DNA of 35,521 nucleotides from Actinopolymorpha alba DSM 45243. GTDB taxonomy: Bacteria; Actinomycetota; Actinomycetes; Propionibacteriales; Actinopolymorphaceae. Both the position numbers and the translations under genes were made by a program. Under the pieces are notes generated by a model that worked only from the letters and a program-made list of their open reading frames with translations, was not told where the DNA came from and ran no database searches. Positions 1-35,521 of this stretch are shown one piece after another (positions within the stretch are counted from its first letter, which is position 1; each line of letters begins with the position of its first letter). The stretch covers positions 30,643 through 66,163 of the forward strand of contig NZ_KB892750.1 of the NCBI RefSeq assembly GCF_000373925.1, read 5' to 3'.

Positions 1-402
1 ACATTGGACAGCGGTGAACAGATCTCCGCAGAGACCGCGAGACTGCTGGCCTGCGACGCCGACGTCATTCCCGCCGTCCTCAACAGCAAAGGCCAAGTAC
101 TCGACCTCGGCCGCACCACCCGCTTCTTCACCGCCGCCCAACGCCACGCACTAGGCATCCGCGACGGCATGGAATGCAACTTCCCAAGCTGCGACCGCCC
201 CGCCAAATGGTGCGATGCACATCACATAACCCATTGGGTAGACGGAGGCCGAACCGACCTCAACAACGGCGTCCTGTTATGCAGCGCCCACCACAACCTC
301 ATCCACAACAGCGACTGGCAAGTCCGCATGGGACCAAACAGCAGACCCGAATACATACCCCCACCCTGGATCGACATCAACCAACACCCCATCCGCACCT
401 AA
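1..402 (+). CDS. HNH endonuclease, DUF222/13E12 family, C-terminal part (5' end outside window)
   Basis: The reading frame is already open at base 1, so the gene begins upstream and only its last 133 residues are seen. They carry an HNH nuclease core: a CNFPSC cysteine pair, the CDAHHITHW histidine block, GGRTDLNN, and LCSAHHNLIH. This order (C-x4-C, HH, GG-TD-x-N, LC-x2-HH) is typical of the C-terminal HNH domain of the DUF222 or 13E12-repeat proteins, which are multicopy in many actinobacteria. Such proteins are presumed metal-dependent DNA nucleases, often of mobile or selfish origin, but their targets are mostly unknown. The gene ends with TAA. The missing N-terminal DUF222 region cannot be judged from this window. 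Confidence 0.85.
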   Translation, partial: TLDSGEQISAETARLLACDADVIPAVLNSKGQVLDLGRTTRFFTAAQRHALGIRDGMECNFPSCDRPAKWCDAHHITHWVDGGRTDLNNGVLLCSAHHNLIHNSDWQVRMGPNSRPEYIPPPWIDINQHPIRT

Positions 403-631
403 CCCGACGTTCGCGTGGGATCGTTGCCGCATGATGCGCTATTTCTGCCGCCGTTGGGACGAGTCCCGCGGCGATGAGCACGATCGCTTGGGGGCACTCG
501 GAGGATGAGTACGGTTGCTTGGCCGAGGCGCCCTTGGAGGTCGCCGAGTTCGAGCCGTTCGAGATATCACGCGATGCTTTCGAGCTCGTCTGGAGGAAGC
601 AGGATGTCGGCTCATCGGCGGCACGTGGCAC
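403..631. other. Convergent intergenic gap, no supported gene
   Basis: This gap separates the end of the HNH gene from the end of the leftward membrane protein gene. Short open frames exist on both strands, but none has a recognisable domain or a ribosome binding site. I see no convincing terminator hairpin. Confidence 0.4.
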
Positions 632-1282
632 CTACTGGACGCCAAGCGTCTGCTTCACGGCCGGACTCAGCGCCACGTCGTTGTCGGGAGCAGGGACAGC
701 TCGACCGCCGGAGATCGTGTAGTACCCCTGAAAAGTGTTGACCAGGCTGGCCGGAGCGTCGGTGTACGAAGCCAACAGGAGTACGTACCGGCCACCGACG
801 GACATCCCAGTCGGCGTCTCGGGCCCCGAGCCTGGCGTCACGTACGCGACCTCGATCTGCCGACCCGCGGCGACCTGTCCCTTTGCCACCTTCTCGACTT
901 CCACTCTCGCGATGGTCTCAGGAAAGCCATTGCTGTCCTGTTCCCGCGTGGAGACGACAGTTCCCCGCAGAATGAGGTCGGCGCGATCCTCCAAAGCTCT
1001 CGAATTCTCGTAGACCGGCTCGTCGACCATCGGCGGCTCGGCGGTGCCTCCGCCGCCGGTCCGGATCGCTGTCCAGCCGATGATGACAGCTACCACCACA
1101 GCCGAAGACGCGGCCAGCACCATGACGAGGCGTCGCCGGCGAGCAACCGTTCGCGGCGCTTGTTCCTGGGCTGTCGTTTCCACAAGTTCCTTCAATTCAT
1201 TGCGGGCACGCTCCGAAAGTTCGGTCGTCCACGGTCCGGGAACCGGGTTCGAGGTACGCATCAGTCGCTTGATCGTGGTCAT
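632..1282 (-). CDS. Membrane-anchored protein encoded with an ECF sigma factor, possible anti-sigma factor
   Basis: 216 residues. An N-terminal cytoplasmic segment of about 45 residues is followed by a basic patch (ARRRRL) and one membrane helix near residues 51-70, then an extracytoplasmic domain of about 140 residues rich in beta-type sequence (ILRGTVVST, ARVEVEKVAKGQ, GGRYVLLLASY). The ATG overlaps the stop of the sigma gene by four bases (ATGA), so the two are surely cotranslated. An ECF sigma gene followed by a single-pass membrane protein is the classic sigma/anti-sigma arrangement, which is why I suggest that role. No zinc-binding HxxxCxxC motif of the ZAS type is present and the N-terminus is short, so direct sigma binding is an inference. 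It could instead be an envelope sensor or simply a target gene. Confidence 0.75.
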   Translation of the reverse strand: MTTIKRLMRTSNPVPGPWTTELSERARNELKELVETTAQEQAPRTVARRRRLVMVLAASSAVVVAVIIGWTAIRTGGGGTAEPPMVDEPVYENSRALEDRADLILRGTVVSTREQDSNGFPETIARVEVEKVAKGQVAAGRQIEVAYVTPGSGPETPTGMSVGGRYVLLLASYTDAPASLVNTFQGYYTISGGRAVPAPDNDVALSPAVKQTLGVQ

Positions 1283-1779
1283 TCTGTTCTCCCGACCTGA
1301 CCTTGAAAGGAATCACGAAAGGCGCGACGTGCCCGGTGCATCCTGACCCACACGGCGGACACCGACACCTGCATGACCTCGGCGATCTCCCGTGCGCTCA
1401 ACCCGTCCCAGTACGCCAGTACAAGGACCTGTCGGTGATGCTCGTCGAGACTGGACACGACGGCTTGCACGATCTCCACCGAGGACGGAGTCGTCTGGCG
1501 GGTCTTCAACTCCGCTTCAGCCGCTTGGAGCAACCGCTCCGAGCGGAACAGCGATCGGTGATGGTTTCTGAGCAGATTCTGCGCCGTCACGAACAGCCAA
1601 CCAGGCGACAACGGGGAGGACCCGTCAACGGTCCGCGCCCACGCGATCTTGAAGACCTCGGCGGCGAGGTCCTCCGCCTCGCTCTCGTCGCCGACCCGCC
1701 GCATCACGAACCGGAGCACGCGGCCGTAGTTGTCGCGGTAGAGCCCGATGAACCGCGCCTCCGCCTTCCGGTCCGCCAC
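1279..1779 (-). CDS. RNA polymerase sigma factor, ECF (sigma-70 family)
   Basis: About 166 residues, the usual length of an ECF sigma factor that has only regions 2 and 4. Region 2 runs from FIGLYRDNYGRVLRF through ESEAEDLAAEVFKIAW, which recognises the -10 element and binds core polymerase. Region 4 lies in the last 60 residues (RQVLVLAYWDGLSAREIAEV, then VSAVWVRMHRARR), a helix-turn-helix for the -35 element. A GTG at 1779 is preferred as start because a GAGGGGCGGA stretch lies about seven bases upstream; an ATG at 1794 is possible but has its GAGGT directly abutting. The 3' end overlaps the membrane protein gene by four bases. Its regulon is unknown. Confidence 0.9.
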   Translation of the reverse strand: MADRKAEARFIGLYRDNYGRVLRFVMRRVGDESEAEDLAAEVFKIAWARTVDGSSPLSPGWLFVTAQNLLRNHHRSLFRSERLLQAAEAELKTRQTTPSSVEIVQAVVSSLDEHHRQVLVLAYWDGLSAREIAEVMQVSVSAVWVRMHRARRAFRDSFQGQVGRTE

Positions 1780-1850
1780 AGATCCGCCCCTCATACCTCA
1801 TGAATGTCCGGAGTCAGGCAGATCCTTACCGCAGGCGGGCGCGGCTTTCG

Positions 1851-3446
1851 TCACTCGGGCGTTGAGGGCAGCAGATGGTGGGTACGCGGGGTCCCGGCGA
1901 TGTGAGAGAAGGCGGCGTCCTCGATGGCCTTGTCTTCGGCAGTGAGACGTCCGTCGTGTTGGCGTTGGTGTTCCTGCCAGGTGGACACTTCGAACTGCTC
2001 GATGAACAGACGGACGTCCTCGCCGACCCGGTAGAGGCGCCACCGGGTCGCGCCGCTGCGAAGCCTCGATCGACGCATTGCCCGCATGGCGGCGAGGAAG
2101 GCGGGCTGGTGGTCGTCGTCGACTTCGTACTGAATGGACACCACGACCGGGCCGACGGTCGGGTCGGGATCGACAGCGAGGCGGGGGGTGTCCCAGTACG
2201 CGAGCGGCGAGCGGTCGAGCTGGTGGCTGTCGGGCACCCGGAGGACGCGACCGGCCGCGGCGCTGAACCCGACGAGGGCGGCCGCCGCGAGCAGCGCCAC
2301 TCTCAGGCTGGTGAGTTGGGTGACCAGCCCCCAGATCGGGGCGGCGACAGCTTGGGTACCAAGGAACACCATGAGGTAGACCGCGATCACCCGGGCACGG
2401 ACCCAGCCGGGCAGGAACAGCTGCAGCTCGGAGATGACAGTGGCCACGGTCGCCGTCCAACCGATTCCACACACCACGAGCAGCGGCATCGCCACAGACA
2501 TCGAGGAGGTGACGGCGACAGCGGCGAAGGCGAGTGCGAACGCCGCCCCGGCCACAGCGAGCACGGTGTTCGACGACAGCCGTTGCTTGACTCGGCCGAG
2601 CCCGAGCGCGCCGACAACGGCACCGACGCCGAGTGCCGCGAACAGGACTCCGTAGCCGTCGGCCGCGAGTCCGAGCTGTCGGCTCGCGATCAGCGGCAGC
2701 AGCGCCCACACCGCGCCGGCAGGAAAGACGAAGGTGGCGAAGCGGAGCAGGATCGTTCGGACGACCGGTTCGTGTCGTACGTAACGGCTACCGGCCCGCA
2801 GGGCGGGGATGAACCGTTCGCGCTCACCCCTGGTGACCCTGGGCCGGCGCCAGGCGAGCAGGACGACGGCGAGGACGGTAGTGGCGACGGCATTCAGAGC
2901 GAAGACGGGTGGGACACCCCAGTAGGCGATCACGAATCCGGCCAGGGCCGGCCCGGCGGCTCGGGCGACGTTGACGCTGACCATGTCCAGCCGGGTCGCG
3001 GCTGCCAGCTCGTTCCGCGGCACAAGTTCGGTGATCAGGGCCTGCCAGGTGGGCGACGACATCGCCTGGCCGGCCCCGACCAGGAACGTGAACGTCAGCA
3101 ACAGCGCCGGCGGCATCATCCCCAGCGCGGTGAGTACGGCGAGCAGGACCGCGACCCCGATGAAGTACACCTGGACGACGAACAGCAGCCCGCGCCGGTC
3201 GAACGCATCCGCCAGTGCCCCAGCGGGAAGCGCGAGCAGCATCATCGGCAGCGTGCTCGCGGTCTGCACCAGCGGCACGATCGTGGCCGCTCGCGGGTCG
3301 TTCACGAACAACCACTGCGCACCCACGGTCTGCGCCCACGTCCCGACGCTGGAGATCACCACCCCCAGCCAGAGCCAGAAGAACGCCCGGCGACGGAACG
3401 GCGCCCACGATCGGACGGTGTGCGGCGTGGCGCGTTCTGCCCTCAT
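1851..3446 (-). CDS. MFS transporter, MFS_3 (EntS-like) type, with C-terminal soluble domain
   Basis: About 531 residues. The first 400 or so contain the membrane helices of a major facilitator, starting with FFWLWLGVVISSVGTWAQTV and the between-helix motif ALADAFDRR after helix 2. This start pattern matches the enterobactin-exporter-like MFS_3 group. After the helices, roughly residues 430-520 form a soluble alpha/beta domain (VVSIQYEVDDDHQPAFLAAM, TRWRLYRVGEDVRLFIEQF, STWQEHQRQH) resembling antibiotic-biosynthesis-monooxygenase-like ferredoxin folds; this tail is known from other members of the group. The substrate cannot be read from sequence; small-molecule export is the family expectation. 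ATG at 3446 was chosen; a GTG at 3455 is also in frame. It lies 71 bases upstream of the sigma-gene start and may be independent. Confidence 0.88.
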   Translation of the reverse strand: MRAERATPHTVRSWAPFRRRAFFWLWLGVVISSVGTWAQTVGAQWLFVNDPRAATIVPLVQTASTLPMMLLALPAGALADAFDRRGLLFVVQVYFIGVAVLLAVLTALGMMPPALLLTFTFLVGAGQAMSSPTWQALITELVPRNELAAATRLDMVSVNVARAAGPALAGFVIAYWGVPPVFALNAVATTVLAVVLLAWRRPRVTRGERERFIPALRAGSRYVRHEPVVRTILLRFATFVFPAGAVWALLPLIASRQLGLAADGYGVLFAALGVGAVVGALGLGRVKQRLSSNTVLAVAGAAFALAFAAVAVTSSMSVAMPLLVVCGIGWTATVATVISELQLFLPGWVRARVIAVYLMVFLGTQAVAAPIWGLVTQLTSLRVALLAAAALVGFSAAAGRVLRVPDSHQLDRSPLAYWDTPRLAVDPDPTVGPVVVSIQYEVDDDHQPAFLAAMRAMRRSRLRSGATRWRLYRVGEDVRLFIEQFEVSTWQEHQRQHDGRLTAEDKAIEDAAFSHIAGTPRTHHLLPSTPE

Positions 3447-3558
3447 CCGGCCCACCGCGGGTTGTCCATGCCGTCGACGTTAAACCGGCACGGACCGCGC
3501 GTGGGAGTTACTGTCAGTACCCCTCACGCAGGCCCCCACGCGGCATCCGTCGCCAGGG

Positions 3559-4772
3559 TCAGGGTGTGGCCAGCGCTTCCGTCGGGGACAGCCGGGCCGC
3601 ACGGATCGCGGGGTAGAGCCCCGCGACGCCACCGATGAGCGTGGTGGCCGCGAGGGCACCCGCGGTCGCCCACGCTGGCACCACCGCCGGCCACGACTGG
3701 TACGCGGCGTACCCGGTGGTGACGGCGACACCAAGCAGCACCCCGCCCACGCCGCCGAGCGTGGACAGCAGGAGCGATTCGGCGAGGAACTGCAGCCGGA
3801 TCTGTCCTCGGGTCGCGCCGAGCGAGCGGCGTAACCCGATCTCGGCCCGGCGCTCCAGAACCGAGATGACCATCGTGTTCGCCACCCCGACTCCGCCTAC
3901 CAGCAGCGCCACCGACCCCAGGCCGAGCAGCAACCCGTTCAGGGTGGCGTCGGCCGCTCGGCGCGCGGCCAGGATGTCGGATGGTCGGGACACGTTCACA
4001 TCGCCGGGTGCTTGCGGGTTGGCGGTGGTGGCCAGAACGCCGCGTACCGCCTCGATCTTGCTGTCCCGCGACCTGGTGTAGACGGTCGTCGCCCGTCCGT
4101 CGAAGCGGAACGCGTCGGTGGCGATGTCCCAGCCGATCAGGACGGCCGTGTCCAGCTCGGGCGCGAGCGTGACCGGGTTGAGTATGCCGATCACGGTGAA
4201 GCGTGCGCCGCCGACCAGAATCTCCGTCTGCGGGCTGGGCCGGCCGATGCCGAGCCGGTCGGCCGTGTCGGCGCCGAGCACCGCCGCTGGGTACCGGCCG
4301 GTCACGCCGTTGAGCCAGACGCCGCTGCGTACGGTCGCGCCCACGGTCTGCGGCAGGCTCACCCGGGCGGCCACCACGGTCAGCCCGTTGGTCTCCACCT
4401 TGGGGATCCTGTCCGACCGGTACGCCTTGGCGCTCGTGATCGCCCCGGTCGCCGACGTGGCGGTGACCGGGCCGATCCGCGCGATCATCGCCTCGGCCTC
4501 GGCCGGCAGCTTGGCGTTCTGGCCCTCCACTGTCTGTCCGGGGGAGACGGTGAGCAGGTTCGTGCCGAGCGCGGCAAGCTGGCGGTTCAGCTCCTCGCGG
4601 GAGGAGGACGAGATGCCCACGACGGCGACCATCGCGGCGATGCCGATCGCGATACCGAGCGCGGACAGCAGCGCCCGGGTCGGGCGGGTGCGCAGGCCGT
4701 CCGCGCCGACCCGGGCCACGTCCCGAGGGGCCATCCGGGCGGGCGAGAGCCGGCGCCCGTCTTGCAGCGCGG

Positions 4773-4779
<7 letters not shown>
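3559..4779 (-). CDS. ABC transporter permease, MacB/FtsX type
   Basis: 406 residues with the MacB-like layout: one membrane helix near the N-terminus ([20 protein letters not shown]), a large extracytoplasmic domain of about 200 residues, then three C-terminal helices forming the FtsX core. The signature [19 protein letters not shown], the coupling region that contacts the ATPase, is present between the first and second C-terminal helices. Family members use ATP hydrolysis on the cytoplasmic side to move the periplasm-facing domain and push lipids, peptides or drugs outward, so here it should act with the adaptor and ATPase encoded just upstream. Its ATG overlaps the ATPase stop by seven bases. 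It is the last gene of the operon. Confidence 0.92.
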
Positions 4780-5464
<685 letters not shown>

Positions 5465-5468
<4 letters not shown>

Positions 5469-6556
5469 CGCGGCATCCCCACGGTCATGCCCTCCGTCAA
5501 CCCGTCGCCGGTGACCTCGACCCGGCCGCTCGCGAAAAGACCGGTCTCCACCTTGAGGTAGTGCGTGGTCGATCCCTCGACGACCTCGACGCCGTACCCG
5601 CCCCCTGCCAGTGCCACCAGCGCCGCCACCGGCACGGTGAGCACGTCCTTGCGCTCGGACGCGGTGAAGACCACAGTGACCGCGGCCGCCTCGATCCCCG
5701 CCGCCTCCGCGGGGTCGCCCAGCGAGACGATCGCCTCGATTCGGGTCTCGGCCTGGCCGCCACCCGGGTCGGTCGACTGCTCGACCACGGTGTAGACCCG
5801 CTCCACCCGGCCGGCCACCTGCTTGCCGTCGGGCATCTGGATCTGCACCTCGACCCCCTTGCGGGCCAGCCGTTGCTGGGACACCTCGAGCCGGGCCGTC
5901 ACCTGGCGGCCGGTCCCGGTGTAGCGCAACACCTCCTGCCCGCCACCGGTGGACTGGTTCACCCCGGCAGTGACGGTGTCGACCCGGATCGCGCCCGGGG
6001 CGAACAGCACCCGGCCCAGCTCGACCCGGCCGGTCCGCGGCAGGCCCAGATCCTTTTGCCATCGCCGCACCGCTCTCGCGGTGGCCCACGTGTACGTGCG
6101 GTCGACAGTGAACCCGCCATAGCCAAGGGCCTTCAGGTTGGCTTCGAGCTGTCGTACGTCCGCACCGGTGACGCCCGGGGCGAGCGTCCGGTAAGCGGCG
6201 ACGTTGCCGTACATCAGTACGACCGGCGCGTTGTCCACCCGGTAGATCGGTCGGCCCCGGCCGATGACGTCGCCGGCCAGCGGCACCTTGGTGATCACAC
6301 CGGCGATCCGGCCCGGCAGCGTGGTCTCGACGCCGTAGCCCAGATCGCCGGACACCTCGTCGGTGTCCAGCATCGTGTGGCGGGTCACCTGCGCGGCGGC
6401 CGGCGGCAGGTCCGCCGTGGGGTTCGGCGTACGCGTGCCGCCTCCGCCGAAGCCCACGGCGGCGACGGTCACCACCCCCGCCGCGAGCACGACCGCACCA
6501 GCTACCGCGATGCCCCGGCCGCGCCGCCTGCGACGCACTGTGGATGGGCTCGTCAC
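5465..6556 (-). CDS. Efflux adaptor (HlyD/RND membrane-fusion type) with peptidoglycan-binding domain
   Basis: 363 residues starting at a GTG that overlaps the lipoprotein stop (GTGA). A basic N-terminus (RRRRRGRG) is followed by one membrane helix at about residues 15-36, so the bulk lies outside the membrane. Residues about 128-182 match a PG_binding_1 fold ([18 protein letters not shown], then [13 protein letters not shown]). The remainder holds beta-barrel and lipoyl-type segments of membrane-fusion proteins, including the C-terminal [20 protein letters not shown] stretch. Actinobacteria use such adaptors with MacB-like permeases, presumably linking the pump to the cell wall since there is no TolC. 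The operon context (ATPase and permease downstream) supports this. Confidence 0.9.
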
Positions 6557-7083
6557 CTCCGCGTCGCTCCCGGGCTCGGGCTCTGCGTGCGAGGCTGCCG
6601 GCAGGTCGCCCTCGCCTGGTCGTAGTCCGGGTCAGTTTGTTCCTGCGGGAGCTGAAAGCCGCCGTTGGCGTCCGGGTCGGGGAAGTTCTCCACCCCGTGG
6701 GCCCGCATGCACCGCGCGTACTCGAGCGCCCCCTCCAGCTTCAGTTCCATATCGGGGGCGTTCAGGACAGGGCGGTCCTGCTTGCACGCTTCTTCCGCCT
6801 TGTGCAGCGTGTCTGCGTCCACCGCACCCTTGCTGCTGTCGAGCCCCCGAAGCCGGACGGTGTCGCCGTCTACTTCTGGGTCGGGCCACGGCAGGCCCTC
6901 CGCCCGCATGCATTGCGCATACTTGATTCCCTGCTCCAGCACGCTGAGACTCGATGTCGGGCTCGGCGCCGGTCCGGAGCTACCCACCGAGGCCACGCCC
7001 TCGCCGTCATCTGCTTTCGAACAGCCGGCCGCCATGACCAGCAGGAGCGGTAGCAGGCAGGCGGCCAGGACACGTTTTCTCAT
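6553..7083 (-). CDS. Putative lipoprotein, first gene of the efflux operon
   Basis: 176 residues from an ATG at 7083. The N-terminus [20 protein letters not shown] ends in a cysteine at residue 21, a lipobox-type signal with A-A-G at the -3 to -1 positions, so it should be lipid-anchored on the outer face of the membrane. The mature part has two similar segments ([20 protein letters not shown] and [20 protein letters not shown]), an internal repeat of the form YAxCMRAxG-x3-xPDP; this repeat is common in actinobacterial proteins encoded beside such ABC exporters. The role is unknown; a substrate-capturing or sensing subunit is a guess. Its stop overlaps the adaptor start. Confidence 0.85.
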
Positions 7084-7117
7084 TGCTTCAGTGCAGCCGC
7101 GGGCCCGCAACAGCACC

Positions 7118-7150
7118 GTTACCGCGCCTGTAACGCCGGTGTAATGCCCG
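7118..7150. promoter_or_regulatory. Candidate response-regulator operator in the divergent promoter region
   Basis: Between the leftward lipoprotein gene and the rightward response regulator gene lie two 11-base near-repeats, TGTAACGCCGG (7129-7139) and TGTAATGCCCG (7140-7150), matching at 9 of 11 positions. A partial third copy, GTTACCGCGCC, begins at 7118. Spacing of one helical turn is what OmpR-type regulators bind head to tail. This is inference from position and spacing only. Confidence 0.4.
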
Positions 7151-7184
7151 ACCGCGGAGACTGCCGGTCAAGGAGGATGTGCGG

Positions 7185-7835
7185 GTGCGGGTGCTGCTGA
7201 TCGAGGACGAGGTGCTGTTGGCCGAGCAGGTCGCCGACGGGCTGCGCGACCAGGGCATGGCGGTCGACCTCGCCGCCGACGGGATCGACGGCCTGCACAA
7301 GGCCGGCGCGAACCGGTACGACGTAATCGTGCTCGACCGCGACCTGCCGCTCGTCCACGGCGACCAGGTGTGCACGGCGTTGGCCGCGAGTGGCAGCGAC
7401 GCCCGGATCCTCATGCTCACGGCGGCGGGCGAGGCGGCTGACCGGGTCGCCGGCCTGATCCTCGGCGCCGACGACTACCTGCCCAAGCCGTTCGTCTTCG
7501 ACGAACTGGTGCTGCGCATCCGCGCGCTGGCTCGCCGGGCCAACAACGCGCCCCGGGTCCTGCGGAGCGCCGGCCTGACCTTCGACACCGCGCGGCGCGT
7601 CGTCACCCGCGACGGCCGCATCATCCCGCTGACCACGAAGGAGCTCGCCGTGCTGGAGATCCTGATGGTCGCCGACGGTGCCGTCGTCAGTGCCGAGGAT
7701 CTGCTGGAACGGGCGTGGGACGAGCACGCCGACCCGTTCACCGCGACCGTCCGGGTCACCATCGCCCGGCTGCGCCGCAAGCTGGGCGACCCGCCGCTGA
7801 TCGAGACCGCTGTCGGCGCGGGGTACCGGCTGTGA
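7185..7835 (+). CDS. Two-component response regulator, OmpR/PhoB family
   Basis: 216 residues. The receiver domain shows the acidic pair at E7/D8, the phosphoacceptor D51 in VIVLDRDLP, T79 and K101 in DDYLPKPF. The C-terminal half is a winged helix DNA-binding domain (ITLTTKELAVLEIL-like start, then VRVTIARLRRKLGDPP with the recognition helix, ending AVGAGYRL). GTG at 7185 is preferred because the strong AAGGAGG at 7170-7176 is eight bases upstream; an in-frame GTG at 7179 would be only two bases from it. The gene overlaps the kinase gene by four bases (GTGA). It faces the efflux operon, its probable target. Confidence 0.94.
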   Translation: MRVLLIEDEVLLAEQVADGLRDQGMAVDLAADGIDGLHKAGANRYDVIVLDRDLPLVHGDQVCTALAASGSDARILMLTAAGEAADRVAGLILGADDYLPKPFVFDELVLRIRALARRANNAPRVLRSAGLTFDTARRVVTRDGRIIPLTTKELAVLEILMVADGAVVSAEDLLERAWDEHADPFTATVRVTIARLRRKLGDPPLIETAVGAGYRL

Positions 7836-9064
7836 AGCCGCGCTGGAAGCACCCGTCGATCCGGCTGCGGCTGGCCCTTGTGTACGCGGTCGTGCTCGTG
7901 GCGACCTGCGCGGCCCTTCTCGCGCTCAATTACGCACTGCTGTATCAGAGTCTCTACAGCGACATCGACGCCCCGACGCTGGCCGAGATGGAAGCGATAG
8001 CAAGCGCTCCGCCAGAAGGAGACGCGTGGCTGACGGGCGAGAAGCTCAGGGCCTACCAGACCAAGCAGGCCGAGATCGCCCGGCTCCGGGACGACATGCT
8101 GCTGAGCACCGCCGGAACCTCCGCGATCGCGCTCGCGATCACAGCCATGGTGGGGCTCGGGGTCTCCTGGGTGGTCGCTGGCCGCATGCTTCGGCCGCTG
8201 CGTACACTCACCGCCGCCACCCGGCGGATCTCCCAGGACCGGCTGCACGAGCGCATCGCGCTCTCCGGGCCGCGCGACGAGCTCAAGGAACTGGCCGACA
8301 CCTTCGACCAGATGGTGACCAGACTGGAAGCCTCGTTCAAGAGCCAGCGAAGGTTCATCGCCGACGCCGCACACGAGCTGCGTACGCCCCTGTCGATCGT
8401 GCGTACCGGCGCCGAGGTCCAGTTGGCCAAGCGGCACAGCACCTCCGAACAGTGGGAGGCCACAGCCCATCGCGTGCTTGTTGCGACTGGTCGAGCCGAA
8501 CGCATGCTGGATGGCCTGCTGGCATTGGCCCGCAGCGACAGCGGCGTCATCGTTCGCGAGCCGCATGACCTGGCGGTCGCAGCAGCCGGGGCGCTGAGCG
8601 AGGCGGACGGCGAAGCCGAGCGCGCCGGGTTGACCATCACCACCGACCTGCGCCCGGCGCCGGTCAACGGCGACCCGGTCCTGCTGGACCGCCTGGTGAG
8701 CAACCTCGTCGACAACGCGATCCGGCACAACCAGCCAGGCGGTTGGGTCGAGGTGGTGACCGGTCACGGCGGCGGGGAAGCAGTCGTCACGGTACGCAAC
8801 AGTGGCGACCGCATCTCCCCGACCGAGGTCGACCGGCTGTTCGAGCCGTTCCAGCGGCTCGCGTCTGACCGCACCGCGGGCTCCAGATCAACGGGCCTGG
8901 GCCTTGCCATCGTCAGGTCCATCGTGCACGCCCACGGCGGCACGGTCACGGCGGCGCCGAACACCGGCGGCGGGCTGACCGTCACCCTCAAGCTGCCGGC
9001 AGGACACGCCCCACAAGCCAGCGACTCATCTCAAACCGATTCGCCGGGCGTTAGATACCGGTAG
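7832..9064 (+). CDS. Sensor histidine kinase
   Basis: 410 residues starting at the GTG that overlaps the regulator stop. Two membrane helices (about residues 11-34 and 94-116) flank a short extracytoplasmic loop of only about 60 residues. A HAMP domain follows (RMLRPLRTLTAATRRISQDR). The dimerisation/phosphoacceptor domain contains H181 in AAHELRTPLSIV. The ATPase domain has the N-box LVSNLVDNAIRHN, G1-like motif DRLFEPFQRL and G2 motif GLGLAIVRSIVHAHGG. The short sensor loop fits intramembrane or membrane-proximal sensing of envelope stress. The last 34 bases overlap the convergent hydrolase gene. Confidence 0.94.
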   Translation: MKPRWKHPSIRLRLALVYAVVLVATCAALLALNYALLYQSLYSDIDAPTLAEMEAIASAPPEGDAWLTGEKLRAYQTKQAEIARLRDDMLLSTAGTSAIALAITAMVGLGVSWVVAGRMLRPLRTLTAATRRISQDRLHERIALSGPRDELKELADTFDQMVTRLEASFKSQRRFIADAAHELRTPLSIVRTGAEVQLAKRHSTSEQWEATAHRVLVATGRAERMLDGLLALARSDSGVIVREPHDLAVAAAGALSEADGEAERAGLTITTDLRPAPVNGDPVLLDRLVSNLVDNAIRHNQPGGWVEVVTGHGGGEAVVTVRNSGDRISPTEVDRLFEPFQRLASDRTAGSRSTGLGLAIVRSIVHAHGGTVTAAPNTGGGLTVTLKLPAGHAPQASDSSQTDSPGVRYR

Positions 9065-9627
9065 CCGCTGACGGTCTCCTCGGCGAGCCAGCCGTTCACG
9101 CTGCTGAGGCCGCGATCGTTGATCTGGGCGTCGTGGATCGCGAACGCCCGCTGCGGTTTGATCGCCTTGACGAAATCGATCGCCTCAGCCATCTTCATCC
9201 ACGATCCCTGGGCTGGAACCAGGAGCGTCTCGATCGGCTGCTCGGGGACGTGCAGCGAATCACCGGGGTGGTAGATCGCCTCGTCGACGATGTAGCCGAG
9301 GTTGGCGCAGTCCGGTTGGCCGCCGTAGATGAACGCGTGCCGCCCGCCGACCGCGCCTACCTGGAAGCCGGCGGCGGTGAACTCCTGACCGGAGGACACC
9401 CCGGTGACCTCCAGCAGTGGAATGTCCGCTTCGGCCGGGGCATAGACCGGTACGCCGAGCCCAGCCAGGCGAAGGACATCGATGTGATCGGCGTGTTCGT
9501 GAGTCACCAGCACGGCATCCGCACCGGTCAGGGCAGTTGGCTCGCTCCACGTCCCGGGATCGATGACCAGCACCCGGCCATCGTGTTCGAGCCGTACACA
9601 CGCGTGGGTGTACTTCGTGATCCGCAC
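9031..9627 (-). CDS. Metallo-beta-lactamase-fold hydrolase (UlaG/YtnP-like)
   Basis: 198 residues from a GTG at 9627; an in-frame TTG three codons upstream is less likely. The metal motif HEHADH is at residues 43-48, preceded by the strand VLVIDPG. Further candidate metal ligands are the histidine in GGRHAF, the aspartate in IYHPGDSLH and the histidine in FAIHDAQ near the C-terminus. This places it in the MBL superfamily of two-metal hydrolases, of the short group often annotated as L-ascorbate-6-phosphate lactonase-like. The substrate is unknown. The gene is convergent with the kinase gene and overlaps its 3' end by 34 bases. Confidence 0.88.
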   Translation of the reverse strand: MRITKYTHACVRLEHDGRVLVIDPGTWSEPTALTGADAVLVTHEHADHIDVLRLAGLGVPVYAPAEADIPLLEVTGVSSGQEFTAAGFQVGAVGGRHAFIYGGQPDCANLGYIVDEAIYHPGDSLHVPEQPIETLLVPAQGSWMKMAEAIDFVKAIKPQRAFAIHDAQINDRGLSSVNGWLAEETVSGYRYLTPGESV

Positions 9628-9651
9628 GGCGTCCAACCTATGCCGGCCGCG

Positions 9652-10029
9652 TCATTCGGGCTGCCGGCGGGAGCGGGCCAGAGCTAGCCCACCGAGGTTC
9701 ATGCCGATCAGCCCCGCCAGCAGAGTCACGATGGCGCGGGCCTGCCCGTTGCCAGTGCCGACAGCACCGGTGTAGCTGCCCAGATGCAGCACGCTGAGGG
9801 CTGTGCCGATCAGCCCCACCACCAGGGCCGCGATGGCACCGGCCCGCCTGTTGCCGGTGCCGAAACGACCGGCGGAGCGGGCCAGAGCAAGCCCACCGAT
9901 GACCAAGCTGATCAGCCCAACTACGGCGGCCACGGTGGCCACGAGGCGTCCGGAGCCTGGGTCGTAAGCACCGGCGGCGACGGTGACGTGCGCGACCGCC
10001 GGTGCGGCAAGCAAGTGACGGAAGGACAT
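9652..10029 (-). CDS. Small membrane protein, probably DUF6223 family (copy A)
   Basis: About 125 residues, very hydrophobic, with helices around VATVAAVVGLISLVIGGLAL, AGAIAALVVGLIGTALSVLH and AIVTLLAGLIGMNLGGLALA. The segment RFGTGNRRAGAIAAL recurs later as VGTGNGQARAIVTL, so the protein carries an internal repeat. The family resemblance to DUF6223, small actinobacterial membrane proteins of unknown function, is from memory. The start ATG at 10029 has an AAAGGA element about eight bases upstream. It is a tandem paralogue of the next gene, and the copied region includes the upstream bases (both have GGATCC in front of the ATG). Confidence 0.75.
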   Translation of the reverse strand: MSFRHLLAAPAVAHVTVAAGAYDPGSGRLVATVAAVVGLISLVIGGLALARSAGRFGTGNRRAGAIAALVVGLIGTALSVLHLGSYTGAVGTGNGQARAIVTLLAGLIGMNLGGLALARSRRQPE

Positions 10030-10053
10030 TGAGGATCCTTTCGGGTACACCAT

Positions 10054-10087
10054 GGCCGGGTCAGCCGGGTCAGCCGGGTCAGCCGGT
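10054..10087. repeat. Short tandem repeat, 9-base unit
   Basis: The unit tcagccggg is repeated about three times, overlapping the 3' end of the second membrane protein gene. It lies at the junction of the two tandem gene copies and may reflect the duplication event. Confidence 0.7.
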
Positions 10088-10453
10088 GCGGCGGGAGCGG
10101 GCCAGAGTCAGCCCACCGAGGTTCACGCCGATCAGCCCCACCACCAGGGCCACAATGGCCCCGGCCCGCCCGTTGCCGGTACCGAAACCACCGGCGGAGC
10201 CGGCCAGGTGCAGCACACTGAGGACCATGCCGCTCAGCCCCACCCCGGCGGCCGCGATCGCCCCGGCCCGCCCGTTGCCGGTGCCGAAACGACCAGCGGA
10301 GCGGGCCAGAGCCAGCCCACCGATGACCAAGCTGATCAGCCCCACCACGCCGGCCACGATGGCGCCGAATCGCCCGGAGCCAGGGCCGTAACCACCGGCG
10401 GCGACGGTGACGTGCGCGACCGCCGGTGCGACAAGCAGGTGAAGGATCGACAT
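10079..10453 (-). CDS. Small membrane protein, probably DUF6223 family (copy B)
   Basis: About 124 residues and clearly paralogous to the gene downstream: both begin near HLL-A-PAVAHVTVAAG, share GLISLVIGGLALARSAGRFG and end GGL-LARSRR. It has three hydrophobic segments and the same internal GTGNGRAGAI repeat. ATG at 10453 aligns with the start of copy A. An upstream ATG at 10486 has a better ribosome binding site (GGAGG six bases away) and would add 11 residues, so the start is uncertain. Both copies are leftward and probably cotranscribed. The function is unknown. Confidence 0.75.
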   Translation of the reverse strand: MSILHLLVAPAVAHVTVAAGGYGPGSGRFGAIVAGVVGLISLVIGGLALARSAGRFGTGNGRAGAIAAAGVGLSGMVLSVLHLAGSAGGFGTGNGRAGAIVALVVGLIGVNLGGLTLARSRRTG

Positions 10454-10513
10454 GAGGATCCCTTCGGTCGAACGACGGGTGCTCATGGAGGGCCTCCGTC
10501 GTTGAATGGACAC

Positions 10514-10722
10514 AAACGATCGTCGCGTCTTGAGACCGGGGCGTCCTCCGTCCGCAGGCGGCAGCGGATACGAAGTTCGACGTAGGCAACTCGTGCGGAC
10601 CGCGCTCCTCGACGTAGACGGCTACGCAACTGGTGGTAGTCAGTCCAGGCTCGTCCAGCCGCCCATTGCACGCGGGTTGCACGCCCACCTACGGATTACG
10701 AGTGGGTTTTCGTGCGGCCCTT
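10514..10722. other. Intergenic region, divergent, no supported gene
   Basis: The gap between the leftward small membrane protein genes and the rightward methyltransferase gene must hold both promoters. I see no clear -10/-35 pair by eye and no recognisable gene. Confidence 0.35.
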
Positions 10723-10752
10723 GACCCGGCCGCATTTGACCGTGGCCGGGTC
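10723..10752. terminator. GC-rich hairpin, terminator-like or operator
   Basis: Perfect 9-base inverted repeat: GACCCGGCC at 10723-10731 and GGCCGGGTC at 10744-10752, with a 12-base loop, followed by cttgttgtt. The T-rich tail suggests a rightward terminator, but no rightward gene ends just upstream, so an operator or leader structure for the methyltransferase gene is equally possible. Confidence 0.4.
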
Positions 10753-10817
10753 CTTGTTGTTGGAGGAGAGGGGAAACCCGTCGCGTGCGCTGTACGGTCT
10801 CGCTAGCGTGCAGCGGC

Positions 10818-11504
10818 ATGGCTGGGGACCCGTATCGGGATGAGCAGTTCGTCGCGCGGTATGACTTCGACAATGCTGCCAGCGACGACCACGCGTATTA
10901 TCGGGCGCTCGCCGACGCGATCGAAGCAGAGAAGATTATCGACCTAGGCTGCGGCACCGGGCTTCTCACTCGTGCGCTCGCGACGCCGGGCCGGGTGGTT
11001 ATCGGTGTTGACCCGAGCGCAACGATGCTGGGCTACGCACGCCGCCAGCCGGGCGCCGAAGCCGTTACCTGGATCCACGGCGACGCAACTATCGCCGGCG
11101 CCGGCGACGCGGATCTGGCCGTGAGCAGCGGGAACACGATGATGCACATAAGCCCCAAGGCCTATCCAACGGTCCTGGGCTCCCTTAGGGACGCGCTCAG
11201 GCTCGGAGGAGTGATCAGCTTCGAAACCCGCAATCCGCGGGCCAAAGAGTGGGAGCGCTGGAACCCGGATGAGACCTATACCGAGCGCGACACCTCGTCC
11301 GGTCACCTCCGCGAGTGGCTCGTGTGGCGTTCGGCGCGCACCACAACCGCTCTGTACTTCCGCACCGCTGAGGACATCACCGCTGACCTTGAACGTGCCG
11401 GATTCAGCGATGTTGACGTGCGCGGCGGCTGGCACAACGAGCCAGTCACGGCCGACTCCCGAGTTCTTGTCTTCCGCGCGCATCGTGGATCAAGACAGGA
11501 GTAG
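10818..11504 (+). CDS. SAM-dependent class I methyltransferase
   Basis: 228 residues from the ATG at 10818; a GTG at 10785 would add 11 residues, and neither has a strong ribosome binding site. Motif I, IIDLGCGTGLLTRAL, starts at residue 40, followed by the acidic loop VIGVDPSATML and motif II-III region DADLAVSSGNTMMHI. The C-terminal half is a seven-strand fold cap with FRTAEDITADLERAGFSDVD, typical of small-molecule methyltransferases. The substrate is not predictable. No operon partner is apparent; the next gene is convergent. Confidence 0.85.
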   Translation: MAGDPYRDEQFVARYDFDNAASDDHAYYRALADAIEAEKIIDLGCGTGLLTRALATPGRVVIGVDPSATMLGYARRQPGAEAVTWIHGDATIAGAGDADLAVSSGNTMMHISPKAYPTVLGSLRDALRLGGVISFETRNPRAKEWERWNPDETYTERDTSSGHLREWLVWRSARTTTALYFRTAEDITADLERAGFSDVDVRGGWHNEPVTADSRVLVFRAHRGSRQE

Positions 11505-11587
11505 CGGCGGCGACAGATTGGCGTGTGCATCACAAGGGGTGGGACCTCGGCATGGCATCCGGTCACTCGCGCCTGTCGGCTTTCGGT

Positions 11588-12340
11588 TCAGCGGAGGTAG
11601 ACGTTGCCCAGACGCAGGCCCATGTCGATCCCTTCGGCGTCGTTGAAGGTGATCGTCCAATGCAGGCGATGGAGTGTGCAGTGTGCCCAGTAGCGCCGCA
11701 GCAGGGTCGGATCGAGCAAGTTGGTGAGGTATTCGTCGAGGCGATCGATGGCTTCTTGGAGGACCTGTGGATGATTCGCCTGCATCCATGCGCCCAGGGT
11801 GAGGTCGGCGCGGAGCCCGACGAGGGCGAAGCATCGGTCGCCGCGAGCGACCCCGCCGTTCCAGTCGACGATGCCGCTGATCTGCCCGGAGTTGTCGAAG
11901 AGCACGTTCGGCGGCGTGTAGTCAGGGTTACTGCGCTGCAGCCACAGCTGTCGTATGGGTACGTCGGGGCGGTCGGCGAGCGCTCCTTCGAAGTGTTCGT
12001 TCATCGCCAGCATGGCCTCGATGACCGCAGCGTTGGCGACCTTCGGTGGGCTGCCGGGAAGGCGCTCCTGCAGGACCAGGACGGTCCAGTACACGTCGTC
12101 GAGCCGGATCGGCTCCTGCTGCGGCACCGGAAGACCGCTCCGACGCAGCGACTCCACCACCTCAGCGGTCTGCTGCATCCGCTCCACTGGCATGTTCGTC
12201 CTGGTGATCACCCCTTCGCGGCCCCCGGGCCAGCGCACGTAGACCGCACCGGAGGTCTCGCCGTGCTCGGCCACACCCACCAGTGTCAGTCCGTAGCCGC
12301 ACCGCTCGTTGACCACCCCGACCAACGTCTCCGCATCCAT
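11588..12340 (-). CDS. Aminoglycoside phosphotransferase (APH)-fold protein
   Basis: 250 residues. The C-terminal lobe shows a kinase-like catalytic region: NPDYTPPNVLFDNSGQISGI, then VDWNGGVARGD. In APH and homoserine-kinase-like enzymes this reads HGD-x4-N followed by IDWE, so the catalytic aspartate and the metal-binding asparagine and aspartate are kept but the leading HG is replaced by NP. The N-terminal lobe has YVRWPGGREGVITR, where a nucleotide-binding lysine would be expected but an arginine-rich strand is found. It may be an active kinase with variant residues or a degenerate one. The substrate is unknown; antibiotic resistance should not be assumed. Confidence 0.65.
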   Translation of the reverse strand: MDAETLVGVVNERCGYGLTLVGVAEHGETSGAVYVRWPGGREGVITRTNMPVERMQQTAEVVESLRRSGLPVPQQEPIRLDDVYWTVLVLQERLPGSPPKVANAAVIEAMLAMNEHFEGALADRPDVPIRQLWLQRSNPDYTPPNVLFDNSGQISGIVDWNGGVARGDRCFALVGLRADLTLGAWMQANHPQVLQEAIDRLDEYLTNLLDPTLLRRYWAHCTLHRLHWTITFNDAEGIDMGLRLGNVYLR

Positions 12341-12348
12341 CGCCCCCC

Positions 12349-12537
12349 CAGCCAGACCGAGGTCGCTATACCAACATCAATCACCAAAACCTGCAAACCG
12401 GCTGGCAGGCAGTCGCCGACGTCCCGGCACTGTGGATGGATGGACCAACGTCGGCAGTCGATGCTTTCACGGCGGTCCTCACGTTCCTGCATCTGATCTA
12501 CAAGCGCGAGCTGCGGCAAGCAGGACGATGCGCCTGA
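12349..12537 (+). pseudogene. Possible gene remnant of unknown family
   Basis: An open stretch without its own start ends at a TGA at 12535-12537 and reads like protein (RYTNINHQNLQTGWQAVADV, then LTFLHLIYKREL). It is not long enough to identify. It lies directly beside the tRNA-derived repeat, where truncated genes are expected, so I list it as a possible 3' remnant. Confidence 0.3.
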
Positions 12538-12558
12538 CCTGCGGCTTTGTGGGTGCGT

Positions 12559-12596
12559 CCCGGCAGGATTAGAACCTGCGACACACGGTTTAGGAA
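12559..12596 (-). repeat. tRNA-Arg 3' fragment, candidate attachment-site remnant (distal att)
   Basis: 38 bases match 26436-26473, the 3' half of the intact tRNA-Arg(CCT), with one mismatch at 12571 in the T-loop. Both copies have the same orientation, so they are direct repeats 13.9 kb apart. The segment lacks the 5' half of the tRNA (acceptor 5' strand, D-arm, half of the anticodon stem) and its acceptor 3' strand is degenerate. A partial 3' tRNA copy at the far end is the usual trace of site-specific integration into a tRNA gene. Confidence 0.75.
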
Positions 12597-12610
12597 TTTA
12601 CTGACGGCGG

Positions 12611-12775
12611 TTATCGGCCGGCCACACTCAAATGCCATTTGAGCTGCAAATACGCATTTCGGTGCAGGTGGGACTCCGGCACGGACAGCTCCTCTAACGC
12701 GTCGGCGTCGGCGGCCTGCTCGGCGGCCGCCCACGCCTGCTCAAGCTCGCGGATCTCGTTCTCGGTGGTGGTCAT
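12611..12775 (-). pseudogene. SnoaL/DUF4440-like protein, N-terminal fragment
   Basis: From the ATG at 12775 the first 30 or so residues (MTTTENEIRELEQAWAAAEQ, then ADADALEEL) look like helix 1 of a nuclear-transport-factor-2-fold (SnoaL/DUF4440) protein, which normally has 120-140 residues. After that the similarity is lost and the frame ends at 12611. The break falls within about 100 bases of the tRNA fragment, consistent with truncation at an integration or deletion junction. Confidence 0.55.
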
Positions 12776-12938
12776 GCCCGCAACGTGAGGCATGACGACA
12801 TCGGCGCGGTGGCGGCTGTCTGACACGTTTCCCAGGATTCCGGCCATGAGTCTCGTCGCGGCTTGCCCGCCGGGGGTAACCGGTCGTTACGTTCGTTCAA
12901 TCAGGGCCCGGACACGACTCAAGGTAACGAGGATTCCG

Positions 12939-13118
12939 ATGGGCAGGATCGTAGCCACCGAGTACATCTCCGTCGACGGTGTCAACGAAGCTCCGAGCGG
13001 CAGCGAGACGTTCGAACACGCCGGCGCAGGCGCACCGCGGCCGAAGGCAGCGACCGATGAGCACACAACGAAGGAGAAGGAACTGATGTTCTCGCCCGGG
13101 GCCCACAGTGACCGCTAA
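12939..13118 (+). pseudogene. Dihydrofolate-reductase-like (RibD C-terminal) protein, N-terminal fragment
   Basis: The ATG at 12939 has a plausible ribosome binding site (cgagga) just upstream. The start MGRIVATEYISVDGVNEAP, followed by SETFEHAG, is the hallmark N-terminus of the dihydrofolate reductase/RibD-C family, whose members have about 180-200 residues. Only about 29 residues match; the frame then loses similarity and ends at 13118, overlapping the start of the exporter gene. A fragment with the C-terminal features of the same family lies at 16370-16525. Confidence 0.6.
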
Positions 13119-14658
13119 TCCCATACCCGCGAGTGCGGGTAGGAAGGAATGGATTGGGCTCGCCATTCTCGCGGCCGGAATGCTGTTCGTCGCGTTCGAC
13201 TTCTTCGTCCTCCTGCTCGCGCTACCTCACCTGGCCGCCGATCTCGGTACCACCGCCTCTGAACAGTTGTGGATCGTCGACATCTATGGCTTCATGGTCG
13301 GCGGCTTGCTGCTGACCATGGGCTCGGTTGGCGACCGGATCGGCCGCCGCAGGTTGCTCGTCCTCGGCGCCGCCGGATTCGGTGCCGCATCGATATTGGC
13401 GGCTCTCTCGACAAGCCCTGAGATGCTGCTTATCGCGCGCGCGCTGCTCGGTGTCGCGGGCGCCACGTTAGGGCCGACCACCTTGGGCTTGATCAGCGTC
13501 ATGTTCCGCAATGAGGCTCAACGTGCGCAGGCAATCGGCATCTGGGCTGCCGCCTTCACGGTCGGAGCCATCGTCGGCCCGTTCATCGGTGGCCTGATGC
13601 TCACCAGTTTTTGGTGGGGCTCGGTGTTTCTCCTGGCGGTGCCAGTGTCGGTGGTCATCATCGCGACGGCTAGGGCGCTTCTTCCCGAGTCCGACATTGG
13701 TGGCGGCCGCATCGACGTGGTGAGTGCCGCACTGTCGCTGATGGCAATCCTCGTGATCGTCTTTGGCGTCAAGCAGGCCGCAACCGAGGGATGGCATCCC
13801 GTGATCGCGCTTGCTTTCCTGGTCGGTTTCGTTCTCGGAGGTTTGTTCATAAGGCGGCAGAAGAGGCTCGCCGAGCCAATGCTCGACCTGTCTCTTTTCG
13901 CCGATCGAGCATTGAGCCTGCCGTTAGTGGCGCTGCTTTGCTACACCGCGGTCGGCGCTGCCGGCCTGTATTACCTGACCACGTATCTGCAGACCGTCGC
14001 GGGCCTCTCGCCGCCGTTGGCGAGCCTAGCGCTGCTTCCGTGCCTGCTCGCCGGAGCGATCAGCGTCACCACGGCTCCTACTCTCGCCCGCCATGTACCT
14101 CAAGCTCGGCTGATCGCAGTGGGCCTGCTGGTGGTGGTGGTCTCGCAAGTCGCGATCGTGATCGTCGTCGACCAACCCGTGGTGCTTATCGTCGCGTTCG
14201 CCGTGCAGGCACTTGGCGGCGGGCCGTTGCTCGCGCTCGGTGTCAATCTCGTCCTCGGCGCGGCTCCGCCCGAGAAGGCAGGCGCCGCGGCAGCGCTGCC
14301 GCAGTTGGCGAACGAGTTCGGCGCAGCGCTCGGCACCGCGACGCTCGGCAGTGTCGGCGCCGCCGTCTACGTAGCTTCGCTGCAGCGGGCGGGGCTGGCT
14401 CCGGATGTCGCGGCGCGCGCACAAGCGGGCATCGCTTCCGCGTACGCCGCTGCCGAGGGCATGCCTGGGCCTGCCAAGTCCGAGCTCATTCAGTACGCGA
14501 ATACCGCGTTTCTCGACGGTGTGCGGCTGATGGCGGTTATCGCCGCAGGGATCGCCGCAGTCCTCGCAATCATGATCGGCTGCGGCTTGCGTCATCTGGC
14601 TCCGCTCACAGCACAGGTCGCTCCGCCGGACCCCGCTGAACCAATCACCGATCCATGA
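13108..14658 (+). CDS. MFS transporter, DHA2 (14-helix) drug-exporter type
   Basis: 516 residues, the length of 14-helix DHA2 exporters (EmrB/QacA/SmvA group). The N-terminus has LFVAFDFFVLLLALPHLAAD, then QLWIVDIYGFMVGGLLLTMG, the motif A loop GSVGDRIGRRRLL and the helix 5 motif C region AFTVGAIVGPFIGGLM, all diagnostic. Proton-driven export of cationic or amphipathic drugs is the family function; the substrate is not known. The start is unsure: GTG at 13108 has no close ribosome binding site, and AAGGAGAAGG lies about 30 bases upstream in front of a 10-codon open frame (ATG 13086) that ends at 13118, overlapping this start. Translation may therefore be coupled to that mini-frame. Confidence 0.9.
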   Translation: MTANPIPASAGRKEWIGLAILAAGMLFVAFDFFVLLLALPHLAADLGTTASEQLWIVDIYGFMVGGLLLTMGSVGDRIGRRRLLVLGAAGFGAASILAALSTSPEMLLIARALLGVAGATLGPTTLGLISVMFRNEAQRAQAIGIWAAAFTVGAIVGPFIGGLMLTSFWWGSVFLLAVPVSVVIIATARALLPESDIGGGRIDVVSAALSLMAILVIVFGVKQAATEGWHPVIALAFLVGFVLGGLFIRRQKRLAEPMLDLSLFADRALSLPLVALLCYTAVGAAGLYYLTTYLQTVAGLSPPLASLALLPCLLAGAISVTTAPTLARHVPQARLIAVGLLVVVVSQVAIVIVVDQPVVLIVAFAVQALGGGPLLALGVNLVLGAAPPEKAGAAAALPQLANEFGAALGTATLGSVGAAVYVASLQRAGLAPDVAARAQAGIASAYAAAEGMPGPAKSELIQYANTAFLDGVRLMAVIAAGIAAVLAIMIGCGLRHLAPLTAQVAPPDPAEPITDP

Positions 14659-14720
14659 GGAGAGCCACCGTAGTCAAACTTCACACGCTTCTTCGTCACC
14701 GAGGCCTATCCCGTGGCCGC

Positions 14721-14741
14721 TCCGCCGCACGGTGCGGCGGA
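14721..14741. promoter_or_regulatory. 21-base palindrome between exporter and reductase genes
   Basis: TCCGCCGCAC (14721-14730), a central G, and GTGCGGCGGA (14732-14741) form a perfect dyad with no loop. The lack of a loop and of a T-tract argues against a terminator. It could be an operator for a dimeric repressor of the downstream reductase operon, though no regulator gene is adjacent. Confidence 0.4.
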
Positions 14742-14794
14742 CCACTCACTCAGAAACCATCACACGACCCGCTACACCAACCTGGAGAAACCTC

Positions 14795-15361
14795 ATGCGC
14801 CCCATCAGTTGTCATACGTTCGTCAGCCTCGACGGCGTCATCAACCACATGGAACGGTGGCACTTCGCCTACAGCGATGCCGAATCTCAAACCCTCGCGC
14901 TGGAGCAGCTGCAATCCAGCGGCGCCCTGCTCATGGGACGACAGACCTATGAGGTGTACGCCAGCGCGTGGCCGAACCGTGAGGGCGAGTACCCCGACCT
15001 GATCAACCGGCTGCCCAAGTACGTGGTGTCGAGTACGCTCACCGACGCGACGTGGAACAACACCACCGTCATCTCCGAGGACCCGGTCTCCGCGATCCGC
15101 GCGCTCAAGGAGGAAGACGGGCCGCAGATACTGATGCACGGCTATGGGCCGCTCGCGAAGAACCTGCTGGCGGAGGGCGTCCTCGATGAACTCCACCTGT
15201 GGTTGCATCCCGTCCTGGCCGGCGTCGGCTCCGGCGATGATCTCCTGCTGCACGAAGGCCTGAACCAGGTCCTGCAGCTTGAGGGTACGAGAACCCTCGG
15301 CTCCGGAGTGGTGATCCTCACCTACCGCACCCAGGCCGCTCGGCAGGAAGGGTCAGCATGA
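14795..15361 (+). CDS. Dihydrofolate reductase family protein (RibD C-terminal domain)
   Basis: 188 residues from an ATG at 14795 with TGGAGA about nine bases upstream. Features of the RibD-C/DHFR-like family: start TFVSLDGVINHMERWHFAY, the nucleotide-loop region SGALLMGRQTYEVYASAW, PKYVVSSTL, LMHGYGPLAKNLLAEG and the C-terminal VLDELHLWLHPVLAGVG. Members are NAD(P)H-dependent reductases of unknown physiological substrate and are not the housekeeping folate enzyme. The stop overlaps the next start (ATGA), so it is cotranslated with the SRPBCC-GNAT fusion. Confidence 0.88.
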   Translation: MRPISCHTFVSLDGVINHMERWHFAYSDAESQTLALEQLQSSGALLMGRQTYEVYASAWPNREGEYPDLINRLPKYVVSSTLTDATWNNTTVISEDPVSAIRALKEEDGPQILMHGYGPLAKNLLAEGVLDELHLWLHPVLAGVGSGDDLLLHEGLNQVLQLEGTRTLGSGVVILTYRTQAARQEGSA

Positions 15362-16368
15362 CCGACGCCACCCTCGCCAGCGGTGTCGTGGTTGAGTCCG
15401 CGGCGGACCACGCCGGATTCACCGCGACCGTCTCGGTGCCGGCCACGCCGGACGCGGTCTTCGCGTACTTCACCGAACCCGACCTCTTCGCCCACTGGTT
15501 CGTCGTCGACGGGTACACCACCCCTGCGGAGGAGATCCGGCTTGACCCGCGACCCGGCGGCGCCGTCACTGGCGTGATGGTCAGCGACGACGGTTCCACC
15601 CGCATCCCATTCGACATCCGCTACGGACGAGTCGATCCGCCCCGCCTGGCCCAGTTCACCTTCACCGAACCAGACGAAGCGGTCACCCTCGACGTGCAGC
15701 CGATGACCCGGGGGCTCACGAGAGTCAGTTACCACAAGCCGTACGGCAACGGCGACGACGTCCACGGCGCCCAGTCGATGCTCGACGCGTTGGCCTCGTC
15801 GATCGCCCGCGCAGCACGGAAACAGGCTTCGAGGAGCTCTCCACGAGACGGGGTGGACCCGGTCGACCTCGCTGGACTCATCAAGCGGCTCGGGCTGCCC
15901 GAGGGATTCGAGGCTCCCACCGAACTGCGCCACGCTGACCTGCACGCCCGGGCGATCAGCCGGGTCGATCTCGAGGACGACGTCGCGGGCATCAACGCCA
16001 GCCTGGACCTCATCCGCCGTACCCGGGGCGGACGCTGGCCCACCGAATTGGTCACCGCGGACGGCAACTACATCGATCTGGTCTGGCACGAGTGCGAGTT
16101 CCGGGACAGAAAGTCGTTTACCTACGCTGTCTACGACGACGACGGTCTCTACCTCGGCTGCTGTTACCTGTATCCCGTCGGCGTCCGGAGCCCACTCACC
16201 GAGGCTCTGCTCCAGCATGACGTAGACGTCAGCTGGTGGGTCACTCCCGACGCGTACGAGGCCGGTCACTACCAGACGCTGTATCAGGCGCTGCAGCACT
16301 GGGCGACCAACGCATTCCCGTTCACCAACCCGCACTACTCCAATATCGAGATCCCCAAACTGGACTGA
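15358..16368 (+). CDS. SRPBCC (AHSA1-like) domain fused to a GNAT-like acetyltransferase domain
   Basis: 336 residues. Residues about 17-156 form a START/AHSA1-type SRPBCC domain (FTATVSVPATPDAVFAYFTE, LFAHWFVVDGYTT, RLDPRPGGAVTG, and a C-terminal helix from MLDALASSI). A linker with a VDLAGLIKRLGLPEGF segment leads into residues about 180-336, which look like a GNAT fold: FTYAVYDDDGLYLGCCYLYP resembles the central strands before the acetyl-CoA loop, and VDVSWWVTPDAYEAGHYQTL the following strand-helix. SRPBCC domains bind hydrophobic ligands; GNAT domains acetylate amines or lack activity. The fusion suggests ligand recognition and modification in one chain, but the GNAT assignment is tentative. 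It starts at ATG 15358, overlapping the reductase stop. Confidence 0.75.
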   Translation: MTDATLASGVVVESAADHAGFTATVSVPATPDAVFAYFTEPDLFAHWFVVDGYTTPAEEIRLDPRPGGAVTGVMVSDDGSTRIPFDIRYGRVDPPRLAQFTFTEPDEAVTLDVQPMTRGLTRVSYHKPYGNGDDVHGAQSMLDALASSIARAARKQASRSSPRDGVDPVDLAGLIKRLGLPEGFEAPTELRHADLHARAISRVDLEDDVAGINASLDLIRRTRGGRWPTELVTADGNYIDLVWHECEFRDRKSFTYAVYDDDGLYLGCCYLYPVGVRSPLTEALLQHDVDVSWWVTPDAYEAGHYQTLYQALQHWATNAFPFTNPHYSNIEIPKLD

Positions 16369-16369
16369 G

Positions 16370-16525
16370 GTCGACGAGTTCTGGTTCTGGGTAAATCCGT
16401 ACCTATGGCCGGATGGGCGACGGATCCTCGACGGTGTCCCTATCCGCCTGCAGCTGGGCTCTGACGGGAACGAACTGAAGCGCCCGCGGCTGCGGCGCTG
16501 CTCAGCACAGCAGAGCAGGTCGTGA
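16370..16525 (+). pseudogene. Dihydrofolate-reductase-like (RibD C-terminal) protein, C-terminal fragment
   Basis: Without a start codon, the frame from 16370 reads VDEFWFWVNPYLWPDGRRIL followed by DGVPIRLQLGSD, which matches the last strand region of the RibD-C/DHFR family (VDE-x-x-x-WVHP-x-x-x-G-GRR-L-DG). It ends at a TGA at 16523-16525 after a non-matching tail. It is the counterpart of the N-terminal fragment at 12939 and may be the other end of one gene interrupted by the 3.3 kb between them. Confidence 0.5.
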
Positions 16526-16671
16526 TCGCGGCCGTGCACCGGCAGGCATGGCCGGCGGTCGCGACAGAGAACACTGCCGCTACGACGAGGGACGGGTCGA
16601 TCCAGTCCTGTGCCCTCAGAGTGACGTTCGCCGGACTCGCCGGACTCGCCGAACCAAGATTGGAGCATGAA
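16526..16671. other. Intergenic region with a short repeat
   Basis: No supported gene. Just before the DUF998 gene a 9-base unit (cgccggact) occurs twice in tandem plus a partial third copy at about 16629-16651. A long in-frame extension of the DUF998 gene crosses this region but shows no conserved sequence. Confidence 0.4.
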
Positions 16672-17343
16672 ATGGCAGATACGCAGACCGAGCTTGGCTG
16701 CGACCGTGGCGCGGCTGTTACCCGCTCGATGCTGGGATGGGGAGTCGTGGCCGGCCCGTTCTATCTTCTCTTCGGGATCACCCTCGCTCTCACCCGGCCG
16801 GGATTCGACCTGACCCGTGATGCGCTGAGTCTGTTGCTCATCGGAGACCTCGGCTGGCTGCAATGGCTGAACCTCGTCCTGTCCGGCCTGATGTCGATCG
16901 TCGCCGCGATCGGGCTGTTGCGTACCCCCGAGTGGTCGCGCGCAGCGGGGTTGCTGGTCGGCGTGTACGGCGCATGTTTCGTGCTCAGCGCGATCTTCCC
17001 ACCGGACGCGACCGAGAACTTCCCACCCGGCGCCGGCGGCGGGGAGTTCACCACCGCGGGCATCCTCCACTTCGTGTTCGGCGGCGTGGGGTTCGTCGGC
17101 GTTGGCATCGCAGCGATCATCGCCGGCTCCTGGCTCGGTCGACGCCAATCGCGCGGAACGACATGGTCGAGGGTCGCGGGCGTGGTCATCATTGTGGCCT
17201 TCCTCGCTGGCGGAGCATTGTCCGCACTTCCCGGCGGCGTCGGGCTCCTCTGGATCACGGTGCTGGTCGCCTGGGGCTGGCTGGCGATGACCTCGATCGC
17301 CGCCTACCGCGCGATCCCACACCCTGCCATTGCTCGACGTTGA
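16672..17343 (+). CDS. DUF998 family integral membrane protein
   Basis: 223 residues from an ATG at 16672 with TTGGAG about eight bases upstream. Six hydrophobic segments are visible, including GWGVVAGPFYLLFGITLAL, LNLVLSGLMSIVAAIGLL, GVYGACFVLSAIFPPD and VGVGIAAIIAGSW. The combination GPFYLL, TRPGFDLTRDALS-LL, and the IFPPD loop is characteristic of DUF998 proteins, common in actinobacteria and of unknown function. An upstream in-frame GTG at 16522 exists but adds a non-conserved, non-hydrophobic extension. Confidence 0.85.
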   Translation: MADTQTELGCDRGAAVTRSMLGWGVVAGPFYLLFGITLALTRPGFDLTRDALSLLLIGDLGWLQWLNLVLSGLMSIVAAIGLLRTPEWSRAAGLLVGVYGACFVLSAIFPPDATENFPPGAGGGEFTTAGILHFVFGGVGFVGVGIAAIIAGSWLGRRQSRGTTWSRVAGVVIIVAFLAGGALSALPGGVGLLWITVLVAWGWLAMTSIAAYRAIPHPAIARR

Positions 17344-17423
17344 TCGGCTGACCCGGATTCCAGCGAGGCCGGTTGCGGCTGGCTCAGCGGCCGGCAAGAC
17401 GACGAGTTGATTGGTGGTGCGTG

Positions 17424-17876
17424 ATGAGGTTCGATGCGGAACTGCGCCTCAACGGGATGACGGCAACGGGCGTGCCCGTTCCGGAGGATGTCATCGATGG
17501 CCTGGGCGGAGGCCGCAGGCCACGGGTCAACGTCACGCTTAATGGTTACGCCTTCCAGACGAGCCTGGGCACGATGTCCGGCGAGGTCATGATCCCGGTC
17601 AGCGCTGGGATCCGGAGCGCTGCAGGCGTCGCGGCCGGTGACCGGCTCGACGTTGAGGTCGAGCTCGCGACAGAGCCTGCGCGGGTCGCCGTCCCCGAGG
17701 ATCTGCGTGCGGCTCTCGCCGCCGAACCCGAGGCGCACGCCTTCTTCGATGGACTCACGTCGAGCCAGCAGCGGGGTTACACCGAATGGATCGAGCAAGC
17801 CAAAAGGGACGATACCCGTCAGCGCCGGCTGGAGCAGACCGTGGAGGCGCTGCGTGAACGCCGCTCGCGTCGCTAG
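17424..17876 (+). CDS. DUF1905 / YdeI-OmpD-associated family protein
   Basis: 150 residues from ATG at 17424. The N-terminal 90 residues match the DUF1905 beta-barrel (RFDAELRLNG, VPVPEDVIDGLGGGRRPRV, VTLNGYAFQTSLGTMSGEVM, GVAAGDRLDVEVELATEP). The C-terminal part matches the YdeI/OmpD-associated helix bundle (VPEDLRAALAAEPEAHAFFD, then GYTEWIEQAKRDDTRQRRLE). Many such proteins exist in actinobacteria; the biochemical role is unknown. The upstream 17 in-frame codons look non-conserved. It precedes the luciferase-like gene by 36 bases and may be cotranscribed. Confidence 0.88.
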   Translation: MRFDAELRLNGMTATGVPVPEDVIDGLGGGRRPRVNVTLNGYAFQTSLGTMSGEVMIPVSAGIRSAAGVAAGDRLDVEVELATEPARVAVPEDLRAALAAEPEAHAFFDGLTSSQQRGYTEWIEQAKRDDTRQRRLEQTVEALRERRSRR

Positions 17877-17912
17877 CGGCATCCGCTACCGCGTTGTCGA
17901 AGGAGAACTGTC

Positions 17913-18806
17913 ATGCGGTTGAGCATGAGCATCACCAACTTCTCGTGGCGGGACGGGCGCCGCGGGCTGGGAGAGCAGCTCGCAGAGATCGTGGAGGCGG
18001 CCGACCGCGGCGGCCTCTACGGGGTCTGGGTCTCCGACCATCTGCTGCAGGTCGACCCGTACGGCGCCCGCCCCGGCGAGACCGAGATGCTCGAGGCGTA
18101 CACCACGCTCGGCTACCTTGCCGCGCGGACCTCGCGTGTCCGGCTCGGTGCGCTGGTGACCGCGGTGACCTTCCGCCCGCCCGCGTTGCTGATCAAAGCC
18201 GTCACCACCCTCGACGTGCTCTCGGGCGGCCGCGCCATGTTCGGTATCGGCGCCGGATACCAGGTCGAGGAGGCCGCGGCGATGGGCTTGGCCCTGCCGC
18301 CGGTGCCGGAACGGTTCGACCGGCTGGAGGAGACGCTGCAGATCGCGCTGCGAATGTGGACCGGAGACACCTCGCCCTACCGCGGCCGGCACTACACCCT
18401 CGAGGCTCCGGTAGGCAGTCCCGCGCCGGTCGCCCGTCCGCACCCGCCCATCCTGGTCGGCGGCACGGGGGAGAAGCGGACCCTGCCGCTGGTCGCGCGC
18501 TACGCGGACGCATGCAACGTGTTCGACATCCCGGACGGCGGCGCGACGTTACAGCACAAGCTGGGCGTGCTGCGTGGGCTGTGCGTTGAGATCGGACGGC
18601 CGTACGAGCAGATCGAGAAGGTGATCTCCACCCGGCTGCAGCCCGGCGAGTCAACTCAGTCGTTCGTGGCCCGCTGCTCGGCGTTCGCCGAGCTGGGTAT
18701 CGACCACGCCACCGTCATCACAACCGGGCCTTGGACCGGCGAGAGCGTCGCCACCCTCGCCGAGGCCGCCGGCCAGATCGCTGAACTTGCCGCCCAGGAC
18801 AAGTAA
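17913..18806 (+). CDS. LLM class (luciferase-like) flavin/F420-dependent oxidoreductase
   Basis: 297 residues, a full single-domain TIM-barrel. Visible features: the first strand LSMSITNFSW, GLYGVWVSDHLLQ, TSRVRLGALVTAVTFRPPAL, the GGRAMFGIGAGYQVEEAAAM signature and PHPPILVGGTGEKRTLPLVA. The pattern resembles TIGR03560-type F420-dependent oxidoreductases; the cofactor (F420 or FMN) is inferred from family and host type. A strong GAAGGAG lies about seven bases before the ATG. The substrate is unknown. Confidence 0.9.
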   Translation: MRLSMSITNFSWRDGRRGLGEQLAEIVEAADRGGLYGVWVSDHLLQVDPYGARPGETEMLEAYTTLGYLAARTSRVRLGALVTAVTFRPPALLIKAVTTLDVLSGGRAMFGIGAGYQVEEAAAMGLALPPVPERFDRLEETLQIALRMWTGDTSPYRGRHYTLEAPVGSPAPVARPHPPILVGGTGEKRTLPLVARYADACNVFDIPDGGATLQHKLGVLRGLCVEIGRPYEQIEKVISTRLQPGESTQSFVARCSAFAELGIDHATVITTGPWTGESVATLAEAAGQIAELAAQDK

Positions 18807-18892
18807 CGCCCGAAACGTGCGCCGCCCGAACCACTCGTCGAGCGCACCCACTCAGAGACCTTTCTCAGGTCTGACTGCTGGGCGCACCAGGA

Positions 18893-19351
18893 TCACGATC
18901 CTTGCCGGAGAGTCTCCAGTTCACGAATCGGGAAGGGGATGCCACCCCAAGCCCTTGAATACGCGTCACTGCCCCCACACTGAACCAGCACTTCGCCAGC
19001 CATAAGCACCACGCTGCGAATAAATGTTCTGACGCCAACCCGACCGTGCCATCGCAGACTGCCACCGCGCCAGCGGCCGGACTCTGATGCCATATCCGTA
19101 AACTGGACGACCTGCAGGTAAGCCTCTTCGTCGGCGCTTGAAAAGAACAGGCAGGTACCCCCGGGCTCGGCAGGCAGGAAGGCGATTGCCGAGCTCGACC
19201 CCAGTCGCAGGTCAATTGCCGATTGCACTACGGAACCAAGACCATTCCCTATGTATGTGGTGTGTATTTCGATGACCTCTCGTGGAAGGTGTAGAACGAG
19301 GTCGGCTGAGCCGGGCGGATGCATCTTCCAATGCATTGATAATTCATCCAT
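18893..19351 (-). CDS. Hypothetical protein, third gene of the DUF4132 cassette
   Basis: 152 residues, no domain recognised. ATG at 19351 is preferred because AAGG lies eight bases upstream; two further in-frame starts lie just before it. The protein is mixed alpha/beta, with strands such as ADLVLHLPREVIEIHTTYI, AIAFLPAEPGGTCLFFSS and YLQVVQFTDM, without signal peptide or membrane helix. It follows the giant gene by 97 bases on the same strand and could be its operon partner. Its character (small, acidic, beta-rich, unknown) resembles many orphan actinobacterial proteins, so an accessory or immunity-type role is only a guess. Confidence 0.65.
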   Translation of the reverse strand: MDELSMHWKMHPPGSADLVLHLPREVIEIHTTYIGNGLGSVVQSAIDLRLGSSSAIAFLPAEPGGTCLFFSSADEEAYLQVVQFTDMASESGRWRGGSLRWHGRVGVRTFIRSVVLMAGEVLVQCGGSDAYSRAWGGIPFPIRELETLRQGS

Positions 19352-19447
19352 TGCCATCACCTTGGATAGGCGGTACGCGGAGATCCGTTTGGATTAATGA
19401 TCGCCTTTCGTGAGTCCACGATCGACGCCGGCGGGCAACTCTGCGGC

Positions 19448-22400
19448 TCAGCGGACCAGTTGCTCGAGGATCGTTGGGTCTTTGATCTTGTCGTCGCGGG
19501 CAAGTAGTACGACCTTGGCCACGATCTCAGCGGTACGCGGATCGTCGTCTGCGAACGGGAGGAAGATGCGTCCGCGGTGCTGGGCGCTGACTGGCACAAT
19601 GCACACCGCGTTTCCGGGGCTCCGATGTACGACACCTGAGCCGAGGTGGATGGAGTAGGTGCCGAGCGTGCCTTTGATTCTCGCGTGGTGGCCACCGACT
19701 TCGACGTTGCTGAGTCCGAGCAAGGTCGCGGTCTCGTCGACGAGGCGGGTCCGCATCTCGACCGATGACTCGGACACTTCCGGGTCGACGCCGCTGGCGT
19801 GGGCAACGGATACGACCAGATCGAGGTCTCGCATGGCCTCGGAGAAGAGCCGTCGCGGAACGTCCTCGAGTGGCATTGGCTGCCATGAACCGGCTGGGTG
19901 GAAGGTGACATCGGTGATGGTCGCGTCCTCGACGTCGGTGGGCGATCCCCAGCCGTTGAGCAGGTGGCACCAGACGGTCAGCTTTTCCTGGTGGAAGGTT
20001 CGGGAGAAGCCGGTCTCGAAGTCGGCGACCCAGCCGCGGGAGGTGAAGATCCCGCCGGCACGCCGGGCCTCCAGCTGGTGACCGGCGTATCGGCGCGAAC
20101 CGGCGCCGCGTTCGTCGCGCTCGGTGGTGTTCAGAGTGTAGAGCTCACGGAACACCTGCTTAAATGGTTGCGGCCGTTCTCGAGTCATTACGGCGTGCTG
20201 GAAGTCAGGCCATTCACCCGATTCCAGAAGATCGAGTGGGTGCGCGATCCGCAACTCGCCGCGTGCCTGCCGGCCTGTTCCGTCGGGGGCCAGCAGAGTT
20301 CCTGGGCTCTCCGATGACGGGTAGCCGGCGATCCCCTCAACGTCCACGAGGACGACCTCGCGAAGCATTGGAGCCAGGATCGGGTGTTGGAGCAGCCTGG
20401 ATACCTCGTCGACATCGAACGTGTCGCCCAAGACACAGGAAGCCTCAAGCGAGGTGCGCATCCTGCGTGCCTGCTTGCGCAGATCCTTCGCGCGGTCGGC
20501 AATGGCAGCGATCTCGGGGAGCTTGGCGCTCTTGGCTGGAAGGGTCTTCAGCGGCTTCCCGGCTCGCTTGACCTCGATGAGCGGAACGCCGGCGTCATCA
20601 ATTTGGAGGCTCACGACCAAATCGCCGCCTGCCGCGACGACGGGGCCCTCGGCGAGGTCTCGAACCGCAGCTGCCTCCATTGCCCAGATCAGGCGTTGGG
20701 GATCGCGGTAGCCGGCCGTCCGAGCAAGATTCTCGAGTCCGACCTCGACTGCGGTCGATTCTGATGCGCGTCGCTGCGAGCCGGATGTGCGGTCGGACGC
20801 GACGAACCCTCGAAGGGTCTCGTACCGCCGGTAGAGGACTCCGTCGCCTCCTTGGGGTGACAGAGGCAGCAGCCCGACGGCTCGTACGGAGTCCTGATGG
20901 CGCTTGTCCTGGATCCGGGTCATCAGGGAAGGCTCGTCGGCATCGCCGATGAGCGCTGAGGCGAAAAGCTCTGCTCGCTTGTGACCGCCGGCGGAGGAGG
21001 CGTACTTGGCCGCCTTGAGGATTGTGGCGAATCGTTGCGGGCCCAGAGTGGACACGACGTCGCGGTACCACGCCACGTCGGCTGCGCCACGGACCAGGTC
21101 GGTGCTGTCCAGCGGCGTGCGTTGGCTCACCTCGCTGGCCCATTGTGCGCGGATCTCCTGGTCAACGGACCAGCTGTCGTCCTTGGTGTGGGCGTGAACC
21201 CACCATACGGCCGACTCGAGGCCGGTCCAGCCGAGGTGTTCTTCAATCAGCTGGGCCCATTGGGGCGCGTAGACGGCGGTTTCGATGAGGCGCGCGTTGG
21301 TGATGCGAGCTTGCTTGGCGAGACGACCAAGCTCGTCGGCGGTGTCGGATTGGCGTGGTTGGTGGATCCGTACGAGATGGGAGAGCCCGCTCTCGCGTGT
21401 GTCTGTCCACGCGTAGCCGCGGGCGAACGGTCGCTTTCCCAGCGCGGCAAGCACCCTGATGAGGCTGTCGGCTCCGTACGCCGATCGCAGGGCTTTCGAT
21501 GTCTCCGATAGACGGGTAGGAAGGTCGCCTCGATCGGCTTCTTGGGCGATGGCGGCCCGGCGAACCTTCTCCACGATGGTCTGGGTCCGCTCTCGTGCAA
21601 CCCATGACGGCGGATTGAGGGCAGTGAGGGTCCAGACGGCGTCTCGACCGCGGCCCCCGAAGTGGCGGATGTAGGTCGCGCGACGGGGCGCCATGATGAG
21701 ACTGTCGATGAGGTCTGCTTCTGAGGCGATGCCACGTTCGAAGGCCTCGACGATGATGAGCGGTTCTGGTGTCAGACGTTCAGGCTGGTCGGGGACGAGG
21801 ATTCGGCTGTCCTGGACCTGTCCATACGACTGCGTGACCGCGACCTCGAGCATCGGTCCGTGCCACCGGTCGAAGGTTCCCTCCGGTTCGTCCAGGAACC
21901 GTACTGCGCGCCACAGACGTGCAAGTTGGTCGTCGGTGAGGTCGGTGGGATCAACAACGTCCGGTGCGCCGCGGAAGAGCCCTCCGAAGGTCGTGACGCG
22001 GTCGTCGGTTCCGATGATGTTGCCCCAGTCGTCCCGTTCGATCTTGCGTCCGCGCTTGGCCATAATCTCGGGGGCGCCCATGAGTCCGTCTGCCGGCAGC
22101 GCCGCCGCGGCCGTCTCGAGCATGTCCAGAAGCGGACCTGCCCAACTGGGACGCCATTCTCGACGAGCGACATGCCCGATCAGCTGGGCGCGCAACCGGT
22201 TCAGATTATCGGGGCGGTCCCAGTCTCCTATCGGACCCACTACAGCGTTATTCACCCCCCGCACCCATGGCCGATTGCTCGAACCCATCCAGTGGAGGAG
22301 CGCGACCTCGACTCCGCCGTCGGTCAAGTGGCCTTGCGTCCGCTCCCACCACGGGTCGATCAACGACGCCAGGGGCATCGAGCCGTCTGCGGCGTTCGGG

Positions 22401-24265
22401 ATCCAGCGGAGGTTGGCCAGCAACTCCACGCCGCTGTAGGTCTGAACCTCAACGTCTGCATGTTCGTCGAGCCAGGCACCAAGCGACGTCCAGGCCAGGG
22501 CGACGCCCCGGTGGTACTTCTTCCAGACATGCGCCGGCCGTGCCACCGGACGCGCTGCCTGTGTTCGCTCCTCTGGCATGAACCGGACCTCGGCAGGCAC
22601 GTCGTCGGAACTGCCGGACTCGGCCCCCGTGCCCAGCAGACCTTCGAGTTCCCTAGCAGCACGCTGTTGTTCCGGCACACCAGCCGAGAGCCGCCCTATT
22701 GATCCCGCGAGCGAGGCGGCGTCTTGCTTCCGCAGCAATAACAGCGCGGCCGTCCTCAAGTCAGCAGCCTTTCGGGTGAGCATCTTCTCCAGCCCGACCG
22801 CCTCCTCCGAGGTGATGGTGGGAAGTCCCTCGAGAGCGTTGGCGGCCAGCCCACGGACCGTCGAGGATCGGTCGGTGAGAAATGAGAAGAGGACCTTACG
22901 GTTCACATCTGGTTCGCGGGCGTACCGACCTACGGCGATCTGGCGTCCATCTGTGGATGCGGCTTCGACAATGCGGAGATCGACGGCGCGCGCGGGACTG
23001 TATGCGACGATCACGTCGGCAGCCAAAGCCGCGCTCACCTTCTGCGTCCGTGATCCCAAGATTCCGGTCTGTACGTCTTGTTGTCTGCCGAGCTGACCTA
23101 CCCGTCGCTGAAGCTCTTCTCGGACTCTCGGGTGCAGATCCGTGCTCGTCTCCTTGCCCCACACAGACACCGGCCAGGCAGCAACCGCGGCGGCGAACAC
23201 CGGTAGGGATTCGTCCTCCAGGGCCAACGCAAGGTGCTCGCTGGCTTCAGGGAGGGCAAGATCAGTGAGCAGCCGGGCAGCGGCTAGACGATGCCCGCCG
23301 TCAGGGCTGTTGAGGACCCAGGCGGCGACGGCGGCCGCCGCGTTCGCGTCGCGAACCGCGTGCGCCCAGAGGCCGAGGTATGCCGTGGCGGGGTCGGCCT
23401 CGAGGAGTTCTTCGGCCGCGGGCGGGCGCCTGAGGTACATCTGAAGGGTGGCAATGGCTTGGGCGAGCGGTTGCCGGACCTCGAGCTCCTCGCCCAGCCA
23501 CACCCCCATCGCACGCACGGTTCCAGCGAAGCGAACCAGATCGTGCTGGCCGATGACCGCGAGCATGCGTGCGAACGCGTCGGGATGACCCAGGTCGCTG
23601 GCTTCGAGGATCGTCTGTCGCAGGCCCTCGGCTCGCTGCGCACTGACCAGCAGGTCCTCGACTGCTTCCCAACAGTCCGAGCTCGTGCAGGCCAGCAAGG
23701 CGACGAACGCCTGCTGCGACGGCCCGCCGATGGGGTGGCGCCCGCGCACGCTGTCCAAGAGGATCCTCTTGATCTCGGTGTTCCCGGCGTCGACGGCGGC
23801 AGCAAGGAGTCCTCCAAGCGGCACGTAGCTGCCCAGGTACAGCAGCCACGATGCATGCCAGGACAGCGGCTGGGGATACCACGTGCCATGGTTCAGCAGC
23901 TGGACCAGCTCCTCCCAGCGCCCAGCAAGGGAGTCGCGCGGGTTCCCGGAGCGGTAGGCACGACGATCCCAGCCCCGCTGGTACGGCGCGGATCGCGACC
24001 ACTCCCACCAGACCGAGAGGTCGGCGCCCAGCGATGGGCACAAGGCGGAAAGAACCTTCGCGCGCTTCTGGGTCGAAAGGCCATCCAGCTCCGAAGCGAG
24101 GTCGGACCAAGCAAGCCGGCGATCGGCCAGGGCGCCTGCGATCCGCGCTGCGAGCGGAGGCGCGAGCCGCTTCCGCACACAGACCCCGCGCCTTCGTTCG
24201 GCCTCCGGTGCGGCATACTTCCTCAGCTCGAGATCAGCCTGCTCCGCCGACAGCACGTCAGCCAC
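19448..24265 (-). CDS. Giant DUF4132/DUF5724-type repeat protein (MolR/YehI-like)
   Basis: 1605 residues from a GTG at 24265, which overlaps the upstream small gene by eight bases; open frame further upstream is non-coding sequence opposite that gene. Roughly residues 150-600 are alpha-helical and HEAT-like (for example VRGLAANALEGLPTI and AADLRTAALLLLRKQ). The middle contains WVARERTQTIVEKVRRAAIA-type helices. From about residue 1367, FKQVFRELYTLNTTERDE, SRRYAGHQLEARRAGGIF and TSRGWVADFETGF match the DUF4132 core. The C-terminus (GTLGTYSIHLGSGVVHRSPG, RGRIFLPFADDDPRTAEIVA, DPTILEQL) is the strongly conserved ending of DUF5724/DUF4132 proteins. In E. coli, relatives YehI and MolR sit near MoxR ATPase, VWA and SWIM genes, a grouping proposed to be a conflict system; none of those is present here. 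No catalytic motif is obvious. Confidence 0.9.
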   Translation of the reverse strand: MADVLSAEQADLELRKYAAPEAERRRGVCVRKRLAPPLAARIAGALADRRLAWSDLASELDGLSTQKRAKVLSALCPSLGADLSVWWEWSRSAPYQRGWDRRAYRSGNPRDSLAGRWEELVQLLNHGTWYPQPLSWHASWLLYLGSYVPLGGLLAAAVDAGNTEIKRILLDSVRGRHPIGGPSQQAFVALLACTSSDCWEAVEDLLVSAQRAEGLRQTILEASDLGHPDAFARMLAVIGQHDLVRFAGTVRAMGVWLGEELEVRQPLAQAIATLQMYLRRPPAAEELLEADPATAYLGLWAHAVRDANAAAAVAAWVLNSPDGGHRLAAARLLTDLALPEASEHLALALEDESLPVFAAAVAAWPVSVWGKETSTDLHPRVREELQRRVGQLGRQQDVQTGILGSRTQKVSAALAADVIVAYSPARAVDLRIVEAASTDGRQIAVGRYAREPDVNRKVLFSFLTDRSSTVRGLAANALEGLPTITSEEAVGLEKMLTRKAADLRTAALLLLRKQDAASLAGSIGRLSAGVPEQQRAARELEGLLGTGAESGSSDDVPAEVRFMPEERTQAARPVARPAHVWKKYHRGVALAWTSLGAWLDEHADVEVQTYSGVELLANLRWIPNAADGSMPLASLIDPWWERTQGHLTDGGVEVALLHWMGSSNRPWVRGVNNAVVGPIGDWDRPDNLNRLRAQLIGHVARREWRPSWAGPLLDMLETAAAALPADGLMGAPEIMAKRGRKIERDDWGNIIGTDDRVTTFGGLFRGAPDVVDPTDLTDDQLARLWRAVRFLDEPEGTFDRWHGPMLEVAVTQSYGQVQDSRILVPDQPERLTPEPLIIVEAFERGIASEADLIDSLIMAPRRATYIRHFGGRGRDAVWTLTALNPPSWVARERTQTIVEKVRRAAIAQEADRGDLPTRLSETSKALRSAYGADSLIRVLAALGKRPFARGYAWTDTRESGLSHLVRIHQPRQSDTADELGRLAKQARITNARLIETAVYAPQWAQLIEEHLGWTGLESAVWWVHAHTKDDSWSVDQEIRAQWASEVSQRTPLDSTDLVRGAADVAWYRDVVSTLGPQRFATILKAAKYASSAGGHKRAELFASALIGDADEPSLMTRIQDKRHQDSVRAVGLLPLSPQGGDGVLYRRYETLRGFVASDRTSGSQRRASESTAVEVGLENLARTAGYRDPQRLIWAMEAAAVRDLAEGPVVAAGGDLVVSLQIDDAGVPLIEVKRAGKPLKTLPAKSAKLPEIAAIADRAKDLRKQARRMRTSLEASCVLGDTFDVDEVSRLLQHPILAPMLREVVLVDVEGIAGYPSSESPGTLLAPDGTGRQARGELRIAHPLDLLESGEWPDFQHAVMTRERPQPFKQVFRELYTLNTTERDERGAGSRRYAGHQLEARRAGGIFTSRGWVADFETGFSRTFHQEKLTVWCHLLNGWGSPTDVEDATITDVTFHPAGSWQPMPLEDVPRRLFSEAMRDLDLVVSVAHASGVDPEVSESSVEMRTRLVDETATLLGLSNVEVGGHHARIKGTLGTYSIHLGSGVVHRSPGNAVCIVPVSAQHRGRIFLPFADDDPRTAEIVAKVVLLARDDKIKDPTILEQLVR

Positions 24266-24662
24266 CCGCCAAAGCCACGAGCCGCACCAGCCGCAGCCGG
24301 GAGTCGGACTCGATCCGTAGGACCGCGTCGAGATCCTCGACCTGTATGTCATCGAGGAAAACGAAGTAGAGCCCGTCGGTGAACGCCTCGATGGCGCGGA
24401 CCAGCGCCACATCCAGCGGCGGTGCGGCCGGAACCGCGCGTGACTCCCGCCCGAACCGTCCCGTCTCGACGCCGCGAGCCACGTCGCCAGGGGTGAGCAC
24501 CCACAGGGTGCGACTCCTCACCCGCCGCTCCTCATAGCTCGCGAGTTCATGACTCACCAGGACTTCGAGCAGTTGGCGAAGTGTGACCACCTCCTCGACA
24601 ACCGACACCTCTTGGATATCCGGCGACGACGTGTCCCCCAAGATCTTCGTCTGCACAATCAC
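24258..24662 (-). CDS. Small protein ending in Gly-Gly, candidate ubiquitin-like (ThiS/MoaD-type beta-grasp) protein
   Basis: 134 residues from a GTG at 24662. The stop lies inside the start of the giant gene (8-base overlap), so the two are translationally coupled. The N-terminus MIVQTKILGD, then IQEVSVVEEVVTLRQLLEVL, has the strand-strand-helix pattern of ThiS/MoaD proteins, where TLR-LL begins the helix. The C-terminus runs VEDLDAVLRIESDSRLRLVR and ends LVALAGG directly before the stop, like the L-x-DGD-x-V-x-x-x-P-V-x-GG end of MoaD/ThiS and the GG tail of ubiquitin. A middle segment of about 60 residues (including WVLTPGDVARGVETGRF and AIEAFTDGLYFVFLDD) is longer than in standard MoaD. 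The beta-grasp fold is my inference; the Gly-Gly end is directly seen. No E1, E2 or JAB gene is nearby. Confidence 0.7.
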   Translation of the reverse strand: MIVQTKILGDTSSPDIQEVSVVEEVVTLRQLLEVLVSHELASYEERRVRSRTLWVLTPGDVARGVETGRFGRESRAVPAAPPLDVALVRAIEAFTDGLYFVFLDDIQVEDLDAVLRIESDSRLRLVRLVALAGG

Positions 24663-24680
24663 CGGGCAACTCTCGCACTC

Positions 24681-24706
24681 CGGAGGTTTTGACTTAAAGA
24701 CCTCCG
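24681..24706. promoter_or_regulatory. Inverted repeat upstream of the Gly-Gly protein/DUF4132 operon
   Basis: CGGAGGTTTT (24681-24690) and AAGACCTCCG (24697-24706) form a 10-base stem with one G-T wobble and a 6-base loop. It lies 19 bases before the operon's start codon, in its promoter or 5' leader. It could be an operator or an mRNA hairpin near the ribosome binding region. No T-tract follows on either strand, so a terminator is less likely. Confidence 0.45.
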
Positions 24707-24869
24707 AGAAGTTTGGTCACCCTATAGGCGAGGACGCCCACGCCCCAGAGCCCTTACCCGCAAGGGGACAACCTCAGATCACGATCTACGGCTGTAGTCC
24801 TAGGCGCTTCCTCGGCCTTAGCCGCCACAGGAGACATCAACGATGAGGACGGCATCTCCGAGCTTGACG

Positions 24870-25574
24870 CTATCCCTGTGCGGCGACGAGGAACATCGGC
24901 ACCGCGACGAAGATCCGGTTCGTGCGGGCGCGCTCGGCCTGCTCGGCGAGCCAACTCTCCTCGTCGGTGATCCGGTGCAGCAGGCCGAGCGCGGTGTCGT
25001 CGGTGAACACACCGGTGCGCACCTCGACGACTGGGTCGGTGAACCCGGCGTCGAGCAGCAGGTTGCGGTACCTGCGGGCGACGCGCGGCGACGGGAGCGA
25101 GTCCGCCTTCGCGTGGACCAGCCGGCGGGTAATCTCCGGCTCGTCCGAGTCGATGACGAACGTGTCCCAGTCCTGGCCGAGCAGCACGGCCCGCCCGCCC
25201 GGCGCGAGCACCCGGCGGGCCTCGGCCACGGCTCGCGCCGGGTCGTCGAGCGTGTGCAACACCTTGTCCGCGCGGTAGCAGGAAACCGACTCGGTCTCCA
25301 GCGGTAGCTCGCAGGCGTCGCCGACGTGGAACTCGCCGGCCGGCCAGCGCTTCCGGGCCGCGGCGATCATCGCGGGGTCGAGATCGACGCCGATCGCGCG
25401 GGCCCCGTGCTCGGCCAGCTCGGCGACCGCGCGGCCAGGGCCGCAGCCGGCGTCGACCACGGTTCGGCCGGTGAGGTCGCCGAGCAACTCGTAGGAACGT
25501 GCGCGCAGCGCCACGGCCCAGGGCTGCGTGTCTACGGCATCGAGGACAGTAAGCAGGCTGTACATGCCCGCCAT
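24870..25574 (-). CDS. SAM-dependent class I methyltransferase
   Basis: About 234 residues. Motif I VVDAGCGPGRAVAELAEHG, acidic loop GVDLDPAMIAAARKR, and the later RADKVLHTLDDP and EARRVLAPGGRAVLLGQDWD are typical of UbiE/Methyltransf_11 enzymes acting on small molecules. Three in-frame ATG starts are possible: 25595, 25574 and 25565. The 25595 start would overlap the palindrome and the MerR gene, and the predicted MerR-type promoter would give a leaderless transcript starting at about 25565, so one of the inner starts is likely. It is divergent from the MerR gene and is probably its target. Confidence 0.88.
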   Translation of the reverse strand: MAGMYSLLTVLDAVDTQPWAVALRARSYELLGDLTGRTVVDAGCGPGRAVAELAEHGARAIGVDLDPAMIAAARKRWPAGEFHVGDACELPLETESVSCYRADKVLHTLDDPARAVAEARRVLAPGGRAVLLGQDWDTFVIDSDEPEITRRLVHAKADSLPSPRVARRYRNLLLDAGFTDPVVEVRTGVFTDDTALGLLHRITDEESWLAEQAERARTNRIFVAVPMFLVAAQG

Positions 25575-25578
25575 GGTC

Positions 25579-25602
25579 TGACTTAATGTCGACATGAAGT
25601 CA
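25579..25602. promoter_or_regulatory. MerR-type operator palindrome shared by two divergent genes
   Basis: A 24-base palindrome with one mismatched pair: TGACTT-a-ATGTC followed by GACAT-g-AAGTCA. On the minus strand a TTGACT -35 box (25598-25603) is followed, after a 19-base spacer filled by the dyad, by GACCAT (25573-25578) as a weak -10. An over-long spacer carrying a dyad is the hallmark of MerR-activated promoters. It lies in the 34 bases between the likely starts of the methyltransferase and MerR genes. Confidence 0.7.
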
Positions 25603-25608
25603 AGCCCG

Positions 25609-26001
25609 ATGACGATCGGCCAGGTGGCCGACCACTTCGGCCTGCCGGCGCACGTACTGCGGCACTGGGAGTCGGTGGGCCTGCTCGCTCCCGCCCGCGC
25701 CGAGGGCGGCCGCCGCCGCTACACCCGCGACGACCTGGTCAGGGTGGCGTCGATCGTGCGTATGAAGCAGGCCGGCCTGCCACTGCCGGACATCGGCGAG
25801 TTCCTCACCTCGATCCACACCGCCGCACGCAAGGACGTGCTACGCCGCAACCACCGCGCGCTGCAGGCCAGGATGGCGACGCTGCGCTCGGCGCTCGATC
25901 TCCTCGAGGCCGGGCTGAACTGCTCGCACGAGGACATCGCGACCTGCCCGAACTACCGGGCCCACCTCGCGGAGCTGGTGGACGTTCAGGACTCGGTGTA
26001 G
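25609..26001 (+). CDS. MerR family transcriptional regulator
   Basis: About 130 residues from ATG 25609 (MTIGQVADHFGL); an in-frame ATG at 25594 would add five residues but lies within the operator palindrome. The winged helix-turn-helix is complete: MTIGQVADHFGLPAHVLRHW, ESVGLLAPAR, RRRYTRDDLVRVASIVRM. A long dimerisation helix follows (RNHRALQARMATLRSALDLL), then a short effector region NCSHEDIATCPNYR with two cysteines. Such C-x-n-CP tails occur in MerR proteins of unknown signal; metal binding is possible but unproven. Regulation of the divergent methyltransferase gene and of itself is inferred from the palindrome. Confidence 0.9.
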   Translation: MTIGQVADHFGLPAHVLRHWESVGLLAPARAEGGRRRYTRDDLVRVASIVRMKQAGLPLPDIGEFLTSIHTAARKDVLRRNHRALQARMATLRSALDLLEAGLNCSHEDIATCPNYRAHLAELVDVQDSV

Positions 26002-26431
26002 ACCGCCGCCGCGGCGTCCGGCTCCTGGTCTGGGTCCCGGCACGGGGCGCCGGTCAGCCGCGTGTGTCGAGCGGGACGTGCACGGAGAGGTGCGATGACA
26101 GGGCGCCAAGGAAGTCAGAGGCATCGAAGGCCGCGCCCGCGGAGGCGACGCCGGTGGTTCTGGTCCGGCCGGTGAGGATGGCAGGCAATGGCTCCAGCAG
26201 GCTCGGCGCTATACACCGAACCGGAGTGCACCTTCGTCGGGTGCGCTGGACTGCCGCAGCAGCTCGGACTACCCGCATCGCCGCCGGCAGCCAATGTGCC
26301 CGCTCACGGGCACGGTACGGGCACAGACTGCCGGAAAGCGTCGCCGCCAGCCGGACACAGCCGGACGACCAAGATCGCGCGGAACCCGCAAAACTGCAGC
26401 TCAGAGGCATGTTTCGGGTGGTGAGACTGGG
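26002..26431. other. Gene-poor region between MerR and tRNA-Arg
   Basis: 430 bases without a supported gene. A minus-strand frame ending at 26054 reads somewhat like protein near its end (AGAAFDASDFLGALSSHLSV) and may be a gene remnant, but I cannot identify it. Remnants are expected at the tRNA-proximal edge of an integrated element. Confidence 0.4.
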
Positions 26432-26504
26432 TGCCCCCGGCAGGATTCGAACCTGCGACACACGGTTTAGGAAACCGTTGCTCTATCCCCTGAGCTACGA
26501 GGGC
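26432..26504 (-). tRNA. tRNA-Arg(CCT)
   Basis: 73 bases including the discriminator A. On the minus strand: acceptor GCCCTCG pairs with CGGGGGC (one T-G pair), D-stem GCTC/GAGC, anticodon stem ACGGT/ACCGT with loop TTCCTAA giving anticodon CCT, variable GTGTC, and T-arm GCAGG-TTCGAAT-CCTGC. CCA is not encoded. The 3' half is duplicated at 12559-12596, marking this gene as a likely integration site. Confidence 0.95.
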
Positions 26505-26625
26505 TGGATCAGCGGGCCCAGCGTACCGACACCAGCCCTCGGCACGCAGACGGCGGTGCCGCCCAGGTCGCGCCAAGGCAGGACAGAGCGTCCGAAACCC
26601 GCCTCAGCGCGCCCAGAACCCGAGG

Positions 26626-27549
26626 TCAGTACCCCCGCGTGACGTCGATCAAGCCGAGCAGCTCCCGGCCCTCGGCGTACCTGCGTACGTTCTCGGCCAC
26701 CCGCGCGGCGAGCCGGGGGAACAGCAGAGAGGCGGGGTTGGCCGAGTGCGGGGTGATCAGGGCGCGCGGCTCGGTCCACAGCGGGTGGCCGTCGGGGAGC
26801 GGCTCGGGGTCGGTGACGTCGAGCGCCGCGCCGCCGATGATGCCGGCTCGCAGCGCCTCGACCAGGGCGTCGGAGTCGACCAGCGAGCCCCGCGCGATGT
26901 TGATCAGCCACGCGTGCGGGCGCAACAGGTCGAGCTCGCGCCGCCCGATGAGGTGCTGGGTCGCCGACGTGGCGGGGGCGCCGATGACGACGAAGTCGCA
27001 CTCGGAGAGTACGGCGTCCAGCTGGTCCGGCGTCGTGGTCAGGGCGGCGCCGGGCACTGGCGTACCGGAGCGCGTGATCGCGAGGATGCGGGCCCGGAAC
27101 GGCGCCAGCAGCGGGATGAGCGCGCGCCCGATCCCGCCGCATCCGATGATCCCGACGGTGGAGTCGAGGAGGGTGCCCGACGTGACGTGGTCCCAGGTGG
27201 TACGCCGGGCGAGCGTGGCGAGCTGGCGCGCGCCGGCCAGCATGAGCGCCAGCGCGTGCTCGGCGACCGGCTCGGCGTAGCTGCCCACCGCGCACGTGTA
27301 GACCTTGCCGCCGCGGAAGACGTCCGCCTCGAACCACGACTCGACCCCGGCGGACGGGAGCTGGATCCAGCGGATGCCGTCATGGTCAAGGTCCGCGAGA
27401 TCCCGCGGCGGCCCGCCGAACCACACGATCGCCTCGGCGTCCGCGACCTCATCGACGACCTTGCCGCCCGAGGCGACGACGGCCTCGACGAGTTCGGGCA
27501 GGGCCTGCGGGCCCACAAAGACGTTGGGCGTGGACGTGTCGTGATTCAT
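26626..27549 (-). CDS. D-2-hydroxyacid dehydrogenase (NAD(P)-dependent)
   Basis: 307 residues from ATG 27549. The Rossmann motif GCGGIG is at residues 136-141. The catalytic set is present: R220 in INIARGSLVD, E249 in DPEPLPDGHPLW and H268 in ITPHSAN. AEHALALMLAGARQL before the Rossmann domain is typical of the group near phosphoglycerate dehydrogenase and hydroxypyruvate reductase. It should interconvert a 2-oxoacid and a D-2-hydroxyacid; the substrate is undetermined. The next gene is on the same strand 54 bases upstream, so cotranscription with the PhyH-like gene is possible. Confidence 0.92.
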   Translation of the reverse strand: MNHDTSTPNVFVGPQALPELVEAVVASGGKVVDEVADAEAIVWFGGPPRDLADLDHDGIRWIQLPSAGVESWFEADVFRGGKVYTCAVGSYAEPVAEHALALMLAGARQLATLARRTTWDHVTSGTLLDSTVGIIGCGGIGRALIPLLAPFRARILAITRSGTPVPGAALTTTPDQLDAVLSECDFVVIGAPATSATQHLIGRRELDLLRPHAWLINIARGSLVDSDALVEALRAGIIGGAALDVTDPEPLPDGHPLWTEPRALITPHSANPASLLFPRLAARVAENVRRYAEGRELLGLIDVTRGY

Positions 27550-27602
27550 CGGAGCATTATCCCCACCACCCGGCGAAGCGAGGCCCTGGCACGGGGCCGG
27601 TC

Positions 27603-28397
27603 TCACGACGTGGGCGGCTCCGTCACTCCGAGGACGAACCGCTGTGCCGGGCTCAACCGTTCGTACGTCGTACGCCGGAGGTAGGCGTTCTGGTCAAGCT
27701 GCTGCGGCAGGTCCCGCTGGCAGAAGTACCCGTGCATGGCTCGCCGGGGCCGGTCGGAGCGGTTCAGGGTCCCGCCGTGCCAGAGGTGGCTGTTGAAGAT
27801 CACGACGGTGCCCGCGGGCGCGATGAGTTGGACCTCCTCGGGGTGGGAACCGGCCGGGTCGGGCATCTCCTGGGCCGGCATGGTGGCACGCCGGTGGGAG
27901 CCGGGTACGACGCGGGTGGCGCCGTTGTCGGCCGTGAAGTCGTCGAGCAGCCAGATCGAGTTGCACACGCGGTACGCACCCGCCGAGACGGGCTCGCCGA
28001 AGTCGGCGTGGAGCGACTGGTGGCCCTGGCCGGGCAGCGCGGCTCGGCTGTTGAGTGAGGACAGCTTGAATTCGCCGAGGACATGCCGCATCGCGGCCAG
28101 CACCCGTGGGTGGGAGAAACACACGTAAAATATGGGGTCCTTGTTGACGAGATCGGCGAGCCGGTCGGTGCCCGTCTCCTGGTGCACCTCGAGTCCGGCA
28201 CGATCGCCTTCGGCGTCGGTGAGCGCGGCCAGCCTGGCGTTGAGACTGTCAACCTCGGATTGGCGCAGGATCCCGGGCAGTGGCAGGAAACCGTCGCGAT
28301 CCAACCGCTGATTCTCCGCAGCGGACAGGGTGTCGGCGGCGACCCCGAGGTCGGCCAGGGCGCTGAGCATGTCCACGGGTCGAAGCTCCCTTCGCAT
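27603..28397 (-). CDS. Phytanoyl-CoA dioxygenase (PhyH)-family protein
   Basis: 264 residues. Fe(II)/2-oxoglutarate dioxygenase ligands are visible: H130 and D132 in SLHADFGEP, and the distal histidine H207 in FNSHLWHGGT, followed by the arginine-rich NRSDRPRRAMHGYF segment that would bind 2-oxoglutarate. NGATRVVPGSHRR is the typical PhyH loop. It probably hydroxylates a small organic substrate. ATG at 28397 is preferred, since upstream in-frame codons run into the 20-base repeat array; an ATG at 28370 is possible. It may be controlled by the AraC-type regulator encoded two genes away, as PhyH and AraC genes are often neighbours. Confidence 0.88.
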   Translation of the reverse strand: MRRELRPVDMLSALADLGVAADTLSAAENQRLDRDGFLPLPGILRQSEVDSLNARLAALTDAEGDRAGLEVHQETGTDRLADLVNKDPIFYVCFSHPRVLAAMRHVLGEFKLSSLNSRAALPGQGHQSLHADFGEPVSAGAYRVCNSIWLLDDFTADNGATRVVPGSHRRATMPAQEMPDPAGSHPEEVQLIAPAGTVVIFNSHLWHGGTLNRSDRPRRAMHGYFCQRDLPQQLDQNAYLRRTTYERLSPAQRFVLGVTEPPTS

Positions 28398-28475
28398 TGG
28401 AACGACATGAGTTTGCATGGACCGGCACGGGCTTTCATGGAGCGGCACGAGCTTGCATGGAACGGCACGGGCGAG
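28395..28475. repeat. Array of four imperfect 20-21 base direct repeats
   Basis: Units begin at 28395, 28416, 28436 and 28456, each of the form catgg-a/c/g-ccggcacgggctt with variation, for example catggaccggcacgggcttt. The last three are exactly 20 bases apart, about two helical turns. The array lies just upstream of, and touches, the start of the PhyH-like gene, in the divergent region before the AlkB/AraC genes, and could be an operator for the AraC-type protein. Confidence 0.7.
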
Positions 28476-28605
28476 GAGCGTCTCGATCCCGAACCTCCCA
28501 GGTTTCTGGGAGGGTTGCGATGCAGGACACGACGAGACCGTTGCACAGAACGCCGACGAGACCAGGGCGTGCGAGCAAAGTCCGCGGGTGGCACAGTGGA
28601 CCGCT

Positions 28606-29265
28606 ATGGCGGCACTCATTCCCCGGCCACCGGTCGACCTCCCTCCCGGAGCGGTCCAACTGCCGGGCTGGTTGTCCCTCGCGGAGCAGCGCCGTCTGGT
28701 CCGGGCCTGCCGGGAGTGGGCGGCCCCGCCGGCCGGAATGCGGGCGACCCGCCTGCCCAGCGGCGGCGTGATGTCGGTGCGCACGGTGTGCCTTGGATGG
28801 CACTGGGTCCCGTACCACTATTCGCGTAGCGTCGATGACGGGGACGGTGTGCCGGTCAAGGAGTTCCCCGACTGGTTGGGTGAGCTGGCGCGGCGTGCGG
28901 TCGCGGAGGCGTACGACGATCCCGACGCGGGTGCGGCGTACCAGCCCGACATCGCGCTGGTGAACTTCTACGACGCGAAGGCCCGGATGGGCATGCACCA
29001 GGACCGCGACGAACGCAGCCTGGCCCCCGTGGTGTCGTTGAGCCTCGGTGACACCTGCGTGTTCAGGTTCGGCAACACCGAGCACCGCCAGCGCCCCTGG
29101 ACCGATGTCGAACTCGAGTCCGGTGACCTCTTCGTCTTCGGTGGACCGTCAAGGCTGGCTTTCCACGGCGTACCCCGCACGCTCCCCGGCACCGGACCGG
29201 ACATCGGCATGAGCCAGGGCCGGCTCAACATCACCGTCCGCGAGTCAGGTCTGCGTCAAGACTGA
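28606..29265 (+). CDS. alkB: AlkB-like Fe(II)/2-oxoglutarate-dependent dioxygenase (DNA alkylation repair)
   Basis: 219 residues. HxD ligands H131 and D133 lie in MGMHQDRDE, H187 in AFHGVPR, and 2-oxoglutarate-binding arginines in GRLNITVRES. As I recall, E. coli AlkB also uses H131, D133 and H187, so the numbering supports the ATG at 28606. Substrate-lid elements GWHWVPYHYS and YQPDIALVNFYD are present. Oxidative removal of methyl groups from 1-methyladenine and 3-methylcytosine is the family reaction. Its stop overlaps the AraC start by one base (TGATG), so the two are cotranslated. Confidence 0.92.
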   Translation: MAALIPRPPVDLPPGAVQLPGWLSLAEQRRLVRACREWAAPPAGMRATRLPSGGVMSVRTVCLGWHWVPYHYSRSVDDGDGVPVKEFPDWLGELARRAVAEAYDDPDAGAAYQPDIALVNFYDAKARMGMHQDRDERSLAPVVSLSLGDTCVFRFGNTEHRQRPWTDVELESGDLFVFGGPSRLAFHGVPRTLPGTGPDIGMSQGRLNITVRESGLRQD

Positions 29266-30059
29266 TGGACGGCAGCGGCAGTCCGCAGGATGCGCAACCG
29301 CAACCGCAGCCGCAGCCGCAGCCGCGGTTGCTCGGTGCGGGCATCCATGTCGCGCCACCACGACGGGACTTTCCCCTGCACTCACACGGATCCTGGGAGC
29401 TGGTCTATTACGTGAGCGGGCGGGCGCGTTGTCCGGTGGGCGAGGAGTGGTACGACGCAACCCCCGGCACAGTGCTGCTCACCCCGCCGCAGACTCCGCA
29501 TGCCGAATACACCACCGGCGGCTATACCAACCGCCACGTGCAGGTCGCGGCGCCGGCGGGCTGGCCGTGGCCCCGGGTCTGTTTCGACGACGGCGATCGC
29601 TCGATGGGGCGGGTCTTCGACGGGCTGGCGCGGGAGGTCGCGCAACCCGTGGTTGACAGCGGTGAGTTGGCGAGGCTGTTGCTGGCCGAACTCGACATCC
29701 TGCTCCGCCGGGCAGCGGCGCGCGCGGATCTCCCAACGGGGGAACGGATCGTCGCCGAGGCCGAGCGGATTGTCGAAGCCCGCTTCGCATCCTGCATCCG
29801 GATCAGTGATCTCGCGGACGAACTCGGCGTCTCGCCTTCGACTCTCCGGGCGTACTTCGCGAAGTATCGGCGTACCTCGCTGCGCGCGCATCTTCACGGC
29901 GTACGTCTGCGGCACGCGCTCGGCCACCTGCGTAACTCGACCTTGACACTGCAGGCGATCGCCGACCTCACGGGGTACGACTCGGTGAGTCACCTGAGCC
30001 GGCACGTGAAGGCGGCGACTGGTACGTCACCGGGACGGCTACGTGGAAGGCCCGGATGA
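29265..30059 (+). CDS. AraC family transcriptional regulator
   Basis: 264 residues. After a low-complexity start of alternating proline and glutamine (QPQPQPQPQP), a cupin-type sensing domain follows (PLHSHGSWELVYYVSGRARC, GTVLLTPPQTPHAEYTT). The C-terminal 100 residues hold two helix-turn-helix units: RISDLADELGVSPSTLRAYF and LTLQAIADLTGYDSVSHLSR. The ATG overlaps the AlkB stop. The cupin metal-type residues suggest sugar or small-metabolite sensing. The likely targets are its own operon and the divergent PhyH-like gene. Confidence 0.92.
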   Translation: MDGSGSPQDAQPQPQPQPQPRLLGAGIHVAPPRRDFPLHSHGSWELVYYVSGRARCPVGEEWYDATPGTVLLTPPQTPHAEYTTGGYTNRHVQVAAPAGWPWPRVCFDDGDRSMGRVFDGLAREVAQPVVDSGELARLLLAELDILLRRAAARADLPTGERIVAEAERIVEARFASCIRISDLADELGVSPSTLRAYFAKYRRTSLRAHLHGVRLRHALGHLRNSTLTLQAIADLTGYDSVSHLSRHVKAATGTSPGRLRGRPG

Positions 30060-30067
30060 GAAGAGAG

Positions 30068-30124
30068 GGCGCGCCGGGGGTTCGGGGTGGGGTGGAAAGC
30101 CTGGGCCCGAACCCCCGGCGCGCC
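30068..30124. terminator. Strong bidirectional terminator hairpin
   Basis: A perfect 19-base inverted repeat (30068-30086 and 30106-30124) flanks a 19-base loop. The left arm begins GGCGCGCCGGGGG and the right arm is its exact complement, followed on the plus strand by ttgttat. It lies nine bases after the AraC stop and between two convergent genes, so it should end transcription from both sides. Confidence 0.85.
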
Positions 30125-30221
30125 TTGTTATCTCCGCGGCCCGACCTGGATCGCGGGTCGAGCGTCGGGCAGAGCCGGTGTCAGCCGGCCGACCGGTGCG
30201 GAGTGGTGGGCGGCCAGCCGG

Positions 30222-31577
30222 TTAGTTACGACGGAGCTGGCGCACCTTGAAGCCGGCGAGGCCGAGGCCGACCAGCATCGCCATACCGAGGGCAGCCCAT
30301 CCCCAAGGAGCGAGCGGGGTGGAGTTGGCCGCGGGCTGGACGCTGCCCGAGGCCACCGTGTCGCCCTTGGCGGAGTCCGCTCCCTTGGCCGCGCGGTCAG
30401 TGGTGGTCACCGCTTCGGCGTTGTCGGCGGCGTTGTCCGCGCCGGTGTTCGGAGCCTGCGCCTCGGCGTTGGTGCCGCCCTTGACGCCGGTGTTGGGTGC
30501 GGCCGCCTGACCCTGCGGAGCGCTGGTCTTGACGTCAGGCGCACCGGCCTTGATGCCTGCCGACTGCGGCCCCTTCGGGAACTTGACCGTGGTGGCGGAG
30601 GCGCAGTTCACCTTGCCGAGCTGCAGGTCGAGCAGGCCGGGGTAGGCCGTCTCGACCCCGAGCGCGGTCACACTGATCTGGCCGGCGGAGGTGGACTTCC
30701 CGCCCACCGTGAGGCTGGCCAGGGGAACCGCGTCCAGCTTCGACGTCGGGACCGCGGCGAGCACCCGGTCGAGGGTTCCGCTCGCGTTCACCGACAGCTG
30801 ACTGCGAACCGCACCGAGAACGTCACCCAGGTTGAGGTTGACGCCCGCCGGGCTCAGGTTGGCCAGCGCGACCTGCTGGTCGTCGACGACCGCGACGACC
30901 TTGGCCTGCGCGAGGTTGGCCCTGCCCTCCAGCTCGCCTGGTGTGGCCTGGCACTCGGCGGTGAGCGAGTCGCCGACCACCCGCAGCTCGACGTTGGGCA
31001 GTCCGTCCACCGACACGTCGGGGAGCGGTAGTGCCGGAAGTCCGAGGTCGGAGAGGAGCGACAGGTCGCCGTCGAGGAGCGTGCTGAGGCCAAGCTGGTC
31101 AAGCGTGCCGAGGGAGACCTGGACGCCGCCCCCGTCGGAGGCCAGGCAGGTGTTGTCGACGCCGAGCTGTACGGTGCCGGTGCTGCCGACCACACCGGCA
31201 CACGCCGCGGCGTACCCATTGGACGTGGCCAGGGCGTCCTGACCAAGCGCGCCAGCGACCGCGACCTGCTGGTCGCCGATCAGCGGGAGCTTCGGGGCGT
31301 TCGCCCCGGTGACCGATTCGAGCACGCCGTCGTTGACCGCGACGTACGCGCCGCTGTCGGCGATCTGCCCGCCGGCCCTGAGGTTGAGCGAATGGGCCGA
31401 TGCGCGGCTGGTCCAGCTGCCGTCAACGATCCCGTCGTTATCGGTGGCCGCTACGCCGGGAGACGCGGTGAGCGTCGCGAGCAGAGCCACTCCCGTACCG
31501 ACCACGGCGGTACGTCCGATCCATGTTCCAGCTCGAGTGAGCTTTTCCGGGGAGGATCCCGGGCCTCGCATCACCAT
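30222..31577 (-). CDS. Secreted cell-surface protein with C-terminal membrane anchor
   Basis: About 451 residues. A signal peptide is visible (IGRTAVVGTGVALLATLTAS, cleavage probably after PGVAA). The mature part is beta-rich with two possible disulphide cysteines near AAACAGVVG and DNTCLASDG and two more at TAECQATPG and KVNCASATT. A low-complexity Ala/Asn/Thr/Gly spacer (about 330-410) leads to a membrane helix PWGWAALGMAMLVGLGLAGF and a basic tail KVRQLRRN. No LPxTG sortase motif is seen. The layout resembles choice-of-anchor actinobacterial surface proteins. ATG 31577 is preferred (GAAGGGA about 12 bases upstream); GTG 31598 and ATG 31571 are alternatives. The function is unknown. Confidence 0.8.
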   Translation of the reverse strand: MVMRGPGSSPEKLTRAGTWIGRTAVVGTGVALLATLTASPGVAATDNDGIVDGSWTSRASAHSLNLRAGGQIADSGAYVAVNDGVLESVTGANAPKLPLIGDQQVAVAGALGQDALATSNGYAAACAGVVGSTGTVQLGVDNTCLASDGGGVQVSLGTLDQLGLSTLLDGDLSLLSDLGLPALPLPDVSVDGLPNVELRVVGDSLTAECQATPGELEGRANLAQAKVVAVVDDQQVALANLSPAGVNLNLGDVLGAVRSQLSVNASGTLDRVLAAVPTSKLDAVPLASLTVGGKSTSAGQISVTALGVETAYPGLLDLQLGKVNCASATTVKFPKGPQSAGIKAGAPDVKTSAPQGQAAAPNTGVKGGTNAEAQAPNTGADNAADNAEAVTTTDRAAKGADSAKGDTVASGSVQPAANSTPLAPWGWAALGMAMLVGLGLAGFKVRQLRRN

Positions 31578-31838
31578 CGACGCTGTACATCCCTTCACCT
31601 ATGGAGAACGCATCCGCCCCCCGAAGGCGCCCGGTGCCTCGCGTTCTCCTTGTGCCCTGGACGAACGAGCTGTTGTGGCACGGGTTACGCCTTGTGGGAT
31701 GAAAACGGGTGAATCGAGGTGATTTTTTGGTGATAGGGCTCTGCTGAACAGTTCGTAGACAATTAGTAGTCAAGTATCTACGTTTAGTCACTGAGCTCCG
31801 GGGGTTCTTGTTGGCGGGCGTCCTCACCTGGTCGCTGG
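31578..31838. other. AT-richer intergenic region, promoter area of the surface protein
   Basis: About 31690-31800 is clearly richer in A and T than its surroundings. On the minus strand a TTGACT (about 31768-31773) could serve as a -35 box for the surface-protein gene, but no good -10 is obvious at 17 bases. No gene is supported. Confidence 0.4.
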
Positions 31839-32633
31839 CTAGTGGCCGGACAGGCCGTCGAGCGCGGCCACCTCCTCCGGGGTGAGCTCGAAGCCGAGGA
31901 CATCGATGTTGGCCTCGATCCGCTCGCGTTGCGCCGACTTGGGAATCACCACGATGCCGTGCTGGAGGTGCCAGCGGATGATCACCTGCGCCGGGGTCAT
32001 GGCGTACCTCCCGGCGATCTCGGTGAGCACCGGGTCATTGAGCCGGGCGGCCCGGAAGGGGCTATATCCCTCGATCACCACGCCGCGCTCCCTGCTCGCC
32101 TCCACCAGCGAACGGTCGAACAGGAACGGGCTCCACTTGATCTGGTTCACCGCCGGCGTGACTCCCGTGGCGGAGGTGAGCTCGTCGATCTGGTCGAGGG
32201 AGTAGTTGCTCACGCCGATCGAACGAACCAGGCCCTCGGCCTGCGCCTGGACGAACACCCGCCAGGACTCCACGCCCGCCGTACCCCCGGGCGGCCAGTG
32301 GATGAGCCACAGGTCGAGGTGGTCGGCGTCGAGCTTCGCCAGGCTCTCCTCCAACGTGCGGCGTTCGCGTCCGACGTGGTCCGGCGGCAGCTTGGTGGTG
32401 ACGAACACCTCCTCACGCGGGAGCCCGCTCTCGCGCAATGCCGCACCGACCTCCGTCTCGTTGGCGTACCCGGTCGCGGAGTCGATGTGCCGGTATCCCG
32501 CCTCGAGCGCCCGGCTCACCGCCTGGCGGGCCTCGTTGCCGCGCAGCTGCCAGGTGCCGAAGCCGAGGAGGGGGATCCGGCGGCCGTCGTTCAGAGGGAC
32601 CACGAGGTCTGAAGCAAGCCCGATGTTCGTCAT
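31839..32633 (-). CDS. Aldo/keto reductase
   Basis: 264 residues from ATG 32633. The catalytic tetrad is complete: D51 and Y56 in HIDSATGYANE, K81 in VFVTTKLPPD and H112 in LWLIHWPPGG. The NADPH-binding end is VVIPKSAQRERIEANIDVLG. LLGFGTWQLRG at the start and NQIKWSPFLFDR are typical of the AKR superfamily (2,5-diketo-gluconate-reductase-like group). It reduces carbonyl compounds with NADPH; the substrate is unknown. Confidence 0.93.
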   Translation of the reverse strand: MTNIGLASDLVVPLNDGRRIPLLGFGTWQLRGNEARQAVSRALEAGYRHIDSATGYANETEVGAALRESGLPREEVFVTTKLPPDHVGRERRTLEESLAKLDADHLDLWLIHWPPGGTAGVESWRVFVQAQAEGLVRSIGVSNYSLDQIDELTSATGVTPAVNQIKWSPFLFDRSLVEASRERGVVIEGYSPFRAARLNDPVLTEIAGRYAMTPAQVIIRWHLQHGIVVIPKSAQRERIEANIDVLGFELTPEEVAALDGLSGH

Positions 32634-32811
32634 GCGTCCGGTCCTACCCTGATCGGCTTCCAGAACCAACCGTCGCGCACCGTGGACGGCCGGCCAGATG
32701 CGGTCCTGCTTGGCTCTGACCTCGCCGCGCCCGACCCCCAGCCCCGGCCTGAACCCAACGCCGTCCCCGCGGACGGGAAGACCGTGGTGGGGGTACGGCG
32801 TTGGGCTGAAC

Positions 32812-33897
32812 GTGTCCAACGACTACGCGCGGGTACCCCTGTCCGCCCTCGAACTCGCTCCCGTCGGCTCCGGCCAGTCAAGCGCCGACGCGCTCCGCTC
32901 CACGGCCGCCGTCGCGCAGCGGGTCGAGCAGCTGGGCTACCGCAGGTTCTGGGTGGCGGAGCATCACAACATGCCGGGCGTCGCCTCGACCAGCCCGGCG
33001 GTCCTGATCGCGCACGTGGCGGCGCAGACGTCCACCATCCGGGTCGGCTCGGGTGGAGTCATGCTGCCCAACCACGCCCCGCTGGTGGTCGCCGAGCAGT
33101 TCGCCATGTTGGAGGCGCTGCATCCGGGCCGCGTGGATCTCGGCATCGGCCGCGCGCCGGGCACCGACCAGAGGACGGCCCTGGCGTTACGGCGTACGCC
33201 AGAAGGGCTGAACGCCGAGGACTTCCCGCGCGAGTTGGACGACCTCCTGACCCTGCTCGAGCGCCCCGAGCCTGCTGAACAGGACGGGCTGTTCGGCGCG
33301 GCGGAACGCCAGGACCCGCACGGCCCGACCGGCCCGACCAGCCCGCCGTCGCGTACGAGCGGCCTGGTGGCAACGCCCGCCGCCGAGTCGTCGCCCGCCG
33401 TGTGGCTGCTCGGCTCCAGCGGCTACAGCGCCCAGGTGGCGGGCCTGCTGGGGTTGCCGTTCGCGTTCGCCCACCATTTCAGCGCCAAGAACACCATTCC
33501 CGCGCTGGAGCTCTACCGCAGTAGGTTCCGCCCCTCGGCGGTGCTCGACGAGCCGTACGCGATGGTGACGCAGTCTGTGATCGTCGCCGACACGTACGAG
33601 GAGGCGGAGCGGCAGGCCCTGCCCGGCCGGCTGGTCCAGGTCTCCCTGCGGACCGGCCGCCCGCGAGCGCTCCCGAGTCCGGAGGAGGCGGCGGCACACG
33701 AGTGGACCGACCTCGAACTCGAGATCCTCGCCGCGTCCCCGGGTCGCCCGACGATCGGAGATCCGGCGAGCGTACGCGCCGAACTCGCTGAGCTGGTCGC
33801 CACGACCGGTGCGGACGAGCTGATGGTGACGACGATGACGTACGGCGTGGACGCCCGGCTCCGCAGCTTTGACCTCCTGGCCAAGGCCTGGGTGTGA
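32812..33897 (+). CDS. LLM class flavin-dependent oxidoreductase (MsnO8/luciferase-like)
   Basis: 361 residues from GTG 32812 (start SNDYARVPLSALELAPVGSG fits the family); in-frame sequence before it is low-complexity. Family marks: GYRRFWVAEHHNMPGVASTS, VGSGGVMLPNHAPLVVAEQF, HPGRVDLGIGRAPGTD and LLGSSGYSAQVAGLLGLPFA. A Pro/Gly/Thr-rich insert (GPTGPTSPPS) sits before the latter. These are FMN-dependent monooxygenase-like TIM barrels. It is divergent from the aldo/keto reductase gene. Confidence 0.9.
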   Translation: MSNDYARVPLSALELAPVGSGQSSADALRSTAAVAQRVEQLGYRRFWVAEHHNMPGVASTSPAVLIAHVAAQTSTIRVGSGGVMLPNHAPLVVAEQFAMLEALHPGRVDLGIGRAPGTDQRTALALRRTPEGLNAEDFPRELDDLLTLLERPEPAEQDGLFGAAERQDPHGPTGPTSPPSRTSGLVATPAAESSPAVWLLGSSGYSAQVAGLLGLPFAFAHHFSAKNTIPALELYRSRFRPSAVLDEPYAMVTQSVIVADTYEEAERQALPGRLVQVSLRTGRPRALPSPEEAAAHEWTDLELEILAASPGRPTIGDPASVRAELAELVATTGADELMVTTMTYGVDARLRSFDLLAKAWV

Positions 33898-33925
33898 GCC
33901 GACCGGCGTTGGGCAGGCTGCCGGC

Positions 33926-34567
33926 GTGGCCTCCTCGCGCGCCATCGCCCGCGCCCTGATCGAACGGCACGGCACGACGTACGCGGAGCAGGCGGGCATC
34001 CGCCTGGGGGACGCGCCCGAGCCGTTGTACCAGCTCCTGGTGCTCGCGACCCTGCTGTCGGCCCGGATCAGCACCGCCATCGCGGTCGCGTCGGCTGCCG
34101 AGCTGTTCGCCGCGGGGTACCAGTCAGCGCGCACCATGAGCGATGCGGCCTGGGAGGACCGGGTCGAAGCGCTGGACCGTGCGGGCTACGTCCGGTATGA
34201 CTTCCGGACCTCCACGATGCTGGGTAACGGCGCCACCCTGCTTCTCGAACGCTGGGCGGGCGACCTGCGGCGGCTGCATCAGGAGGGCCGCGACGTCGAC
34301 GGGATCACCCGGCTCCTGCGGGAGTTTCCGGGTATCGGGCCGGTGGGTGCGTCGATCTTCTGCCGCGAGGTGCAGGGCGTGTGGCCGGACCTCGCGCCGT
34401 ACGTCGACCAGCGGACCCTGCTCGGCGCCGAACGCCTGGGGCTTCCCACCACTGCCGTCGACCTCGCGGCGCTCGTTGACCCACCCGACGTGGTGCGGCT
34501 GGTGGCCGGATGCGTCCGAGCGTCGCTGTCGGAGGATGTCGTGGAAGACGTGCGGAACGCGGTCTGA
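33926..34567 (+). CDS. HhH-GPD (endonuclease III-like) DNA glycosylase fold protein
   Basis: 213 residues from GTG 33926, starting 29 bases after the oxidoreductase gene. It has the helix-hairpin-helix FPGIGPVGASIFCREV followed by APYVDQR, where the aspartate matches the catalytic Asp of the superfamily, and LYQLLVLATLLSARIST near the N-terminus, matching the endonuclease III start. The hairpin lysine of bifunctional glycosylase/lyases is replaced and no four-cysteine iron-sulphur cluster is present, so it may be a monofunctional glycosylase or an inactive relative. Confidence 0.8.
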   Translation: MASSRAIARALIERHGTTYAEQAGIRLGDAPEPLYQLLVLATLLSARISTAIAVASAAELFAAGYQSARTMSDAAWEDRVEALDRAGYVRYDFRTSTMLGNGATLLLERWAGDLRRLHQEGRDVDGITRLLREFPGIGPVGASIFCREVQGVWPDLAPYVDQRTLLGAERLGLPTTAVDLAALVDPPDVVRLVAGCVRASLSEDVVEDVRNAV

Positions 34568-34602
34568 CAGGCTCGTTCCTCTCGCGCGAGGAGGAACGAT
34601 CA

Positions 34603-35376
34603 ATGGGGCAAGGACGGCTTGCCGGTGAGGTGGTCTTCGTCACCGGCGCGGCGCAGGGCATCGGTCGGGCGATCGCGGCGGTCGCGGCCCGGGAAGGCGC
34701 ATCGGTCGGGCTGCTCGACATCGACGAGGAGGGTGGCCGGGCCACGGTCGCCGAGCTCGCGGTCGACGGTGTGAACGCCGCCTTCGTCCGCACCGACATC
34801 ACCGACGAGGCGCAGGTGGCGAGCGCCGTCTCGGGTCTCGCTGGGCAACTCGGCGCGGCCAGCGTGCTCGTCAACAACGCCGGGCGGAATTCGTACGCCG
34901 ACCCGGTGGCGATGACGGTCAAGGAATGGGACGACGTTTTCGCGGTCGACCTCAAGGGCGCCTGGCTGATGGCGCGCGCGGTGCTGCCGGCGATGATCGA
35001 ACGCCGTCAAGGCAGCATTGTCAACATTGCCTCGGTGCACTCGAAGCTCACTACCCAAGGGATGTTTCCGTACGCCGCCTGCAAGTCGGGCCTGGTCGGA
35101 ATGACGCGGAGCCTCGCCCTCGACATGGCACCGCATGGGATCCGGGTCAACGCGGTGAGTCCCGGATATGTGCGGACCCGCTTGGTTGACGAGTATTTCG
35201 CGCTCAAGGACGACCCGAGTGTGGAACAGAAGGTGCTCGACGTCCATCCGCTCGGCCGGATCGGCACGCCGGAAGAAGTCGCCGAAGTCGTGTGCTTCCT
35301 TGCTTCATCGGCCGCGTCGTACGTCACGGGTTCGGAATGGAACGTCGACGGCGGCTTCGGCGCCCGCTTCGCCTGA
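34603..35376 (+). CDS. Short-chain dehydrogenase/reductase (SDR)
   Basis: 257 residues from ATG 34603 with GAGGAGG about nine bases upstream. Classical SDR marks: TGAAQGIG cofactor loop, DIDEEGG acidic residue after strand 2 (favours NAD), VLVNNAG, a serine in VNIASVHSKL, and YAACK (Tyr/Lys of the active site) and the end YVTGSEWNVDGGFGARF. The usual reaction is NAD(P)-dependent oxidation of an alcohol group; the substrate is unknown. Confidence 0.94.
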   Translation: MGQGRLAGEVVFVTGAAQGIGRAIAAVAAREGASVGLLDIDEEGGRATVAELAVDGVNAAFVRTDITDEAQVASAVSGLAGQLGAASVLVNNAGRNSYADPVAMTVKEWDDVFAVDLKGAWLMARAVLPAMIERRQGSIVNIASVHSKLTTQGMFPYAACKSGLVGMTRSLALDMAPHGIRVNAVSPGYVRTRLVDEYFALKDDPSVEQKVLDVHPLGRIGTPEEVAEVVCFLASSAASYVTGSEWNVDGGFGARFA

Positions 35377-35521
35377 CAATGCGGCACCAAAATTCTTTCG
35401 CTCAGAGCGCTGTCGGTCCTTCGGACCAATCCTGCCCTGCCCCCTCGGGTGGGGAGCCGAATGATCACGTATAGGTGGTCATTACCTGCCTCACATGGTG
35501 TCGATGCCATGCAAGGCATGC
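35377..35521. other. Window end after the SDR gene
   Basis: No gene is supported. A short hairpin (GGTCC-ttc-GGACC at 35415-35427) follows the SDR stop; its 5-base stem without a T-tract makes it a weak terminator candidate at best. Confidence 0.35.

Follow-up and report, generated by a model that had tools for sequence, protein, structure and literature searches.

A Gly-Gly-ended ubiquitin-like small protein and its DUF4132-DUF7737 partner: a probable conserved module and a possible bacterial transfer system

The small Gly-Gly-ended ORF and its predicted fold

The locus raised the question of whether a small protein that ends exactly in Gly-Gly, and the large gene that its own 3' end overlaps, could work together as a ubiquitin-like pair. 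The window, the whole 35,521-nucleotide stretch of Actinopolymorpha alba DNA analysed here, contains at 24258..24662 (minus strand, read from 24662 to 24258) an ORF with a GTG start that encodes 134 aa and ends in LVALAGG followed by the stop. The product is referred to as Ubl, a ubiquitin-like (beta-grasp) small protein according to its translation, AlphaFold2, Foldseek and homologues. The terminal Gly-Gly codons GGT GGC (24261..24266, minus strand) overlap the GTG start of the next gene, and the TGA stop (24260-24258) lies inside the start of this partner gene if its GTG is that at 24265, giving 1605 aa; a second candidate GTG was found at 24256. Translation and coordinates thus confirmed the sequence-only reading of a 134-residue product with an exact Gly-Gly end and a stop within the start of the next gene.

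A terminal GG was found in none of 209 long high-GC3 ORFs of the window and loci L025-L053 (at least 200 codons, ORFs with the family's own tail pattern excluded) compared with 29/29 homologous loci, so that the GG end is above chance. As an artefact, GG would be the ribosome-binding site (GGTGG) of the downstream gene, read as codons where the two genes overlap, and in the window GGTGGC does end 4 nt ahead of the second possible GTG. However, GG was retained with the partner start 12 nt (L036) or 18 nt (L026) away and without a directly following partner (L034, L048 and L053), while glycine and stop codons differed between loci, and the 209 long ORFs had no GG ends. Since GG was kept, with differing codons, where the partner starts further away or does not directly follow, this origin was rejected as extremely improbable, contradicted by these five loci.

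The AlphaFold2 model of the window Ubl (pLDDT 77.8, pTM 0.65) showed strands at residues 3-9 and 16-21, a helix at 28-52, two more helices and strands at 99-103, 106-108, 114-116 and 122-127, which is the beta-beta-alpha-beta-beta topology of the ubiquitin-like beta-grasp fold. In Foldseek the top rows were MoaD, SUMO and ubiquitin at a target TM of about 0.55-0.65, with MoaD proteins best and a few unrelated-looking entries, among them PI3K p110alpha chains, interspersed; the rmsd was mostly 8-12 Å and none had E ≤ 0.001. SAMP1 was also among the structural resemblances of the model, with weak E-values. The beta-grasp fold proposed from the letters is therefore supported by a predicted structure that resembles MoaD, SUMO, ubiquitin and SAMP1, at weak E-values.

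At the sequence level, 28 Ubl members scanned against Pfam gave one ThiS hit (E 0.15). Alignment A4 comprised P0001 plus 27 loci, the full 29 less L030 and L035. The comparison of the Ubl family with E. coli MoaD by hhalign gave a probability of 1.3% and an E-value of 0.041, covering the last strand and GG only, and the values for ThiS and for the control MoaC were 0.41 and 0.36. Membership of MoaD or ThiS by sequence was unsupported, the likeness being confined to the last strand. The family is unnamed in both Pfam and NCBIfam, and no convincing PDB sequence relatives were found for Ubl or its partner.

The partner gene and the loss of the tail together with a cysteine

The partner gene (19448..24265, minus strand, 1605 aa from GTG 24265) encodes a DUF5724-DUF4132-DUF7737 protein by Pfam, with the same gene order in homologous loci. 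On the same strand, the best-scoring DUF5724 stretch is at 20678..21769 (P0002 residues 882-1245), DUF4132 at 20030..20560 (residues 1285-1461; E 3.9e-35) and DUF7737 at 19457..19762 (residues 1551-1652; E 1.8e-36). DUF4132 and DUF7737 were above the cut-off in 9/9 short partners and also in the long partners L109 and L113. The description of the partner as giant held for the window gene but not generally, as most partners were about 830 aa in the 29-locus scan, which was seeded with the short type. The C-terminal part of the partner has no recognised fold, and the Foldseek rows listed, which consisted largely of helical-repeat proteins, included none at E ≤ 0.001. No useful fold match was found in PDB or viral models, and tblastn showed no phage relatives of the partner. 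One PHROG match was recorded for the partner (phrog_20839, E 6e-14).

Homologues of Ubl were found in Actinomycetota, Armatimonadota, Acidobacteriota, Pseudomonadota, Bacteroidota and Deinococcota. In the main scan of genome contigs, 29/29 loci ended in GG, including those without a following partner gene such as L034, where Ubl is alone. The predicted linkage to DUF4132 genes was borne out: the partner was immediately downstream in 26/29 loci (partner frame broken in L028, L044 and L051), and among 396 actinomycetote genomes those with a GG-ended Ubl and those with DUF7737 were the identical 10. Ubl was present in 8/9 Bacteroidota DUF7737 genomes, the ninth having a DUF7737 fragment only. DUF4132 was found in 15/15 genomes with a GG-ended Ubl compared with 0/8 genomes with a GG-less family member. 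About 35 additional residues follow helix 1 in most members and are absent in L048 and L051-L053. No third gene family recurred with the pair in more than 3 of 21 taxonomic groups (39 loci); in Bacteroides finegoldii the gene ahead of the GG-less Ubl encodes a rhomboid protease. Overall, Ubl and its dedicated DUF4132-DUF7737 partner, which also carries DUF5724 in the long type seen in the window, very probably form a conserved module.

Conservation of the terminal GG stood for nearly all partner-linked homologues but not for one Bacteroidota clade or for a related stand-alone family (8 relatives without GG), so that the expectation of a universally kept GG was contradicted in part. The Bacteroidota clade retains the pair with GG absent in 6/6, and its tails are G[S/T/A]YW or GRLW. 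These tails keep the first Gly and carry extra residues (AG-SYW, SG-AYW), being two residues longer with a Trp end; in G707 the GG-less Ubl lies about 1.2 kb downstream of the partner.

The change in the tail was accompanied by a change in the partner. A DUF7737 cysteine in the motif AVCIVPV (residue 802 of the L025 partner; TGC codon at 19601..19603, minus strand, in the window) was found by sequence comparison to co-vary with the GG tail, being present in 40/40 GG-linked partners and 0/7 GG-less ones (S, S, S, S, A, N and F). Among 48 conserved columns it was the sole one changed in all seven. The count excluded duplicates, fragments, broken frames and copies away from Ubl; excluded rows such as the second copy of L026, L028, L051, L053, L065, L067, L080, L083, L114, L115, L119 and L120 all carry the Cys, and L108, L116 and L122 are fragments that are uninterpretable for it. 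The seven GG-less partners are six from Bacteroidota and one from Acetobacter. Because the six Bacteroidota partners form one clade (support 100/100), the co-loss counts as a single event, to which Acetobacter adds one further case; the Acetobacter partner is on a very long branch and no small protein was found for it, the chromosome being outside the search. The co-loss suggests that Ubl and the large partner work together chemically and, from sequence comparison, points to a direct contact between the tail and the cysteine. Tail-cysteine chemistry would not be indispensable, since the Bacteroidota clade keeps the pair without either. A multi-phylum family unnamed in Pfam and NCBIfam thereby gains a partner and a residue handle on each side, the terminal GG and the DUF7737 Cys.

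Known systems and the Deinococcus orthologue

MoaD, ThiS, CysO, SAMP and Urm1 have the beta-grasp fold (predicted here for Ubl) and an exactly terminal GG in common with Ubl. The window Ubl differs from them in having no sequence-level match, a dedicated DUF4132-DUF7737 partner and no adjacent E1, and most members have the additional residues after helix 1. Bil-type bacterial ubiquitin-like conjugation operons encode a small GG-ended Ubl with E1, E2 and deubiquitinase genes. A small GG-ended Ubl in an operon is common to both, whereas the present module has no ThiF/E1 alongside and its partner is large and without a recognised fold. ThiF was found in 26/26 GG genomes examined, away from the module, and by coordinates no match adjoined it in any of the genomes searched, 26 with GG and 5 without. 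The presence of ThiF is uninformative because it is common in bacteria (12/14 control genomes). The sole genome without ThiF, G707, has a GG-less Ubl, and four other GG-less genomes have ThiF. PADLOC gave no match for the window proteins. MolR/YehI-type proteins of E. coli share the DUF4132 domain with the partner; however, the E. coli control genome is without DUF7737, YehI stops short of that region and its Cys, and the YehI gene adjoins MoxR and vWA genes, not a Ubl. The UFM1 precursor ends in Val-Gly and then two residues that are removed. Its likeness to the Bacteroidota tails, with their first Gly and added residues, is an analogy only, and no processing enzyme is known for these tails.

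The orthologue in Deinococcus radiodurans, DR_A0165 or SEP068184, was published as a stress-induced peptide, for which a MoaD/SAMP1-like structure was predicted in 2022 (PMC9650054); the beta-grasp/MoaD-like prediction is therefore already known from that source. DR_A0165 and DR_A0166 (PMC9650054, PMC8533742) are the same two-gene unit as in the window, with a Ubl ending in LTALAGG. PMC9650054 described DR_A0165 as Deinococcus-specific and without the radiation-response motif RDRM, whereas the family here spans several phyla and RDRM was present. In D. radiodurans (L109) the Ubl gene is preceded at 82 nt by the exact published RDRM 20-mer, the upstream motif of the DdrO regulon; near-identical motifs were found in L110 and L112 and a degenerate one in L111. 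The window had no match to the RDRM consensus with up to 2 mismatches allowed. The passages considered from the published account (PMC9650054, PMC8533742) make no mention of the GG end, of a link to DUF4132 or of the Cys in the partner. New here are the joint loss of the GG tail and this DUF7737 cysteine, and the connection of the pair, in Deinococcus, with an operon under DNA-damage control. The stress peptide and the DUF4132 protein induced by DNA damage, both already published for Deinococcus, become parts of one system.

Proposed transfer and alternative readings

The boldest reading is a new bacterial ubiquitin-like transfer system (probability roughly 0.3), in which the GG-ended Ubl would be passed to a dedicated DUF4132-DUF7737 cysteine enzyme outside the known E1, E2, E3 and protease families and then to targets under stress, with one Bacteroidota clade as a GG-free, cysteine-free version. 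In the preferred reading, Ubl would be activated by a housekeeping ThiF/MoeB-type E1 encoded elsewhere. Its C-terminal Gly-Gly would reach a partner site containing the otherwise invariant DUF7737 cysteine, to which the activated GG carboxylate would be handed as a thioester or related acyl-sulphur intermediate. The partner would therefore be Ubl's own acceptor or transfer enzyme, a step whose chance falls somewhat short of even, and the end product may be a Ubl-protein conjugate. If the chemistry is true, this would be a bacterial ubiquitin-like pathway on an enzyme class not previously seen. In PMC9650054, a C-terminally tagged Deinococcus Ubl still co-precipitated proteins, which counts against covalent GG chemistry. 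The interaction network of that paper was restricted to proteins common to the N- and C-tagged baits, a filter that would probably remove conjugates dependent on GG.

A non-covalent arrangement, with Ubl as an obligate subunit or regulator and a tail that docks into the partner without chemistry, is a tentative but serious possibility. GG with Cys, and G-x-[YL]-W with Ser, Ala or Asn, would then be alternative fits, and an altered tail-pocket fit would account for the coordinated change without catalysis in the Bacteroidota clade, which keeps the pair with a Trp-ending tail and Ser, Ala or Asn for Cys; the lack of a ThiF beside the pair and of a third gene common to the loci agrees with this. 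However, the exact terminal GG in 29/29 loci, also in the lone Ubl of L034, and the invariant Cys look like a requirement of acyl chemistry, and more drift would be expected from simple docking. It is unlikely that Ubl is instead a sulphur carrier, with a GG thiocarboxylate formed by a MoeB/MoeZ-type E1 as in MoaD, ThiS and CysO and a partner that accepts or uses the sulphur through its Cys. MoaD proteins were the best structural matches here and in PMC9650054, the GG stands at the very C-terminus without any need for processing, ThiF was in all 26 GG genomes, binding of thioredoxin Trx1 is reported for the D. radiodurans protein (PMC9650054), and in that species YeeE/YedE, trxC and modA are encoded within 7 kb. 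None of these neighbours was observed in the three further Deinococcus loci, though, no third family is recurrent across loci, and moeA and moeB were reported as unchanged upon DdrO depletion (PMC8533742). Least probable among the functional readings, and very unlikely, is the redox regulator proposed for DR_A0165, a small protein that binds and inhibits Trx1 with the DUF4132 gene as a mere neighbour. PMC9650054 reports a reciprocal pull-down with Trx1 and an H2O2 resistance that rose in the knock-out and fell with overexpression. Nevertheless, trxC adjoins the pair in D. radiodurans (L109) and not in the other three Deinococcus loci, and the neighbour that persists from phylum to phylum is the DUF4132-DUF7737 gene.

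The gene pair and its linkage

The predicted ubiquitin-like gene (Ubl) lies at 24662-24258 on the minus strand and encodes 134 residues with the C-terminus LVALAGG. Its stop codon falls just within the next gene, provided that this begins at GTG 24265, so translation upheld the sequence-only reading of an ORF ending in Gly-Gly (GG) with its stop inside the following gene. That gene encodes the partner, in which Pfam identified DUF5724, DUF4132 and DUF7737. Searches of Pfam, NCBIfam and PADLOC assigned the window Ubl to no named family, and a scan of 28 Ubl members gave ThiS (one member, E 0.15) as the sole match to a relevant family. A 155-aa ORF just 3′ of the partner gene (18893-19360, minus strand) had no Pfam, NCBIfam or PADLOC match. 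No open-access paper was found for DUF4132 with 'ubiquitin-like', for DUF5724 or for DUF7737, a weak absence that covers open-access literature only; prokaryotic ubiquitin-like conjugation systems are mentioned in a different context in PMC7159879.

A contig scan for Ubl homologues, queried with mid-protein peptide patterns that excluded the tail, produced 29 loci spanning Rubrobacter, Micromonospora, Streptomyces, Kribbella, further actinomycetes, Armatimonadota including Capsulimonas, Thermoanaerobaculia, Woeseiaceae and Chitinophagales. The partner was directly downstream of Ubl in 26/29 loci, with a broken frame in L028, L044 and L051. At L034 no partner lay within 20 kb and the genome carries a DUF4132 gene at another site, at L048 the partner was absent downstream and a contig edge lay upstream, and at L053 it was nearby on the opposite strand. 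Short (type 1) partners of 816-872 aa had DUF4132 and DUF7737 without DUF5724 in 9/9 given to Pfam; all three domains were present in the long (type 2) partners of the window, Deinococcus radiodurans (L109) and Bacteroides finegoldii (L113). Across 503 ORFs of 39 loci compared all-against-all, no third gene family was shared by more than three of 21 taxonomic groups.

In an even draw of 396 actinomycetote genomes, the Ubl profile found a GG-ended Ubl in 10 and a GG-less family member in 8, and the genomes with DUF7737 were exactly those 10 (the two draws were judged identical by genome handles). DUF4132 was broader (19/396, 18 over the cut-off), and some of the longer DUF4132 proteins, e.g. 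one of 1119 aa in G429, lack DUF7737. Six actinomycetes (G119, G203, G257, G289, G300, G447) had short DUF4132 proteins only, in open frames of 290-377 aa, with no DUF7737 or Ubl match. A second genome set showed DUF4132 in 15/15 GG-Ubl genomes and 0/8 with a non-GG member, which together with the 26/29 loci supports the proposed linkage to DUF4132 genes. DUF7737 was found in 9/296 Bacteroidota genomes, eight of them with Ubl and the ninth (G711) a fragment only, and in 3/200 Pseudomonadota genomes, of which G500 (L040) and G811 (L121) had a GG-Ubl and G859 held a DUF7737 fragment only.

The terminal Gly-Gly and the predicted fold

GG stood immediately before the stop in 29/29 scan loci, compared with 0/209 long high-GC3 ORFs of the window and loci L025-L053. 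It was retained in L034, L048 and L053, where no partner gene is directly downstream, and in L036 and L026, where the partner starts at a distance of 12 and 18 nt, respectively. A role as ribosome-binding site was therefore rejected, which argues that GG is conserved for the sake of the protein. In L028 and L015, Ubl lacks about 17 residues ahead of the tail yet ends in KLVPLVGG, and the partner frame is broken. The expectation that homologues keep GG held for the scan loci and failed for Bacteroidota type-2 Ubls and for a related family in eight genomes (L016-L019, L021-L024; loci L057-L060; tails such as RSVVASGS and RPIVARRG). No DUF4132 match was found in those eight genomes; the L057 relative has genes for KaiC and KaiB domains in its vicinity.

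The AlphaFold2 Ubl model, built from 28 sequences (the window member and 27 of the 29 loci), had a pLDDT of 77.8 and pTM of 0.65, with a mean pLDDT of 53 over the last four residues. Its strand-strand-helix-strand-strand order is that of a beta-grasp. The leading PDB rows in Foldseek were human MoaD (5mpo), mycobacterial MoaD (6jbz), SUMO, a ubiquitin variant and SUMO complexes, then NEDD8 and SAMP1, mostly with target TM of about 0.55-0.65 (SAMP1 0.47) and rmsd of 8-12 Å; none reached E ≤ 0.001, and interspersed with them were PI3K p110alpha chains and a few others. The beta-grasp fold suggested earlier is thus supported as a prediction. For the Deinococcus orthologue, 5MPO, 6JBZ, 6JC0 and 2L52 were independently predicted as structural neighbours in 2022 (PMC9650054).

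Joint loss of Gly-Gly and the DUF7737 cysteine

Bacteroidota type-2 Ubls end in LAGSYW (three), LTGTYW, LSGAYW or LSGRLW, so their partners were searched for other differences. Partners linked to GG-Ubls (40) were compared with seven GG-less ones (six Bacteroidota and one Acetobacter plasmid protein) over 48 columns conserved in at least 39/40. The DUF7737 Cys (residue 802 of the L025 partner, motif YLCIVP) was the single column altered in 7/7, with Ser in four and Ala, Asn and Phe in the others; the next most altered columns kept the consensus in 4/7. Bacteroidota type-1 pairs (L046, L105-L107) retained both GG and Cys. The six Bacteroidota partners formed one clade (support 100/100) nested in the GG-bearing type-2 group. 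The co-loss thus amounts to a single event together with the Acetobacter case; the Acetobacter protein sits on a very long branch, so that its placement is unsure, and its plasmid locus yielded no Ubl. The co-loss is specific but replicated few times.

The DUF4132-type Acetobacter protein (L118:4480-7275, Phe at the Cys position) is identical in three plasmid records. In G707, Ubl follows the partner by about 1.2 kb rather than preceding it. The GG-less Ubl gene of Bacteroides finegoldii starts 7 nt after the end of a rhomboid protease gene (L113:5233-6987), and the partner is followed by a gene with a GAF domain. The Cys is also present in all second or displaced DUF4132-DUF7737 copies that are separate from Ubl, at L026:7054-9558, on the minus strands of L051 and L083, and in L053 and L119.

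Candidate mechanisms and the Deinococcus pair

Ubl is a real and widespread protein, ubiquitin-like by prediction, that has a dedicated partner and forms with it a pair of co-varying residues. Its tail probably meets the DUF7737 Cys of the partner, and a thioester or other acyl-sulphur link might join the two if Ubl were activated by a ThiF-type E1 encoded elsewhere in the genome. ThiF was present in 26/26 GG genomes and 4/5 GG-less genomes (missing only from G707), but also in 12/14 controls, so its presence supports little. In the AlphaFold2 model of the L025 partner (pLDDT 82.2, pTM 0.65), the N-terminal half is helical and the C-terminal part mixed, and Foldseek found no enzyme fold for it. 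Ubl may instead dock non-covalently on the partner. Another possibility is a sulphur carrier. The sequence-level echo of E. coli MoaD in Ubl is confined to the last strand and GG (hhalign probability 1.3%, E 0.041), with E values of 0.41 for ThiS and 0.36 for the MoaC control.

The same pair was found in four Deinococcus plasmid or chromid records, with LTALAGG ending 4/4 Ubls. Two papers on DRA0165/DRA0166 (the D. radiodurans Ubl and partner) conflict on the radiation/desiccation response motif (RDRM) of DRA0165: one gives an RDRM at -83 and assigns the drA0165-drA0166 operon to control by the regulator DdrO (PMC8533742), and the other describes DR_A0165 as without RDRM and present in Deinococcus alone (PMC9650054). 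The published RDRM is in the sequence, exact, at L109:6919, 82 nt upstream of the annotated Ubl start, with near copies in 2/3 other Deinococcus species and no match in the window; homologues in several phyla contradict the Deinococcus-only claim. Mitomycin C raises DRA0166 protein in the wild type and not in an irrE mutant (PMC8533742). Ubl may alternatively regulate via thioredoxin. Trx1 is reported to bind DR_A0165, the deletion strain to resist H2O2 better and the overexpressing strain worse; in the same work, 157 proteins co-precipitated with each of the four tagged baits (PMC9650054).
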